From contig JAETQO010000007.1 in NCBI GenBank assembly GCA_021770655.1, positions 1-64,000 of the forward strand: 64,000 nt of DNA, read 5' to 3'. Source of the stretch: Ruminococcus sp. Lineage in GTDB: Bacteria > Bacillota > Clostridia > Oscillospirales > Ruminococcaceae. Under the pieces are notes generated by a model that was given only the letters and a program-made list of their open reading frames with translations, searched no databases and had not been told where the DNA came from. Shown piece after piece: positions 1-64,000 of this stretch (the first letter of the stretch is position 1; each line of letters begins with the position of its first letter). Both the position numbers and the translations under genes were made by a program.

Positions 1-8
1 TTCTGTAG

Positions 9-37
9 TTGACCGTTTCACTCAACTACATTATATC
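9..37 (+). promoter_or_regulatory. SigA-type promoter upstream of the MoxR-type gene
   Basis: A -35 TTGACC and a -10 TATATC are separated by 17 bases. The gene start lies about 75 bases downstream. Consensus match only. Confidence 0.55.
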
Positions 38-111
38 ATATATACATTTTTAGCGAAAGCGCCTTTTTCATAACCACATTGGTGCCTTTCGCAGAAAGGC
101 GGATTATAATT

Positions 112-1638
112 ATGAATATTAAAGAAGCAAAACAACAGATTTTAAACGCTATCCAGGCTTACCTGATAAAGGACGAGTTCGGTGATTACCGTATCAGTAT
201 CGAACATCAGAGACCTGTGTTCCTGCTGGGTGCACCGGGTATCGGTAAAACTGCTATTATGGAGCAGATCGCTCAGGAAACGGGCGTAAGCCTTGTTACA
301 TATTCGATGTCGCATCACACCAGAGAATCTGCTCTGGGTCTGCCGGTCATCGTTCACAGAAATTATACCGGCGCAGACGTTCAGATCTCGGAATACACCA
401 TGAGTGAGATCGTGGCTACCCTTTACGACACTATCGAGGCAACGGGTATAAAAGAGGGAATACTCTTCCTTGATGAGATCAACTGCGTTTCCGAATCGCT
501 TGCGCCTGCAATGCTCCAGTTTTTGCAGTATAAGGTTTTCGGACTTCATCAGGTGCCGGCAGGTTGGGTAGTGGTTACGGCAGGTAACCCGCCGGAGTTC
601 AACAAATCGGTTTCCGAATTTGATATAGTAACTCTTGACCGTGTAAAGAGGGTAGAGTGCGAGCCTGATTTCGGCGTTTGGAAAGAGTATGCTTATTATG
701 CGGGCGTTCACCCAGCGATCATTTCCTATCTTGAACTTCATACCGATCACTATTATATGGTAGACGCCAGCGACAAGAATAATTATCGTTTTGTTACTGC
801 CAGAGGCTGGGAAGACCTGTCCGAGATGATGCAGCTTTATGAGGAGAGCGGAATCCTTGTGGATCATTCTCTTGTGGCTCAATATGTACAGAATCCTGAG
901 TTTTCAAAGTGCTTTGCCGAGTATTATGACAGATTTAACTATTACCGTGAGAAATACGACATTGATACGATACTTGAGGGCGGCATAACTCAGCAGAACA
1001 TTGCCGACGCTCAGACCGCCGGAACAGAAGAGGCTATTTCGCTTCTGAACCTGCTCATGGACGGTATCACCTTTACAATGAGAAGCTGTATTCAGATGGA
1101 GAAGATGATAAGGCTTATACACCCAAGAATGGAAGATATTCTTATAAAGATAAACAACGGTCTTTCATGCAGACAGACCATAAGCGAACATATTATGGAC
1201 TGTCAAAAGAGTCTGGATAAGGCTGTAAGAGCGAGAAATATTTCTCCGTCCAACAAGAAGATACAGCATTGGATACTGCATAACCTTGACGCTTACATCG
1301 ATAAGTGCACAAACGAGGGAAGAGATAACAAGAACCGCTGTACGGTAATTCTTCAGAACGCATTCAATAATCTGCTCCACGGTGCAAAGAATGTTACCGA
1401 GCAGGCTATGACTGGACTTAAATACGCTCTTGGTTTTATCGAGGCGGCATACGGTGCAGACAGTGAGGTAATGAAGAAGTTTATCGCTGAGCTGAAAGTC
1501 AACTGTCATACCACAAGCTTTATAAAGAAATACGGTTCCGAAGAGTATTACAGACTTGCAGGCGAGCCGGTTCAACAGCCGACCCATAATAACCTGTACG
1601 AACTTAATCTCACAGACTGTCTCAACGAACTGGAATAG
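112..1638 (+). CDS. MoxR-family AAA+ ATPase
   Basis: Cytoplasmic AAA+ ATPase of the MoxR/AAA_5 kind, 508 residues. Walker A GAPGIGKT is at about residues 40-47, Walker B LFLDEIN at 118-124, and a sensor-1 TAGNP at 156-160, all in the N-terminal third. The C-terminal 250 residues show no motif I know. The ATG at 112 is chosen because AAAGGCGG precedes it by about 9 bases; an upstream TTG at 79 has no ribosome site. MoxR ATPases usually act with a VWA-domain partner to remodel or mature other proteins, but no VWA gene is adjacent here, so the substrate is unknown. The gene ends immediately before two tandem R1 repeats. Confidence 0.85.
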   Translation: MNIKEAKQQILNAIQAYLIKDEFGDYRISIEHQRPVFLLGAPGIGKTAIMEQIAQETGVSLVTYSMSHHTRESALGLPVIVHRNYTGADVQISEYTMSEIVATLYDTIEATGIKEGILFLDEINCVSESLAPAMLQFLQYKVFGLHQVPAGWVVVTAGNPPEFNKSVSEFDIVTLDRVKRVECEPDFGVWKEYAYYAGVHPAIISYLELHTDHYYMVDASDKNNYRFVTARGWEDLSEMMQLYEESGILVDHSLVAQYVQNPEFSKCFAEYYDRFNYYREKYDIDTILEGGITQQNIADAQTAGTEEAISLLNLLMDGITFTMRSCIQMEKMIRLIHPRMEDILIKINNGLSCRQTISEHIMDCQKSLDKAVRARNISPSNKKIQHWILHNLDAYIDKCTNEGRDNKNRCTVILQNAFNNLLHGAKNVTEQAMTGLKYALGFIEAAYGADSEVMKKFIAELKVNCHTTSFIKKYGSEEYYRLAGEPVQQPTHNNLYELNLTDCLNELE

Positions 1639-1643
1639 TTTTT

Positions 1644-1855
1644 TAACTCGGGTCGATAGGTACTTCAAGGATTTACGACTCAGCCCGAAGACCTCGCTTG
1701 TGTGGTCTTTTCCATAGCATTAAACCGTACATAGTCCGTTTGGTGGTTTTTAATTCGGGTCGATAGGTACTTCAAGGATTTACGACTCCGCCCGAAGACC
1801 TCGCTTGCAGAGGCTTTTCCATAGCATTAAACCGTACATAGTCCGTTTGGTGCGT
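1644..1855 (+). repeat. Two tandem R1 dispersed repeats
   Basis: Two near-identical units of about 105 bases lie head to tail (1644-1749 and 1750-1855). Each begins near TTAATTCGGGTCG, carries the core AGGTACTTCAAGG, then CAGCCCGAAGACC, and ends near ACCGTACATAGTCCG. TTCGGG and CCCGAA at the two sides of the core can pair. The same module recurs at 2066, 5640, 13724, 18473, 19870, 20045 and 22737 in this window. Confidence 0.9.
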
Positions 1856-1929
1856 TTAACAAAATTATATTGATATGTGTTTAAATTAATGGAACAGACG
1901 AAGTATATTTTCGTCTGTTCCATTTTTAA

Positions 1930-2171
1930 TATTGATTTGGTGGAATGAGGAATTGTTGGCAAAGACGGAACGGTGTTGAGAATAACATTATGAACTACAG
2001 GGAAGGCTGTCGAGCACGCCAGCCCCTACAATTCATTTGAGCCTTGAAACAACATAGTGGAATAACAACCAAACGGACTATGTACGGTTTAATGCTATGG
2101 AAAAGCCTCTGCAAGCGAGGTCTTCGGGCGGAGTAGTTACTTCCGGAAGTACCTATCGACCCGAATTAAAA
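1930..2171 (-). repeat. R1 dispersed repeat, long form, overlapping the 3' end of the deacetylase gene
   Basis: An inverted R1 core at 2066-2171 is preceded by an extension at 1930-2065 that starts GAATGAGGAATTGTTGGC and is shared with 5495 and 19637. The TTAATTCGGGTCGATAGG end of the repeat lies inside the downstream minus-strand gene and encodes its last residues. Together with the tandem R1 pair at 1644, this accounts for most of the spacer 1639-2136. Confidence 0.85.
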
Positions 2172-3009
2172 GAGAAGAGTCGAGACCGGAGCGGTTGTAG
2201 CGGTTGAGGTTGTAAAGACAGGACTCGTCGCCCTTTACTATGTAGTTCACCTTTTCCTCTACGCCGAGACTTGCTTCAAAGCCCATGTTTTTTACAAGCC
2301 GCCTTGCGCTTTCGCAGTGTATTCCGAACGGGTAGGTATAGACGTTCGGCTTGAAACCGCAGTATTCGTTGCAAAGATTCTGAACCTTTGTGGTATCATT
2401 GAGAAATATACGGCGGTAGTCCTCATAGGTCTCTCCGTCAAGCTGGCTCACGCCGCGTCTGCCGTCAAGGTTGTGCATATCATAGGAGTGATTGCATATC
2501 TCTACCAGTCCGCTGTCCCGAAGTTCGCTTATGTCCTGCCAGTCGAGATAGGAGTATGCAGGGTTCGGCTCTGCCTCTTCGCAGGCGGCGTCGGTGTACG
2601 AGCCTACGATTGAAACAGTTGCTTTGAAGTTGTATTTTTTCAACAGAGGCAGAAGGTAGGTCTTGTAGTTGTATGTGCCGTCGTCAAAGGTTAGGATTAC
2701 GGGCTTTTTGGGCAGTTCTCCGCCGTATTTAACATATCTGATAAGATCGTTTATGAATACCGGAGTGTATCCGTTGTTTTTCAGGTATATTATATCCTTT
2801 TCAAGCTCAATGGGCGTGATGACGTATTCTCCTGTGCGGCTTTCGTCCTTTATTATGCTGTGGTACATTATTATCGGTACGCATTTGCCTTGCTTTTCGG
2901 AGCTTTCCTCCGCTACGGCACGAAGTGACATTGCCGCCGTTACAATAGCGATCACCGCCGCTAATATGCACAGCAAGGTTTTCTTTCTGAGTTTCAGACT
3001 TATAAACAT
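2137..3009 (-). CDS. Membrane-anchored polysaccharide deacetylase (NodB domain)
   Basis: Predicted extracytoplasmic carbohydrate esterase family 4 enzyme of 290 residues that would remove acetyl groups from peptidoglycan, chitin or xylan-type sugars; the substrate cannot be read from sequence. A basic start and hydrophobic stretch at residues 11-30 form an uncleaved signal anchor. The metal-binding TFDDG is at 107-111 and the second NodB motif NHSYDMH at 173-179. GGGGGA lies 8 bases before the ATG. The C terminus is unusual: the residues after Leu-Leu-Ile (RVDRYFRK and stop) are encoded by the end of an R1 repeat, so the original tail was replaced or extended by the repeat. The catalytic core appears complete. 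Confidence 0.85.
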   Translation of the reverse strand: MFISLKLRKKTLLCILAAVIAIVTAAMSLRAVAEESSEKQGKCVPIIMYHSIIKDESRTGEYVITPIELEKDIIYLKNNGYTPVFINDLIRYVKYGGELPKKPVILTFDDGTYNYKTYLLPLLKKYNFKATVSIVGSYTDAACEEAEPNPAYSYLDWQDISELRDSGLVEICNHSYDMHNLDGRRGVSQLDGETYEDYRRIFLNDTTKVQNLCNEYCGFKPNVYTYPFGIHCESARRLVKNMGFEASLGVEEKVNYIVKGDESCLYNLNRYNRSGLDSSLLIRVDRYFRK

Positions 3010-3357
3010 AACTTTTCCCCCGTATTTGTTTTTAGACGATACCGTATGATCATTGTCGGTATCGCTTGATACGCTTCCTTTGTATAATTCTATGCCGGTT
3101 TTGGCGAATAATTACTGACATTTCCGCATTAAAACAGCGTTAAAGATTGCGCGGCGTGCCGCAAAACAATGGTCTTACTCTTAAATATTTCACAGCAAAA
3201 TCCAAAAAAAACTGCCTGCGGTACTTGAAATATTTGTGCAAATATGATATACTTATATTCAGGTAATACCATGTCATGACGTGAAGACGTGGATTGAAAC
3301 AGAACTTGCTATGATTTTTATCTGCCGTTATTTATTAAGACTGGGGGAATTATATAA
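3010..3357. other. Divergent spacer between deacetylase and chemoreceptor genes
   Basis: No gene is seen here. It contains the chemoreceptor promoter (3225-3253) and, in the expected transcript, a single CRISPR-repeat-like 30-base stretch at 3271-3300 ending GTGGATTGAAAC. No second copy or spacer array follows. Confidence 0.5.
3225..3253 (+). promoter_or_regulatory. SigA-type promoter of the chemoreceptor gene
   Basis: TTGAAA and TATACT are separated by exactly 17 bases. The leader to the ATG is about 100 bases long. Confidence 0.65.
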
Positions 3358-5481
3358 ATGAAAACTTTACGTTCAAAGCTTCTCATCGCTATGCTTTCCG
3401 TGGCGGCGGCTATCACCTTGCTTTTGAGCGCGGTCTCGGTGTACTTTATAGATACATCTGCAAAGGATACCTTGAAAAATACTGTGGAACCGCTGACGGT
3501 TCAGGCTACGAAGAATTTTGACGCCGTTATTACTTCTTACACCAATAACCTGGTCATTACGGTCCGGTCGGACTCTTTCAAGAACGCCGCTTCCGAAGAA
3601 AAGAAGCTTGATATTCTGAAACAGAATTTTTCCGATAATTCAAATACATACTTTACCTTCACTATTTTCGACAGTGACGGTATCGTTCTTGTTAGCGATG
3701 ATATGAATATAGCCGGTTCTATAGAGAAAAAACATATTCAGGCCGCCGCTCAGAGAACTGCGGCATACCTTACGGAGTTTTATAATTTCAACGGTAAGAG
3801 ATATTTTACCATTCTTGTTTCAGGAGATACTGTCGGCGGTAAGAAAAACGTGGGCGCTATAACGATCGAGGCGTCTATGCTCAACAGCCTGCTCAACGAA
3901 TATGCTTTTGGTAAGAGCGGTTATGTTTATCTGGTCGGCTCAGACGGAGATATTCTGCTCCACAAGGACATGGATAAGGCTCTTAAGGGAGCGAACGCTA
4001 TCGAGCTTGGCAAGAACGATTCTGAGTATAAGGACGTTTCTGAGGCTGTAAAGGAAATGCTGAAAAGCGACAGCGGCACTACGGAATATGAGCTGAACGG
4101 AAATAATTACATAGTAGGTTATTTTTCTTCCGATTATTTTGACGGCACTGTCGTAATGGTAACGAACATTGACGACTTTACCACTGCAAGCGCCAGCGCG
4201 CTGAAAAACATCATAATTCTGGGTGTTGTCGTAATGGGAATTACGGTTATCGTTTCTCTGCTTTTTGCAAAGAGGATAACAAAGCCTATTATTTCAACTA
4301 CCCACCGCCTGAGGGCTCTGGCTCAGGGCAATTTGACAGATCCTGTGGACGTTTGGTACTCCAAGGACGAGTTGGGCGTGCTTTCAAACTCCCTTGAGGA
4401 AACTATCGTTTCCCTCCGACAGTATATCAATCTTATCACTGTTGCGCTTACACAGATCTCCGAGGGCAACCTTTGTCACAGAATGGAAGGCACTTTCAAG
4501 GGCGACTTCTATAAGATAAAGAGTACATTCAATGAGATTCTTGATTCCCTGTCCGATACCTTTGCCTCTATAAATCTTTCTGCCGAGCAGGTAAACTCCG
4601 GAGCGATTCAGGTATCCAATTCGGCGCAGGCGGTTTCGCAGGGTTCAACTCAGCAGGCATCAGCGATCGAAGAACTTTCAGCAACTCTGGGCGATGTTTC
4701 AAAGCAGATAACCCAGAACTCCGCAGACGCTAAGAACGCTTACAATATCGTTTCGCAGAACACCGAGGCTGTTGATAACTGTAATACCGATATGAGCAAA
4801 ATGCTCAATGCAATGAACGCTATACACACAGCCTCAGACGAAATTTCCAAGATCATCAAGGTAATTGACGAGATCTCGTTCCAGACCAACATACTTGCTC
4901 TTAACGCGGCTGTAGAGGCGGCGAGAGAGGGCTCAAAGGGATTCGGCGTAGTTGCGGATGAAGTAAGACGTCTTGCTTCACGTTCGGCAGAGGCGGCAAA
5001 GCAGACTGCTTCGCTTATTGAAAATCAGGCGGCGGCTGTTGCAAAGGGTTCACAGATCGCAGAAGAAACGGCTACGTCACTTAACGAGATCGTTGACAAG
5101 TCCAATACTATCAGAGGTCTTGTCAAGAATATTTCGGACGCCTCCGAGGCTCAGGCTGAGGCTATCGTTCAGGTAAACACGGGAGTAGACCAGATCTCCG
5201 CAGTCGTTTCGGCAAATACTTCGACAGCGGTTGGTTCGGCTTCTGCAAGCGAGGAGCTTTCAAGCCAGTCGCTCATACTCAAGAACATGATCGCAAGATT
5301 CAAGCTTGGCGATTCCGGAGAGAGAAAGGACAGCAAGGTTTCAAGATATTCATACATTGACGATGAGCCGGAGGACGATGTTCCTGCCGTTGCCGATTTC
5401 GACGAGACTGAGAAGTCTGAGGAGAATATTCTTGACGATCAGCAGGAATTTACAAGTTTCAGCGAAGACGATAAGTATTAG
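3358..5481 (+). CDS. Methyl-accepting chemotaxis protein
   Basis: Transmembrane chemoreceptor of 707 residues that would signal to CheA/CheW. A first membrane helix lies at about residues 8-30. A Cache-like extracellular sensor follows to about 280, then a second helix at about 283-303, a HAMP linker, and a long helical signalling domain. The conserved hairpin tip [20 protein letters not shown], followed by a [13 protein letters not shown] segment, is diagnostic. The C terminus is acidic and lacks an obvious CheR/CheB pentapeptide. GGGGGAAT precedes the ATG. A phosphofructokinase follows and no che genes are adjacent. The ligand is unknown; Cache domains often bind small organic molecules. 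Confidence 0.95.
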
Positions 5482-5494
5482 GTGAAATGAGGAA

Positions 5495-5734
5495 TGAGGA
5501 GTGAGGAATGAGGAATTGTTGACAAATGCGGAATATTGTGCAGGAATAACAATACGGACTACGGGTTTAACGGGACGACGAGGACGCCGTCCCCTACAAA
5601 GCGGTTACAGCCAAGTTGCAGAAGAACAACCAGACGGACAAAGTACGGTTTAATGCTATGTTCGGTTTACGACCAACCAAGTCTTCGGGCTGAGTCGTAC
5701 CCTTACGAAGTACCTTGCACCCCGAATTAAAAAG
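5495..5734 (-). repeat. R1 dispersed repeat, long form
   Basis: The copy contains the GAATGAGGAATTGTTG extension followed by the inverted R1 core. It ends CCCGAATTAAAAAG directly against the ribosome-binding site of the phosphofructokinase gene. It fills the whole spacer between the chemoreceptor and that gene, so the gene's mRNA leader probably includes it. Confidence 0.85.
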
Positions 5735-5746
5735 AAAGGATTGATT

Positions 5747-6823
5747 ATGATGAAGAGAAGGATTGGAATTCTTACCAGCGGAGGAGATTGTCCGGGACTT
5801 AACGCTACTATCAGAGGCGTTGCAAAGGCTTGCTATGAAAAATTCGGCGACGATGTTCAGATCGTCGGAATTGAGGACGGGTATTTCGGCCTTATAAACA
5901 ACCAGTGCAAGGAAATGACGCAGTCTGATTTTTCGGGCATTCTTACAACAGGCGGAACTATCTTCGGAACTAAGAGAACTCCTTTCAAGAAAATGCAGGT
6001 CATTGAGGAGGATAACGTTGATAAGGTCAAGGCTATGAAGGATACCTACAAAAAGCAGAAGCTTGACTGCCTGCTTACTCTGGGCGGAAACGGTACTCAC
6101 AAGACCGCAAATCTTCTTTCAAGCGAGGGACTTAATGTTATCGGCCTTCCTAAGACTATTGACAACGACATATGGGGCACAAGCGTGACCTTTGGTTTCC
6201 ATACTGCGGTGGATACTGCAACGGACGTTATCGACAGACTTCATTCTACTGCGAATTCCCACGGCAGAATACTTGTTGCTGAGATAATGGGCAACAAGGC
6301 GGGCTGGCTTACGCTTTATTCGGGTATTGCCGGCGGAGCTGATATGATAGTTATTCCTGAGATACCCTACGATATTGAAAAGCTTGCCGCCGCCTGCGAA
6401 AAGAGAGAGTCCAAGGGATTTTCAATTTTGGCGGTTGCAGAGGGTGCGTTCGATGCGAACGAGGCCAAAATGAAGAAAAAGGAGAGAGCGAGAGTTCGTG
6501 CAGAGCAGGGAATCACTACTGCTACGGCAAGGATTGCAAAGCAGATAGAAGAGCTTACCGGCAGAGAAACAAGAGTATGTATTCCCGGTCATATGCTCAG
6601 AGGCGGAAGCCCGTCGGCATACGACAGAGTTCTTGCAACAAAGTTCGGCGTACACGCGGCGGAGCTTATTGAAAAGGAAAAGTACGGATATGCGGTTGCA
6701 ATGATAAACGAGGTCGTTTCTGAAAATCCTCTTTCGGAGGTTGCGGGAAAGACGAAATTTGTTCCTGCAGATCATCAGCTTGTTCAGACGGCAAAGTCTC
6801 TGGGCGTTGCGTTCGGCGATTGA
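5747..6823 (+). CDS. pfkA: 6-phosphofructokinase (group III / mixed-substrate type)
   Basis: Glycolytic enzyme that phosphorylates fructose 6-phosphate to the 1,6-bisphosphate in the cytoplasm, 358 residues. The N-terminal GILTSGGDCPGLN and the catalytic TIDNDI are present. The donor-binding loop reads GGNGT where ATP enzymes have GGDGS, and the residue before TIDND is Lys (PKTIDND), a feature of pyrophosphate-using enzymes. ATP or pyrophosphate use is therefore open. AAAGGA lies 6 bases before the ATG at 5747; a second ATG follows at 5750. The leader is an R1 repeat. It is followed by a hairpin terminator shared with the convergent PHP gene. Confidence 0.9.
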   Translation: MMKRRIGILTSGGDCPGLNATIRGVAKACYEKFGDDVQIVGIEDGYFGLINNQCKEMTQSDFSGILTTGGTIFGTKRTPFKKMQVIEEDNVDKVKAMKDTYKKQKLDCLLTLGGNGTHKTANLLSSEGLNVIGLPKTIDNDIWGTSVTFGFHTAVDTATDVIDRLHSTANSHGRILVAEIMGNKAGWLTLYSGIAGGADMIVIPEIPYDIEKLAAACEKRESKGFSILAVAEGAFDANEAKMKKKERARVRAEQGITTATARIAKQIEELTGRETRVCIPGHMLRGGSPSAYDRVLATKFGVHAAELIEKEKYGYAVAMINEVVSENPLSEVAGKTKFVPADHQLVQTAKSLGVAFGD

Positions 6824-6839
6824 TACAAACGTAAAATAA

Positions 6840-6873
6840 AACCTGGGAAGAGTGGTTCTTCTCAGGTTTTTTT
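6840..6873. terminator. Bidirectional terminator
   Basis: A hairpin AACCTG...CAGGTT is followed by a run of seven T, with A-rich sequence on the other side. It lies between two convergent genes. Confidence 0.8.
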
Positions 6874-6883
6874 CGCCCCATAG

Positions 6884-7744
6884 CTATTCTATTTTCAGAA
6901 AAACAGGCTTTCGTTCTTTGAAATATGTGAGATACTCGAATCCTGCCGCTTTAGCAAGCTCTGCGCCCTCGGCTATGCCTTTACCGATGTCCTCCGCACA
7001 GTGGGCGTCTGAGCCGAGCGTGAGTATCTTTCCGCCAAGACTTCTGTAAAGCTTGACGTACTCAAGGTCGGGCAATGGTTTGCCGTATTTCTGGCGATAG
7101 CCTGAGGTGTTGATCTCTATGCCTTTTCCGTTTGAAATAAGTGTACAAAAAATCTCCCTGATAATATCTTCGTAACGGGAAAGATCGATCGGTATTTTAC
7201 AGTCGCCCTCAATGTACCTCAGCGGATAGGTCAAATGCCCCAGAACGTCAAATTTTCCCCATTTGCACATCTCAAGTACCTGCGTAAAATATTCGTTCAG
7301 TAAAGCGTGTATTTCACATGTGTCCAATTTATCGTACTCTATCCAGTAGAAATCGTCACGGCCTTTGTTCTGATGATGAGAGCCGATTATAAAATCAAGG
7401 CGTTTGTCCGCCGCAATAAGTTCGGCTTTCGGCAGATACTGCAAGGGCTGTCCAAGCTCTATTCCGCAGAGAAGGTTTATCCTGTCGGAGAATTTTTCCT
7501 TTGCTGCAGTCTGAGCATCGATACTTTTCAGCGCGTATTCTCCTGCACCGTACATATCCACGTCTTTCATTTCTGATGGATTGCCGTAATGCTCCGCCTT
7601 GTGCCAGAAATTGCAGTCGCAGTGATCGGTTACGGCAAACGCCGCAAGCCCAAGCGTTTCGGCTTTTTTCAGCGATTCTTCCACCGCGCCTTTTCCGTCC
7701 GGCGAAAATCCCGTATGCGTGTGCAGATCGATAAGCGTTTTCAT
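6884..7744 (-). CDS. PHP-domain phosphoesterase (histidinol-phosphatase-like)
   Basis: Metal-dependent phosphoesterase of 286 residues. It opens with DLHTHTGFSPDGKG and carries the DHCD, GSHH, GHLTYP and GSDAH metal-ligand motifs of the PHP superfamily. It most resembles HisK-type histidinol-phosphate phosphatases, but no histidine biosynthesis genes are adjacent, so a different phosphoester is possible. The start is the ATG at 7744 because the PHP motif begins six residues later; the longer open frame upstream has no domain. The gene runs in the same direction as the UPF0210 gene just upstream and may share its transcript. Confidence 0.85.
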   Translation of the reverse strand: MKTLIDLHTHTGFSPDGKGAVEESLKKAETLGLAAFAVTDHCDCNFWHKAEHYGNPSEMKDVDMYGAGEYALKSIDAQTAAKEKFSDRINLLCGIELGQPLQYLPKAELIAADKRLDFIIGSHHQNKGRDDFYWIEYDKLDTCEIHALLNEYFTQVLEMCKWGKFDVLGHLTYPLRYIEGDCKIPIDLSRYEDIIREIFCTLISNGKGIEINTSGYRQKYGKPLPDLEYVKLYRSLGGKILTLGSDAHCAEDIGKGIAEGAELAKAAGFEYLTYFKERKPVFLKIE

Positions 7745-7805
7745 TTTCTCACTTTCCCTATTAAAACAGCGGCAGAAAAAGCATTCCGCCGCCGATTTTT
7801 GACTG

Positions 7806-9161
7806 TTAGTTTTTAAGCGAATGGAGCGGTGCAGGGATCTGTCCGCCGCGGTTGATGAACTTAGAGGGAGATTCCTTTTTAAGCGGCATAACAGGACCAC
7901 AGCCGAAAAGTCCGCCCCAGTCAAGCTCGTCGCCAACGTCCTTGCCGATAGCCGGGATAACTCTCACCGCTGTAGTTTTGTTGTTTACCATTCCGATAGC
8001 CGCTTCGTCGGCGATGATAGCGGAAATGGTATCAGGCTCGGTGTCGCCGGGAATAACTATCATATCAAGACCAACGGAGCAAACCGCAGTCATTGCCTCA
8101 AGCTTTTCAATGCAGAGCGCACCGCTCTTTGCGGCGTCGATCATACCTGCGTCCTCCGATACGGGAATAAACGCACCCGACAGTCCGCCTATTCTGGAGC
8201 AAGCCATTACGCCGCCTTTTTTAACAGCGTCGTTGAGCAGAGCAAGCGCCGCCGTAGTTCCGTGAGTGCCGCACTTTTCAAGTCCGATCTCCTCAAGAAT
8301 ATGTGCGACCGAATCGCCTACAGCCGGAGTCGGAGCAAGGGAAAGGTCAACGATACCGAAAGGAACGCCAAGACGCTTTGATGCCGTTGTTCCCACAAGC
8401 TGTCCCACTTTTGTGATCTTATATGAGATCTCCTTTATGACGTCGGAGATCTTTGTTATGTCTGCGTCGGGATATTTCCTCAGAGCCGCTCTTACAACGC
8501 CCGGACCTGAAACGCCTACGTTTATCATACATTCCGGCTCGCCCACTCCGTGGAAAGCGCCCGCCATAAACGGGTTGTCCTCAACGGCGTTGCAGAATAC
8601 AACAAGCTTTGCCGCGCCGAAGCAAGCGGAATCCACAGTTTTTTCCGCACATTCCTTGACTACGCCGCCCATCATTTTGCAGGCGTCAAGGTTTATGCCT
8701 GTTTTGGTAGAACCGATATTTACCGAGGAGCAGACCCTTTCCGTTGTGGCAAGAGCCTCCGGAATGGACTTTATAAGCTCGATATCGCCGGCGGAAAAAC
8801 CCTTTGGAACAAGTGCGGTATAGCCGCCGATAAGGTTCACGCCGACGTCCTTAGCCGCTCTGTCCATAGCGTGAGCGAACTTGACCGGCGAACATTTGCA
8901 GGCGGCGGAAACGATAGCGATAGGAGTAACGGAAATTCTCTTGTTTATGATAGGTATACCGAATTCCTTTTCTATCTGTTCGCCGACCTCTACGAGGCGG
9001 GCCGCCTTTGCGGTGATTTTCTTATAGACCTTCTCACAGGCAGCGTCGATGTCACTGTCGATACAATCGAGGAGCGAAATGCCCATTGTGATAGTACGAA
9101 TGTCAAGACAGTCGTCCTGAATCATTCGTATAGTTTCCAATACGTCATATGTATTAATCAT
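7806..9161 (-). CDS. UPF0210 (PFL-family) protein
   Basis: Full-length 451-residue member of the UPF0210/DUF711 family, soluble, with the family's N-terminal block around [14 protein letters not shown]. Members are almost always paired with a small UPF0237 ACT protein, as here, where the two genes are 18 bases apart. The biochemical role is unknown to me; the ACT partner suggests amino-acid or small-molecule responsive control. Confidence 0.9.
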
Positions 9162-9179
9162 TTTGCAGAAATCCTCTCG

Positions 9180-9449
9180 TTAAATGTGGTGCATACAGTT
9201 GAAAATATCCTCGTGCATGGTATGGATCTTGACGCCCATATCTTCGCCGAGGGCGGTCAAGCCGTCCGACATTGAAGCGAAGTCCGAATTAAGCTTGGAA
9301 ATATCGACAAGCATTATCATTGCAAACAGATCCTGTAAAACAGACTGTGTGACCTCGATGACGTTTGCATTATATTCAGCGCATTTTGTACTAACCTTAG
9401 CAAGGATACCTACGGCGTCCTTACCGATAACCGTAACAACTGCTCTCAT
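9180..9449 (-). CDS. UPF0237 ACT-domain protein
   Basis: Small ACT-domain protein of 89 residues that starts MRAVVTVIGKDAVGI and continues through one ACT fold. ACT domains bind amino acids and control partner proteins. The ATG at 9449 is chosen because the ACT fold begins directly there and AGGCTGG lies upstream; the longer frame to 9578 crosses the promoter. It is the first gene of a two-gene operon with the UPF0210 gene. Confidence 0.9.
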   Translation of the reverse strand: MRAVVTVIGKDAVGILAKVSTKCAEYNANVIEVTQSVLQDLFAMIMLVDISKLNSDFASMSDGLTALGEDMGVKIHTMHEDIFNCMHHI

Positions 9450-9488
9450 TATTATAAACCAGCCTTTCATATTTGAATATATATTTAC

Positions 9489-9517
9489 ATTATAGCACAT
9501 AACCTTTGCTTTGCCAA
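9489..9517 (-). promoter_or_regulatory. SigA-type promoter of the UPF0237-UPF0210 operon
   Basis: On the minus strand TTGGCA and TATAAT are separated by 17 bases, about 40 bases before the UPF0237 start. Confidence 0.75.
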
Positions 9518-9568
9518 TAGCAATAATTATAAACATTTTATTAACGGCGTTCTTCGGTACTTTAGCAT

Positions 9569-9663
9569 AAGGCAACACTGCACAACTACCGCCTAACGGC
9601 TTTGTGCACGTCTAACTTGCCAATTTTCCGTTATCTTGCACACAATAGTTGTGCGGTGTTACC
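9569..9663. repeat. R2 MITE-like inverted repeat, short form
   Basis: A 95-base unit has terminal inverted repeats AAGGCAACACTGCACAACT and its complement ending GTTGTGCGGTGTTACC. The internal part (ACCGCCTAACGGCTTTG, then CTAACTTGCCAATTTTCC) recurs at 18845, 43706 and 63498. It has no coding capacity. It resembles a non-autonomous transposable element. Confidence 0.85.
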
Positions 9664-9667
9664 ATAA

Positions 9668-9705
9668 CAAAATCGGGAACGCTCCGAAAAGCGTTCCCGA
9701 TGCCC
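9668..9705 (-). terminator. Terminator of the EF-G-like gene
   Basis: A perfect 12-base stem (9672-9683 with 9690-9701) around a six-base loop, followed on the minus strand by TTTTG. Confidence 0.85.
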
Positions 9706-9726
9706 TGTCATAATTCTGTAATAAGC

Positions 9727-11808
9727 TTATTCATTTGCCGAATTCTTTGCAATGACGTCTGCAACGAGGTTAGAGGGAAGCGGCTCATAGCGGGCTTTTT
9801 CAAAATCGAAAGAGCCTTGACCCTGGGTCATCTGTCTTAAAAGCAGGGTGAAATCTGCCATTTCCGCCATAGGCACTTCGGCGATTATTTCCGTCATGCC
9901 CTTTTTCTCGGCAGGGTTCATTCCAAGGACTCTGCCGCGGCGTTTGTTAAGCTCGCCCATCATATCTCCCGTATTGTCGTCGGGAACTAGGACGTTCAGC
10001 GAACCGATAGGTTCGAGCAGGATAGGCTCCGCCTGTCTCATACCCTCCTTATAGGCGATGGACGCGGCGGTCTTGAACGCCATTTCCGAGCTGTCTACAG
10101 GGTGATAAGAACCGTCTACCAGAATAGCTTTTAGTCCCACAACGGGAAAGCCTGCAAGCACGCCTTTTTTAACGCTCTCCTGAAGTCCCTTTTCGACTGC
10201 CGGGAAGAAATTCTTCGGAACGGCTCCGCCGAATACCTTTTCCTCAAAGACAAGGTCGTCGGAAATGCAAGGCTCAAACTCGATCCATACGTCGCCGTAC
10301 TGTCCGTGTCCGCCGGACTGTTTTTTATGCTTGCCCTGCACCTTGACTTTTTTGCGGATAGTTTCGCGGTAGGAAATTTTCGGTACGGAGGTTTCGACCT
10401 CAACTCCGAAAGTGCCTGCAAGCCTGCCCACAACGGAATCGCGGTGCAGTCCGCCGAGGGTGCTGAGTATCATCTCGTTTGTGGAGCTGTCCATTTCATA
10501 TCTTATAGTAAGGTCTTCTTCCATGAGCCTGTTCATTGAAGCGGATATCTTGCTTTCGTCGCCCTGTTTTTTAGCCTTGACAGCCATTTTATAACACGGC
10601 TTGGGGAACTTCATCGGCGCAAACTTTATAACTCTCGAGGAATCGCAGATAGTGTCGTTTGTGTTGACATTCATCTTCATAGCCACAACTATGTCGCCGC
10701 ATCCGGCCTCGGCAAGGTCTATCTGCTTTTTACCCTGAAGAGTAACAAGCTTTCCGACCTTTTCCGCCGTACCCGTGGTAGCGTTCACAACCTCTTTGTT
10801 TTGTGCCAGCTTGCCGGAGAATACCTTTATGTACGACATTTTTCCGACAAACGGGTCAGCAACTGTCTTGAATACAAATGCGCTGAGCGGATCGTTTTCG
10901 GAGCATACGACCTCGACAGCCTCGCCGTCGGCGGTCTCGCCTATCATAGCGTCCTTTTCGGACGGCGGCGGAAGCAGAAGGTCTATTTCTTTCAAAAGCA
11001 TATCCACGCCCGACATATCGGTGGAGGAAACGCAGGTAACAGGCGTAATAACACCGGAGTTCATACCTTTATGTATGCCGTCGATAATTTCTTTCTGAGT
11101 GAAAGCCTCGCCGGAGAAGAACTTTTCAAACAAAGCCTCATCGGTTTCCGCAACGGATTCGGAAACCGCCTCGATAAGTCCGTCGATACGGTACTCCATT
11201 TTCTCTGATACTTCGGCGGTTGGCATATCCGTTTCGACAGCCTTTCCGTCAACATACTTGTAAGCTTTCATTTCTATAAGATTAACGTATGACACGATCT
11301 TTCTGTCCGCAATAACAGGAACGACTACAGGGCAGACGGTAGGACCGAACTCTGCTTTTAACTGAGTAAGCACGTTGTTGAAGTTTGCGTTGTCGTCGTC
11401 AAGCTTTGTGACAACGAACATTGTCGGCTTGCCCATGCTTTTCGCCAGGTCGTAGGCTTTGTGCGTACCGACTCTTACTCCTGATTTACCCGACACGGTT
11501 ATCATTACACAGCCGCTGGCGCAAATGCCCTCAACGACCTCGCCCTCATAGTCGAAAAGACCCGGCGTGTCGAGAAGATTTACCTTATATTCTCCGGTTT
11601 CCAAAGAGGAGAGGGAGGTGTAAACGGAACATTTTCTTTTTATTTCCTCGGCGGTATAGTCGGAAACCGTATTGCCGTCGAGAACCTTTCCGAGTCTGTC
11701 TGTTGCTCCGCTCTTATATAGCAATGCCTCGGCAAGAGAGGTCTTTCCGGAACCTGCTTGACCGGCAATAGCAATGTTTTTGATTTTAGTACTGTCGTAT
11801 TTTTTCAA
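9727..11808 (-). CDS. EF-G-like translational GTPase (paralogue)
   Basis: Cytoplasmic GTPase of 693 residues with the EF-G domain order. The P-loop is GQAGSGKTS rather than the canonical AHIDAGKT found in the second EF-G at 33919. DTPG and TKLD motifs remain. The C-terminal half keeps EF-G domain III-V signatures such as KQSGGHGQYGDV and the [10 protein letters not shown] segment. Paralogues of this kind, including ribosome-protection proteins, bind ribosomes but do not replace EF-G; the exact job is unknown. Its own promoter and terminator flank it, so it is monocistronic. Confidence 0.9.
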   Translation of the reverse strand: MKKYDSTKIKNIAIAGQAGSGKTSLAEALLYKSGATDRLGKVLDGNTVSDYTAEEIKRKCSVYTSLSSLETGEYKVNLLDTPGLFDYEGEVVEGICASGCVMITVSGKSGVRVGTHKAYDLAKSMGKPTMFVVTKLDDDNANFNNVLTQLKAEFGPTVCPVVVPVIADRKIVSYVNLIEMKAYKYVDGKAVETDMPTAEVSEKMEYRIDGLIEAVSESVAETDEALFEKFFSGEAFTQKEIIDGIHKGMNSGVITPVTCVSSTDMSGVDMLLKEIDLLLPPPSEKDAMIGETADGEAVEVVCSENDPLSAFVFKTVADPFVGKMSYIKVFSGKLAQNKEVVNATTGTAEKVGKLVTLQGKKQIDLAEAGCGDIVVAMKMNVNTNDTICDSSRVIKFAPMKFPKPCYKMAVKAKKQGDESKISASMNRLMEEDLTIRYEMDSSTNEMILSTLGGLHRDSVVGRLAGTFGVEVETSVPKISYRETIRKKVKVQGKHKKQSGGHGQYGDVWIEFEPCISDDLVFEEKVFGGAVPKNFFPAVEKGLQESVKKGVLAGFPVVGLKAILVDGSYHPVDSSEMAFKTAASIAYKEGMRQAEPILLEPIGSLNVLVPDDNTGDMMGELNKRRGRVLGMNPAEKKGMTEIIAEVPMAEMADFTLLLRQMTQGQGSFDFEKARYEPLPSNLVADVIAKNSANE

Positions 11809-11905
11809 GATGATCGCTCCAATCAGGGCTGTATTTCAGCCGTATGTATTTCTTTACAGCGTTTGTATGTGCCAAATGCACAAAACAAATTAACTGCACA
11901 AGATA

Positions 11906-11934
11906 ATTATATACTATTTTAACAGAAATAGCAA
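11906..11934 (-). promoter_or_regulatory. SigA-type promoter of the EF-G-like gene
   Basis: On the minus strand TTGCTA and TATAAT are 17 bases apart, about 100 bases upstream of the start codon. Confidence 0.65.
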
Positions 11935-12141
11935 TAGTGCTTTACGAAAAACTTTTCGTGATTATGAACAAACTTTTGACAAATCACAAAGCAAAATGCA
12001 CAATTGGAAAGGGTAAAAAATGCAAAAGAGCCGCACAAACGGGGTACGGTATGGGAAAAATGCAGTTATGCGTTGGTCTTTGATGAATTTCGGCGGCGTG
12101 TCGTAACAGGACATTGTTTACTCACTAACCGCGCGGGGACT

Positions 12142-12151
12142 GCATATAATT
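12142..12151 (+). promoter_or_regulatory. Possible mother-cell (SigK-like) -10 element of dpaA
   Basis: CATATAATTA matches the CATANNNTA form of SigK/SigE -10 elements and no SigA promoter is apparent. In Bacillus subtilis the dipicolinate synthase operon is SigK-controlled. The -35 cannot be defined with confidence. Confidence 0.35.
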
Positions 12152-12203
12152 ATATGTATAGAAAGCAGATGTTGCAAAGTTAGATTTTTTCGGGGGCGTT
12201 GAC

Positions 12204-13073
12204 ATGAAAAATACGATTTTCCTGTGCGTCGGAGGCGACGCCAGACAAACATATACGGCAAAAGCACTTGCTGAATACGGAAAGGTTTATACTTACGGAA
12301 TCAACGATACGGGAGAAAAAACCATTCCTGTTTCAGACCCCTATCAGATGACAGAAAGGGCGGATATACTTGTTCTGCCTGTTATGAAAGGGGAGGGGCT
12401 TGAAATATCGTCGTTCCGTGGTAAAAAAATATATTGCAGTGACGTATCGGGGCTGCTTAACAAAAAAGCGCTTGTTACCGGCGGCAGGCTCAGCCGTATT
12501 CAGATAGAATATTTTTCCTCTCTTGGTTTTGACGTAAAGGATTATTTTAATCGTGAGGAGCTTGTTATAAAGAACTGTATCCCTACTGCGGAGGGTGCGC
12601 TCCAGATAGCTATGCAGGAGCTTGCCTGCACGGTAAAGGACAGCGACGTTCTTATAATAGGCTACGGCAGAGTGGGAAAGGCGTGCGCGGAGCTGTTCGA
12701 CGCTGTAGGCGCTCGGACGGCGGTCACGGCAAGGCGCGTTTCTCAGCTTGCCGAGGCGGAAAACTCAGGACTTGGCTCTTTTTCGCTGTCGGAGCTTTAC
12801 GGAAGGATAGCACGTTTTTCTGTTATCGTAAACACCGTTCCTGCAATGATATTAGACGAAACACTGCTTGAGGCCGTGGGCAAGGATACGCTTATAATCG
12901 ACCTTGCTTCAAAGCCGGGCGGCGTTGATTTTGAAACTGCGGCGCGGCTCAACAGGCGCGTGGTATGGGCGCTTTCTCTGCCCGGAAAGGTTGCGCCCAT
13001 GACAAGCGGAGAGATCGTCGCCGGGGCGGTAGTAAACATTCTACAGGAAAGGGGAAGAAAAAATGTCACTTGA
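12204..13073 (+). CDS. dpaA: Dipicolinate synthase subunit A
   Basis: Subunit A of the enzyme that makes dipicolinic acid, the major spore-core solute, in the mother cell; 289 residues. A Rossmann NAD(P)-binding motif GYGRVGKACAELF lies at about residues 153-165, after an N-terminal domain that starts IFLCVGGDARQ, typical of SpoVFA. It overlaps dpaB by 11 bases, so the two are translationally coupled. Its presence indicates that the organism, or a recent ancestor, makes endospores, which matters for the split spoVT gene at 45-57 kb. Confidence 0.95.
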   Translation: MKNTIFLCVGGDARQTYTAKALAEYGKVYTYGINDTGEKTIPVSDPYQMTERADILVLPVMKGEGLEISSFRGKKIYCSDVSGLLNKKALVTGGRLSRIQIEYFSSLGFDVKDYFNREELVIKNCIPTAEGALQIAMQELACTVKDSDVLIIGYGRVGKACAELFDAVGARTAVTARRVSQLAEAENSGLGSFSLSELYGRIARFSVIVNTVPAMILDETLLEAVGKDTLIIDLASKPGGVDFETAARLNRRVVWALSLPGKVAPMTSGEIVAGAVVNILQERGRKNVT

Positions 13074-13653
13074 AGGCATTAAGATCGGATTTTGCATGAC
13101 GGGTTCCTTCTGCACCTTTGAAAAGGCTTTTTCCGCCGCTGAGGCTTTGCGGGAAAAGGGCGGGATACTTGTGCCTGTTATGTCATATAATGCGGCGGGA
13201 CTTTCCACCCGTTTCGGAACTGCCGAAGAAAATCTCCGAAGGCTGGAGGACATATCAAAGTCAAAGGTCATAACCTCTATTGAGGAGGCAGAGCCTATCG
13301 GACCGAAAAAAATGTGCGACGTTATGGTTGTTGCGCCGTGTACATCAAACACTGCGGCAAAGCTTGCTATGGGGATCGTAGACACACCCGTCACAATGGC
13401 GGTTAAAAGTCATTTGAGAAATTCCGGACCGGTGGTGATAGCAATATCCACCAACGACGCTCTGGCAGGCAGTGCGAAGAATATCGGGTATTTACAGAAT
13501 TACAGGAATTATTATTTCGTACCGTATTCCCAGGACAGCTATCTGAAAAAGCCCGTCTCGGCGGTGGCGGACTTTACTCTTATTCCCGAGGCTGTTGAAT
13601 CTGCGCTTGAGGGCAGACAGCTACAGCCTTTGATAAGAAAAGCGGAAGATTAG
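13063..13653 (+). CDS. dpaB: Dipicolinate synthase subunit B
   Basis: Flavoprotein subunit B of dipicolinate synthase, 196 residues, with the KIGFCMTGSFCTFEKAF opening and the APCTSNTAAKLA segment of the UbiX/SpoVFB flavoprotein fold. It partners with DpaA, whose gene overlaps its start. A terminator follows, and an R1 repeat begins in the terminator's T-run. Confidence 0.95.
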   Translation: MSLEGIKIGFCMTGSFCTFEKAFSAAEALREKGGILVPVMSYNAAGLSTRFGTAEENLRRLEDISKSKVITSIEEAEPIGPKKMCDVMVVAPCTSNTAAKLAMGIVDTPVTMAVKSHLRNSGPVVIAISTNDALAGSAKNIGYLQNYRNYYFVPYSQDSYLKKPVSAVADFTLIPEAVESALEGRQLQPLIRKAED

Positions 13654-13698
13654 CATATACCGACAAAAAAGAATAAGAATTAAATAACGTGTACAAAT

Positions 13699-13728
13699 TA
13701 AAAAAGTCGCTTACGAGCGGCTTTTTTA
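13699..13728 (+). terminator. Terminator of dpaAB
   Basis: A hairpin AAAAAGTCGC...GCGGCTTTTTT with a GT pair and a four-base loop ends in T-rich sequence that is also the first bases of an R1 repeat. Confidence 0.7.
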
Positions 13729-13960
13729 ATTCGGGGTGCAAGGTACTTCAAGGAGTTACAACTCAGCCCGAAGACCTCGCTTGCAGGGTTTTCTCAATAG
13801 CATTAAACCGTACATAGTCCGTTTGGTGGTTTTCACAACTTTGTTGTAACGTGTGTAGGGAACGATGAAAATTGTCGTTCGGCTAATTCACGACAATTCA
13901 TCGACCCGTTAGATCTGTTGCCCGTTTGGCGGTTTTCGGCAATGTTGTTGTAATCGTATT
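13724..13960 (+). repeat. R1 dispersed repeat, long form
   Basis: The R1 core runs from TTAATTCGGGGTGCAAGG to GTACATAGTCCG. An extension then contains a strong hairpin at about 13864-13902 (GATGAA...ATTGTCGT pairing with ACGACAATTCATC), which is shared with 18600-18680 and 19790-19840. It fills most of the spacer between dpaB and the alpha/beta hydrolase gene. Confidence 0.85.
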
Positions 13961-14011
13961 TTATGCATGGTTTTTCGGAAATTGATTTTCGTGACAAGCC
14001 TTTTACGGCTC

Positions 14012-14040
14012 TTGAAAACTATGGATTAATATGATACAAT
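14012..14040 (+). promoter_or_regulatory. SigA-type promoter of the host glucan locus
   Basis: TTGAAA and TACAAT are separated by 17 bases. The predicted leader to the TTG start at 14198 is about 150 bases. Confidence 0.6.
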
Positions 14041-14197
14041 GATTTATAACAATAAAAAATTGCGACACGATATGACAGTTCAAATCACATATTGCCGTGT
14101 TGTGCTGTTTTATGGTATGCTGTCGAACCTGTTTTTGACGTATTGCGTCTGTTGGAGGATTTTACAAGGGCAGGTTCAGAAACGGGGGGATAGTAAT

Positions 14198-14950
14198 TTG
14201 GAAAAAAATTTTGAGATAAAAGAAATGCCTGTGGAATATTCGGATAACAGTATTTACGGAAAAGCGTATATCCCGCTGAATAAAACGGGAGGACTTTCTG
14301 CTGTGATACTTTGTCACGGTTATAATTCGTCATACAGACACATGACTGATCTGGCAGAAGTGCTGGCGGAAAACGGCGTGTTTGCATACTGCTTTGATTT
14401 CTGCGGAGGGGCTGTTGTATCGATGAGCAGCGGAAAACCTGCGGATATGAGTATTCGGACGGAAATATGCGATCTGAATGCCGTTGCAGAAATGATAAGA
14501 GGACTTGAATGCGTTGCCCCCAACAGGGTATATTTGTACGGTGAAAGTCAAGGGGGATTTGTGTCTGCGCTTACGGCGGCGGAAAGGCCTGAGAATTTTG
14601 CGGGGCTGTTCCTGCTTTATCCTGCGTTTTGTATTCCTGATGACTGGGAAAAATTTGCCGCAGGAAATAATTCGGACAGCTTTGAACTTATGGGAATGAC
14701 TTTGTCGAGGAAATTTTATGACGAACTGCCGGAGTACGACGTGTTCAGTTATGTGAGCAGATATGACAAAAGCGTTGTTATCGCACACGGAACAGCCGAT
14801 ACGGTAGTGTCTGTGGAATATTCAAGAAGGCTTGTAAAAAGCTTTCCCGATGCGGAGCTTACGGAATTTGAAAATGAGGGACACGGTTTCAGTGCGACTG
14901 CCCGTAAAAAATGGAGAGAACAGATATGCCGAAAGCTGTGCGGACGGTGA
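14198..14950 (+). CDS. Alpha/beta hydrolase (esterase-like), host copy
   Basis: Cytoplasmic serine hydrolase of 250 residues. The nucleophile elbow GESQGG places Ser at residue 117. The likely acid is Asp201 in HGTADTVV and the base His229 in EGHGF. The start is set at the TTG at 14198: GGGGGGA precedes it by 7 bases, and the paralogue at 55967 aligns from there. The residues upstream look like untranslated leader. It precedes a GH5 glucanase and an AraC regulator, so it may remove acyl groups from plant-glucan or xylan fragments. This is inference from context; the substrate is not known. Confidence 0.8.
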   Translation: MEKNFEIKEMPVEYSDNSIYGKAYIPLNKTGGLSAVILCHGYNSSYRHMTDLAEVLAENGVFAYCFDFCGGAVVSMSSGKPADMSIRTEICDLNAVAEMIRGLECVAPNRVYLYGESQGGFVSALTAAERPENFAGLFLLYPAFCIPDDWEKFAAGNNSDSFELMGMTLSRKFYDELPEYDVFSYVSRYDKSVVIAHGTADTVVSVEYSRRLVKSFPDAELTEFENEGHGFSATARKKWREQICRKLCGR

Positions 14951-15081
14951 TTACATAGTTATGTTTAAATTTATGTTATTTATATTTAATTTTTGATATA
15001 AAGGTTATGCTTTTTTTAGTATTATACTATCGAGCTGAGAATTAAGAACCGGGAACAAATAATAAGAAGGCGGTGTTTTTT

Positions 15082-16107
15082 ATGAGAAGATTCGAGGGCT
15101 ATATGAAAGGCGTAAATCTTGGAGGCTGGCTTTCGCAATGCGATTACAGCGAGGGGAGGCTTGAGGGATTTATTACTGAAAAGGATTTTAAGGTGCTGAA
15201 AAGCTGGAATATCGACCATGTACGTGTGCCTGTGGATTATAACATTTTTCAGGACGATGAGGGAAAAATAAAAGAATTTGGCTTTAAATATGTTGACAGA
15301 GCGATAGAATGGTGCGGCAGGTACGGTCTGAATATGATACTTGACCTGCACAAGACCTGCGGATTTTTCTTTGACAAGGCTCAGCAGGAAAGTGGATTTT
15401 TTGACAGCGCAGATCTTCAGGAGAGATTTTTTGCACTGTGGAAAGAATTTGCTGAGAGATATGCAAAATACTCCGACAGAGTGGCTTTTGAATTGCTCAA
15501 CGAGGTGACTGAGCCTGAATACAGCGAGAAGTGGAATCGGATCGCGGAAAAGGCTGTGGAGATCATCAGAAAATATTCTGCCGACATCAAAATCGTGATC
15601 GGAAGCTATTGGAACAATTCCGTTGACGCTCTGAAGGATCTTGATATGCCTCATGACGAGAATATCGTTTACACATTCCACTGTTATGACCCGTTTATTT
15701 TCACACATCAGGGCGCCTATTGGGTAGACGGTATGCCGTCGGATTTCCGTATGTCCTATCCCGGCGATGTAGCGGATTACCGTGAAAAGATCAGGGAGAT
15801 CGGATTTACCGATATACAGACCTATGAGGAGGTAACGACCGAGACCTTCACTTCCGATTATTTCATAAGCCGTTTTATAAATGCGGTGGAGCTTTGCGAG
15901 AAGAGGAACGTTCCTCTTTACTGCGGAGAGTACGGGGCGATAAATCTTGCTTCGCCCGATTCCACGTTGAGTTGGTACAAGGATATAAATGCGGCGTTTC
16001 AAAAGCTTGGAATAGCCAGATCTGCATGGAGCTACAAGGAAGTAGATTACGGTCTTTCCGATGACCATATGCTTCCGGTAATCAATGAACTGGTTGAATT
16101 TTTCTAA
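15082..16107 (+). CDS. Intracellular GH5 glycoside hydrolase
   Basis: Glycoside hydrolase family 5 enzyme of 341 residues, cleaving beta-linked glucan or mannan oligosaccharides. The acid/base Glu is in ELLNEV (about residue 141) and the nucleophile Glu in YCGEYGA (about 283). The N-terminal KGVNLGGWL segment is typical of the family. There is no signal peptide, so it would act on imported oligosaccharides. The ATG at 15082 follows AAGGCGG by 9 bases. It sits between an alpha/beta hydrolase and an AraC regulator. A truncated second copy of the same kind of gene lies at 51306-51460 in the mobile element. Confidence 0.9.
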   Translation: MRRFEGYMKGVNLGGWLSQCDYSEGRLEGFITEKDFKVLKSWNIDHVRVPVDYNIFQDDEGKIKEFGFKYVDRAIEWCGRYGLNMILDLHKTCGFFFDKAQQESGFFDSADLQERFFALWKEFAERYAKYSDRVAFELLNEVTEPEYSEKWNRIAEKAVEIIRKYSADIKIVIGSYWNNSVDALKDLDMPHDENIVYTFHCYDPFIFTHQGAYWVDGMPSDFRMSYPGDVADYREKIREIGFTDIQTYEEVTTETFTSDYFISRFINAVELCEKRNVPLYCGEYGAINLASPDSTLSWYKDINAAFQKLGIARSAWSYKEVDYGLSDDHMLPVINELVEFF

Positions 16108-16110
16108 GGC

Positions 16111-16138
16111 AAAACCGCACGATCTTTGTGCGGTTTTT
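16111..16138 (+). terminator. Terminator of the GH5 gene
   Basis: Stem AAACCGCAC/GTGCGGTTTTT with a short loop, followed by T-rich sequence. Its AAGGCAAAACCGCAC arm resembles an R2 repeat end. Confidence 0.8.
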
Positions 16139-16169
16139 CTTTTACAAAAGCATTTTAGGGAGTATCGTT

Positions 16170-16919
16170 ATGAATATCGCAAAGGAGCTTTCGGACAGAG
16201 AGTTTTTACAGTGTGAAAACAGCTTTAAGCATTCGGCATATGAAACGGAGCTTGAATTCTACTCGGCAGTGAAAGCCGGAGACGAGGAGCTTGTAATGCG
16301 GCTTTATACTCCGCTTGATATAACCGAACATGGAACGCTCAGCAAGGACAAGCTCAGAAACATAAAGTATCATTTTATTGTTACGGCGGCAATGATAACC
16401 CGCTTTTGTATTGAGGGAGGGATGACTCCCGCAAGGGCGTATACCATAAGCGACATCTGCATAAACAAATGCGACGATTGTATTTATCCGGAGCAGGTCG
16501 CCGATCTGCATAAGGAAACCGTTATGTATTTTACTTCTCAGATGAAAGTCATTGCGTCCAAATCAGCATATTCAAAGCATGTTCTTATGTGTATAGACTT
16601 CGTTTATGAGAATATCTACAGCGGCGTAACCGTTCAGGATACTGCCGAAAGCTTAGGCATTACGCCGCAGTATCTGTCAAAGCTTTTCCGTCGTGAGGTC
16701 GGAGTAAATCTTTCGGATTTTATTATGTCCAAAAGGATAGCCGCCGCTGAAAATATGCTGAAATTTTCCGAGTACAGTCCGCTGGATATAGGAAATTATC
16801 TTTCGTTCAGCTCGCACAGTCATTTTATCGCGTCGTTCAAAAAGAAAACCGGAATGACGCCCAAACAGTACAGGGACAATTATTTCAGGTCAAACTGGCG
16901 CAGAGAAAAGAAATATTGA
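16170..16919 (+). CDS. AraC-family transcriptional regulator, host copy
   Basis: Regulator of 249 residues. The C-terminal 100 residues carry the double helix-turn-helix of AraC proteins (ITPQYLSKLFRREVG, then GMTPKQYR). The N-terminal 140 residues lack a cupin and contain ETELEFYSAVKAGD and a KCDDC cysteine pair. The second AraC protein, at 54301, is closely similar over its whole length. It probably activates the adjacent glucan genes in response to an unknown signal. AGGGAG lies 8 bases before the ATG at 16170. Confidence 0.9.
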   Translation: MNIAKELSDREFLQCENSFKHSAYETELEFYSAVKAGDEELVMRLYTPLDITEHGTLSKDKLRNIKYHFIVTAAMITRFCIEGGMTPARAYTISDICINKCDDCIYPEQVADLHKETVMYFTSQMKVIASKSAYSKHVLMCIDFVYENIYSGVTVQDTAESLGITPQYLSKLFRREVGVNLSDFIMSKRIAAAENMLKFSEYSPLDIGNYLSFSSHSHFIASFKKKTGMTPKQYRDNYFRSNWRREKKY

Positions 16920-16920
16920 T

Positions 16921-16964
16921 TAAGGCAAAGGCATTAGCCGGTGGTTGTGCGGTGTTGCCTAAAA
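16921..16964. repeat. R2 repeat remnant
   Basis: A decayed copy keeps TTAAGGCA at one end and GGTTGTGCGGTGTTGCCT at the other; the middle is nearly all lost. Confidence 0.7.
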
Positions 16965-16971
16965 CAAAATA

Positions 16972-17003
16972 AAGGCAATGCAGAAATTGTTCTGCATTGC
17001 CTT
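16972..17003 (-). terminator. Terminator of glgA
   Basis: A perfect 14-base stem (16972-16985 with 16990-17003) is followed on the minus strand by TTTATTTTGTTTT. Confidence 0.9.
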
Positions 17004-17007
17004 AAAT

Positions 17008-18450
17008 TTATCCGATAAGCCAGTCATACATATCCTGATATTTGTTCGCCGAGGCGTGCCAGGAGAAGTCCTGCGACATTGCGGATTTTATAATGCCGTT
17101 CCATTCGTCGCGTCTGTCGTCGAAAATATATTTTGCAAACATTACGGTGTTGTACATTTCGTGGGCGTTGTAGTTTGCAAAGCTGAAGCCCGTTCCTGTG
17201 CGGTCAAACTGGTTGTACGGCCTAACGGTGTCTTTCAGTCCGCCTGTCTCTCTTACTATCGGCAGAGTGCCGTAGCGCAGGGACATAAGCTGAGAAAGTC
17301 CGCAGGGTTCAAACAGCGACGGCATGAGAAAAGCGTCTGCCGAAGCGTATATTCTGTGGCTCATTTCTTCACTGTAGTAAATGTTAGCGGAAACGTTGTC
17401 GTGATACTTTCCTGCAAAATAGCGGAACATATCCTCATATTTCTGATCGCCTGTGCCGAGAACGACAAACTGTATGCCCTGCTGGCACATTCTTTCCATC
17501 ATATATGCGATAAGGTCGAAACCTTTCTGGTCGGTAAGGCGGCTTACAATACCTATCATAAAGCGGTTGTCGTCCCGCACAAGACCAAGCTCCGCCTGGA
17601 TTGCTCTCTTGTTATGCACTTTCTTTTCAAGCACGTTGTCGTAATTATATTTAACGGCTATCATTTTATCCGTAGCAGGATCATAGTCGCTGTAATCTAT
17701 GCCGTTTACGATTCCTCTGAGGTCATTCTTTCTCGCTCTCATAAGACCGTCAAGACCCTCGCCGTAAAATTCCGTTTTGATCTCCTCGGCGTAGGTGTTG
17801 CTTACCGTGGTGATAACGTCTGCGTAAACAAGACCGCCCTTGAGCATATTTCCGTCAACGCCTGTTCTCAGCTTGTCAATGGTGAAGTAGTAATCGGAAA
17901 GTCCGGAAATTCCTTTGAACCGCGGAATACCGTCGTTGCCTTGGAATTTAAGATTGTGTATGGTCATAACGGTTTTTATTCCTCTGAAAAACTCGCCGCC
18001 GGCAAAGCTGTCGTGGAGATACACGGGGATAAGTCCCGTCTGCCAATCGTGGCAGTGGATAATGTCGGGACGGAAATCCAACAGCGGCAGGGCGGAAAGC
18101 ACAGCCTTATCGAAATACATAAATTTTTCGATATCCCAATGATGCTCGGTATAGGGCTTACCGCCTGAAAAATAATACTCGTTATCGATAAAATAGAAAG
18201 TAACTCCGTCATATACCGTTTCAAGGACGCCGACATACTGGCTCTTGCCTGCAAAATCCATATAGAAATGGAACTTATATTTCAGCATATCCTTCCATTT
18301 CTGATACATACAGGCATATTTCGGGAGCACGACTCTTACGTCGTAATACCTTTTGTCAAAGCATTTCGGCAGGGAACCTACAACGTCCGCAAGTCCTCCT
18401 GTTTTGATGAACGGCACGCACTCTGAAGAGGCAAACAATACTTTTTTCAT
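17008..18450 (-). CDS. glgA: Glycogen synthase (ADP-glucose type)
   Basis: GT5 glucosyltransferase of 480 residues that extends alpha-1,4-glucan from ADP-glucose in the cytoplasm. The N-terminal KTGGLADVVG is the nucleotide-sugar binding motif and the C-terminal SLFEPCGLSQL carries the conserved Glu of GT-B enzymes. Length matches the family. No other glg genes are adjacent. Its promoter lies about 310 bases upstream, so its mRNA leader contains an R1 repeat. Confidence 0.95.
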   Translation of the reverse strand: MKKVLFASSECVPFIKTGGLADVVGSLPKCFDKRYYDVRVVLPKYACMYQKWKDMLKYKFHFYMDFAGKSQYVGVLETVYDGVTFYFIDNEYYFSGGKPYTEHHWDIEKFMYFDKAVLSALPLLDFRPDIIHCHDWQTGLIPVYLHDSFAGGEFFRGIKTVMTIHNLKFQGNDGIPRFKGISGLSDYYFTIDKLRTGVDGNMLKGGLVYADVITTVSNTYAEEIKTEFYGEGLDGLMRARKNDLRGIVNGIDYSDYDPATDKMIAVKYNYDNVLEKKVHNKRAIQAELGLVRDDNRFMIGIVSRLTDQKGFDLIAYMMERMCQQGIQFVVLGTGDQKYEDMFRYFAGKYHDNVSANIYYSEEMSHRIYASADAFLMPSLFEPCGLSQLMSLRYGTLPIVRETGGLKDTVRPYNQFDRTGTGFSFANYNAHEMYNTVMFAKYIFDDRRDEWNGIIKSAMSQDFSWHASANKYQDMYDWLIG

Positions 18451-18472
18451 ACAACGCTATCCTTTCTCTTTT

Positions 18473-18690
18473 TTTTAATTCGGGTCGCAGTGCACTTCGT
18501 AAGGGTACGACTCAGCCCGAAGACTTGGTTGGTCGTAAACCGAACATAGCACTAAACCGTACATAGTCCGTTTGGTGGTTTTCAGCAATGTTGTTTCAAC
18601 GCTCAAAAACTCGTAGAATACGATGAAAATTGTCGTTCGGCTAACTCACGAAAATTTATCTTACTGATAGACCCGTTGCCCGTTTGGTTA
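18473..18690 (+). repeat. R1 dispersed repeat inside the glgA leader
   Basis: A copy with the variant core GTGCACTTCGTAAGGG and the extension containing ATTGTCGTTCGGC. It begins in the T-run directly upstream of the glgA ribosome site and ends before the promoter at 18763, so it should be transcribed antisense as part of glgA mRNA. Confidence 0.85.
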
Positions 18691-18762
18691 TTCTTCTGCT
18701 ACGCTGAGAATTAGTCAATAATTCTACATTCACACTTTTTTATTTGCCGGTATCTGTTTGAA

Positions 18763-18791
18763 ATTATATCACTTTTTATTCACAAAGTCAA
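18763..18791 (-). promoter_or_regulatory. SigA-type promoter of glgA
   Basis: On the minus strand TTGACT and TATAAT are separated by 17 bases. No closer promoter to the glgA start was found. Confidence 0.6.
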
Positions 18792-18844
18792 TTCTTTTTT
18801 TCTTTTTAATTCGTGTCATACGGCATTATGGAAAGCAAGAAATA

Positions 18845-19023
18845 TTAAGGCAATACCGCACGACTATTGTGTGCGGATAACGCAGAAAATTTTTCGTTAG
18901 ATTGTATAGAAACGACGCAGGAATACTTGTGCCTTTGAAGGAGCTTTTGTGCAAGATGACGGGGAATTGGCAAGTAAGACGTACACAAAGCCGTTAGGCG
19001 GTAGTTGTGCGGTGTTGCCTTAA
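18845..19023. repeat. R2 MITE-like inverted repeat, long form
   Basis: A 179-base unit is bounded by TTAAGGCAATACCGCACGA and its complement GTGCGGTGTTGCCTTA. It contains about 85 bases more than the short form, including ATAGAAACGACGCAGG. This extra part also occurs in the partial copy at 63498-63625. It has no coding capacity. Confidence 0.85.
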
Positions 19024-19086
19024 AGCCCGAAAGCGATTGTGACAAACCGTTTTCGGGCTGATTTAATTATTCTTATAAATCAGGAT

Positions 19087-19524
19087 TTACTTGATTTTTC
19101 TTTTTATTTTAGTATAAATTACATTAGGTGTTTTAATTATAATCAGATTTACAAAAGCACACCACAGATAATTTAAAAAGGGTTCAAGAACAATTATTAC
19201 CGGAAGTATTAACATTTCAATCGGTGTGTGATGACCTTTTTCCAACGGTTGCCGCAGCTGATATATAAGAGGAATCAGAAATACCGGAATACAAACTATA
19301 AATTGAATAATAAAACTGCATATTATTTTTTTCTTTTTATCAACATCATTTTTTCTGCATTTTGCAACTATTTGAAAATATATTATCCAAACAGATAAAC
19401 AGTATATCACAGTTAAAATAAATTCATACAGCTTTGCGGTTTTTACTTTGTCCAACGAATAGTAAAAAAGCGGAATCAGAACAGAGATAATTACAGTCGG
19501 TATATATGACCTGATATTTTTCAT
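19087..19524 (-). CDS. Small hypothetical membrane protein
   Basis: Protein of 145 residues with about four hydrophobic helices and a strongly basic middle (CRKNDVDKKKK) and end (KIKRKIK). I do not recognise the family. The ATG at 19524 follows GGTGATC. The DNA is more AT-rich than its neighbours and lies between R1- and R2-rich spacers, which may indicate a recently acquired gene. No partner gene is adjacent. Confidence 0.6.
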   Translation of the reverse strand: MKNIRSYIPTVIISVLIPLFYYSLDKVKTAKLYEFILTVIYCLSVWIIYFQIVAKCRKNDVDKKKKIICSFIIQFIVCIPVFLIPLIYQLRQPLEKGHHTPIEMLILPVIIVLEPFLNYLWCAFVNLIIIKTPNVIYTKIKRKIK

Positions 19525-19636
19525 AGCGATCACCATAAATTCAGAGATTTATCTTACGTAAAATTATAAAGCATATTATTTTATAAAAAGCAGAAAAGCA
19601 ACCCGGGAATCAAATTTCACAGACAGGACTATTGTC

Positions 19637-20163
19637 GAATGAGGAGAGTGAGGAATTGTTGGCAAGGACGGAACGGTGTTGAGAATATCATTACGGACTG
19701 TAGGATATTGAGAGCAGTCGAGGACATCTGTCCCTGCATTTATCAACGTCGCTGAAAACCATCAAACGGGCTACGGATCTAACGGGTCGATAAATTGTCA
19801 TGAGTTAGCCGAACAACAATTTTCATCGTACCCTGCAAATTTTTTGAGCGTTGAACAACATAGCATTAAATCACCAAACGGACTATGTACGGTTTAGTGC
19901 TATGGAAAAGACCACACAAGCGAGGTCTTCGGGCTGAGTCGTAACTCCTTGAAGTACCTATCGACCCGAATTAAGAAAAGAGGGCTGAGTCGTACCCTTA
20001 CGAAGTACACTGCGACCCGAATTAAAAAGAACGGTTATAACAACATCGCTGAAAACCACCAAACGGACTATGTGCGGTTTAATGCTATGTTCGGTTTACG
20101 ACCAACCAAGTCTTCGGGCTGAGTCGTACCCTTACGAAGTACACTGCGACCCGAATTAAAAAG
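19637..20163 (-). repeat. Cluster of R1 repeats
   Basis: A long-form copy (19637-19976, starting GAATGAGGAGAGTGAGGAATTG) is followed by a partial core (19982-20027), then a full core (20045-20163) with the variant GTACACTGCGACCCG. A further 20-base fragment (AGCGACCCGAATTAA) lies at 20164-20183 inside the downstream gene. Nested partial copies suggest repeated insertion or recombination at this site. Confidence 0.85.
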
Positions 20164-21694
20164 AGCGACCCGAATTAAAAAAACGGTCGAGGGTGCGGTA
20201 TTGGACGGCGAGGGAGATGTGCTTTTTGTCTATTATTTCCGCACCGTCCATGTCGGCAACGGTTCGGGCAACCTTCATTATTTTGTCGTAGGCGCGGGCA
20301 GATAAACCAAGCTTGTCAAAAACGTTTTCCAAAAGCCTTGAGCCTTCCGATGTAACGGGGCAGACCTCGTGGAGCAGATCGGGGGTTATCCGTGCGTTGC
20401 AGGTTATTTTCGTGCCCTTGAACCGCTTGTTCTGAATGTCTCTCGCCGCCTGAACACGCTCCCGTATAGCGGCGGAGGATTCTTCCTTTGCCGATGAGGA
20501 CAGGTCGGCGTATTCTACGGGTGCGACCTCCAGCTGAATGTCGAACCTATCAAGCAGAGGCCCGCTGATCTTGGAAAGATAGGAGATGACCTGCCGCTGA
20601 GAGCAGATACATTTTCTTGTAGGGTGACCGTAATATCCGCAGGGGCAGGGATTCATTGCGCCGATCAGCATAAAGGAACAGGGGTAGGTAATACTGCCCG
20701 ATACTCTTGAAATTGTGACCTGCTGATCCTCCAAGGGCTGGCGCAGAATCTCAAGAGCGGGGCGTGAAAATTCCGCAAGCTCGTCAAGAAACAGAAGTCC
20801 GTTGTGCGCAAGGGATATTTCTCCGGGCTTAGGAACAGAACCGCCGCCTGCAAGTCCTGCCGCAGATACCGTGTGGTGAGGCGAACGGAACGGTCTTGCG
20901 GTGATGAGAGGACTTTCTTTGTCCAGCAGTCCCGCTACCGAGTGTATATTCGTCGTTTCAATGGATTCATCAAAGGTCATTTTAGGAAGTATTGAGGGCA
21001 TTCTTTTTGCAAGCATTGATTTTCCCGAACCCGGAGCGCCTATCATAAGCGCGTTGTGACCTCCTGCGGCGGCAACTTCCAAAGCTTTTTTTGCCGTGGA
21101 CTGTCCTTTTACGTCCGCAAAGTCAAGAGTTCCGAAATAACTTTCTTCGGCAGGACTGTACGCCGCCGCAGGAACTATTTCAGCCTTTCCTGCAAAATGG
21201 AAAACCAGCTCTCCGATAGAGCGCACTCCATAGGCTTTTATGCCCTCCACAACAGACGCTTCTCTTACGTTGTCGGCAGGAACGTATATTTCTTCGTAGC
21301 CCATTTTCTGAGCCGTAATGGTCATAGGCAGAACGCCCTGTACTGCTCTTAATTCGCCGCTCAGGGAAACTTCTCCGATAAACGCCGACCTTTCAAGCTG
21401 TCCGTCCGTTACAAAGCCGGAAACCCTCAGCAGAGCGACGGCAATAGCAAGGTCATAGACCGAGCCTGTCTTTTTCACGTCCGCAGGCGCAAGATTTATC
21501 ATTACTTTTTTGGACGGAAAGCTTATTCCGCTGGAGCGCAGTGCGGAGCGTATACGCTCACGGCTTTCCCTTACCGACGCGTCGGCAAGTCCTACGATGT
21601 CGAACGCCGCCAGTCCTGCGGAGGCTTCAATTTCAACGTTGACCGCAAAGGCGTTCAGCCCCAGCAGTCCCAGACTGTTAATTCTTGCAAACAT
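20156..21694 (-). CDS. YifB/ComM-type magnesium-chelatase-like AAA+ ATPase
   Basis: ATPase of 512 residues. The N-terminal domain, starting MFARINSLGLLG, has a Lon-like fold; the AAA+ domain follows with Walker A GAPGSGKS and LLFLDELAEF; the Mg-chelatase C-terminal domain ends the protein. ComM proteins drive branch migration during natural transformation; YifB-type homologues are widespread in Firmicutes. The last six residues after Phe-Phe (NSGRSF) and the stop are encoded by the TTAATTCGGGTCGC end of an R1 repeat, so the native terminus has been altered. Confidence 0.9.
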   Translation of the reverse strand: MFARINSLGLLGLNAFAVNVEIEASAGLAAFDIVGLADASVRESRERIRSALRSSGISFPSKKVMINLAPADVKKTGSVYDLAIAVALLRVSGFVTDGQLERSAFIGEVSLSGELRAVQGVLPMTITAQKMGYEEIYVPADNVREASVVEGIKAYGVRSIGELVFHFAGKAEIVPAAAYSPAEESYFGTLDFADVKGQSTAKKALEVAAAGGHNALMIGAPGSGKSMLAKRMPSILPKMTFDESIETTNIHSVAGLLDKESPLITARPFRSPHHTVSAAGLAGGGSVPKPGEISLAHNGLLFLDELAEFSRPALEILRQPLEDQQVTISRVSGSITYPCSFMLIGAMNPCPCGYYGHPTRKCICSQRQVISYLSKISGPLLDRFDIQLEVAPVEYADLSSSAKEESSAAIRERVQAARDIQNKRFKGTKITCNARITPDLLHEVCPVTSEGSRLLENVFDKLGLSARAYDKIMKVARTVADMDGAEIIDKKHISLAVQYRTLDRFFNSGRSF

Positions 21695-21718
21695 ATTGGT
21701 TTCCCCCGTGATGTATTG

Positions 21719-22666
21719 TTAATCTGTACAAAATTCCGTACTCATAATATCGAGCAGGAAATCGGCGATGTCGCTGTAAACTTCCTTTTTGTTTGTTTCA
21801 TTGACAAGCTCGTGTCTTGCGCCTTCGTATATCTTCATTTCAACGTCGCAGCCCTTGGCGGAAAGCCTGTTGAACACTTTCAGAACGCCTTTGCCGTAAT
21901 TTCCTACAGGGTCGGCACTGCCGGCGATAAGATATGTCGGCAGATCGGCGGGATATGCGTCGAACCATTTTTCGTTGGATACATACCACAAAAGCTTAAT
22001 AAGGTTTTCAAACCCGTTAAGCGTGAAAATAAAATTACATTTGGGGTCGCGGCTGTATTTTGAAACAATATCTGCGTCCCGTGAGATCCAGTCATATTCG
22101 CATACCTTGTCGGGTATCTTTCGGGTGTATGCGCCGAAAGCAAGCTTGTTGACAGCTTTGCTTCGGTATTTGTCGCCGTGAACGGCTTTCATTCCGTCGA
22201 TAACGGTAAGCAGAGCGGGGATACCCTCCATTCCGCCGCTTGTGCCGCAGAAAACAGCGCCGCTGAGCGACTTTCCGTGTCTGGTCACAAAGGCTCTTGA
22301 CAGAAAGCTTCCCATGCTGTGACCTAGCAGGAAATAGGGCTTGTCGGGATAATTTTTCTTCATCATCTTTGTGAGCGAATACATATCCTCAACGCAATTT
22401 TCCCAGCCGTGCTCGGCGGAGAAATATCCAAGCTCCGAATCATCGTTCACACTGTCTCCGTGACCGAGGTGGTCGTTTCCGCAAACTGCGAAACCGAGTT
22501 CGGTGAGATACTCCGCAAGGTCGTCATAGCGTTCAAAATATTCGCACATTCCGTGGGCGATCTGAACGACGCCTCTTACCGTACCGATAGGAAAGCGGAC
22601 ATAGTATGCGATATTATGTACCCCGTCAACGGAGAGATAATAGCTTTTGAAATGAGTGCAGTTCAT
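21719..22666 (-). CDS. Lysophospholipase/monoacylglycerol lipase-like hydrolase
   Basis: Alpha/beta hydrolase of 315 residues with the Hydrolase_4 signature: HGMCEYFERYDD near the oxyanion region, nucleophile elbow LGHSMGS, an Asp in AGSADPVGNYG and the base His in GARHELVNE. No signal peptide is seen. Such enzymes cleave acyl esters of glycerol or lysophospholipids; the exact substrate is not predictable. It is preceded by its own promoter. Confidence 0.85.
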   Translation of the reverse strand: MNCTHFKSYYLSVDGVHNIAYYVRFPIGTVRGVVQIAHGMCEYFERYDDLAEYLTELGFAVCGNDHLGHGDSVNDDSELGYFSAEHGWENCVEDMYSLTKMMKKNYPDKPYFLLGHSMGSFLSRAFVTRHGKSLSGAVFCGTSGGMEGIPALLTVIDGMKAVHGDKYRSKAVNKLAFGAYTRKIPDKVCEYDWISRDADIVSKYSRDPKCNFIFTLNGFENLIKLLWYVSNEKWFDAYPADLPTYLIAGSADPVGNYGKGVLKVFNRLSAKGCDVEMKIYEGARHELVNETNKKEVYSDIADFLLDIMSTEFCTD

Positions 22667-22700
22667 TGAATAGTTCTCCCTTCACTTTATCATTTACTAC

Positions 22701-22729
22701 AGTATAACACTTTTCCCCCCATTATTCAA
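22701..22729 (-). promoter_or_regulatory. SigA-type promoter of the lipase-like gene
   Basis: Minus-strand TTGAAT and TATACT are 17 bases apart, about 40 bases before the start codon. Confidence 0.6.
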
Positions 22730-22736
22730 CCTTTCT

Positions 22737-22797
22737 TTTTTTAATTCGGGCTGAGTCGTAAATCCTTGAAGTACCTATCAACCCGAATTTTAAAAAA
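22737..22797 (-). repeat. Minimal R1 repeat (hairpin only)
   Basis: TTAATTCGGGCTGAGTCG...CCTATCAACCCGAATTTT: the central core flanked by self-complementary ends, lacking the rest of the unit. It shows that the TTCGGG/CCCGAA hairpin is the smallest retained form. Confidence 0.8.
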
Positions 22798-22911
22798 AGT
22801 TACAATTTGATAATACATTGGTAATTATAGAAGTTTGCGGGTCGAATTATGCGATTTTTGTTTAAAACGCAGAAAAATTAATAATTGACCGAATAAAGAG
22901 GTGCAAAATGC

Positions 22912-22940
22912 TTGACAAAGGGTTGCAGTTATTATATAAT
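22912..22940 (+). promoter_or_regulatory. Consensus promoter of rpoBC
   Basis: A perfect TTGACA and TATAAT with 17-base spacing. Confidence 0.9.
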
Positions 22941-23085
22941 AGTATACTGTATCATAATGGAGTTTTACACCTTTTTTCGTTGTTCGGAAGGCTTTGAAAG
23001 GGTGTTGATTCCGAAAAAACTACAGGGTAAATACTATTATAATGTATGAATGTATTTCCAAATAAATTAAGGAGTGATTGAGCCT

Positions 23086-26000
23086 ATGGTGAATGTCAAG
23101 GACGTAAAACTTGGTAAGAACACGAGAAAGAGCTTTGCCAAAATCAACGAGGTCTTGGAGATGCCTAACCTCATTGAAGTGCAGAAAAACTCTTATCAAT
23201 GGTTTCTCGACGAGGGTCTGAAAGAGGTATTCAGGGACGTATCGAAGATCACCGATTATAACGGTACGCTTGAACTGAGCTTTGTCGGCTATCATTTTGA
23301 CGAGGAGGCTAAGTATTCCGTTGCGGAATGCAAGTCGAGGGACGTTACCTATGCCGTACCTCTCAGAGTTACTGCAAGACTGAACAACACCGAGACCGGC
23401 GAGATCAAGGAGTCCGAGGTATTTATGGGAGATTTCCCGAAAATGACCGACAGCGGAACCTTTGTTATCAACGGTGCGGAGCGTGTTATTGTTTCACAGC
23501 TTGTGCGTTCGCCGGGCGTTTACTATGCGTTTGACAAGGATAAGACCGGTAAGGATCTGTTCAAGACAACGGTCATCCCTAACAGGGGTGCGTGGCTGGA
23601 GTATGAAATGGACTCCAACGATGTTGTTTATGTAAGAATAGACAAGAACAGGAAGATCCCTCTTACCACGTTCCTCAGAGCTCTCGGATTGGGTACAAAC
23701 GAAGAGATCGAGGAGGTGTTCGGTCCGGACGAAAGACTTACGCAGACGATCATGCAGAAGGATCAGACGGCTAACAGAGAAGAGGCTCTGCTTGAAGTTT
23801 ACAAGAAACTCCGTCCGGGCGAGCCGCCTACAGTGGATTCCGCCGTTACTCATCTGAACAATCTGTTCTTTGACGCAAAGAGATACGATCTTTCAAGATT
23901 CGGCCGTTACAAATACAATAAGAAGCTTGGCATAGGTTCAAGACTTTCAGGTCATAAGGTTTCACGTCCTATCGTTAATCCGCTTACCGGCGAGGTAATT
24001 GCAGAGGCAGGCGAGCTTATCGGCTTTGACAGAGCTATGGAGATCGAAAACGCAGGCGTGTCCGAGGCTTATGTAAACGTTGAGGTCAAGGAGCATCTTA
24101 CTTCCGCTACGGGCGAATCCGTAACAAAAATGGAAGAGAGCGAAGTAAAGATCATCGGAAGCGGCATGGTCGATATTTCCAAGTATGTTGATTTCGACGT
24201 TGCTCAGTACGGCATAAACGAGAAGGTTTCCTTCAAGGTGCTGAAAGAGATACTTGAAGAATCCGAGGGCGAGGACGAGCTTATCGAGAACATCAAGGCG
24301 AGAGCCGACGAGCTTGTTCCTAAGCACATTACAGTTGACGATATTATTGCGACTGTTTCTTACTTCCTCAATCTTTGCGAGGGCGTGGGCACGGTTGACG
24401 ACATTGACCATCTCGGCAACAGAAGAATCCGTTCTGTAGGCGAACTGCTCCAGAATCAGTTCAGGATCGGTTTCACAAGAATGGAGAGAGTTATCCGTGA
24501 GAGAATGAACATTCAGTCTCAGGGTATGGAGGTAGTTACTCCTACGGCTCTCATTAATATAAGACCCATAACGGCGGCTATCAGAGAGTTCTTCGGTTCT
24601 TCTCCTCTGTCGCAGTTCATGGATCAGAACAATCCGCTTGCAGAGCTTACTCACAAGAGAAGACTTTCAGCATTGGGTCCAGGAGGACTTTCCAGAGACC
24701 GTGCGGGATTCGAGGTTCGTGACGTACACTATACTCACTACGGAAGAATGTGTCCTATCGAGACACCTGAAGGCCCTAACATCGGACTTATTTCCTATCT
24801 TGCTTCCTTTGCGAGAATAAACGAGTACGGCTTTATCGAAGCGCCTTACAGACGTGTTGATAAGGAAACGGGTATTGTAACGGACGAAGTCGTATATATG
24901 ACGGCGGACGTTGAGGATAATTATATGGTTGCTCAGGCAAACGAGCCTTTGACCGAGGACAATAAGTTTGCAAGAGCAAAGGTAAACGGCAGATACCGTG
25001 ATCAGATTCTTGAGATCGAGAGAGATAAGATCGACTTCATGGACGTTTCACCTAAAATGGTAGTTTCTGTCGCTACGGCTTGTATCCCGTTCCTTGAGAA
25101 CGACGACGCTAACCGTGCGCTCATGGGCTCCAACATGCAGAGACAGGCTGTGCCTCTGCTTAAGACAGAGTCGCCTATCGTCGGTACGGGTATGGAATAC
25201 AAGGCTTGCGTTGATTCGGGCGTTGCAGTGGTTTCTACCGCTCCCGGCGTTGTTGAAAGCGTTGACGCGGACAAGATAGTAGTCCGCGAGGACAGCGGAA
25301 ATCTCCATACCTACGAGCTTACTAAGTTCAAGCGTTCAAACGCAGGAACCTGTACGAACCAGAGACCTATCGTTGAAAAGGGCGAGAGGATCGAGGCTCA
25401 TCAGGTTATCGGAGACGGTCCGGCAACTTCAAACGGCGAGCTTTCGCTTGGTAAGAACGCTCTTATCGGTTTCATGACATGGGAAGGCTACAACTACGAG
25501 GACGCCGTTCTGCTTAACGAAAACCTTGTAAAGCAGGATAAGTATACTTCTATCCACATCGAAGAGTATGAGACAGAGGCAAGAGATACCAAGCTCGGAC
25601 CTGAGGAGATCACAAGAGATATTCCTAACGTGGGCGAGGACGCGCTCAAGGATCTGGACGAAAACGGTATCATAAGAATAGGCGCCGAGGTACGCTCAGG
25701 AGATATTCTTGTCGGAAAGGTAACTCCTAAGGGAGAGACCGAGCTTACAGCGGAGGAAAGACTGCTCAGGGCTATTTTCGGCGAAAAGGCAAGAGAAGTA
25801 AGAGATAATTCGCTTAAAGTACCTCACGGCGAGGCGGGTACTATCATAGACGTTAAGATATTTACCAGAGAGAACTGCGACGAGCTTTCTCCGGGAGTAA
25901 ATATGCTGGTAAGATGCTATATCGCACAGAAGAGAAAGATCTCTGTGGGAGATAAAATGGCGGGTCGTCACGGAAATAAGGGCGTCGTTTCAAGGATACT

Positions 26001-26925
26001 TCCGCAGGAGGATATGCCGTTCCTGGAAGACGGTACTCCGCTTGACATCTGTCTGAACCCATTGGGCGTACCTTCCCGTATGAACATCGGACAGGTGCTT
26101 GAGGTTCACCTCGGTATGGCGGCAAAGGCTCTGGGTTGGAAGATCATGACTCCTGTATTCGACGGAGCGCATGAGGCAGACATCAGAGAGTGTTTCAAGA
26201 TGGCTCAGCAGAATTATCTTGAGCATAAGGACGACGAGTTCACTCTCCACACAATGGACGAGGTCATCAATCCGAATGCTCTCAGCATGAGCGAGGACGG
26301 CAAGTTTACCGTATATGACGGAAGAACAGGTGAAAAGTTCGATAACAAGGTTACGGTAGGTTATATGTACTACCTCAAGCTTCACCATCTGGTTGACGAT
26401 AAGATCCACGCTCGTTCGGTTGGTCCTTACTCGCTGGTAACACAGCAGCCTCTCGGCGGTAAGGCTCAGTTCGGCGGACAGAGATTCGGAGAAATGGAAG
26501 TCTGGGCGCTGGAGGCTTACGGCGCGGCTTATACACTTCAGGAGATATTGACCGTCAAGTCCGACGATACTGTGGGAAGAGTCAAGACCTACGAGGCTAT
26601 CGTCAAGGGACAGAACGTTCCTAAGCCGGGCGTTCCCGAGGCGTTCAAGGTACTTGTAAAAGAACTTCAGTCTCTCGGTCTCGATATAAAGGTACTCAAT
26701 GTAAACAACGAGGAGATCGACCTCAAGCAGTCCTTCGACGAGGACGATGAGCTGGTTCCTCAGCCTGCAATGGAGGAGGAGATCGACTTCAGCGTTGACG
26801 AAGGCGATCTCGACGAGGGATTTATGGCGGAAGACGAGGACGGAACCTCTGAGCTTAACGAAGGCGGAGACGATTTCGGCGGAGCTTCGGACGATTCCGA
26901 TCTGTTCCTCAGCGACGAAGAATAA
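23086..26925 (+). CDS. rpoB: RNA polymerase beta subunit
   Basis: Catalytic beta subunit of RNA polymerase, 1279 residues, near full family length. It carries the rifampicin-region segment [20 protein letters not shown] with wild-type-looking residues and ends in the acidic tail common in Clostridia. The ATG at 23086 follows AAGGAG by 11 bases. It is the first gene of a two-gene operon with rpoC and has its own consensus promoter rather than being preceded by rplJL. Confidence 0.98.
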
Positions 26926-27036
26926 AAGCCCTGAAAAGGCGCTGAAATAATGCGGCGTAGGCGGCTTTTGTGCCGCCCGACAGCCGTTTCATCAGAGAGA
27001 TGTATAACCAGACTAAACAGGAAGAGGGTACTGCTG

Positions 27037-30609
<3,573 letters not shown>

Positions 30610-30625
30610 TTTTATTTGTTTTCGG

Positions 30626-30664
30626 ATTCAGTCTGCGTTTGATAATGCAGGCTGAATTTTTTTA
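30626..30664 (+). terminator. Terminator of rpoBC
   Basis: Stem ATTCAGTCTGC/GCAGGCTGAAT with one GT pair, followed by a run of T. Confidence 0.8.
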
Positions 30665-30722
30665 TTATGCTGCAACCTTTCGGGGGTGTTTTGCGTTTTA
30701 TTTAGTGAAGGGAAGTGAAAGC

Positions 30723-31190
30723 ATGGAGAATATGAAGCAAAGCTATTACGAAAGCCTTGTCGAGGAGTATTCCGATATGGTTACAAGGCTATGCGTAGTG
30801 CATACGGGAAACTTTTCCGACGCTGAGGACTGCTATCAGAACGTATTCTTCAAGCTTTTCATGAAACTGGACAAGGAGGATATTCCGAATCCAAAGGCGT
30901 GGCTTATCAGGGTGACTCTCAACGAGTGCCGGAGTGCTTTGCGGTACAGGCTGAGGAAAAGCACGGTCAATCTGAGCGAGATAACGTCCTTTGCCGAGGA
31001 CGGAAGCGATCTGGAAATACTAGACCTTGTGTTCAGACTTCCCCCTAAATACAGGGATTCAATCTATCTTTATTACTTTGAGGAGATGTCGGTGGAGGAA
31101 ATATCACGGCTCACCAAGACCAAAGTAAACACGGTAAAATCGCATCTCAGAAGAGGGCGTGAACAATTAAAGGATATGATACCTTTATAA
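30723..31190 (+). CDS. ECF-type RNA polymerase sigma factor
   Basis: Alternative sigma factor of 155 residues. Region 2 includes DAEDCYQNVFFKLF at about residues 36-49, and region 4 the helix-turn-helix SVEEISRLTKTKVNTVKSHL near the end. There is no extra domain. GAAGGGAAG lies before the ATG at 30723. The next gene, 21 bases downstream, encodes a membrane protein with the layout of an anti-sigma factor, so the pair probably forms a signalling module between the rpoBC and str operons. Confidence 0.92.
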   Translation: MENMKQSYYESLVEEYSDMVTRLCVVHTGNFSDAEDCYQNVFFKLFMKLDKEDIPNPKAWLIRVTLNECRSALRYRLRKSTVNLSEITSFAEDGSDLEILDLVFRLPPKYRDSIYLYYFEEMSVEEISRLTKTKVNTVKSHLRRGREQLKDMIPL

Positions 31191-31211
31191 GGCGGCAGAA
31201 AGGAGCGTAAA

Positions 31212-32591
31212 ATGAAAAAAATAAATGCTTTTTACTGTATAAAAACTCCCTCTGAATGGAAGGAGAGGGCGCTTATGTATGAAAAGAAATATGAAAAGAA
31301 AACGGGGAAAGCAAAGCTTAAAGGATTTCAGTTTGCGGGCATTGTCTGTGCGGCTCTGCTTGTAGTATTCGGCGGAGTTCTTACGGTTTCGCAGAACAAG
31401 CCGGAGCAGGAAATAAGGTCTGCGGCAAAGTCATCGTCCGACGTAAATTCAAAGCTGTCCGAAAGCGTTTCGGACGGGGAAAACGTTTTGGACGATCAGA
31501 ATATAATAAACGCTATGAAAGAGGATTTCGACGTTTTAGTGACAGGAACGGTGATAAAATCTGAGAGTAACGACGGTTTCCTGTTTTCTGTGGAAAAATG
31601 TTATTACAAAGATGACGACGATGCGGAAGCGGACAAATATATATTGAATGAGAGCGATATAAAAGATATATTGAATGAGAGCGATATAAAAGATATATTG
31701 AATGAGAGCGATATAAGAAAAAATTATCCGGTTAGAAGCCTTGAACAGATACATCTGAATTTCAGGGCGGTCAATTACACAGATGAGAAAAGGGCGGCGC
31801 TGTATGAAAGCGAACTGAAAACGGGGGATCGGATTTGTCTGGGATTTTTCAAAGATCAGGCAGTAAATGAATACGGCGGTATCAAATACTCAGACGGAGC
31901 GGCTCTGCTGTCGGGGGTAGGGGATTCGGAATATATGGATATTCAGCGTTCCCTTGCTGTTATCAACAATGTAGATATTAATGATAAAAATAACTATGAT
32001 AAGATCATCAGCTTGACAGAGGATTACTATAGGAAATATCGGTGGCATAGTAAGGTTGATTGGAGATCGGTCGAATTTGTCGGCTATGACCAGGATACAT
32101 TACGTTCGGTCAATATGTATACGCCGCTTTATTATATGACCGATGAAAACTCAACCCAAATGAAGATACCGATAATGTTTGCTTACGACAGTGCAGACGG
32201 CGGGGAGGATATTTACGACGCAAGGATATGCAGTACTGCCGACGACGGCGTTGAGATAAAGCTTGGCGACAGCTATTATCGCTTTTCGGCAAATTTTGAC
32301 GAGCTGGAAGAGCTTTGCGAGAACGGAGTTGGCGATGCCAAGAATTTTAAGTTCGGCGAAACAGAGATAAGAAAAACGACCGGAAATGCAGACGGCTGGA
32401 CAGTGATATTGACTGTTGATCTGGGGTCGGAGGGTTATCTTCTGGATTACAGCCACAGGGGCGAACAGCTTGACACGGTTCTGGAGGTTTATATGGATCA
32501 GACGGACGGTTCGGGAGAAACTGAAAAAGAACTGGGCGTATTCAGGTATACCAATACGGATTGGCGGAATATATGCAGTCTGGAGGAGTAG
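31212..32591 (+). CDS. Putative anti-sigma factor / single-pass membrane protein
   Basis: Protein of 459 residues with a short basic cytoplasmic part (1-38), one membrane helix at about 39-58 and a large acidic extracytoplasmic domain. The layout and its place directly behind an ECF sigma gene suggest an anti-sigma factor, though no zinc anti-sigma HxxxCxxC motif is visible. Around residues 143-171 the sequence contains three tandem copies of a 9-residue unit (ILNESDIKD). I do not recognise the extracellular domain. A terminator follows. Confidence 0.65.
   Translation: MKKINAFYCIKTPSEWKERALMYEKKYEKKTGKAKLKGFQFAGIVCAALLVVFGGVLTVSQNKPEQEIRSAAKSSSDVNSKLSESVSDGENVLDDQNIINAMKEDFDVLVTGTVIKSESNDGFLFSVEKCYYKDDDDAEADKYILNESDIKDILNESDIKDILNESDIRKNYPVRSLEQIHLNFRAVNYTDEKRAALYESELKTGDRICLGFFKDQAVNEYGGIKYSDGAALLSGVGDSEYMDIQRSLAVINNVDINDKNNYDKIISLTEDYYRKYRWHSKVDWRSVEFVGYDQDTLRSVNMYTPLYYMTDENSTQMKIPIMFAYDSADGGEDIYDARICSTADDGVEIKLGDSYYRFSANFDELEELCENGVGDAKNFKFGETEIRKTTGNADGWTVILTVDLGSEGYLLDYSHRGEQLDTVLEVYMDQTDGSGETEKELGVFRYTNTDWRNICSLEE
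31641..31720 (+). repeat. 27-bp in-frame tandem repeat, three copies
   Basis: Units 31641-31667, 31668-31694 and 31695-31720 are identical except for the end of the third. Each encodes nine residues, so copy-number change keeps the reading frame of the surrounding gene. Confidence 0.95.
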
Positions 32592-32612
32592 AACTGCAAA
32601 GCGGATAAAAAT

Positions 32613-32644
32613 AAAAAGCGGGCGGCGATTGTCGTCCGCTTTTT
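32613..32644 (+). terminator. Terminator of the sigma/anti-sigma operon
   Basis: AAAAAGCGGGCG and CGTCCGCTTTTT pair around an eight-base loop. Confidence 0.85.
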
Positions 32645-32716
32645 GCTGTCATATGGGTATGTGGGAGACTATTTGTCGATGATTTGGAGAATTTTCAAAG
32701 AAATATAAAAAAATGC

Positions 32717-32745
32717 TTGACAAGCAGTTTTTATTAGTGTATAAT
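32717..32745 (+). promoter_or_regulatory. Consensus promoter of rpsL
   Basis: Perfect TTGACA and TATAAT with a 17-base spacer. Confidence 0.9.
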
Positions 32746-32806
32746 ATTTGAGTATGCTGATGAATTGCGCTTCGGCATAAATCAAATCTATGAAAGGAGA
32801 GAAATC

Positions 32807-33232
32807 ATGCCAACCTTTAACCAGTTAGTAAGAAAAGGAAGAAATGTCCTCGCAGACAAGTCTACCGCTCCTGCTCTTCAGAAGGGCTTTAACTCCAAGA
32901 AGAAGGTCGTTATCGATCAGAGCTGTCCTCAGAAGCGCGGCGTTTGCACGGTAGTAAGAACGGCTACACCTAAGAAGCCGAACTCTGCTATGAGAAAGGT
33001 TGCCAGAGTTAAGCTGACAAACGGAAACGAAGTAACAGCTTATATCCCGGGCATCGGACACAATCTTCAGGAGCACTCCGTTGTTCTTATCAGAGGCGGA
33101 CGTGTTAAGGACCTCCCTGGTGTAAGATACCACATAATCAGAGGCACTCTCGACGCTCAGGGCGTTGCAAAGAGAATGCAGGCGAGATCCAAGTACGGCG
33201 CTAAGAGGCCTAAGGCGGGAGCTGCCAAGTAA
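32807..33232 (+). CDS. rpsL: 30S ribosomal protein S12
   Basis: Decoding-centre protein of the small ribosomal subunit, 141 residues. It carries [14 protein letters not shown] and the [20 protein letters not shown] loop with Lys and Pro at the positions linked to streptomycin sensitivity. The ATG at 32807 follows AAAGGAGAG by 6 bases. It is the first gene of the str operon. Confidence 0.98.
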
Positions 33233-33429
33233 TTTTTTTTTACGAAAGCTCATTTTTAGTAACAAGGTAATAACTCATTGTCGCATACTGCGAAGACCAC
33301 AGTTTATGTGGAGTGATTAATATATATTAGTTAACTCTACAAGGAACTGACGGGGCTGTAAAACGGTCTTTGACCGTGGTTACAGAGCGAGTACCTGTGA
33401 ATTCATTATTTGTGAAGGAGGGAATTAAA
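33233..33429 (+). other. rpsL-rpsG spacer with a possible structured RNA
   Basis: A spacer of about 200 bases separates two genes usually closer together. It contains a potential hairpin, CTGTAAAACGGTC with GACCGTGGTTACAG, at 33355-33385. S7-binding leader structures that control the str operon are known in other bacteria; whether this is one is unproven. Confidence 0.35.
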
Positions 33430-33900
33430 GTGCCAAGAAGAGGTAGAGTTACAAAGAGAGACGTGCTTCAGGATCCTGTATACAATTCTAAGCTTGTTAC
33501 ACGTCTTGTAAACAACATCATGCTCGACGGTAAGAAGGGCGTTGCTCAGAAGATCGTTTACGGAGCATTTGAAATCGTTGAAGAAAAGACAGGCAGACCT
33601 GCTCTTGAAGTATTCCAGGAGGCTATGGATAACATTATGCCTGAGCTGGAGGTTAAGGCTCGCCGTGTAGGCGGCGCAACCTATCAGGTGCCTATGGAGG
33701 TTCGTCCTGACAGAAGACAGACGCTTGGTCTTAGATGGATAACAAAGTATTCTCGTGAAAGAAACGAGGACACAATGAAGGAGAGACTCGCGGCAGAGAT
33801 CCTCGACGCTCTTAACGGCGTTGGCGGCTCATGCAAGAAACGCGATGAAACTCATAAGATGGCTGAAGCTAACAAGGCTTTCGCACATTACAGATGGTAA
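33430..33900 (+). CDS. rpsG: 30S ribosomal protein S7
   Basis: Primary 16S rRNA binding protein of 156 residues, starting [15 protein letters not shown] after the initiator and containing [16 protein letters not shown]. The start is GTG at 33430, preceded by AAGGAGGG. The longer frame upstream has no homology. It is followed by fusA after 18 bases. Confidence 0.97.
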
Positions 33901-33918
33901 TAGTATAAGGAGGATAAT

Positions 33919-36000
33919 ATGACAAGAGATTGTTCATTACAGGATACCCGTAATATAGGTATCATGGCTCATATTGATGCTGGTAAGACCACAACAACTG
34001 AGCGTATCCTGTTTTATACCGGTGTAAACCATAAAATCGGAGAAACTCACGACGGCGCTGCGACCATGGACTGGATGGAGCAGGAGCAGGAGAGAGGTAT
34101 TACTATCACTTCCGCCGCTACCACCTGTTATTGGAAGGGTCACAGACTTAATATCATCGACACTCCGGGCCACGTTGACTTCACCGTTGAGGTTGAGCGT
34201 TCTCTGAGAGTACTCGACGGTTCTGTAACCGTTCTGTGCGCTAAGGGCGGCGTTGAGCCTCAGACTGAAACCGTTTGGCGCCAGGCTGATAACTATAAGG
34301 TTCCTAGAATGGTATACGTCAACAAGATGGATATTATGGGCGCTGATTTCTATCACGTTCTCGATATGCTTCATGACAGACTCCAGTGCAACGCTGTTCC
34401 TATTCAGCTTCCTATCGGTGCTGAGGACGAGTTCAAGGGCATCATTGACCTGCTCGAAATGAAGTCTTATGTATACTACAACGACCTGGGTACTGATATC
34501 CGCGTTGAAGAGATTCCTGAGGATATGAAGGAACTTGCTGAAAAGTATCATACTGATCTTATCGAACACCTCGCAGAGGTAGACGACGACATCGCCGAGA
34601 AGTATTTCGCAGAAGAAGAGATCACTATCGACGAGATGAAGGCCGTTATCAGAAAGAGCACCATTGCAAACACAATGGTTCCTGTTACCTGCGGTACTTC
34701 TTATAAGAATAAGGGCGTTCAGAAGCTCCTCGACGCTATCGTAGACTATATGCCTGCACCGACGGACGTTCCTCACATCAAGGGCGTAAATCCTGAAACA
34801 GGCGAGGAAGTTGAAAGAATTTCCGGCGACGATCAGCCTTTTGCTGCTCTTGCATTCAAAATCGCAACAGACCCATTCGTTGGTAAGCTTGCATTCTTCA
34901 GAGTTTATTCCGGCGTTCTTGCGGCAGGTTCTACGGTTTATAACTCAACCAAGGACAAGAACGAGAGAATCGGAAGAATTCTTCAGATGCATTCTAACCA
35001 CAGAAAAGATATTGAAGAGATCTATGCAGGCGACATCGGCGCCGCTGTAGGTCTTAAGAATACTACTACAGGTGATACTCTCTGCGACGAGAAGAATCCT
35101 GTAATCCTCGAATCCATGGAATTCCCTGAGCCTGTTATCCAGCTCGCTATCGAGCCTAAGACTAAGGCGGGTCAGGAGAAAATGGGTATCGCTCTTGCAA
35201 AGCTTGCAGAAGAGGATCCGACATTCAGAACATGGACTTCTGAGGAAACCGGACAGACGATCATCGCCGGAATGGGTGAGCTTCACCTTGAGATCATCGT
35301 TGACAGACTTCTTCGTGAGTTTAAGGTAGAGGCTAACGTCGGCGCTCCCCAGGTTTCTTATAAGGAAACTATCACTCAGCCTGCTAACGTTGATTACAAG
35401 TACGCTAAGCAGTCCGGTGGTAAGGGTCAGTACGGTCACGTTAAGATCAACATCGAGCCTAACGAATCCGGCAGCGGATATGAGTTCGTTAATAAGGTTG
35501 TCGGCGGTGCTATTCCTAAGGAGTATATCCCTGCAGTTGACGCAGGTATCAAGGGCGCTATGGAGAACGGTGTTCTCGCAGGCTTCCAGGTAGTTGACGT
35601 TAAGGTAGAGCTTTACGACGGTTCTTATCACGAAGTAGACTCCTCTGAAATGGCGTTCAAGATCGCCGGTTCTATGGCGTTCAAGGAGGCTATGAAGAAG
35701 GCAGGTCCTATCATTCTCGAGCCTATCATGAAGGTTTCTGTAATTGCGCCGGACGATTATCTCGGTACTGTAATCGGCGACCTTAACTCACGCCGTGGAC
35801 AGATCCTCGGACAGGAGCAGAGAACAGGCGCAGTTCAGGTTGACTGTCTTGTTCCGCTGAGCGAAATGTTCGGTTACTCCAACGACCTGCGTTCAAAGAC
35901 ACAGGGCCGCGGACAGTACTCTATGGAGCCTCACAGCTACATTCAGGTTCCGAAGTCCATTTCCGAGAAGATCATGGCTTCCAGAAACAAGGGCGAATAA
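33919..36000 (+). CDS. fusA: Elongation factor G
   Basis: Canonical translocation GTPase, 693 residues, with the G1 motif [16 protein letters not shown]2/G3 [11 protein letters not shown] and DTPGHVDF, and NKMD. Domains II-V follow in usual order. AAGGAGG precedes the ATG. It is the third gene of the str operon; compare the divergent paralogue at 9727. Confidence 0.98.
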
Positions 36001-36029
36001 ATTTTTGCAGAAAAATTTCGGTTTTTCTA

Positions 36030-36058
36030 TTGCAAAGTTACAAAATATTTGATATAAT
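36030..36058 (+). promoter_or_regulatory. Promoter of tuf
   Basis: TTGCAA and TATAAT with 17-base spacing lie in the fusA-tuf gap, so tuf has its own transcription start. Confidence 0.75.
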
Positions 36059-36112
36059 TATACTACGGTATGTTAAATCGGAAACTATTAAATTTTAAGG
36101 AGGAATATTCCT

Positions 36113-37312
36113 ATGGCAAAGGCACATTTCGAAAGAACTAAACCACATGTAAACATTGGTACAATCGGTCACGTTGACCATGGTAAGACCACTCTTACAG
36201 CTGCTATTACAAAGACTCTTGCTATGCAGGGTCTTGCTGAGAAGAAGGATTACAGCAATATCGACTCTGCTCCTGAGGAGAGGGAGAGAGGTATTACAAT
36301 CAACACTGCTCACGTTGAGTATGAGACAAAGAATCGTCACTATGCTCACGTTGACTGCCCAGGCCACGCTGACTATGTTAAGAACATGATCACCGGCGCT
36401 GCTCAGATGGACGGCGCTATCCTCGTAGTTGCAGCTTCCGACGGTCCTATGGCTCAGACAAGAGAGCACCTTCTTCTTGCTCGTCAGGTTGGCGTTCCTG
36501 CAATCGTTGTATTCATGAACAAGGCTGACCAGGTTGATGACGAAGAGCTTCTCGACCTCGTTGAGATGGATATCAGAGAGCTTCTCGACAAGTACGAGTT
36601 CCCCGGCGACGATACTCCGATCATCAAGGGTTCTGCTCTTGCAGCTCTCGAAGCTCCGGACGATCTTTCCGATCCTGCTTACAAGCCTATCCTTGATCTT
36701 ATGGACGCTGTTGACGACTTCATTCCTACACCGGACAGAAAGTCTGATCTTCCTTTCCTTATGCCTGTTGAGGACGTATTCACAATCACAGGCCGTGGTA
36801 CGGTTGCTACAGGTAGAGTTGAAAGAGGACAGCTCAAGACCGGCGACGAAGTTGAGATCCTCGGACTTTCTAACGAGAGACCTAAGACAGTTGTTACAGG
36901 TATCGAGATGTTCAGAAAGATCCTTGACTACGCTGAGGCAGGCGACAACATCGGTGCGCTTCTCCGTGGTATTCAGAGATCCGACATTCAGAGAGGACAG
37001 GTACTCTGCAAGCCGGGTACAATTCATCCTTACACTAAGTTCTCCGGTCAGGTTTACGTTCTGAAGAAGGAAGAGGGCGGACGTCATACTCCTTTCTTCA
37101 ACAACTACAGACCTCAGTTCTATTTCAGAACAACAGACGTTACAGGCGTTATCTCACTTCCTGCTGATAAGGAAATGTGTATGCCTGGCGATAACGTAAC
37201 AATGGACGTTGAGCTTATCACTCCAATCGCTATCGAAGAGGGACTTCGTTTCGCTATCCGTGAGGGCGGCAGAACAGTTGGTTCCGGCGTTGTAACTGCA
37301 GTTAGAGACTAA
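36113..37312 (+). CDS. tuf: Elongation factor Tu
   Basis: Aminoacyl-tRNA delivery GTPase of 399 residues with [19 protein letters not shown] and NKAD motifs and both beta-barrel domains. AAGGAGG precedes the ATG. Codon use is strongly biased (Leu CTT/CTC, Gly GGC/GGT), as expected for a highly expressed gene. A strong terminator follows. Confidence 0.98.
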
Positions 37313-37329
37313 TTTCAGTTTAAATACTA

Positions 37330-37363
37330 AAATCCGGGTACGGTTTCGTATCCGGATTTTTTT
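37330..37363 (+). terminator. Terminator of tuf
   Basis: AATCCGGGTACG pairs with CGTATCCGGATT, followed by seven T. A fragment of an R2 repeat end (TGTGCGGTGTTGCCTTAA) follows at 37365-37384. Confidence 0.88.
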
Positions 37364-37447
37364 GCTGTGCGGTGTTGCCTTAATTAAATTATTGTGAACT
37401 TTGAGTTAAATCGAATAGGCTCTCTTTTAAATGAAAGGGATATGTGT

Positions 37448-37453
37448 TATAAT
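37448..37453 (+). promoter_or_regulatory. Possible -10 element of the CPBP protease gene
   Basis: TATAAT preceded by TGTG at 37444-37447; the -35 is weak. A start here would give a very short leader, consistent with translation beginning at 37472 or 37478. Confidence 0.4.
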
Positions 37454-37471
37454 TATAAGGAAAGGGGGAGA

Positions 37472-38638
37472 ATGCTGTTGGCGGTTAAAAAAGACGACGA
37501 ATATTTTATAGATGTTGTTAAGGATTCTACATATCAGAATCAGGGTGACGAATACCACAAATCTTACTCCGAATGGCGTTCTGATCCCGATAATTCTTAC
37601 GGCTTTCAGTTCACTCATGATAAGAGGGAGCATTCCTATATAGACGGCGAAGGGTTTGTGCCTCACAAGGCGGAGGTTGCCGAGCGTATTTCCATGCTCA
37701 AATGCTGCAGCTTGCTGGGTACTGTGATGCTGATCATGCTTGTAATAGATCAGATATTATATCAGGTCTTAAAGCTGATCGCTCCGGATACAACGGGCGC
37801 TATAGTTTATTTTTCCCAGAAAAACGGAGGAACAAGCAGATACGATCTGGTGACAACGCTTATAATAGGCGTATTTATGCTGGCGAAGTTCATTGTTCCT
37901 GCGCTTATATTTAAGATCGTTACTAAAATACCGGGCAGGGTGATTTTTGCAAGATCCAGCGGAAACAAAAAATTCCTAGGTACTGCGCTGATAATTATGA
38001 TGGTTATTATTGTTATCGGTAGGATCGGACAGTTTTTAATAGCCTGGTTCTTTTCGTTTGTGAATATCGACGGACTGTATGCTGTTATTATTTTCAGTAA
38101 GGAGCCTGATGTGGCGATCGCATCTTTTCTGCTGTTTACTATTTTGATACCCATAGCGCAGGAGGTTTTGTTCCGCGGCGTTATACTCCAAACATTCCGG
38201 CAGTTCGGCGATTATTTCGCTATAATCGTATCCTCGGTTCTGAGTGCGCTGTGTTATTATGACATAACATATTTCGGCTTTGTTATCTGCTGTTCGGCGG
38301 TACTGGGGTTGTTTACCGTAAGGACCGGCTCTCTGAAAACGCCAATATTTATGAGTATCTGCTCGCATATTACCAATTTTGTCTTGTCTTATGTTGAGCT
38401 TTACGATATACCTTCTTCTGAGCTAATCGAAGTGCTTATATGCACGGTTATACTCGGAATATCTATCGTACTGTATTCAAAACTGCTTAACATCGGGGAA
38501 TGGAGCTTTAACATTGAAAACGACGCGTCCAATATGTCGATGAGCAAAAGGCTTAAAGCCTTCATTTCAACGAACAGCATTGCGATCTGGTTTGCCGCAG
38601 TACTTGTTGCTGTAATTATGTTTATGAGGTTCTTATGA
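37472..38638 (+). CDS. CPBP-family intramembrane metalloprotease
   Basis: Polytopic membrane protein of about 388 residues. An N-terminal soluble part of about 70 residues is followed by roughly eight hydrophobic helices. The CPBP/CAAX motif EEVLFRGV supplies the catalytic Glu pair and Arg. Bacterial members process peptides or act in bacteriocin immunity; the substrate here is unknown. The start may be ATG 37472 or TTG 37478, both just after AGGGGGAG; the TTG has better spacing. Its stop overlaps the tadA start (ATGA), so the two genes are coupled. Confidence 0.8.
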   Translation: MLLAVKKDDEYFIDVVKDSTYQNQGDEYHKSYSEWRSDPDNSYGFQFTHDKREHSYIDGEGFVPHKAEVAERISMLKCCSLLGTVMLIMLVIDQILYQVLKLIAPDTTGAIVYFSQKNGGTSRYDLVTTLIIGVFMLAKFIVPALIFKIVTKIPGRVIFARSSGNKKFLGTALIIMMVIIVIGRIGQFLIAWFFSFVNIDGLYAVIIFSKEPDVAIASFLLFTILIPIAQEVLFRGVILQTFRQFGDYFAIIVSSVLSALCYYDITYFGFVICCSAVLGLFTVRTGSLKTPIFMSICSHITNFVLSYVELYDIPSSELIEVLICTVILGISIVLYSKLLNIGEWSFNIENDASNMSMSKRLKAFISTNSIAIWFAAVLVAVIMFMRFL

Positions 38639-39123
38639 GCAGAGATGAGATATATATGAAAAAAGCGCTGGAGCTTGCGCGGCTGGCGGCTGAACAGGGA
38701 GAAGTTCCGGTGGGAGCGGTCGTAGTAAAGCGTTCCACCGGAGAGATAATCGGCAGGGGATTTAACCGTAGGGAGTACGGCAGATCTCCGCTTACTCATG
38801 CCGAAATAGTAGCGATAGATGAGGCAAGCAGAAAGCTGGGCGGCTGGAGACTGCTTGACTGTGAGCTTTTCGTTACCCTTGAACCTTGTCCGATGTGTGC
38901 GGGTGCAATAATAAATTCCAGAATAGAGCGGGTGATCTTCGGCGCATACGATCCGAAAGCGGGTTCGTGTCATTCTGTGGTCAAGCTTTTTGAACTGCCT
39001 TATAATCACAAGCCCCTTGTGACGGGAGGCGTGCTGGAGCAGGAGTGCAGAGAAACGCTGTCGGATTTTTTTCATACTTTACGAAGAAAAAAAACTGCGA
39101 AAAAAAGCGACCTTTCTGTGTAA
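38635..39123 (+). CDS. tadA: tRNA-specific adenosine deaminase
   Basis: Zinc deaminase converting A34 of tRNA-Arg(ACG) to inosine, 162 residues. The HAE and PCPMC motifs supply the catalytic Glu and zinc ligands. The ATGA overlap with the CPBP protease stop suggests co-translation. The last codons lie in the left arm of the terminator hairpin shared with recR. The lysine-rich tail from about residue 150 is not part of the conserved fold. Confidence 0.93.
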   Translation: MSRDEIYMKKALELARLAAEQGEVPVGAVVVKRSTGEIIGRGFNRREYGRSPLTHAEIVAIDEASRKLGGWRLLDCELFVTLEPCPMCAGAIINSRIERVIFGAYDPKAGSCHSVVKLFELPYNHKPLVTGGVLEQECRETLSDFFHTLRRKKTAKKSDLSV

Positions 39124-39142
39124 TTACAGAAAGGTCGTTTTT
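39107..39142. terminator. Bidirectional terminator between tadA and recR
   Basis: GCGACCTTTCTGT pairs with ACAGAAAGGTCGT, with A-run and T-run on the two sides. The left arm is part of the tadA coding sequence. Confidence 0.85.
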
Positions 39143-39744
39143 TATATTTCGTTCCTGTTTTCCAGCGCCTTGTAAAGGGTAACTTCATCGGCATACTCAA
39201 GAACGCCGCCGATAGGCAGACCGAATGCGAGCCTTGTTACCTTGACGCCCAACGGTTTGAGCAGTTTGGATACATACATTGCTGTAGCTTCGCCTTCCAC
39301 TGTGGGGTTGGTAGCCATTATGACCTCGGCTATATTCTCCGGCTCTATTCTCGCCAGAAGTTCCTTGATTTTGAGTTTGTCGGGAGAAATTCCGTCGATA
39401 GGCGATATAAGTCCGTGAAGGACGTGATAAACGCCTTTGTATTCCTTGGTTCTTTCAAAAGCCGCAATATCCTTTGGATCCTCGACGACGCAAACGGTAG
39501 TGTGATCTCTTCTTGGATCGGCGCAAATGGGACATCTGGGTTTGTCGGTGAAATTCTGGCAAACACTGCAAAGATGCACCGTTTTATGCGCATTGGTTAT
39601 TGCGTTTGCGAAAGCCGCCGCCTCTTCATCGGTCATAGACATAACATGATAAGCAAGCCGCTGAGCGGTTTTCATGCCGATGCCCGGAAGTTTGGCAAAC
39701 TGCTCGGTAAGTAAAACAAGGGGCAATGCGTTAGATTCAGCCAT
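39142..39744 (-). CDS. recR: Recombination protein RecR
   Basis: DNA-binding protein of RecFOR repair, 200 residues, with an N-terminal helix-hairpin-helix ([13 protein letters not shown]), a C4 zinc finger (CSVCQNF...CPICAD) and a C-terminal Toprim domain. Its ATG overlaps the TGA of ybaB. It is the last gene of a dnaX-ybaB-recR operon, the usual bacterial order. Confidence 0.97.
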
Positions 39745-40094
39745 CAGAACAGTCCCGGGAAGGAAACTCCTCCCGTAAGCTTCTGCATTTCAGCGTCGCT
39801 TACCTCGTCAAGATTTGCAACGGCCTGATTGAAAGCCGCCATAACCAGATCCTGAAGAGTCTCAACGTCCTCAGGGTCAACGACCTCCGGCTTGATGTCA
39901 AGCTTGAGTACGTTTCTCTTTCCGTTGATAGTTACCTCGACAACTCCACCGCCTGCCGTTCCTGTGAACTCTCTCTGCTCAAGGTCGGCCTGAAGCGCAG
40001 TGATCTCGTCCTGCATTTTCTGCGCCTGTCTGAGCATCTGATTCATGTTATTTGAGGGGCCTTTGCCCATTCCCTGTGGAAGTCTAGCTTTCAT
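39744..40094 (-). CDS. ybaB: YbaB/EbfC nucleoid-associated protein
   Basis: Small DNA-binding protein of 116 residues with the central [14 protein letters not shown] helix and the [11 protein letters not shown] strand characteristic of YbaB/EbfC. It starts 25 bases downstream of dnaX and ends overlapping recR. Confidence 0.95.
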
Positions 40095-40118
40095 GTTAAA
40101 AACTCCTTAAATTCAAAA

Positions 40119-41741
40119 TTATTTTTTTATTTCAACCTCGATATCAAGTTTTTTCGCTTTTTCAAGAAGCTGGTTGATAGGGTTTTCCTTATCCTCCGGA
40201 GCAACGTTTTTAGCGGATTTAACCTTGATAACGAAGTTCTGTCCGAAATTTTTATTTAATATTTCATTAAGCACAGAGGCGTCTGCCGAGCTTTTAAACT
40301 TTTTCAGATAAAAGTCGTTATGCACGATCATAAGCAGTACATTTGCGCACATATACGCCTTTGAATTTGCAAGAAAACAACCGATAGCCGGATTTGTTTC
40401 ATTCACCTGCGCTATTATAGAATCCCAGTTTTCTACAAGCTTGAAATCGCTGGGCTTCATCTTTTTGAAGTCCGGATCCTGCGGAGCGGCAGATTTTTCT
40501 GTCGGCGCATCGGTTTTTGGGAAATTATCCGTCTGCGGTGCAGTAATTTTGCTGCCGTTTTTCAGAGCGTTTTCAAGCTGAGAAACCCTGTTCAGCAGAG
40601 CGGTGACCTCCGCACTTCCGACAGTCGAAATGGTTTTGCTCTCGCTCATGACTGCTCCACTGCAAAGCCTGATGATACACATTTCAAGCTCAATGCGCTT
40701 TGAAGAACTTCGGGCAAATCTTTCGCTGCATTCCTGCAAAACGGAAATATCCCCCAAAATTTCGTCAAGCTTCATCTTTTCCGCGACCCTGCAAAGTTTG
40801 TCGTATTCCTCCGGCAGACAGGTGATAAGTTCTTTATTATTGTCAATGGTCTTGATGAGCATAACGTTTCTCATCTGCACCAATAACTCGCCTGCCAGCA
40901 CTTTAAGGTCCTTGGACATATCATAAAGCCTGTCCACGATCCTGAGTGCGCCTGCCGCGTCCTTATCGCATATCTTCTCCAGAATATCGAAAAGATAATC
41001 TCTGCCTGCAATACCCGACGCAGAGGAAACCACGTCCAGAGTTATGTCGTTTTCGTAGGCTACGCACTGATCCAGCAAGGAAAGCGCATCTCTCATACCT
41101 CCGTCGGAAAGTCTTGCGATCATTCCAGCGGCGTCCTCATGGAGAGTGAATCCCTCCTGCGAGGCGATGTACATAAGCCTGGAAACAATGTCCTCGTTCC
41201 TTATCCTATGAAAATCAAAATGTTGGCATCTTGAAACTATTGTAGCCGGAACTTTGTGTATCTCCGTCGTAGCGAGAATAAACTTAACGTGCGGCGGCGG
41301 TTCTTCCATAGTTTTGAGCAGAGCGTTGAACGCACCCGGCGAAAGCATATGGACCTCGTCTATGATATACACCTTATATTTGCAGATCTCAGGGGTATAA
41401 ACAACGCCTTCCCGCAGTTCTCTGATGTCGTCAACCTTGGAATTTGAGGCGGCGTCTATCTCGATAATATCCGAAAGCGCACCGCTGTCGGCGTTTTTAC
41501 ATATCTCGCATTGCAGGCAAGGCTCGCCGTCCTTGGGATCGAGGCAGTTTATCGCTTTAGCAAAAATCCTGGCGCAGGTGGTTTTTCCCGTGCCCCTCGA
41601 ACCTGTAAAGAGATAAGCGTGAGCCGTTTTTCCGCTTTTGATCTGATTTTTCAGAGTAGTGGTAATATGCGGCTGTGAAACGACGTCGTCAAATGACATC
41701 GGACGCCACTTTCTGTATAAAGCCTGATACACTCTGCTCAC
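40119..41741 (-). CDS. dnaX: DNA polymerase III subunit gamma/tau
   Basis: Clamp-loader ATPase of 540 residues. Walker A GSRGTGKTT, a zinc site around CLQCEIC, and IIDEVHML are in the AAA+ part (1-220); domain III follows; the tail (about 380-540) is tau-like and Lys-rich. No clear slippery A-run for gamma frameshifting was identified. The SRP RNA gene lies just upstream on the same strand. Confidence 0.96.
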   Translation of the reverse strand: MSRVYQALYRKWRPMSFDDVVSQPHITTTLKNQIKSGKTAHAYLFTGSRGTGKTTCARIFAKAINCLDPKDGEPCLQCEICKNADSGALSDIIEIDAASNSKVDDIRELREGVVYTPEICKYKVYIIDEVHMLSPGAFNALLKTMEEPPPHVKFILATTEIHKVPATIVSRCQHFDFHRIRNEDIVSRLMYIASQEGFTLHEDAAGMIARLSDGGMRDALSLLDQCVAYENDITLDVVSSASGIAGRDYLFDILEKICDKDAAGALRIVDRLYDMSKDLKVLAGELLVQMRNVMLIKTIDNNKELITCLPEEYDKLCRVAEKMKLDEILGDISVLQECSERFARSSSKRIELEMCIIRLCSGAVMSESKTISTVGSAEVTALLNRVSQLENALKNGSKITAPQTDNFPKTDAPTEKSAAPQDPDFKKMKPSDFKLVENWDSIIAQVNETNPAIGCFLANSKAYMCANVLLMIVHNDFYLKKFKSSADASVLNEILNKNFGQNFVIKVKSAKNVAPEDKENPINQLLEKAKKLDIEVEIKK

Positions 41742-41770
41742 TCCAATCCGATCAGTATAAACAAAAAATC

Positions 41771-41899
41771 AATCCGACATATGGGCGCGCGGGCGGAACT
41801 GTGACACACGAAACAGACCGCTTAATGCTGCTCGGTTCCCCGCCTGACATGGTTCACAGCGTTTCATTGCACAGGACCCGCACACCTATATCTCGGATT
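41771..41899 (-). ncRNA. ffs: Signal recognition particle RNA (short bacterial type)
   Basis: On the minus strand the diagnostic apical hairpin is present: CTGTGAACCATGTCAGG, a GGGGAACC tetraloop region, and AGCAGCATTAAGCGG. The ends pair (AATCCGA with TCGGATT; GGTGTGCGGG with CCCGCGCGCC), giving an RNA of about 129 nucleotides without an Alu domain. A T-run follows the 3' end. Position immediately upstream of dnaX is the common Firmicute arrangement. Confidence 0.93.
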
Positions 41900-41949
41900 G
41901 ATGAGGAACAATAACTGAATCATATCAATCTAACTTTTGTTACTTTATT

Positions 41950-41978
41950 ATTATAACACAAGATGATATTAATTTCAA
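41950..41978 (-). promoter_or_regulatory. Promoter of the SRP RNA gene
   Basis: Minus-strand TTGAAA and TATAAT, spacing 17, about 45 bases before the mature 5' end; 5' processing or a slightly longer RNA is implied. Confidence 0.7.
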
Positions 41979-42006
41979 GTGTTTTTCAAAAAAAGTTATA
42001 AAAAAA

Positions 42007-42037
42007 CGCCGCAGCCGGAAAAATCAGACTGCGGCGG
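42007..42037 (-). terminator. Terminator of the CheY/MshEN operon
   Basis: GCCGCAG/CTGCGGC hairpin followed on the minus strand by TTTTTTA. Confidence 0.8.
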
Positions 42038-42045
42038 CAAAATAT

Positions 42046-42927
42046 CTATTCGTTTGCGATGATAAAATCGATCGTGCCGAACGGGAAGCTTACAGGAATG
42101 CGGAAAGCGGTACTTGTAAAGGAAACGGAACCGTTTTTGATAAATTCCTGAGGCGTAAGAGTAAGTTCCACGCCGTTCTCGTTGGATTCATTTACAATGA
42201 ACAGACCGTCGTTGACGTTAAGGAACTCTCCTACGGTAGCGTTAACAAAATCGTCCACCTCGGCAAAACTTTCCTTAGCAAATCTTTCTGCAATTGCTAT
42301 GTAAGGAGCATTATCGGCGCAGACGCACAAAGTCGCATCATAGCTGCCCTTTATTTTCTGCACCACGATGTTTTCGGCATTTACGCTGTTGACGATAGAC
42401 GCCTCTAACGGAGTGAAATCATCGCCGATAAATCTGATTATATCCTTGAACAGCAATGTAACATAGTCTGTGCATATCCTTGCATTTTCTGCGCTGTCGA
42501 AGTGATAAAATTCCTTTATGAGGTTATGGAGCTTTTCGTTCTGGTTGTCTGAAATATCATCGGCGAGCTGGTTTTCAGCTTTATAGTCGTTGATAGCTTT
42601 TTCAAATTCAGCGTTAGTGAGCGCGCCGTTGTTCACAAGCGTTTGACCGAGAAGAAGATAATCGGTCGGCTGTTGAGCGAGAAGTTTTTCAACGTCGTCG
42701 GCGGTAACATAGCCAAGTTCTACGGCGAGATCGCCGAAACGTTTGTCAACACTCTGCTGGGTGATGTTTACATGCTCAACCTGTTCAGCGGTCATAAGTC
42801 CTGCGTTTATAGCCAGAACTCCAAGACGGAGTCTGGTATGTTTTTTAGCCTCGAACGCCTGAGTAAGATCCTCGGCGGTACAAAGCTTGCGGTTGAACAA
42901 ATATCCTCCAAAAAATTGGGCAAACAT
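42046..42927 (-). CDS. MshEN-like plus CheX-like two-domain protein
   Basis: Protein of 293 residues without signal peptide. The first 130 residues contain repeated blocks of the MshEN type (LGVLAINAGLMTAEQVEHV, LAVELGYVTADDVEKLL, LGQTLVNNGALTNAEFEKA), a fold that can bind cyclic-di-GMP. The last 150 residues resemble CheX/CheC phosphatase-like domains, with VDDFVNATVGEFLNV. It begins immediately after a stand-alone CheY in the same operon, so it may dephosphorylate or read that CheY. Domain calls are by eye. The function of the combination is inferred. Confidence 0.6.
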   Translation of the reverse strand: MFAQFFGGYLFNRKLCTAEDLTQAFEAKKHTRLRLGVLAINAGLMTAEQVEHVNITQQSVDKRFGDLAVELGYVTADDVEKLLAQQPTDYLLLGQTLVNNGALTNAEFEKAINDYKAENQLADDISDNQNEKLHNLIKEFYHFDSAENARICTDYVTLLFKDIIRFIGDDFTPLEASIVNSVNAENIVVQKIKGSYDATLCVCADNAPYIAIAERFAKESFAEVDDFVNATVGEFLNVNDGLFIVNESNENGVELTLTPQEFIKNGSVSFTSTAFRIPVSFPFGTIDFIIANE

Positions 42928-43308
42928 TTACAGAACCCCCTTTGCAACATTTTCAAGGACTTTCATAGCGTCCTCGTCCGCGATAGGCTTCTGCAAAAAG
43001 TCAACTGCGCCGACCTTGAGAGCCTCTTTCAGGTGACCCTGAGTTCCGACAGATGAAGCCATGATTATCTTAGCGTCCGGAAATTCTGCAATTATCTGCT
43101 TCAACGCTTCAAGTCCTGTAACCTTGGGCATAATTATATCCATAAAAACCACGTCCGGCTTAAATTCCCTGAATTTTTCAACGGCTTCACTGCCGTCTGC
43201 TGCTTCGTAAACAGCCTTGACCCCGAAATTTGACATTGACATACTAAGCTTTTTGCGGGCGAACATTGAGTCGTCGCAAATAAGAACAGTCATATCGTTA
43301 ATATTCAT
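42928..43308 (-). CDS. CheY-like response regulator
   Basis: Single receiver domain of 126 residues. Phosphoacceptor Asp57 is in VVFMDIIMPK, the acidic pair is D12-D13, the switch Ser85/86 is in IIMASS, and Lys107 in QKPI. There is no output domain. The next gene in the operon starts one base after its stop. It may work in chemotaxis with the receptor at 3358 or in a separate pathway. Confidence 0.92.
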   Translation of the reverse strand: MNINDMTVLICDDSMFARKKLSMSMSNFGVKAVYEAADGSEAVEKFREFKPDVVFMDIIMPKVTGLEALKQIIAEFPDAKIIMASSVGTQGHLKEALKVGAVDFLQKPIADEDAMKVLENVAKGVL

Positions 43309-43459
43309 TTTAAAACCCTCCCAATGAAAGTTGAATATCTGCTATTCAACAGCCTGAACTTATTATATCATAAAATCCTCCAAAAGTCAAGAGCTTATAA
43401 ACTGCTTTTGTGGTAATTGTGTACAAAATTCAATGAACGAAATTTTATATTGAATTTAC

Positions 43460-43488
43460 TTGACAAAGGGAATCGTATGTGATATAAT
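43460..43488 (+). promoter_or_regulatory. Consensus promoter of tRNA-Leu
   Basis: Perfect TTGACA and TATAAT, 17-base spacer. Confidence 0.9.
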
Positions 43489-43505
43489 ATTTTAGTAATA
43501 ATTTT

Positions 43506-43592
43506 GCCGGTGTGATGGAATTGGCAGACGTGTCGGACTCAAAATCCGATGGTAGCGATACCGTACCGGTTCGACCCCGGTCACCGGCACCA
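43506..43592 (+). tRNA. tRNA-Leu (anticodon CAA)
   Basis: Acceptor arms GCCGGTG and CACCGGC with discriminator A and encoded CCA. The anticodon stem-loop is TCGGA-CTCAAAA-TCCGA, giving CAA. A long variable arm and the T-loop GGTTCGACCCC confirm a class II leucine tRNA reading UUG. Confidence 0.97.
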
Positions 43593-43669
43593 GTCACTCG
43601 CCGAAATGGGCTTGTTCCGTTTCGGCTTTGTTTGTAATTTTTATTTATTTTTGCTGGGGAAGCATAGCA

Positions 43670-43706
43670 ATATCCGACATCACTTTGTGGTGTCGGATAT
43701 TTTTAT
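43670..43706 (+). terminator. Terminator downstream of tRNA-Leu
   Basis: ATATCCGACATCAC with TGGTGTCGGATAT around a four-base loop, then TTTTTA. An additional GCCGAAA/TTTCGGC hairpin lies at about 43600-43627. Confidence 0.85.
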
Positions 43707-43799
43707 AGACAACACCGCACAACTATTGTGCGGGTACGGGAAATTGGCAAGTTAGACGTACACAAAGCCGTTAGGCGGTAGTTGTGCGGTACTGCCTAT
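43706..43799. repeat. R2 MITE-like inverted repeat, short form
   Basis: TAGACAACACCGCACAACT...AGTTGTGCGGTACTGCCTAT with the shared interior (GGGAAATTGGCAAGTTAGACG). The rest of the spacer, 43800-44012, shows no gene and no strong promoter. Confidence 0.85.
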
Positions 43800-44012
43800 A
43801 GTATCAATGCATCTGAGGTTGTATTCCTTCGGCGCTTATCAGTCTGAACTATCTTCTTATCGGTATTGCCTAAAGGGCGGTCAAGACTTAAAATCATTCT
43901 GCATTTTTATATATTTATTAAAAAACTACCTCGTATATTAAGCCCGTCGGAACGAATACTAATGTTGATACCGTGCACATGGGTTTGCACTTATTGACTA
44001 AGGAGTATGTTT

Positions 44013-45323
44013 ATGGAATCGTTATGGAAACAAAGCGTAGAAATGTCCTCGTTTCCGAGTCTGGAGGGGGACGTTAAAACTGACGCGCTTATTATCGGAG
44101 GCGGACTTGCCGGTCTGCTTACGGCTTATATGCTCAAAAGCAGGGGAGTTGACTGCGCAGTAGCCGAGAGGAACGTTATCTGCGGTGGCAACACCGGGAA
44201 TACGACTGCGAAGATAACGTTTCAGCACGGTCTTATCTACAGAAAGATACTTCGCGCATACGGTCGTGAACGCGCCGCTATGTATATGGAGGCGAACCGA
44301 CGCGCGCTGGAGAAATATGCGGAGCTTTGTAAAAACATTGACTGTGATTTTTGCAGAGCGGATAATTACGTTTATACAATGCGTGGTATGAAGCGTCTAG
44401 AAAAGGAAATTTCTGCGCTGGATAAGATCGGGTATAAGGCGGAGCTTTGCATACCGAAGGAACTGCCGTTTATTACGGACGGAGCGGTTAGATTCAAAAA
44501 TCAGGCTCAGTTCGACCCTTTGAAATTTGCGGCGCATATCGCAAAGGGACTTAATATCTATGAGCATACGCCCATAAGAGAAATGCAGGGCTTGACAGCC
44601 GTGAGCGACGGCGGAAAGATCAGCGCAAAAGCGGTGATCTGCGCCACTCATTTTCCCTTTATCAACAAGCACGGAAGTTATTTTCTGAAGCTTTATCAGC
44701 ACCGCTCCTATGTTATTGCATTGGAAAATGCCCAGCAGATGAAGGGAATGTATGTTGACGAGAACAAGACCGGTCTTTCCTTCCGAAACAGCGGTGATCA
44801 TCTTCTCCTAGGAGGCGGAGGTCATAGGACGGGAAAGAAAGGCGGCTGTTGGGAGGAACTGCGGGACGCGGCAGAATTTTATTATCCGTCGTCGGAGGAG
44901 AAATTTTACTGGTCCGCACAGGACTGCATGAGCCTTGACGGCATACCATATATCGGGAGATATTCCCGCCGTACCGACGGGCTTTATGTGGCAACCGGCT
45001 TTAACAAATGGGGAATGACAGGCTCGATGACGGCGGCGATGCTCCTGAGCGATATGGTATGCGGAGAGAAAAACGACTGTGCCGAGGTTTTCAGTCCCTC
45101 CCGTAATATGCTCAAGCCTCAGCTTGCGGTAAACGGATTTGAGGCGGTAAAAAACCTGTTGACTGTTTCGGAAAAACGCTGTCCGCATATGGGCTGTGCA
45201 TTGAAGTGGAATCCCGACGAAAGAAGCTGGGACTGCGTTTGTCACGGTTCACGTTTTACCGAGCAGGGAAGTCTGCTTGACAATCCTGCCAACGGCGATC
45301 TGAACGAGGGCGAAAGAGGATAG
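44013..45323 (+). CDS. FAD-dependent oxidoreductase with C-terminal Rieske domain
   Basis: Protein of 436 residues. The N-terminal FAD-binding GGGLAGLLTAYML is at about 31-43, followed by a DAO-type domain. The C-terminal 60 residues form a Rieske [2Fe-2S] domain with CPHMGC and CVCHGS. Proteins of this type transfer electrons from an unknown substrate through FAD to the cluster, and lack a signal peptide. The ATG at 44013 follows AGGAG by 7 bases; one at 44007 is too close. Monocistronic, with a terminator after it. It borders the mobile-element region but has host-like composition. Confidence 0.9.
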   Translation: MESLWKQSVEMSSFPSLEGDVKTDALIIGGGLAGLLTAYMLKSRGVDCAVAERNVICGGNTGNTTAKITFQHGLIYRKILRAYGRERAAMYMEANRRALEKYAELCKNIDCDFCRADNYVYTMRGMKRLEKEISALDKIGYKAELCIPKELPFITDGAVRFKNQAQFDPLKFAAHIAKGLNIYEHTPIREMQGLTAVSDGGKISAKAVICATHFPFINKHGSYFLKLYQHRSYVIALENAQQMKGMYVDENKTGLSFRNSGDHLLLGGGGHRTGKKGGCWEELRDAAEFYYPSSEEKFYWSAQDCMSLDGIPYIGRYSRRTDGLYVATGFNKWGMTGSMTAAMLLSDMVCGEKNDCAEVFSPSRNMLKPQLAVNGFEAVKNLLTVSEKRCPHMGCALKWNPDERSWDCVCHGSRFTEQGSLLDNPANGDLNEGERG

Positions 45324-45331
45324 AATAATAA

Positions 45332-45366
45332 AACCTGAGAGGAGTAATTCTTCTCAGGTCATTTTT
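45332..45366 (+). terminator. Terminator of the FAD/Rieske gene
   Basis: AACCTGAGAG...CTTCTCAGGTCATTTTT, nearly identical in sequence to the hairpin at 6840. Confidence 0.75.
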
Positions 45367-45383
45367 GTGCGTTTATAAATCAA

Positions 45384-45419
45384 CCTGCGCCAAGGCTTTA
45401 AAAACGGCTTCGGCGCAGG
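45384..45419 (-). terminator. Terminator at the 3' end of spoVT
   Basis: CCTGCGCC pairs with GGCGCAGG, with a weaker inner stem; on the minus strand it is followed by TTGATTTATAAA. It would end both the recombinase-spoVT transcript and a restored spoVT transcript. Confidence 0.65.
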
Positions 45420-45429
45420 AAATTTAACA

Positions 45430-45882
45430 TTATTCTTCGATTTGTTTTCCGAGAAACATTGCCGCAGCTTTTGCAAGCATAGTCTGTTGCTCGGTACAGT
45501 GTTCGTCGTCCTTGTTTGCAATGAACGCCACAGCTCCGGTTATGTCGCCGTTGGAGATGATCGGCGACACTGCAAGAGCATGATTTGCCACGCCCTCAAC
45601 GGGGAAAAGGGTCGCTCTTTCGGAAGAATCGTACTCGTAATTTTTGCGGGATTCAAGCAGTTCCTCCAGAGCGGCGGAAAGTCTGCGCTGTGAGTATTCT
45701 TTTTTTGACACGCCTGAGACTGCCACAACGTGATCCTTGTCAAATACCACCGCCGGCGCTCCGCCAAGCTTTGAGATAACCTCCGCCGCCTGTACTGCGC
45801 CTTCGGACATTTCGTTTATCGCCGAGTATTTTTTGAAAATGACCTCGCCGTCAGGGTTGGTGTAGATTTCTAACGGGTCGCC
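45430..45882 (-). pseudogene. spoVT: spoVT, 3' part (GAF-like sensor domain), separated from its 5' part
   Basis: The last 146 codons of spoVT after Gly-Asp-Pro-Leu. The part begins EIYTNPDGEVIFKKYS, which completes an AbrB-type DNA-binding domain, and continues with the GAF-like domain of SpoVT (AVSGVSKKEY, then TGAVAFIANK) to the end QIEE. In the present arrangement it is the C-terminal extension of the recombinase reading frame. Joined at the 11-bp repeat to the 5' part at 57384-57560, it gives an in-frame protein of 180 residues; Bacillus SpoVT is of nearly equal length. SpoVT controls forespore gene expression and spore germination properties in Bacillus. All coding sequence looks intact. 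Confidence 0.9.
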
Positions 45883-47634
45883 GTTACAGATAACGTTGAC
45901 ACTAAGAACCTTGCCTTTGCTATTTTTTATAACATTGACAAGTTGTCCGGCTGACTTTTTGCTCTCAGTGCCTTTATTAAAATTTTCGGCAGCTTTTTCG
46001 CTGACATCTGCCATTGCTGATACGCTCTCAGGTTTGTCAAGTGTACCGTATGTTAGCAGGCAGTCAATGTCAGCTTTTAGTTGAATATCTATGTGACCTT
46101 CATAAACTGTTATTTTGTCGATTATCAGATTTATGTCATTTTTATCAAGGGTAGGCTTGTTTAAAATATTGTCGAAAATTTCAAATACGGTTTTTGCGGT
46201 TCGGTTTACTCTTACTATGGCATTATTTTTATCCACCGCCAGTTGCAACTGGTTTTTCAGTCCCTCTATTCGCAAGGTAAGCTCGTCGATCATTTCGGTG
46301 TAGGTTTCCTCAATGATCTCTGTACGCTCAGGGTGACGCATTACATCTCTTGTCTGCTGACGTGTGAGCATTTTCATTTCAGCTTTTGCGTCCTCGATCT
46401 GTCCTTTTATCAGCTCCACGACTGACTTGCTGTTTTTGCTTTCGTTCTGCTCCTTAGCAATGGAGTTTTGCAGACGTTCGATCATATCCTGCGAATTGTC
46501 ACGGACTTTTTGAATGTACTCTTTTAGCAGCTTATCAAGCATATCGACCCTTGTGTGATGTGATGTACAGCCTTTTGTTCCTCGTCTGTGATATGTTCCG
46601 CAGGTATAAGCGGCGGCAATATCGTTTCGGCTCATTGAGAACATTGGTGAGCCGCAGTCGCCGCAGTAGAGAAATCCGGAATAAGCATTTTCGTATTTTC
46701 TTACGCCACGATAATGAGATGTGGTACGTTTTTTGAGATTCTCTTGTGCTAATGCGAACACCTTATAGTCAACGATCGGCGTGTGGTTGTTTTCGAATAC
46801 AATGTGGTCAGTTTCGTGTTGCTTGACTTCATCACCGTTAATCCTTTTGCGGCGATATTTGCCTTGACGGAGCGTGCCAATATAGAAATCGTTTGACAAT
46901 ACTTCGCTGATAGTTACCAAACTCCAAGTTTGTTTTGCCTCACGCTTGCACTCTTCACCGTTCGCCTCTTTTCGCATCTTCTCACACATACGAGGGGTAG
47001 GGATATGTTTTTCAGTAAGGTAATTTGCAATTTTTTTATAGCCCCAGCCCTCATTGTACTTTTCAAAAATATCACGCACCACCTGTGCGGCAGGCTCGTC
47101 AACATCAAATTTCATTGTTTTGCTGTTGGTCATAACGTAACCATAAGGCACGGCACATATCCATTTGCCTTCTTCCTGACGGCGTTTTATTACTGACTTG
47201 ACTTTTTTTGAGGTGTCGGTAACGGGCATTTCGTTAATGAGAAATCTAAATTGGATAGCTGTCCAATCGTCATAGGTAGGATAATCAATGTTGTCACCTA
47301 TTGAGATGATCCTCATACCGGCGTCACGGAGATCTTCAAGCTCTACAAGACCTTTGCTGTTGCGGCGTGAAAATCTTGAGAAGTCTTTGACGATAAGGAT
47401 ATCATATTCCATTCGCAGCATTTTCTTTCGCAGTTCCTGATAGCCCTCACGTTGTTCAAAAGTATATCCCGAACGGTCACGATCTTCATAAAATTCGAGC
47501 GTACTGTCGGGAAATTTTCGCTTTACAAAGTCAGTTATGATAGCTTTTTGGTTCTCGATAGAGGTGTTGTCCCTGTCCATTTCCTCGTCAACAGAAATTC
47601 GGCAGTAGCCTGCTATGCTGTATTTTGTGCTCAT
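45430..47634 (-). CDS. Large serine recombinase, reading frame fused to spoVT 3' part
   Basis: Site-specific DNA recombinase. From the ATG at 47634 (AAAGGGTG upstream) the first 584 residues are element-encoded. They comprise a resolvase catalytic domain with YCRIS (nucleophile Ser14) and DFSRFSRRN, a recombinase domain, a zinc ribbon (FLYCGDCGSPM...CGTYHRRG...C) and a coiled coil (about residues 380-450). The frame then passes through the 11-bp attachment site as CNGDPL and continues for 146 codons of spoVT, so the integrated product is about 734 residues. In an excised circle the same frame would instead end with 24 residues starting QTTLKSELDYLL encoded at the right end. It should catalyse integration and excision of the element. 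Confidence 0.9.
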   Translation of the reverse strand: MSTKYSIAGYCRISVDEEMDRDNTSIENQKAIITDFVKRKFPDSTLEFYEDRDRSGYTFEQREGYQELRKKMLRMEYDILIVKDFSRFSRRNSKGLVELEDLRDAGMRIISIGDNIDYPTYDDWTAIQFRFLINEMPVTDTSKKVKSVIKRRQEEGKWICAVPYGYVMTNSKTMKFDVDEPAAQVVRDIFEKYNEGWGYKKIANYLTEKHIPTPRMCEKMRKEANGEECKREAKQTWSLVTISEVLSNDFYIGTLRQGKYRRKRINGDEVKQHETDHIVFENNHTPIVDYKVFALAQENLKKRTTSHYRGVRKYENAYSGFLYCGDCGSPMFSMSRNDIAAAYTCGTYHRRGTKGCTSHHTRVDMLDKLLKEYIQKVRDNSQDMIERLQNSIAKEQNESKNSKSVVELIKGQIEDAKAEMKMLTRQQTRDVMRHPERTEIIEETYTEMIDELTLRIEGLKNQLQLAVDKNNAIVRVNRTAKTVFEIFDNILNKPTLDKNDINLIIDKITVYEGHIDIQLKADIDCLLTYGTLDKPESVSAMADVSEKAAENFNKGTESKKSAGQLVNVIKNSKGKVLSVNVICNGDPLEIYTNPDGEVIFKKYSAINEMSEGAVQAAEVISKLGGAPAVVFDKDHVVAVSGVSKKEYSQRRLSAALEELLESRKNYEYDSSERATLFPVEGVANHALAVSPIISNGDITGAVAFIANKDDEHCTEQQTMLAKAAAMFLGKQIEE
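45872..45882. repeat. Left attachment core (direct repeat)
   Basis: AACGGGTCGCC on the plus strand, identical to 57460-57470. The flanks differ (TTCT before and GTTACAG after). On the minus strand it encodes Gly-Asp-Pro and the first two bases of Leu in the recombinase-spoVT frame. Confidence 0.88.
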
Positions 47635-47746
47635 AACTTTCACCCTTTCTTTGATATAGTGGTACAATGTTGTCACTTTTGATTATGGATCTTACCCTTG
47701 CGGATACATACAATGTTGTTAGTTTATATGTTTTATTACAAATAAT

Positions 47747-47775
47747 ATTGTATCACATCTTTGCCCAAAAGGCAA
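47747..47775 (-). promoter_or_regulatory. Promoter of the recombinase gene
   Basis: Minus-strand TTGCCT and TACAAT with 17-base spacing, about 110 bases before the start codon. Confidence 0.5.
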
Positions 47776-47838
47776 TAGGCAAAGGATATAAAAATAATGG
47801 TGGAGTGTATGTAAAGTGCACCATAGGTGCACTCGCTG

Positions 47839-48045
47839 TCAGAGAGTAATATTATGGTGGAGAAGATTTTCAGTACATTCGTACAGATCTTTAGAACCTG
47901 AGCGGAACACGGCAACTTTAAATTTTTCACCGCTAAGCTCCTTTATCTTGCACTCAACCAAGTTCATAACTCTCTCATTTTGTTGTTCTGCATTGCTCAG
48001 CCAGATCTGAGCGATGCCTGATTTTTCGTTCTTTATTATCTGCAA
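47839..48045 (-). CDS. Small recombinase-associated protein
   Basis: Protein of about 68 residues, LQIIKNEKSGIAQIW and onward, ending ENLLHHNITL. I recall similar small proteins near serine recombinases in Clostridial mobile elements, but no function is established to my knowledge. AAGGAG precedes a run of possible starts; the TTG at 48045 has the best spacing, the GTG at 48052-48054 touches the ribosome site. It lies about 200 bases upstream of the recombinase gene on the same strand. A role as recombination directionality factor is possible but unproven. Confidence 0.55.
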   Translation of the reverse strand: MQIIKNEKSGIAQIWLSNAEQQNERVMNLVECKIKELSGEKFKVAVFRSGSKDLYECTENLLHHNITL

Positions 48046-48054
48046 AAGCAACAC

Positions 48055-48669
48055 TCCTTATTACGATTTTTGCCTTTTTTGTATAGTGTTAATCAGTTTG
48101 CACATTTTGCTTTATCGCCTCGTTTCTATATGGTTTTATTGTCCGTGCTTTAAATTGACTGCCCTGTGACTCCTATTGCAAAGTTCGTATTTACGCCCCT
48201 TTGAGCGTGATTTCTGTAACTTGCGACCCCTAATTTTCTTTGAAAGCCGTATCTTGACCCCATAAAAAATATGCACAAAGACTTTTCTAAAAGTGCGTAT
48301 TTACGGCACTTTTGCGGCGAGCTTTGCTCGTCCGCTGTGAGTGTTTCGGGGGCTGCGACCCCGAAACTTTAACTTGCAATGAAATATTATGCGTTTCCTT
48401 ATCTCTTGTAAAAGTCATTTTTGCTCACCATAAGCTAAACTTTCTCATCTGTATTGTCACTGCTTTCAACGCATCGCCCACAGCGGCTCACAAATCGCTT
48501 GTGTGGGGTTTCCCTTTGGCTTTGCTAAACTTACCCGACTGAAAACTAAAGCCCACAGATCGCCACACGTTCGCTGATTTGGCGTTGACGGTAGCTTTGA
48601 AATGTTGACAGTAAAACTTGCTTTGATTTCTACCGGCACATCTTGTAAAGCAAGGTTTTGCAGGGCTTT
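48055..48669. other. Gene-poor stretch between the small protein and repA-like genes
   Basis: No convincing gene. Two CGTATTTACG motifs within similar contexts (AAGTTCGTATTTACGCCCC at 48181 and AAGTGCGTATTTACGGCAC at 48290) and related CTTGACCCC/CTTGCGACCCC words might be iteron-like sites or remnants of a lost gene. Confidence 0.35.
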
Positions 48670-49704
48670 TCATACTTTCAAGGTCAGTCTGTTGACAGTA
48701 ACTTCACTGGTGGATCTACTGTCACTGCTGTCACGCTCACGGTCGTAATGAAGAATTATCAGCCTGCAGTTGCGTGTCCGCTTGTACTGAAAATCAATGC
48801 CGTATTTTCTCAGCGTGTAACCGTTGCGAACCAGATCTCTTGTAACTCTATTCGGATAGAATGGTTCTTGCGTGACTTCTTTTAGTTCACTTACAAGTTC
48901 TGACGCCGTACCTGAAAAATCAATTCTCTTTTTGATGTAAACATACAATGCCGCAAGAAAAATGTTGTCCTTACTTTTTGGAGCGGACGGCTCATCGGTA
49001 ACGACCCACTTTTTCAAATCACTATTGAACTGCAAATTAATTTCTGCGTTTTCAATGTCACGACCGACACAGAATAGTTTAGCATTGCGACTGCCACGCT
49101 TGTTTTCAATAAGCACCAAACTTCCGTCAACACAGCCGCTGATTCCTGTACTTCCTGAGATCATATTGAACGGGTCGGTATCTTTGCATTTTCTAGTGTG
49201 ATGTACAACTATTATTGCGATTTCAAGCTTGTCCGCAAGTGTTTTCAGAACAGAGAGCTCTTTGTAATCTGAACCATAACTTGAATCAGTATCGCTGCGA
49301 ACCATTTGCAGAGTGTCAATAAACACGATCTTCAGATCGCAATGTTCGATTTTAAAACTTTCAATTTGCTCTTCAAGTCCGTTGCCGATAGATTCAGACA
49401 TAACAGAGAAGTACAAATTTTCAGTTGGCACATCAGTTATTTCATACAAGCGATTTTGAATACGAACGTAGCTATCTTCCAGACACAAATACAATGCTGT
49501 GCCTAGCAATGCTTTCTGCCCTAAAACATTTTCCCCTTTTGATATTGACAAGCACATATCAAGTGCCAGCCAAGACTTTCCGACCTTTGGTGCTCCTGCT
49601 AAGATATACAGACCTTGTGCGATCAAGTCGTCTATAACGAACTCTATTGGCTTGTACACCGTAGTCATTATTTCTTCGCAGGATCTAGTGATGAGTTTTT
49701 TCAC
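48670..49704 (-). CDS. RepA-like AAA ATPase (mobile-element helicase)
   Basis: ATPase of 344 residues of the RepA/AAA_25 type found in plasmids and integrative elements. Walker A GAPKVGKSWLALDM is at about residues 37-50, Walker B IVFIDTLQMV at about 125-134, and VVHHTRK follows. The C-terminal 100 residues may be a winged-helix DNA-binding part. The start is the GTG at 49704, with AGGAGGT 8 bases upstream. It probably unwinds DNA for element replication. A long leader with a strong hairpin precedes it. Confidence 0.88.
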   Translation of the reverse strand: MKKLITRSCEEIMTTVYKPIEFVIDDLIAQGLYILAGAPKVGKSWLALDMCLSISKGENVLGQKALLGTALYLCLEDSYVRIQNRLYEITDVPTENLYFSVMSESIGNGLEEQIESFKIEHCDLKIVFIDTLQMVRSDTDSSYGSDYKELSVLKTLADKLEIAIIVVHHTRKCKDTDPFNMISGSTGISGCVDGSLVLIENKRGSRNAKLFCVGRDIENAEINLQFNSDLKKWVVTDEPSAPKSKDNIFLAALYVYIKKRIDFSGTASELVSELKEVTQEPFYPNRVTRDLVRNGYTLRKYGIDFQYKRTRNCRLIILHYDRERDSSDSRSTSEVTVNRLTLKV

Positions 49705-49763
49705 GCTATCAGACCTCCTATTCTATTTTCAAGTTGCCGTTGTTATATATGTAATTTATACAA

Positions 49764-49858
49764 ACAAAAAAGCTCGCACATATTTCAGGCTCACGATTTG
49801 GCAACAGGATATAGTTATCCCATTGTTTTAAATCGTGCCTGATGATATGTACGAGCTT
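49764..49858 (-). promoter_or_regulatory. Attenuator-like hairpin in the repA-like leader
   Basis: Read on the minus strand, arms of about 29 bases (49830-49858 and 49770-49799) pair with few mismatches and are followed by CTTTTTTG, which is a terminator by form. The loop holds a nested hairpin (GGATA/TATCC). It lies between the promoter at 49934 and the start codon at 49704. A competing GAGCTATAAGCTC just upstream could form an alternative structure. Confidence 0.7.
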
Positions 49859-49933
49859 ATAGCTCTAAGTAGTTGATTATGTTTTTATGTATGTGGTAGG
49901 CAGATCGTTATATTTTAAAACTTTTCCTTGTGT

Positions 49934-49962
49934 ATTATAACATATAACGATGTGCTTGTCAA
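49934..49962 (-). promoter_or_regulatory. Consensus promoter of the repA-like gene
   Basis: Minus-strand TTGACA and TATAAT with a 17-base spacer, giving a leader of about 220 bases. Confidence 0.8.
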
Positions 49963-50177
49963 CAACTCGTACTTTTTTTATAATTGTTTTTAACTTACGC
50001 TGAAGTAGTGTGTAATAATTGGGTTTATTTACGTTGGGATTTACATACGCTGATGAAGGGTGATAAGGCGAGAAACGGTTATATAACATAAATTTAATAA
50101 TAAAAGTTGAGCAGATCTTTTCTTCGGACAAGGCGAACTAACGGCATAACCTCGAATATCCCGAATAAGTAAAACAA

Positions 50178-50219
50178 AAGCCCATAAAGGAAAACTCGCA
50201 CTTTCCTCTATGGACTTTG
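50178..50219 (-). terminator. Terminator downstream of the feoB fragment
   Basis: AAGTCCATAGAGGAAA pairs with TTTCCTTTATGGGCTT on the minus strand and is followed by TTGTTTTAC. Confidence 0.65.
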
Positions 50220-50262
50220 TTTTTTTAGTATAACGTAAACTGCAAACTCACGATCTCACAAT

Positions 50263-51305
50263 TCAAAAGATAACCACTCCGATATGATAAACAACACAAG
50301 CGATAAGTAATGCCGCAAGGGTGTAGAACACACCTATCTTGGCTGTCCATTTGGCGGAGTGCGTCTCTCTTGCAGTTGCTGCTAAGGCGCTGATACAAGG
50401 CATATTGAAACTTATTGCGAAGATGAATGCCAACCCCTCTGCTTTGGTAAAGTTGGCGGAGAGGATATCCGAGATACTTGCCGCAGCCGTTCCTGATACC
50501 TTTGCACCGAAAGTGGAGCTGACCAAACTTCCGCCAGCACCATAGAGGGTGTTGAGCACGCCAAGGAGAGATTCCTTTGAAATTGCCGAGGCGCAGAATG
50601 CAAGGAATGCCTGCCATTTCATTCCGACAAACTTTGTCACAGGCTCTATCAAAACGCCAAGCTTGTAAAGTATGCTGTTTTCTGCATTGCCGCCGAAACC
50701 GTAGGTCAGTACGAAGAATACGATAGATACCAGCGAGATTATCCTAAGCGCACGGAGAAAAATATCCAAAGTGCGTTGGAACGTCACATACAGCGTGTTT
50801 TTTATCGCAGGTTTATGATATGGCGGCAACTCCATTATTAGCCCAACTCGTTCCTCTTTTGGTGCAAGAGAATTGCCGAACACTTTGTAGACCACCCACA
50901 TCATCAGGAACATAAATAGGAAGATAGATACCATTACGAGAAATCCGCCTGTGCTGCCGAATAATGCAATGGCGATAGTTGGCACAACGGAAAGTGTCGC
51001 CGCACAAGGAACTGCCCAGCTCATAGCGATCGCAAGCACTCGCTGTCCCCAGTTATCAACAACACGAGTACCTGTAGTGCCTGCAATGGTACAGCCAAGA
51101 CCCATAAAAAATGGCATAATCGTTTTGCCCTGAAGTCCGACTTTGGACATTGTATGGTCGAACAGAAATGAGATACGGGCAAGGTAGCCGGTCTCCTCCA
51201 TAAGATTGAAACCTAGTGTAATACCCAGTACGAATGACGCCATCATTAGCGCAAAATACAGCACATTGATAAGCACGTCGCAGATGAGAGAAATCAGCAA
51301 TGGGT
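50263..51305 (-). pseudogene. feoB: Ferrous iron transporter FeoB, C-terminal membrane part only
   Basis: About 347 residues of the FeoB channel. LMEETGYLARISFLFD and KTIMPFFMGLGCTIAGTTGTR are the first Gate-type helices, and the sequence runs to the native C terminus. The N-terminal G domain (GxxxxGKS, NxxD) and the first helices are missing. The open frame continues to 51390 only because it reads the opposite strand of a GH5 remnant. Without the GTPase it is unlikely to transport iron. The break with GH5 sequence at about 51300-51315 is a rearrangement junction. Confidence 0.85.
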
Positions 51306-51460
51306 CTGCTGAAAATACGCTTAACTGGTATAAGGATATAAGCAGCGCCTTCGAGAAATGTTCTATTGGCAGAGCAGCTTGGTCATACAAGGGTGTTGAC
51401 TACGGCTTTGTTGACGGACATCTTGACAGCGTTCTCGATGAACTGGTAAAGTATCTTTGA
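51306..51460 (+). pseudogene. GH5 glycoside hydrolase, C-terminal remnant
   Basis: About 51 residues (NTLNWYKDISSAFEK, then AAWSYKGVDYGF) match the last part of the intact GH5 protein at 15082-16107, where STLSWYKDINAAFQK and SAWSYKEVDYGL are found. Everything upstream, including both catalytic glutamates, is gone. It abuts the truncated feoB head to head. A terminator hairpin follows, as for a normal gene end. Confidence 0.88.
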
Positions 51461-51493
51461 TAGATAATTTCTTCATATAACTCCATTTTTGGG

Positions 51494-51527
51494 CAAGCTC
51501 GGTCACGTTAGCCGAGCTTGTTTTTTT
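51494..51527 (+). terminator. Terminator of the GH5 remnant
   Basis: CAAGCTCGG...CCGAGCTTG followed by seven T. Confidence 0.88.
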
Positions 51528-51681
51528 GTACTAAGTTTCATAAATTGATATTTGCTCATAAAATTCTATTTACGATAATTATTTGATATAAATAATTGAA
51601 TATTGATATAATAGTTTTACAACAAAGTGTATAATATAAACCTAATCATTCATAGTCACTTTCTTATAATAACTTCCGAAT

Positions 51682-51717
51682 AAACAGACCTGCTTGAAGA
51701 TCAAGTGGGTCTGTTTT
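51682..51717 (+). terminator. Second terminator in the spacer
   Basis: AAACAGACC...GGTCTGTTTT with an inner CTTG/CAAG stem. It would end a short transcript from the TATAAT near 51630, so a small RNA or leader is possible. Confidence 0.6.
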
Positions 51718-51882
51718 CATATTTTTATACTATTTCATAAATTTGATATTAAACACTTTTATGATATTTATGTTACAAATTTGATATAAATAAAACGTTT
51801 ACACGGTTATAATGTATACAGAAACAACAAAATAAATTGCTTTAAGCAAAAATTTTTATTGAAAAAATCGGAGGAAAAAGTT

Positions 51883-52740
51883 ATGAATTTTAAGAAGTTA
51901 GCAGCAGGTCTTTCAGCAGCAGTTCTCGCAGCAACAATGATGTCAGTATCTGTTTCGGCAGCAAAGCTTGGCGACGTTGTTCACCCGTCAGAGGAGGACA
52001 CAAAAATGAATGACTCATATTATTCTATCGGAGCAATGGGTTTCTATATGGGTCAGGATTGGAACTGGAATCAAGGCGACTGGGTAGGCATTGATGATAC
52101 CGGTAAGATAGCTGTTGAATATAAGATAAGTGCAGTTATCGCCGACAAGTCAATGTCAGGCAAGGGAAATCTCGGAGATATGGGCGTTATGGTAGCTAAT
52201 CTGCCTGAGGGTATATATCCTTTGGATGTTAAGATATCTGATGCAAAGTTCGTTGCCGAGGACGGCACAACAACAGTTTTTGATTCTCTCAATTCTATTA
52301 CTTCAATGGACGAGGACTCAGAGGGTGGAATAAGAATACATATCAGACCGACTGATGAAGTCGATGAGGAAACAGGCGAAGTAACAAAGAAAGCTTGCCC
52401 TGAGGTCGCAGGCTGGGAGAAGGAAGGTGCTTTCAACGGCGGCACGCTTTCAATGACGCTTGATTTCGGTGTTGCAGCTGCCGAGGGCGGAGAGTCAAAA
52501 GCAGATACTTCAAAGGCAGAATCAAAGTCTGATACTTCAAGCTCAAAGACAGATACATCAAAGATAGATGCTTCTTCATCTAAGGCGGATACAAGTAAGG
52601 CTACTGTTACAGCGGCTGCATCTTCAAAATCTTCTGATGATACGTCTGAGGCAGCAGAAACAGGTGCAGCTGTTGGCGGAACACTTGCTGTTATCGCTCT
52701 TGCAGGTACAGCGGTGATCGTTACCAAGAGAAGAAAGTAA
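51883..52740 (+). CDS. Secreted, membrane-anchored surface protein of unknown function
   Basis: Protein of 285 residues. A signal peptide (MNFKKLAAGLSAAVLAATM, cleavage near SVSA-AKLGD) is followed by a globular domain of about 170 residues rich in Trp and Gly (GQDWNWNQGDWVG). A Ser/Lys/Asp linker follows (SKADTSKAESKSDTSSSK). The end is a hydrophobic helix with KRRK, like a wall-sorting signal, but with ETG instead of LPXTG. It is the first gene before a solute-binding lipoprotein (17 bases apart). A carbohydrate-binding role is plausible from context only. GGAGG lies 8 bases before the ATG. Confidence 0.75.
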   Translation: MNFKKLAAGLSAAVLAATMMSVSVSAAKLGDVVHPSEEDTKMNDSYYSIGAMGFYMGQDWNWNQGDWVGIDDTGKIAVEYKISAVIADKSMSGKGNLGDMGVMVANLPEGIYPLDVKISDAKFVAEDGTTTVFDSLNSITSMDEDSEGGIRIHIRPTDEVDEETGEVTKKACPEVAGWEKEGAFNGGTLSMTLDFGVAAAEGGESKADTSKAESKSDTSSSKTDTSKIDASSSKADTSKATVTAAASSKSSDDTSEAAETGAAVGGTLAVIALAGTAVIVTKRRK

Positions 52741-52757
52741 TATTCGGAGGTATGGCT

Positions 52758-54182
52758 ATGAATAATTCAAAAAGAGTTTTAACATTTGCTCTTGCAGTTT
52801 GCTCGCTTTCAGCATTTGCATCTTGCGGAAGTTCAAGTGATTCTTCAAGCAAGGTCGTTGACAAAAAGCTCAAGGAAGATCAGCAGCAGATAGTTCAAAG
52901 ACTTTCTGACGATATGACAGATGTAAGAGATCTAAAAAGCAACGAAATAAAATGGTTCTCACATTGGGATATCAACCCTACTGAGGCGGAGGACAAAGAG
53001 ATAGGTGCTGACCTTGCTTTGTTCAAGACAAAGTATAATGGTAAGATAAACTGGGTGCAGACCACTTGGGACACTAAGTTTGACGATCTTGCGGCACTTG
53101 TAATGTCAAATGATTCACCTGATTTCATTGGTGCTGATGATATGGACGTTTTCCCTAAGGGCGCTATAAAATCGATGATAGAACCTATCGATGATTATAT
53201 CGATCTTTCAAAGCCTCTTTGGACGGATATAAAGGGTGCGACAGATAAGTTTATGCTTGGTGACAAGCACTATGTGAGCGTTATCAGAACTGACCCAGCA
53301 TACGTTTTTGTATATAACAAGCGGACTATGGAAGATAACGCTTATGACGATCCTGCTGAGCTTTTTAAAGAGGGTAAGTGGAACTGGAATACTTTCACAG
53401 AAATGTGCCTTGATTTTACCGATTCTGAGAACGATAAATATGCACTTGACGGCTGGTATTATGAAAAGGCATTGCAACAGTCTTCCGGTGTGCCGCTCAT
53501 CGGTATCACAGACGGAAAGCTTGTAAATAATATTTCCGACCCAATGATAGCGAAGGCTCAGAATATGATGTATGAACTGCAAAAGAACAATGTTGTTTAT
53601 CCAAAGCACGAGAATAACTGGAAACTCAGAGGCGACGCTGAGGGCAGCGGAATGGCAACAGGTTTGACGCTTTTCTATCCTATCGGACTTTGGGCACTTG
53701 AGAATGCTCCGTCAACAACTGTGAACTACGGCGATGTATCAAAGGGAGAGGTAATGTTCGTTCCTGTTCCTTGCTCAGCTGATAGCGATAAACAGTATAT
53801 CCCTTCAAGAGTACACGGCTTTAGCATTGTAAGAAACGCTAAAAACCCGGAGGGCGTGGCGGCTTTCCTTGAATGCTGCCGTTATGCAGAACTAGATGAG
53901 GCCGCACATCAGATAACCCTTGATCAGTACAAGGACGATTATGGCTGGACTGATGAAATGCTGGAAATGAGAGAAACTATCTATGAACTGTCTGCACAGA
54001 ATCCTGTATTTGACTTTGAACAGGGCGTATCTGCCGATCTTAACTCTATCTGTGATACTGCAATAAGAGGAACAATGAATCCGCAGGAGTCAAAGAGCTG
54101 GTCACAGGTCGTTCAGGAAAATGAAAAGGCTATCGATTATATTATCGGCGAGGTTATGACTTCAATGAATGAGGCTAAGTAA
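52758..54182 (+). CDS. Extracellular solute-binding lipoprotein (ABC sugar type)
   Basis: Lipoprotein of 474 residues. The lipobox SAFASC puts the lipidated Cys at residue 23. The mature part resembles family 1 sugar-binding proteins (GKINWVQTTWDTKFDDLAALV, then FKEGKWNWNTFTEM). It would capture oligosaccharides outside the cell. No permease or ATPase gene is present in the element, so it must borrow a host transporter or act as a sensor. The ATG at 52758 fits the GGAGG site; one at 52752 is too close. A terminator follows. Confidence 0.88.
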   Translation: MNNSKRVLTFALAVCSLSAFASCGSSSDSSSKVVDKKLKEDQQQIVQRLSDDMTDVRDLKSNEIKWFSHWDINPTEAEDKEIGADLALFKTKYNGKINWVQTTWDTKFDDLAALVMSNDSPDFIGADDMDVFPKGAIKSMIEPIDDYIDLSKPLWTDIKGATDKFMLGDKHYVSVIRTDPAYVFVYNKRTMEDNAYDDPAELFKEGKWNWNTFTEMCLDFTDSENDKYALDGWYYEKALQQSSGVPLIGITDGKLVNNISDPMIAKAQNMMYELQKNNVVYPKHENNWKLRGDAEGSGMATGLTLFYPIGLWALENAPSTTVNYGDVSKGEVMFVPVPCSADSDKQYIPSRVHGFSIVRNAKNPEGVAAFLECCRYAELDEAAHQITLDQYKDDYGWTDEMLEMRETIYELSAQNPVFDFEQGVSADLNSICDTAIRGTMNPQESKSWSQVVQENEKAIDYIIGEVMTSMNEAK

Positions 54183-54201
54183 GATCTATTTATCAGAAAT
54201 T

Positions 54202-54231
54202 GGGCGGCAGGTCGATTTGCCGTCCTTTTTC
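54202..54231 (+). terminator. Terminator of the surface protein-binding protein operon
   Basis: GGGCGGCA...TGCCGTCC followed by TTTTT. Confidence 0.85.
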
Positions 54232-54300
54232 TATAAATAAGCGGCTTTACTTGTGTCTATAAATATGATATAATAAATTAAAAAGCAGGGGGTGAAAGCT

Positions 54301-55062
54301 ATGGAGATAAACAGGGAATTGTCTATGCGGCAGTTTATGCAAAAGGAAAATGACTATCATCATTCATCATATGAAACTGAACTGGAATTTTATTCTGCTG
54401 TGCGGGCAGGCGACCTTGAAACGGTCAAACGGCTGTATACGCCGCTGGATACAAACGGAAAGGGCAGGCTCAGCAAAGACGGTCTTAGGAATGTCAAGTA
54501 TCATCTTGTCATAACCATAGCAATGCTGTGCAGATTTTGCATCGAGGGTGGACTTGACCCGGAAACTGCATATACCATAAGCGATATATACATCAATAAA
54601 TGTGATGAGTGCCGCAATGAAGAAAGTGTTATGGCTGTGCACAAGGAAGTCATCGTTTATTATACCAAGCAAATGAAAAAGGCTGTGTCACAGAACGTTT
54701 ACTCAAAGCATATCCTTATGTGCTTTGACTGCATTTTCGATAATATTTACAAGGGCGTGACTGTGAATCAGATAGCAGATGAACTGAACATAACGCCGCA
54801 GTATCTTTCAAAGCTTTTCAGAGAGGAAGTTGGCGTAAAGATATCTGATTTTATTATGTCCAAAAGAATACAGGCGGCTGAAAATATGCTGAGATATTCT
54901 GAATATAGTCCGCTTGATATAGCCAACTATCTTGCTTTCAGCTCTCACAGCCATTTTATTGCCTGCTTTAAGAAACAGACGGGACTTACGCCGAAACAGT
55001 ATAGAGATCAGTTTTTCCGTGCAAACTGGAACAAGCATAGCACAAGCAAATCGAAAATATAA
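54301..55062 (+). CDS. AraC-family transcriptional regulator, element copy
   Basis: Regulator of 253 residues, similar along its whole length to the host protein at 16170: shared SYETELEFYSAV, KCDEC for KCDDC, ITPQYLSKLFREEVGV and LTPKQYRD. The C-terminal part holds the AraC double helix-turn-helix. GGGGGTG lies 7 bases before the ATG; a TATAAT at about 54270 is the likely -10. It probably controls the flanking glucan genes, and cross-regulation with the host paralogue is likely given near-identical recognition helices. Confidence 0.9.
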   Translation: MEINRELSMRQFMQKENDYHHSSYETELEFYSAVRAGDLETVKRLYTPLDTNGKGRLSKDGLRNVKYHLVITIAMLCRFCIEGGLDPETAYTISDIYINKCDECRNEESVMAVHKEVIVYYTKQMKKAVSQNVYSKHILMCFDCIFDNIYKGVTVNQIADELNITPQYLSKLFREEVGVKISDFIMSKRIQAAENMLRYSEYSPLDIANYLAFSSHSHFIACFKKQTGLTPKQYRDQFFRANWNKHSTSKSKI

Positions 55063-55175
55063 GTTGATATTAATATTCTGATATTTGCATTACTTTTCTG
55101 ATATAAATATCACATCTGTTGATTTATAATACTTATAGAAGATAAAATCCTGATGTTTATTCGGAGGTAATAAAA

Positions 55176-55943
55176 ATGAAAAAAGTTTTGGCTATGTCAC
55201 TTATTACAATGATAGTTATGTCTATGGGCAGCTGCGGTGTTTCATCTGACAGCAGTTCTTCGCAAGATGTCAGCAGCAATGCGGAAACGGAAAGCAATTC
55301 TCCATACACGGTTGAGGCAGATTTCGGCAAGGGTGCGTCAAGCGATTTTTCCATTTCAGCTGGCTGGTCAAATGGTGCTCCATTCAACTGTTCGTGGAGC
55401 GAGGATAACGTAACTTTCAATGATGGAAAAATGCAGCTTATCATTGACGGTATGGGCGATTCAGAGGTGTACAGAGGCGGCGAGTATCGTTCAAAGGAAA
55501 ACTATGGCTATGGACTTTATGAGGTATCGATGAAAGCCATAAAGAATGACGGCGTTGTATCATCATTCTTTACATACACAGGTCCGTCGGAAGATAATCC
55601 ATGGGACGAAATTGACGTTGAAGTCCTTGGCAAGGACACGACAAAGGTGCAGTTCAATTACTACACAAATGGCGTTGGCGGTCACGAATATATGTATGAT
55701 CTTGGTTTTGACGCTTCTGAGGATTTTCACACTTACGCATTTGAGTGGAAAGAGGACAGCATAACTTGGTATGTTGACGGAAAAGAGGCATACAAGGCTA
55801 CTGAAAATCTGCCAGTTACGCCCGGAAAAATAATGATGAATGCATGGAACGGAATTGGCGTTGACAGCTGGCTGAAAGCCTTTGACGGCACAGTTCCGCT
55901 TACAGCAGAATATGAGTGGGCAAGATTTACGGCAGCGGAGTAA
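55176..55943 (+). CDS. GH16 beta-glucanase lipoprotein (lichenase-like)
   Basis: Cell-surface endo-beta-glucanase of 255 residues. The lipobox MSMGSC puts the lipidated Cys at 20; a Ser/Asn-rich linker to about 43 precedes the GH16 domain. The catalytic signature WDEIDVEVLG gives nucleophile Glu145 and acid/base Glu149. The closest family members known to me are beta-1,3-1,4-glucanases (lichenases). It would cut mixed-linkage glucan outside the cell for uptake and further cleavage by an intracellular GH5. The spacer before it contains TTGATAT-type words. Confidence 0.92.
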   Translation: MKKVLAMSLITMIVMSMGSCGVSSDSSSSQDVSSNAETESNSPYTVEADFGKGASSDFSISAGWSNGAPFNCSWSEDNVTFNDGKMQLIIDGMGDSEVYRGGEYRSKENYGYGLYEVSMKAIKNDGVVSSFFTYTGPSEDNPWDEIDVEVLGKDTTKVQFNYYTNGVGGHEYMYDLGFDASEDFHTYAFEWKEDSITWYVDGKEAYKATENLPVTPGKIMMNAWNGIGVDSWLKAFDGTVPLTAEYEWARFTAAE

Positions 55944-55966
55944 AATTCATAAAAAGGGGAGTTCTT

Positions 55967-56716
55967 ATGGGCGTAGATATTCAAGAGAAAAGCTGCGTAT
56001 CAGAAGGCAAAAACATTTTCGGAAAACTGTTTATTCCAAATACTAAGGCAAAAACGTATCCTACCGTGATACTTAGTCACGGCTTTAACAGCATCGGTGA
56101 TGATATGGCGGATATTGCTTTGACTTTTGCGGGAAATGGATTTCTAGCATATACTTTTGATTACTGTGGTGGTTCGACACGATCGCATAGTGACGGAAAG
56201 ACCACGGAGATGAGTATTATCAGCGAACAGAATGACCTTAAAGCTGTTATAGATATGATGAGTGAACTTGATATATCAGACAGCGGACAGATATATCTTT
56301 ACGGCGAAAGTCAGGGGGGATTCGTTGCTGCACTTACAGCGGCAGAAATGCCTGAGCGTATTGCAGCGATGATACTGCTATATCCTGCATTCTGCATACC
56401 TGACCAATGGCTTTCAAAAGATCCTGAAAGTATGTCGAAACCCTTTGCCTTTATGGGAGATATGCTGCTTTCAAAGAAATTTTATGATGATGTTCCAAGA
56501 TATGATGTTTATGATAGAGTTAGTCGGTATAATAGTCCTGTGATGATATTCCATGGTGACAGTGATGAATTAGTTGCTTTATCATATTCCGAGCGATTGA
56601 AAACGACTTTTCCTAATGCAAAGCTGAAAGTTATAAAGGGTGCTGGTCACGGCTTTTATGGTGATGACAGGGAATATGTAAAGCGTGCGGCAGTTGATTT
56701 TTTTACAACGTTGTAA
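55967..56716 (+). CDS. Alpha/beta hydrolase, element copy
   Basis: Serine hydrolase of 249 residues and paralogue of the host protein at 14198. Ser115 is in GESQGG, Asp198 or Asp200 in HGDSDELVA, and His228 in GAGHGF. It keeps the host protein's central LLYPAFCIPD block. GGGGAG precedes the ATG at 55967. It lies 24 bases behind the GH16 gene and is probably co-transcribed. A long perfect terminator hairpin follows. Confidence 0.85.
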   Translation: MGVDIQEKSCVSEGKNIFGKLFIPNTKAKTYPTVILSHGFNSIGDDMADIALTFAGNGFLAYTFDYCGGSTRSHSDGKTTEMSIISEQNDLKAVIDMMSELDISDSGQIYLYGESQGGFVAALTAAEMPERIAAMILLYPAFCIPDQWLSKDPESMSKPFAFMGDMLLSKKFYDDVPRYDVYDRVSRYNSPVMIFHGDSDELVALSYSERLKTTFPNAKLKVIKGAGHGFYGDDREYVKRAAVDFFTTL

Positions 56717-56779
56717 AACGATTCACATATTACGCTTACTTTTATGTCTTGATTTTTTGCTTAATGATATTGATATTTG

Positions 56780-56828
56780 AACCGCCCCCATTAGCTAGAT
56801 CAAAAATTCCAGCTAATGGGGGCGGTTT
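56780..56828. terminator. Strong bidirectional terminator
   Basis: A perfect 17-base stem (AACCGCCCCCATTAGCT and its complement) with T-rich flanks on both sides. Its right arm touches the stop codon of the SEC-C remnant. Confidence 0.88.
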
Positions 56829-56910
56829 ATTTTCCACAGCATTTTTTATATTTCTTTCCGCTGCCGCAAGGACGGCAAATCATTTTTTGCTCTTGTCGGT
56901 GATGAACCAT
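56827..56910 (-). pseudogene. SEC-C zinc-binding motif remnant
   Basis: A 27-codon frame ending CRPCGSGKKYKKCCGK, the SEC-C motif that ends SecA and many other proteins. The preceding residues (MVHHRQEQKMI) show no domain. It is probably the tail of a lost gene, though a free-standing micro-protein cannot be excluded. Confidence 0.65.
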
Positions 56911-57039
56911 ATGCACATTGAATAGTTTTGCCCCAAACGGCAAAACTATTTAACATATGCCTTGATTTAAGTAACATTGTATGGTATAATATTAAAAGGT
57001 TGAGCCTGTATGGGCGGAAGTTTTTAATGAGGTGCTTGT

Positions 57040-57298
57040 ATGGAAATTAAACGTGATAAATATTTGCAGCAGCTGATCGATTTTATGTGGGACGGACAGG
57101 TAAAGGACTTACATTCAGTCCGCCTTTGCTTTGCCTGACGCCGAAAAAGAGATGCAGGAATTAAGACCTTTTTCTCTAACAGGTGATTCGTTTCCTAAAA
57201 TCATAGTTCGCAAAGATATAAGAAAACGCTGGTATGATGACAATGGTGTTCTGAATATTGGATTGATCGATTTTTTGTTGGACGATAGTGTAGTGTGA
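57040..57298 (+). pseudogene. AAA_14/DUF4143-type ATPase, internally deleted
   Basis: The first 24 codons (MEIKRDKYLQQLIDFMWDGQ) match the start of the common AAA_14-DUF4143 ATPases. From 57112 another frame resumes with the family's C terminus (QSAFALPDAEKEMQELRPF, then WYDDNGVLNIGLIDFLLD) and stops at 57298. The P-loop and over 300 residues between are deleted, with a frameshift at the junction near 57110. Confidence 0.75.
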
Positions 57299-57332
57299 GA
57301 TACTTCATAGAATTAGCCTGAAAATATTGACA

Positions 57333-57379
57333 GAAAAATCAGCCGCAAACCACGCACAAGTGTGGTCTGCGGCTGATTT
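57333..57379 (-). terminator. Terminator at the right end of the element
   Basis: AATCAGCCGCAAACCAC pairs with GTGGTCTGCGGCTGATT (one GT pair), followed on the minus strand by TTTTTC. In the integrated state it ends the short spoVT transcript; in an excised circle it would end the recombinase gene. Confidence 0.85.
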
Positions 57380-57383
57380 CGCA

Positions 57384-57560
57384 TTATTTTATGTACAGCC
57401 TATCCGCCAATCTGAGGAGCACAAGCAGGTAGTCAAGTTCGCTTTTCAACGTTGTCTGCAACGGGTCGCCCTCGCGAATCCTCATAGTTCTTCTGATCTC
57501 CTTAGGTATAACTACGCGCCCCAGATCGTCGATGCGGCGCACTATTCCTGTTGCTTTCAT
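57384..57560 (-). pseudogene. spoVT: spoVT, 5' part (AbrB DNA-binding domain), cut by the element
   Basis: From the ATG at 57560, with GGAGGT 7 bases upstream, the frame encodes the AbrB-like opening of SpoVT (KATGIVRRIDDLGRVVIPKE, then REGDPL). At codon 34 it enters the element and reads 24 foreign residues (QTTLKSELDYLL and onward) to a stop at 57384. The truncated product lacks part of the swapped-hairpin fold and the whole GAF-like domain, so it should be inactive. The missing 146 codons lie 11.6 kb away at 45430. Confidence 0.92.
57460..57470. repeat. Right attachment core (direct repeat)
   Basis: AACGGGTCGCC, identical to 45872-45882. On the minus strand it encodes Gly-Asp-Pro and the start of Leu in the same phase as the left copy, so recombination keeps the spoVT frame. 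Confidence 0.88.
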
Positions 57561-57670
57561 ATTTATGACCTCCAAAATTAATTCAAAATTGCAGTAATAT
57601 TATTTGCAAGGGTTGTCATTTTATGCAGGAATTCAGCGGAGATATTTTTTGCTTGAAATCCATTATATGA

Positions 57671-58555
57671 TCAAAGATGTTTTAAATTAACTCTATAATC
57701 TCTTAATTTATCCTCGTTATATTTTTTCAAAATCTCATTAATTTCATTTATCAGTATATCTCTGTCCTCCGGAATCCTGCCTTGAAAATTAAACATATTT
57801 GACGCTCCCAGGGCGGCGAAATGTGTTCTGATATTGAGGCTTTCTATAAGAGTCCGCATTTCCGTAAGCTTTTCCGTTTCGCTCTCCTCTTGCCAGTTCC
57901 CTCTTTGAATTTCACCAAATAATTCGGAGCTTTGATAAACCGTTAGCATTGATGCTCCGACCAGTTTAGGATTAAGCTGATTGAAAATTTCAGCCGTCCG
58001 CTTTACACCCTCAGGACTTTTACCCTTGCCGTAAATTCCCGTAAGATAGAAAAAGTTGTACTCCATATTCGCCTCGTCCAGCTTTTTGCATTGCTCAATA
58101 ATATCATTGGAAGTATACCCCTTGTTCATAAACGCTAAAGCTTCATCGTCGCCTGTTTCCACTCCAATGGTGATACGGTTGTATCCCAGCGCACGCAAGT
58201 CTTTTAAATCTGCTGAGCTTTTGTTATATATGTCCGTAATTCTTGCAAAACAGCCTATGCTCGTCAGCCGCTGTAAATACTGCTTTGCCAGATTTGCAAT
58301 GTCCTTCAGCTTTTGCGTACTCAGCACAAACGGATTTGCGCCGACAAGAAAAAGTCTTGTAATGTCGGGCATAGACATATAAAGCTCCTGTAGATCCTCC
58401 TCGATTTCGGAAAGTGGAGACATTCTGAATTTAAACGGCACGTCCTCATAAAGCGTACAGAATTTACAGCTGTGATGAGTACACCCCGCCGTGACCTGTA
58501 TCAGCGCAGACCACGCCTCATAGGGCGGCCGCCATATTGTTCCCGTAAAATGCAT
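57671..58555 (-). CDS. Radical SAM protein
   Basis: Radical S-adenosylmethionine enzyme of 294 residues. Cys25, Cys30 and Cys33 (GCTHHSCKFC) form a Cx4Cx2C cluster motif, a variant used by one family of elongator-like radical SAM proteins. The TIM-barrel segment with GVETGDDEALAFMNKGYT follows. Substrate unknown. The divergent HxlR regulator next to it may control it. Start ATG at 58555 preceded by GGAGG on the minus strand. Confidence 0.88.
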   Translation of the reverse strand: MHFTGTIWRPPYEAWSALIQVTAGCTHHSCKFCTLYEDVPFKFRMSPLSEIEEDLQELYMSMPDITRLFLVGANPFVLSTQKLKDIANLAKQYLQRLTSIGCFARITDIYNKSSADLKDLRALGYNRITIGVETGDDEALAFMNKGYTSNDIIEQCKKLDEANMEYNFFYLTGIYGKGKSPEGVKRTAEIFNQLNPKLVGASMLTVYQSSELFGEIQRGNWQEESETEKLTEMRTLIESLNIRTHFAALGASNMFNFQGRIPEDRDILINEINEILKKYNEDKLRDYRVNLKHL

Positions 58556-58675
58556 ATTATTTCCTCCGGATTGTTATTACAGTAAGCTTAGCTGTTATAG
58601 TTATTATAATATGTTGCGTATAATTTGTAAAGTACGATTATTTTTAATATGTACTATCAAAAAAGATACTAAATA

Positions 58676-58704
58676 TTGAAATTATCTTTGAAATATGTTA
58701 TACT
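58676..58704 (+). promoter_or_regulatory. Promoter of the HxlR gene
   Basis: TTGAAA and TATACT, spacing 17, about 25 bases before the start codon. Confidence 0.7.
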
Positions 58705-58727
58705 GAAATTAGCGGGAGGGATTATTT

Positions 58728-59069
58728 ATGTCCGAAAATAAACACACGCAAAAAGAGCAGCTCGCAAAATGCGAATCAATGAGCCGACTACAGTCGATCA
58801 TCAGCGGAAAGTGGAAAATACTGATCATATGGTACATTTCGGTTTATAAGATACAAAGATTCGGCGAATTACAGCGTAGATTGGGCGACATCACGCAGTC
58901 CACGCTGACTAAACAGCTCAGAGAGCTTGAAAACGACGGGATAGTACACAGAGAGGTTTACGCAGAGGTCCCGCCGAAAGTGGAGTATTCGCTTACGGAA
59001 ATGGGCGAAAGCTTTGTGCCCATTCTTTTGTCTATGAAAGAGTGGAGCGATGAGAATTTGATGGTATAG
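58728..59069 (+). CDS. HxlR-family transcriptional regulator
   Basis: Winged-helix repressor of 113 residues: ISGKWKILIIWYISVY, FGELQRRLGDITQSTLTKQL and a wing ending VEYSLTEMGES are family signatures. It has a single Cys at residue 20 near the start, the position used for redox or electrophile sensing in some members. Divergent from the radical SAM gene. Confidence 0.92.
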   Translation: MSENKHTQKEQLAKCESMSRLQSIISGKWKILIIWYISVYKIQRFGELQRRLGDITQSTLTKQLRELENDGIVHREVYAEVPPKVEYSLTEMGESFVPILLSMKEWSDENLMV

Positions 59070-59133
59070 CAAGAAATACCGAACTAAACAATGATGAACG
59101 GTTCTTATTTGGCAAAGATAATATCATAAAATG

Positions 59134-59177
59134 AAAACACAGCGCACCGCAGGAAAATTTGCAGTGCGCTGTGTTTT
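59134..59177. terminator. Bidirectional terminator
   Basis: AAAACACAGCGCAC pairs perfectly with GTGCGCTGTGTTTT. It lies between the convergent HxlR and DtxR-type genes. Confidence 0.88.
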
Positions 59178-59181
59178 ACTA

Positions 59182-59550
59182 TCATACCCCGGCGTGCTTC
59201 TTTATCGCCGCAAAGGATTTTTCACTGATAACGTGTTCGATCCGGCAGGCGTCTTCAACAGCCGTTTTTTCATCAACACCCAGAGCCACAAGCCACTTTG
59301 AAAGCAAAGTGTGCCGTTCGTACATTTTCTCAGCGATCTCCGCGCCCTTTTCGGTAAGCTCAATATATCCGTCCTTGTTGACCGTAATATATCCGTTCTC
59401 CCTGAGATTTTTCATAGCTACGCTTACGCTCGGCTTGGAAAATTCAAGCTCGTTTACTATATCGATGCTCCTTACCTCGCCCTTGCCCTTACGCTCTGTC
59501 AAAATAAGTATTGTTTCAAGATAATTCTCGGCGGATTCTCGTATCTGCAT
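59182..59550 (-). CDS. DtxR/MntR-family metalloregulator
   Basis: Metal-responsive repressor of 122 residues: N-terminal winged helix (SIDIVNELEFSKPSVSVAMK) and dimerisation domain with the metal-binding residues typical of the family (EDACRIEHVIS). It lacks the SH3-like third domain, as in MntR. Manganese or iron is the likely signal. No transporter is adjacent. Confidence 0.9.
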   Translation of the reverse strand: MQIRESAENYLETILILTERKGKGEVRSIDIVNELEFSKPSVSVAMKNLRENGYITVNKDGYIELTEKGAEIAEKMYERHTLLSKWLVALGVDEKTAVEDACRIEHVISEKSFAAIKKHAGV

Positions 59551-60045
59551 TTGAAATTTCTCCTTTTATTGCTCCTGTATTTTCCGAAAACTGATATTAT
59601 TCACATTATAACATAATTCTTTGCACATTTCAATATTATTTTGTCAAATGACACGGAAATCAATTTTTACATAAAGAGCTTGTTTCTGTATATCTTCCCC
59701 GCCGTACGGCGGGGAAGATATACAGATAATTATTGTAATTTAAACATAATATCGTCTTTCCCCGATTTAATATTTTGAAAATTGATTTCCCTGGTCAAAT
59801 GACACGGAAGTGGATTTTTAGAAATTTAAATCAGAATAATGCGCAACTATATTTGAATTACAATAATTGTCGGGTTTTCACGGCAAAATTAAATTTTATG
59901 TTATTAGTAATTAATTTACGCAATAAAACAAAATACATTATAAATATTTATTTTAAATTTGCAAAACATTATAGTATATGCGGATATTAAATTATATAAT
60001 AATATTAAAGCAAAGCAATACATTGTTGTAAAAGAGGTGAACAAC
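59551..60045. other. AT-rich spacer with an R3 repeat
   Basis: No gene is seen apart from the R3 repeat at 59650. GTCAAATGACACGGAA occurs twice (59643 and 59795) flanking the R3 hairpin region. Confidence 0.5.
59650..59770. repeat. R3 repeat with perfect 38-bp palindrome, copy 1
   Basis: CACGGAAATCAATTTTTACA, then a perfect 38-base palindrome at 59687-59724 (TGTATATCTTCCCCGCCGT and its complement), then GATAATTATTGTAATTT. The same 110-base block recurs at 62397. Confidence 0.92.
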
Positions 60046-60822
60046 ATGAGCGAGCTTACTGAAATATATTATTTCAGCGGTACGGGAAACAGTTTTCAGC
60101 TTGCCTGCGATATAGCGGATAGACTGCCGAACTGTGCGGTGATAAAAATGACGGAGTATAACAACGAACCCGTCTGTGCCGACAGAGTGGGCGTGATATT
60201 TCCCGTGTATATGTGGGGAATACCTAAGTATGTTTCGGAATTTCTAAAACGTCTGAACATCGGTAAGGATAAATACATTTTTGCGGCGGCGACCTATGGT
60301 GGAAGCGCCGGAAAGGCTCTGGATATAGCGCAGGAGATACTTGAACGGCGCGGTTTACAGCTTTCGGCAGGTTTCCTTGTGAGAATGCCGGATAACTATA
60401 TAATCGGCTATAACGCACCGTCCGAAAAAAAGCAGGCAAAGCTTTTCAAAGCAGAAAAACATAAAGCAGAGCATATAGCGCAGACTGTGGGCTACATGAA
60501 AAAGCCGGATATCGAGAAAAGCCGCCTTGTGTTCGACAGGATTTTTGCAGGTGTGCTTTACAAAAAGCTCAACGGCGTTCACGATATGGATAAAGGCTTT
60601 ACGGTCAACGATAAATGTACAAGCTGCGGAAAATGCGTAAACGTCTGTCCGGTCGGAAATATAAAGCTTACCGACGGCAAGCCTCAGTGGACTCATCGGT
60701 GTGAGCTGTGCCTTGGCTGTCTGCAAAGATGTCCCGCTCGGGCTATAGACTATAAGAATAAGACCAGGAACAGAAAAAGATACGTCAACTCCGTCTATAA
60801 ATGCTCCGACGGGTCAAAATAA
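60046..60822 (+). CDS. EFR1-type flavodoxin-ferredoxin protein
   Basis: Electron-transfer protein of 258 residues. An N-terminal flavodoxin fold with the FMN loop YFSGTGNSFQ is followed by two [4Fe-4S] motifs near the end (CTSCGKCVNVCPVG and CELCLGCLQRCPA). The start is the ATG at 60046 after AGAGGTG; upstream residues are spacer. Physiological partner unknown. A terminator follows. Confidence 0.92.
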   Translation: MSELTEIYYFSGTGNSFQLACDIADRLPNCAVIKMTEYNNEPVCADRVGVIFPVYMWGIPKYVSEFLKRLNIGKDKYIFAAATYGGSAGKALDIAQEILERRGLQLSAGFLVRMPDNYIIGYNAPSEKKQAKLFKAEKHKAEHIAQTVGYMKKPDIEKSRLVFDRIFAGVLYKKLNGVHDMDKGFTVNDKCTSCGKCVNVCPVGNIKLTDGKPQWTHRCELCLGCLQRCPARAIDYKNKTRNRKRYVNSVYKCSDGSK

Positions 60823-60842
60823 AAAATGAAAACAAAATGTAA

Positions 60843-60886
60843 AAAAGCAGGCAATGCCTCCACGATCGAGCGGGCATTGCCTGTTT
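60843..60886. terminator. Terminator between convergent genes
   Basis: AAAGCAGGCAATGCC and GGGCATTGCCTGTTTT pair around a short loop. Confidence 0.85.
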
Positions 60887-60887
60887 T

Positions 60888-62285
60888 CTATATAAGTCTT
60901 TTTATAATAGTAATATTATTGTATCTTGAGAAAGAAGCAACATTGGAAATAACGATTCCCGTAGCAGAGTTCTGTGCGTGAACCATTTTTCCGTCGCCTA
61001 TGTAGATAGCAACGTGGTAAATGCTTGAGAGGGAAGCGCCGCCGAAGAAAATAACGTCGCCCTTTTTCATGTTGCTGTATGATACCGTAGTACCGTAGCT
61101 TGCCTGAGAGGCCGCATAGTGAGGAAGCCTGATACCTACCTGAGCGAAGGACAGCATTACAAGACCCGAACAGTCTGTTGCGCCGAAGCTTGAACCTCCC
61201 CATACATATGAGCCGCCTACCATGCTTTTTGCATAGGATACGACCGTGTCTATCTTGGAATCTGAGCCGCTCGGATTGTCGGGTACCTTAGGCGGCGCAG
61301 TAGTGGGCGCAGTAGTCGGAGCGGTAGTCTGAGCCGTAGTCGCCTTGGTTGTTGTTTCCGAAGGCTTATCGCTTTCCGGCTTCTTAGTCTGATCCTCCGT
61401 CTTTTTAGTAGTCGTTGTGTTTCCGCCTTCGCCTGTTTTCTTTGTAGTGGTATTCTTTTTCGTCGCAGCCGCAGTGGTGGTGGTAGTCGTGGTTGTTGTT
61501 GCCGCCTTTGAGGAAACGTTGGCGTATTCGTCCGCTACCTTCTTTGACTGTGCCTGCAAATCGTCCTTACTGCTCTGAAGCTTTGTAATAAGGTCACCCG
61601 ATTCCTGTTCCATTTTAAGAAGTTGAGCCTGTTCGTCGGCCAGTTCTTTCTGCTGTTCGGCATATTCCGAGGTCTTTTCTTTCAGCTTGGCAAGCTGATC
61701 TTCCAGCTCCGCTTTAGTCTGTTTAAGCTGTTTGTACTGTTCAAGGAGCTGTTCAAGCTCGTCGTTATCATGCTTTGCAACTCTTGTTACCAGTTCCAAT
61801 CTCATAAGCACATCGTAGAAATCCGAGGCGTTTACCAGAATATTGGTATACGAATCAGCACCGCCGGCAACATACATAGCCCGTATTCTTTCCATAAATT
61901 CGGATTGGGTCTTGCTTATTTCCTCTTCCTGAATGTCAAGACTGTGCTGAGTGTCAAGCTGTTTGCCGTCAAGCTCAGCCATTTCGTCCTCAAGCTGAGC
62001 GGAATACTCCTCCACATTTTTTATTTTTTTCTGAATGGATTCGTATTTCTTTTTTATTGCTTCAAGATTATTTTTTTCGTCAGCAAGCTGTTTGTCAGCG
62101 TCGGCGATCTGCCTGTCAAGCTCATCCTGCTGTTTTTTCAGATCCGCAAGCTGGTTGCTGTAATTTTCGCTGTCGGCGCAAACAAGCTTTTCCTCCGAAC
62201 CGCCTGAAATACCGAACGCCGTCATTGTTATTATCAGCGCCATACAGCCTGCAAGTATTCTTTTCAGTCCGTATATTTTTTTCAT
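60888..62285 (-). CDS. Secreted NlpC/P60 peptidoglycan hydrolase with coiled coil
   Basis: Cell-wall endopeptidase of 465 residues. A signal peptide occupies about 1-33. A long coiled coil from about 35 to 250 resembles PcsB/CwlO and would hold the enzyme inactive until released by an FtsEX-type complex. A Thr/Lys/Pro-rich linker follows. The C-terminal NlpC/P60 domain has the catalytic Cys in TDCSGLVML and His in YHVAIYIGDG. The ATG at 62285 has better spacing from GGAG than the one at 62291. Confidence 0.93.
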   Translation of the reverse strand: MKKIYGLKRILAGCMALIITMTAFGISGGSEEKLVCADSENYSNQLADLKKQQDELDRQIADADKQLADEKNNLEAIKKKYESIQKKIKNVEEYSAQLEDEMAELDGKQLDTQHSLDIQEEEISKTQSEFMERIRAMYVAGGADSYTNILVNASDFYDVLMRLELVTRVAKHDNDELEQLLEQYKQLKQTKAELEDQLAKLKEKTSEYAEQQKELADEQAQLLKMEQESGDLITKLQSSKDDLQAQSKKVADEYANVSSKAATTTTTTTTTAAATKKNTTTKKTGEGGNTTTTKKTEDQTKKPESDKPSETTTKATTAQTTAPTTAPTTAPPKVPDNPSGSDSKIDTVVSYAKSMVGGSYVWGGSSFGATDCSGLVMLSFAQVGIRLPHYAASQASYGTTVSYSNMKKGDVIFFGGASLSSIYHVAIYIGDGKMVHAQNSATGIVISNVASFSRYNNITIIKRLI

Positions 62286-62621
62286 TGTCATAATCTCCAA
62301 AATCAAAGCGTTTTGTATCTGTCTGCTGTAACTGTTTTGTAATCCTTTTTATTATAACCCAATTTTACGGTTTTGTCAATAAGCCGTGAGCCAAAACCAC
62401 GGAAATCAATTTTTACATAAAGAGCTTGTTTCTGTATATCTTCCCCGCCGTACGGCGGGGAAGATATACAGATAATTATTGTAATTTAAACATAATATCG
62501 TCTTTTCCCGAGATACACGGATAATTATTGATATTCATATATAATATCGCTTTATCCTGATTTGAAATTCTTAAGATTGTTTTCTCTAAGCATAACACAT
62601 ATATGTTGTCTTAATATATTT
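62286..62621. other. Spacer with second R3 repeat
   Basis: Only the R3 copy and AT-rich sequence; no gene. Confidence 0.5.
62397..62510. repeat. R3 repeat with perfect 38-bp palindrome, copy 2
   Basis: Same orientation and almost the same sequence as copy 1, with the palindrome at 62433-62470. The two copies bracket the EFR1 and NlpC/P60 genes. Confidence 0.92.
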
Positions 62622-63404
62622 TTATCTGTCAACATAAACCTGTACTTCATAATTCCAGTGCAAAATTCCCGATACGACGATCAGCTGTACCGTAAATGCC
62701 GGTTCTGCACCATATTTTGTTTTGGCTATGCGTATTAATTCGTACAGCGTTTGTTCTCTGTTTTCTTCGGTGCAGTGGGCGCATAGGTATTTCCCTTTTG
62801 GCAGTACCTTTAAATCGTCTATATCCACATAACGAACACAGACGGCAAAGAGCCTGGCTGTTTTGTTTTCCGTGTATATGCCGGCTAAATCCTCAAAGGC
62901 GAATTGCTCTTTTAATGCAGGAGTAACTTTATCGTAAAAATGACTTAGATAATTCCAAAGATTATCAAGCGTTGGCACTTCTAAAGTATCCGACAGCAAA
63001 ATAACACGTTCCGGACATTCTCTGAGAAAAGTATCATTGAACCCTTGCTGTCCCTGCAATTTCTTTTCATAGTCCGATTTTGCCAACTGAATTTTGGACT
63101 TGCTGTATTGCAATGCGGCGATTTTTTCATCAGCTTTTTTCTCCGCCTGCGCTAAAAAGTCGATAATTTTTTCAAGATCGTCATATTCCAAAACCTTTTT
63201 TATCTCCTGCAAAGGCAAATCCATAAGCTGCAAAGCGCGTACCGTATTCAGCCTAACAATATCCTGCTCGGTATAATAGCGGTAGTTGGTCCATTCATCT
63301 TTTTTGCTTGGCTTCACTAATCCGATGCGGTCATAGTGCCGCAGAGTTTCGCTCGTTGTATGGACAGCCTTTGCGGCTTCCCCGATTGAAAAATATTTCT
63401 TCAT
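62622..63404 (-). CDS. MerR-family regulator with effector-binding domain
   Basis: Regulator of 260 residues. The N-terminal MerR helix-turn-helix (SIGEAAKAVHTTSETLRHYD) is followed by a long dimerisation helix (about 75-125) and a C-terminal GyrI-like ligand domain, as in multidrug-binding BmrR proteins. The ATG at 63404 has better spacing from GAGGGTGA than the one at 63410. The target gene is not adjacent. Confidence 0.9.
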   Translation of the reverse strand: MKKYFSIGEAAKAVHTTSETLRHYDRIGLVKPSKKDEWTNYRYYTEQDIVRLNTVRALQLMDLPLQEIKKVLEYDDLEKIIDFLAQAEKKADEKIAALQYSKSKIQLAKSDYEKKLQGQQGFNDTFLRECPERVILLSDTLEVPTLDNLWNYLSHFYDKVTPALKEQFAFEDLAGIYTENKTARLFAVCVRYVDIDDLKVLPKGKYLCAHCTEENREQTLYELIRIAKTKYGAEPAFTVQLIVVSGILHWNYEVQVYVDR

Positions 63405-63497
63405 TTGCATTCACCCTCTTGACTTTTGTGTAACACAAAGGTTTATAATATATTTTAGCATAGAAAATTGCGAAAAGCAATAGATATTGCATTTTAA

Positions 63498-63625
63498 TTA
63501 AGGCAGCACCGCACAACTACCGCCTAACGGCTTTGTGCACGTCTAACTTGCCAATTTTCCGTTATCTTGCACAGAAACTCCTTGAAAGACACAAGTATTC
63601 CTGCGTCGTTTCTATACAATCTAAT
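63498..63625. repeat. R2 repeat, truncated long form
   Basis: One terminus (TTAAGGCAGCACCGCACAAC) and the long-form interior (CGACGCAGG region in reverse) are present, but the sequence leaves R2 at about 63625, before the second terminus. Confidence 0.82.
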
Positions 63626-64000
63626 CAATCTTGATGTACAGGATAGGGAAATTGAAGTGTCACTATCCGAGGACGAACAGGTTCATATTCAGTATTCCGA
63701 AAACAGCAAAGAGTATTACGATATTTATGTTTCTGATGAAAACGTGTTGACTATGACAAGCGCAAGTGATAAAAAGTGGACGGATTATATCGGGGTAAAA
63801 CCCTCAGCAAAAGACAGGAAAATATCCTTGCGGATACCGGATACACTTTTAGAAAACCTAACATTATCCACAACAAACGAGAATATAACGCTGTCTGCAT
63901 TGACTGTAGGCGGAAGTGTAACTATTTCTTCTAATGGAGGAAATATTACCTTTGAGAACCTGGATGTAGGAAATGACTTACATCTTACAGTCAAGAACGG
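63626..64000 (+). pseudogene. DUF4097-like beta-repeat protein, 5'-truncated and leaving the window
   Basis: An open frame (LDVQDREIEVSLSEDEQVHI onward, later LRIPDTLLENLTLSTTNENI) has the repetitive strand pattern of DUF4097 putative adhesins. No start codon or ribosome site is seen; the frame emerges from an R2 repeat, so the 5' part was probably lost at the repeat. The 3' end is beyond 64000. Confidence 0.6.

Follow-up and report, generated by a model that had tools for sequence, protein, structure and literature searches.

The spoVT gene in the analysed 64-kb window (the whole stretch of DNA under study), which comes from a Ruminococcus-type genome, is broken as 34 + 146 codons by an 11.6-kb element that has the same 11-bp core at each end. 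As an overall explanation, to which we assign a probability of about 0.8, we propose that this is an integrative element of a large serine recombinase (LSR) family, which exchanges the 3′ coding ends of LSR and SpoVT at a GDP/L site. With it, spoVT joins the few sporulation genes in which recombinase elements reside, and it is hit repeatedly both within the order and outside it. The family lives in gut and rumen bacteria, and one and the same insertion interrupts spoVT and alters the enzyme that could repair it.

The window holds just two copies of the core sequence AACGGGTCGCC, starting at 45872 and 57460 with a spacing of 11,588 bp, and none of its reverse complement; the integrated element, core to core, occupies positions 45872–57470. 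The 5′ part of the host gene (57462–57560, minus strand; codons 1–33, MKATGIVRR...REGDP) matches TIGR02851 positions 1–36 at 57557–57450, and the 3′ part (45430–45870, minus strand; codons 35–180 and the stop) matches positions 27–180 at 45891–45436 and PF15714 with an E-value of 6.9e-32. The preliminary description had claimed that the two halves share an identical 11-bp break and can be joined in frame, and this is borne out: the joined flanks form one 180-aa frame, which is 81.1% identical, with one gap, to the intact SpoVT of locus L028. A second complete spoVT, which would have spoken against that description, was not found by the TIGR02851 search in the window assembly (given as 99.78% complete), where the third match spans profile positions 1–49 only. 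In the sequence of this genome, none of the outcomes that the description had named as contradicting it came up. Two further checks that it had suggested gave positive results: uninterrupted spoVT is present in 19 of 29 genomes of the genus, and elements at the same GDPL site were found in other genomes. The split of spoVT is real and not a matter of chance, since the junction recurs unchanged in 30 of the 394 genomes sampled from the order and one centre is common to all 24 rebuilt attP sites.

A recombinase had also been placed at the boundary of the element. An LSR gene is indeed located there, but it is more than adjacent: its frame stays open across the core and on into spoVT, giving a single ORF (45430–47634, minus strand; profile match 45433–47634), which has a likely ATG at 47634, a length of about 734 aa and an expected mass of about 83 kDa, and ends at the spoVT stop at 45430. 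This in-frame fusion and the accompanying exchange of tails had escaped the preliminary description. The recombinase takes up about residues 1–586, followed by SpoVT residues 34/35–180. The PF00239 Resolvase, PF07508 Recombinase, PF13408 Zn_ribbon_recom, and SpoVT_C domains are all held in this one frame, with the LSR domains above the cut-off. The best-matching solved LSR structure is YokA of SPbeta, which we take to be SprA.

The att core at the LSR/spoVT_C junction lies at 45872–45882 (minus strand), with the presumed crossover dinucleotide GA of a GAC codon at 45878–45879; at the spoVT-N/tail junction, the core lies at 57460–57470 (minus strand), with GA at 57466–57467. The left arm of attP (45883–45903, minus strand; LSR codons SVNVICN) is the inverted-repeat partner of the arm at 57444–57461, and 17 of 22 positions pair around the GA centre. 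All 24 attP sites rebuilt (from 35 pairs tried, the other 11 being missed by the parser) are centred on the same GA, and their arms pair at 16.6 of 22 positions versus 10.1 of 22 for attB, taking the best centre for each. The sequence shows that attP lies within the LSR’s own frame, about 25 codons ahead of its natural stop, and the target point in nearly all element copies examined is the GDP/L codons of spoVT.

The segment beyond attP is the element-encoded recombinase tail LQTTLKSELDYLLVLLRLADRLYIK (57387–57461, minus strand; stop at 57384–57386), which continues the LSR frame when the circle junction is reconstructed and is now joined to SpoVT-N as a 58-aa ORF. In the circle form, the LSR would end in its own conserved tail of about 25 aa and have a length of about 612 aa. 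We collected 40 distinct tails, including that of the window, and scored 34 of them, leaving out six with indels. In frame, they give 1.47 BLOSUM units per column and no stops, versus −0.04 and −0.08 in the other frames, in which 21 and 11 tails contain stops. As the tail past attP is kept as protein, the LSR loses a constrained segment upon integration. Natural LSR-to-tail junctions were found only in L094 (partial, at a contig end) and L125 (with a short tail), both via translation. A terminator-like hairpin (57333–57383, minus strand; −30.7 kcal/mol, then a T-run) is located just past the tail stop; by a crude rule, terminators follow the tail in 20 of 48 cases, so this feature is not claimed as general.

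The open recombinase–SpoVT_C frame in the 30 carrier genomes of the order is distributed over 10 families; one of these frames, in G569, is cut by the end of a contig and begins at position 46 of the profile. Cultured carriers of the element include R. albus KH2T6, R. bicirculans 80/3, and Anaerotruncus massiliensis AT3. The same junction was found in three further genomes, all of one genus, among 398 from the phylum, which brings the element to 11 families. Of 398 GTDB stretches, the 80 best include 69 with the junction and an open fusion ORF; the frame is lost in L085, L088, and L120. The spoVT N part was located in 33 of the 46 genomes searched. Full-length spoVT is present in three of the 46 (G436, G460, and G496), where the LSR is unfused, and 43 have no full-length copy. 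When two candidates were scored for each genome, no carrier proved to have a second close LSR. A search of plasmids gave no match at E ≤ 1e-60, and the phage collection yielded two unannotated faecal contigs, one of them fused (L229) and the other ending before the core (L228).

The most likely mechanism is an exchange of C-termini that depends on the integration state and alters the recombinase. As the sequence shows, recombination at the core, centred on GA of the GAC codon, trades the two 3′ coding ends: upon integration, the LSR drops its own tail and gains SpoVT residues 35–180 in frame, and the N-terminal fifth of SpoVT receives the LSR tail. It is possible, though we hold it tentatively, that the exchange serves the element as an inherent switch. 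The circle form with its tail would then act as the integrase, and the chromosomal SpoVT_C-fused form would be inactive, biased towards excision, or controlled by the GAF domain. A small protein of 71 aa encoded upstream of the LSR (47839–48054, minus strand) is a candidate recombination directionality factor or regulator. Of 121 LSR ORFs preceded by at least 600 nt of sequence, 94 have a relative of it on the upstream side; no relative was detected at eight close, fused LSRs despite ample upstream sequence, and the protein has no significant Pfam, NCBIfam, PHROG, or PADLOC family. A more elaborate scheme, which we regard as rather unlikely, is that integration swaps a conserved tail needed for integration for the ligand-sensing GAF domain of the regulator interrupted by the same event, through which a host sporulation signal holds the enzyme off or turned towards excision; excision would then mend the regulator and the integrase at once, and the element would be carried through the spore germ line.

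Against any such switch, attP may lie within the 3′ end of the LSR gene for compactness only, the fusion and the SpoVT-N-tail peptide being functionless by-products. We regard this passive overlap as possible, though somewhat less likely than not: the fusion should be automatic once attP sits in the gene, since the frame is fixed by the shared att sites, and in the inverted insertions L115 and L119, the LSR has an unrelated C-terminus. However, the recombinase loses on integration a tail whose protein sequence is conserved, and the extreme C-terminus of YokA, the best-matching solved LSR, is reportedly a component of the directionality toggle (Abe 2021). An LSR whose C-terminus gives way to a host domain whenever the element integrates offers a natural test of how the C-terminus sets direction, a matter of interest for genome engineering.

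The architecture resembles that of skin (sigK), SPbeta (spsM), gin (gerE), yin (yabG), and vfbin, in which an LSR-bearing element interrupts a gene of sporulation, keeping the frame, at a short core shared by both ends; they too can be restored precisely and have varied cargo, and the gin cargo is devoid of phage genes. Unlike these intervening elements, the element described here targets spoVT, the gene of a forespore regulator in B. subtilis, has attP inside the LSR ORF, so that the LSR becomes fused to a host protein, and was found in 11 families in the samples analysed. In SSV-type archaeal elements, attP is also located inside the integrase gene; these are tyrosine integrases, whose gene falls into two pieces when the element integrates, whereas the spoVT-element LSR remains one long open frame. 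In the integration-dependent immunity of mycobacteriophage BPs, as described in PMC4557955, attP likewise lies in a protein-coding gene of the element, and integration alters the C-terminus and the state of the product. There, the repressor is shortened and sheds an ssrA-like tag, whereas here the altered gene is that of the LSR, which swaps its tail for 146 host residues, and none of the 40 tails ends in AA. Engineered fusions of serine integrases with recombination directionality factors (RDFs) indicate (PMC5737554) that a domain fused to an LSR can push the direction toward attL x attR; in those fusions the domain is the cognate RDF, while in the spoVT element integration itself attaches a GAF domain from the host. 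The literature matches listed contained no spoVT element, no LSR whose own gene holds attP, and no paper dealing with both spoVT and a serine recombinase.

The reverse reaction probably restores spoVT in some cells or stages, as carriers retain sporulation markers (SpoIVA in 45/45, SASP in 40/45) and both spoVT parts are under purifying selection. For SpoVT_C, pN/pS is 0.137 in 11 co-diverging fused pairs and 0.114 in seven intact pairs; these are close pairs, and the dN/dS values for all pairs and for pS of 0.05–0.5 were set aside as inflated by saturated distant pairs. The purifying selection on the N part may be mostly older than the insertion. Of 33 contig ends, 3 are no more than 60 nt away from the core, versus 0.4 expected, the 60-nt limit having been chosen after seeing them.

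Excision could be programmed as in skin and SPbeta, the recombinase being switched on in sporulation and rejoining spoVT in the cell that needs it. We consider this conceivable rather than probable. The architecture, the exact restorability, and the retained sporulation markers are consistent with it, as are the small protein beside most LSRs, if it is a directionality factor, and the sigma-E-like motifs, which are above chance upstream of spoVT itself, both split (6/48 versus 1.4 expected) and intact (4/35 versus 0.7 expected). If real, these motifs would place spoVT in the mother cell. However, no sigma-E, -K, -G, or -F motifs above chance were found upstream of the LSR. The likeness to skin and SPbeta drawn in the preliminary description holds for the precise, in-frame, restorable break made by a recombinase element, and developmental excision is conjectured from it. 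Excision of skin and SPbeta takes place in the mother cell. SpoVT of B. subtilis is a forespore protein according to PMC5061766, so excision might occur in the surviving lineage, and the analogy is good for architecture and perhaps not for inheritance. Should excision indeed occur, and should the forespore be where SpoVT works, as in B. subtilis, one has to ask how the element persists; the excised circle would have to travel in the spore lineage and then reintegrate, and the excision event itself would regenerate the tailed enzyme for this.

Restoration would not take place at all if an ordinary site-specific integrative element had knocked out spoVT permanently, using it as a tolerated safe harbour. 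This seems doubtful to us. The decayed copies agree with it: G651 has two TGA codons in the fusion and a stop at the tail start, and in G354 the spoVT parts are 240 kb apart. The lack of a sporulation promoter motif at the LSR agrees with it too, and so does the absence of an excised or circular form in the attP scans, although these were insensitive and the negatives of the first two patterns weigh almost nothing. The consensus pattern, which recognises only 2 of 24 rebuilt sites and misses that of the window, gave no free attP in 394 genomes or in viral contigs; a looser pattern, which recognises equally few sites and also misses that of the window, gave none in 229 loci. An improved pattern, recognising 11 of 24 sites, matched a single viral contig, L230, which carries no LSR, and this match was rejected as due to chance. 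B. subtilis without SpoVT still forms spores (PMC5061766), but a C. difficile spoVT mutant forms no heat-resistant spores (PMC3789822). The sporulation markers retained in the carriers, the purifying selection on both halves, and, with the caveat given, the contig ends near the core also stand against a permanent knockout. The findings also have a bearing on the control of sporulation and transmission in gut commensals.

The trees of the two halves of the fusion conflict: 28 of 44 LSR splits with support of at least 95 contradict SpoVT splits with support of at least 95. In addition, near-identical elements reside in diverged spoVT genes, the identity breaking at the core (in L134 and L135, 1193 of 1200 positions are identical before the core and 381 of 450 after it). 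This shows a mobile, site-specific family that passes horizontally from one species to another and integrates exactly to the base, and the fusions arise anew by insertion; a stable domesticated LSR–SpoVT_C protein that has taken on a new role, such as DNA-binding regulation under control of the GAF domain, is for these reasons rejected as highly improbable, despite the ORF being open in most of the best GTDB loci and in the carriers of the order.

Further genes of the element are read as cargo. An AAA_25/DnaB-like ATPase of the replication type was identified by domain search at 48670–49704 (minus strand). The carbohydrate cargo (51859–56716, plus strand) includes a weakly matching NPXTG-type surface protein, a solute-binding protein, an AraC regulator, a GH16 beta-glucanase, and an alpha/beta hydrolase. 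No relaxase was found among the nine window proteins searched; the R. albus element (L045) does carry Relaxase and MobC.

The window belongs to the G000 genome (contig C84, 2.657 Mb; listed completeness 99.78%). The TIGR02851 profile matches SpoVT positions 1–36 at 57557-57450 and positions 27–180 at 45891-45436, both on the minus strand; the only further match in the genome covers positions 1–49. The 11-bp core AACGGGTCGCC has only two occurrences in the window, at 45872 and 57460, with a spacing of 11,588 bp. When the flanks are joined by script, they form a single SpoVT frame of 180 aa; aligned with the intact protein encoded at locus L028, it shows 81.1% identity and one gap. The preliminary description of two parts on the same strand, broken at the same 11-bp sequence in the same phase and restorable in frame as 34 + 146 codons, was correct, numbers included. 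It had also placed a large serine recombinase (LSR) at the boundary; the LSR is indeed encoded there, but its in-frame fusion with the C-terminal part of SpoVT (SpoVT_C) was overlooked. A single ORF, from the ATG at 47634 to the stop at 45430 on the minus strand, contains the Resolvase, Recombinase, zinc-ribbon, and SpoVT_C domains, since the recombinase frame reads through the core without a stop into spoVT. A PDB sequence search indicated similarity of fusion residues 581–733 to the SpoVT structure 2w1t, and the best recombinase match of residues 6–420 is YokA of SPbeta, which we take to be SprA.

At the opposite end of the element, the N-terminal part of SpoVT (…REGDP) is followed by a short peptide (tail) encoded by the element: LQTTLKSELDYLLVLLRLADRLYIK in the window and SQTTWTRWEMFCYGMLDLAKRTGINGTS in the G438 genome. 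The 40 distinct tails are 21–38 residues in length, with 24–28 residues in 36 of them. The reconstructed circle junction of the window element stays in frame (…SVNVICNGDPLQTTLKSELDYLLVLLRLADRLYIK*); therefore, the LSR's own C-terminus is located at the other end of the element, and attP lies inside the LSR gene. The attP site was rebuilt for 24 of 35 genome pairs, the remaining 11 being missed by the parser. All 24 sites contain an inverted repeat centred on the GA of the GAC codon, with a mean arm pairing of 16.6/22 (range 11 to 19); for attB, the value with the best centre is 10.1. This repeat at the 3' end of the LSR gene explains the codons VNVIS and [IT]TLT as part of a DNA site, and the remaining tail residues fall outside it. 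In the stretch outside attP, scored for 34 of the 40 tails (six with indels were dropped), the own frame yields 1.47 BLOSUM units per column and no stops, while the other two frames yield −0.04 (21 tails with stops) and −0.08 (11 tails with stops); column shuffles, in which relatedness between tails is uncontrolled, give 0.77 (sd 0.05). The pairwise pN/pS of these short tails is high (~0.78) and the pairs are saturated, so the frame comparison, not the ratio, is the evidence of protein-level conservation. Judging by these sequences, the tail is conserved as a protein. A terminator-like hairpin is located directly 3' of the tail stop in the window, and a crude rule detects one at 20 of 48 ends.

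The junctions show that the LSR and spoVT exchange their C-terminal coding ends on integration. Excision would restore spoVT and return the tail to the LSR. The idea that the exchange matters is supported by the conservation of the lost tail and by the YokA match, given the directionality element that the LSR of SPbeta reportedly has at its extreme C-terminus (Abe 2021). According to a study of integrase–RDF fusions, fusing can alter the reaction direction (PMC5737554). Upstream of the LSR, the window encodes a small conserved protein (47839-48054, minus strand; ..IWLTNAEQ..KKYKVAVFRSG..DL..CTE.LL.HN). Among 121 LSR ORFs preceded by 600 nt or more of sequence, 94 have a relative of this protein upstream; some loci in this set represent the same element twice. 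The 27 ORFs without it comprise 11 distant viral LSRs, eight with less than 1.1 kb of upstream sequence, and eight close fused LSRs with ample sequence (L090, L097, L111, L113, L124, L129, L137, and L144). The protein matches no known family in Pfam, NCBIfam, PHROG, or PADLOC; it is possibly a directionality factor, a candidate by position only, or a regulator. Some results speak against this mechanism. Free-attP scans with weak patterns, recognising 2 or 11 of the 24 rebuilt sites, matched no excised form. Scoring two candidates in each genome revealed no second close LSR copy, no plasmid matched at E ≤ 1e-60, and sporulation-promoter motifs are not enriched upstream of the LSR.

The literature searched contains no paper pairing spoVT with 'serine recombinase', and the matches listed include neither a spoVT element nor an LSR with attP inside its own gene. 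In the main text of a large LSR survey (PMC10083194), 'sporulation' occurs once, in a reference, and AbrB is absent. We found no described LSR precedent for the swapping of the C-terminus for a host domain. The spoVT element can be regarded as a variant of the known sporulation-gene intervening elements, with the exchange of the LSR C-terminus added.

The comparison with relatives and the search for elements at the same site, both proposed in the preliminary description, gave positive results. TIGR02851 was searched against 61 genomes, 29 of them from the genus of the window: 19 of these have an uninterrupted, full-length spoVT, in eight the C part belongs to an LSR frame that is long or cut, one has the N part alone, and one has no match. 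Among the 61, one additional carrier of the split gene (G030) belongs to a different genus. A profile built from 15 fusions revealed an LSR frame that remains open throughout SpoVT_C in 30 of 394 genomes of the order, representing 10 families (in one of the 30, G569, where the fusion lies at a contig end, the match begins at profile position 46); in addition, the G651 fusion has two TGA stops, and those of G670 and G416 are cut by contig ends. In a phylum sample of 398 genomes (E ≤ 1e-150), the fusion was found in three others, all of one genus in another family.

When GTDB was scanned with only the LSR part as the query, 398 related stretches were found; of the best 80, which were analysed, 69 have a fused ORF. 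As for the 11 others, the frame of L091 is open into SpoVT up to the contig end, the L118 contig stops ahead of the core, the LSRs of L094 and L125 read into a tail (only 12 residues in L125), the LSR is inverted relative to spoVT in L115 and L119, the frame is lost ahead of the junction with SpoVT_C in a different frame in L085, L088, and L120, and L084 and L064 have other sequence. L094 has a spoVT-N–tail junction at 1345 and, at the contig end (11,714-11,773), an LSR running into a slightly different tail, which represents tandem elements or a circle junction. In L125 (9965-15069), an intact spoVT lies ~2.8 kb downstream of the LSR with its short tail-like end. In L115 (~11,740) and L119 (~2,450), the LSR end adjoins the spoVT 5' part in reverse-complement orientation, with the centre dinucleotide TC in one and GA in the other; these are inverted insertions or inversions. 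Two spoVT N parts and one C part, resembling stacked or duplicated elements, are present in each of L190 (G143:C12) and L191 (G378:C15). Contigs of 33 GTDB loci end within 9.9 kb beyond the core, three of them within 60 nt of it, with 0.4 expected (P ~0.008 under a uniform model, the 60-nt limit being picked after seeing the data); this may be due to a mixture of strains or to the presence of multiple junctions in the samples.

The element inserts site-specifically at the core and moves horizontally. In quick trees of the LSR and SpoVT_C with 96 rows in common, 28 of the 44 LSR splits with support ≥95 are contradicted by SpoVT splits ≥95, and four are identical. A SpoVT_C tree of 140 rows, based on a carrier-rich sample and without a shuffle control, requires 25 or more changes between the fused and intact states. 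When five close pairs of loci were compared base by base, identity broke at the core, after GACCC, in four. For L134/L135, 1193 of 1200 sampled sites are identical ahead of the core and 381 of 450 beyond it, and the synonymous-site difference is 0.01 in the LSR and 0.55 in SpoVT_C; the L078/L082 values are 1188/1200 and 368/450, and L078/L083 and L082/L083 are similar. The fifth pair, L209/L210, has no break at the core and looks co-inherited. The elements examined carry different cargo. The window element has AAA ATPase and beta-glucan genes, that of R. albus KH2T6 (L045) encodes MobC and a relaxase, that of Anaerotruncus massiliensis AT3 (L050, 1519-9361) has type I restriction–modification genes and a GmrSD-type gene, and that of R. 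bicirculans (L034) carries genes of the PP2C and kinase types. The window element also contains an FeoB C-terminal fragment (50263-51390, minus strand; Gate, FeoB_C), the GTPase part being unmatched. A related LSR was noted in L193 (G496:C9, ~4,470-4,540), in a genome with intact spoVT; the palindrome there is probably a secondary integration site, because an opposite-strand ORF ends (..SPSPLLITLTP) at the same palindrome.

Two sporulation markers, a part of the full set, were scored in 75 genomes: SpoIVA is present in 45/45 carriers and 29/30 non-carriers, and SASP in 40/45 and 27/30, respectively. The pN/pS of SpoVT N codons 1–24 is 0.036 in split (16 pairs) and 0.060 in intact genes (18 pairs); for SpoVT_C, it is 0.137 in 11 fused pairs with in-step LSR divergence and 0.114 in seven intact pairs. 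The SpoVT N part was found in 33 of 46 genomes searched, and full-length spoVT in three (G436, G460, and G496), all with an unfused LSR. G354 is a fourth genome whose LSR is unfused; its spoVT is split and decayed. G651 is decayed, too. On G354 contig C2, the LSR, SpoVT_C, and SpoVT-N are separated (697996, 700769, and 938272), the last lying ~240 kb away in the opposite orientation.

According to the consulted passages, SpoVT is expressed in the B. subtilis forespore under sigma-G and is required for completing sporulation in B. cereus (PMC5061766), and a C. difficile spoVT mutant forms no heat-resistant spores (PMC3789822). If SpoVT has this role in Ruminococcus as well, restoration would have to take place in the surviving lineage, and the element would therefore have to persist as a circle and then reintegrate. 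Excision would regenerate the tailed LSR exactly when the circle must reintegrate. Upstream of spoVT, sigma-G/F-like motifs were found at 4/48 split ends (1.3 expected) and 0/35 intact genes (0.9 expected), and sigma-E-like motifs at 6/48 (1.4 expected) and 4/35 (0.7 expected). The sigma-E-like excess points weakly against restoration in the forespore lineage, and the forespore may not be the only driver of spoVT expression here.
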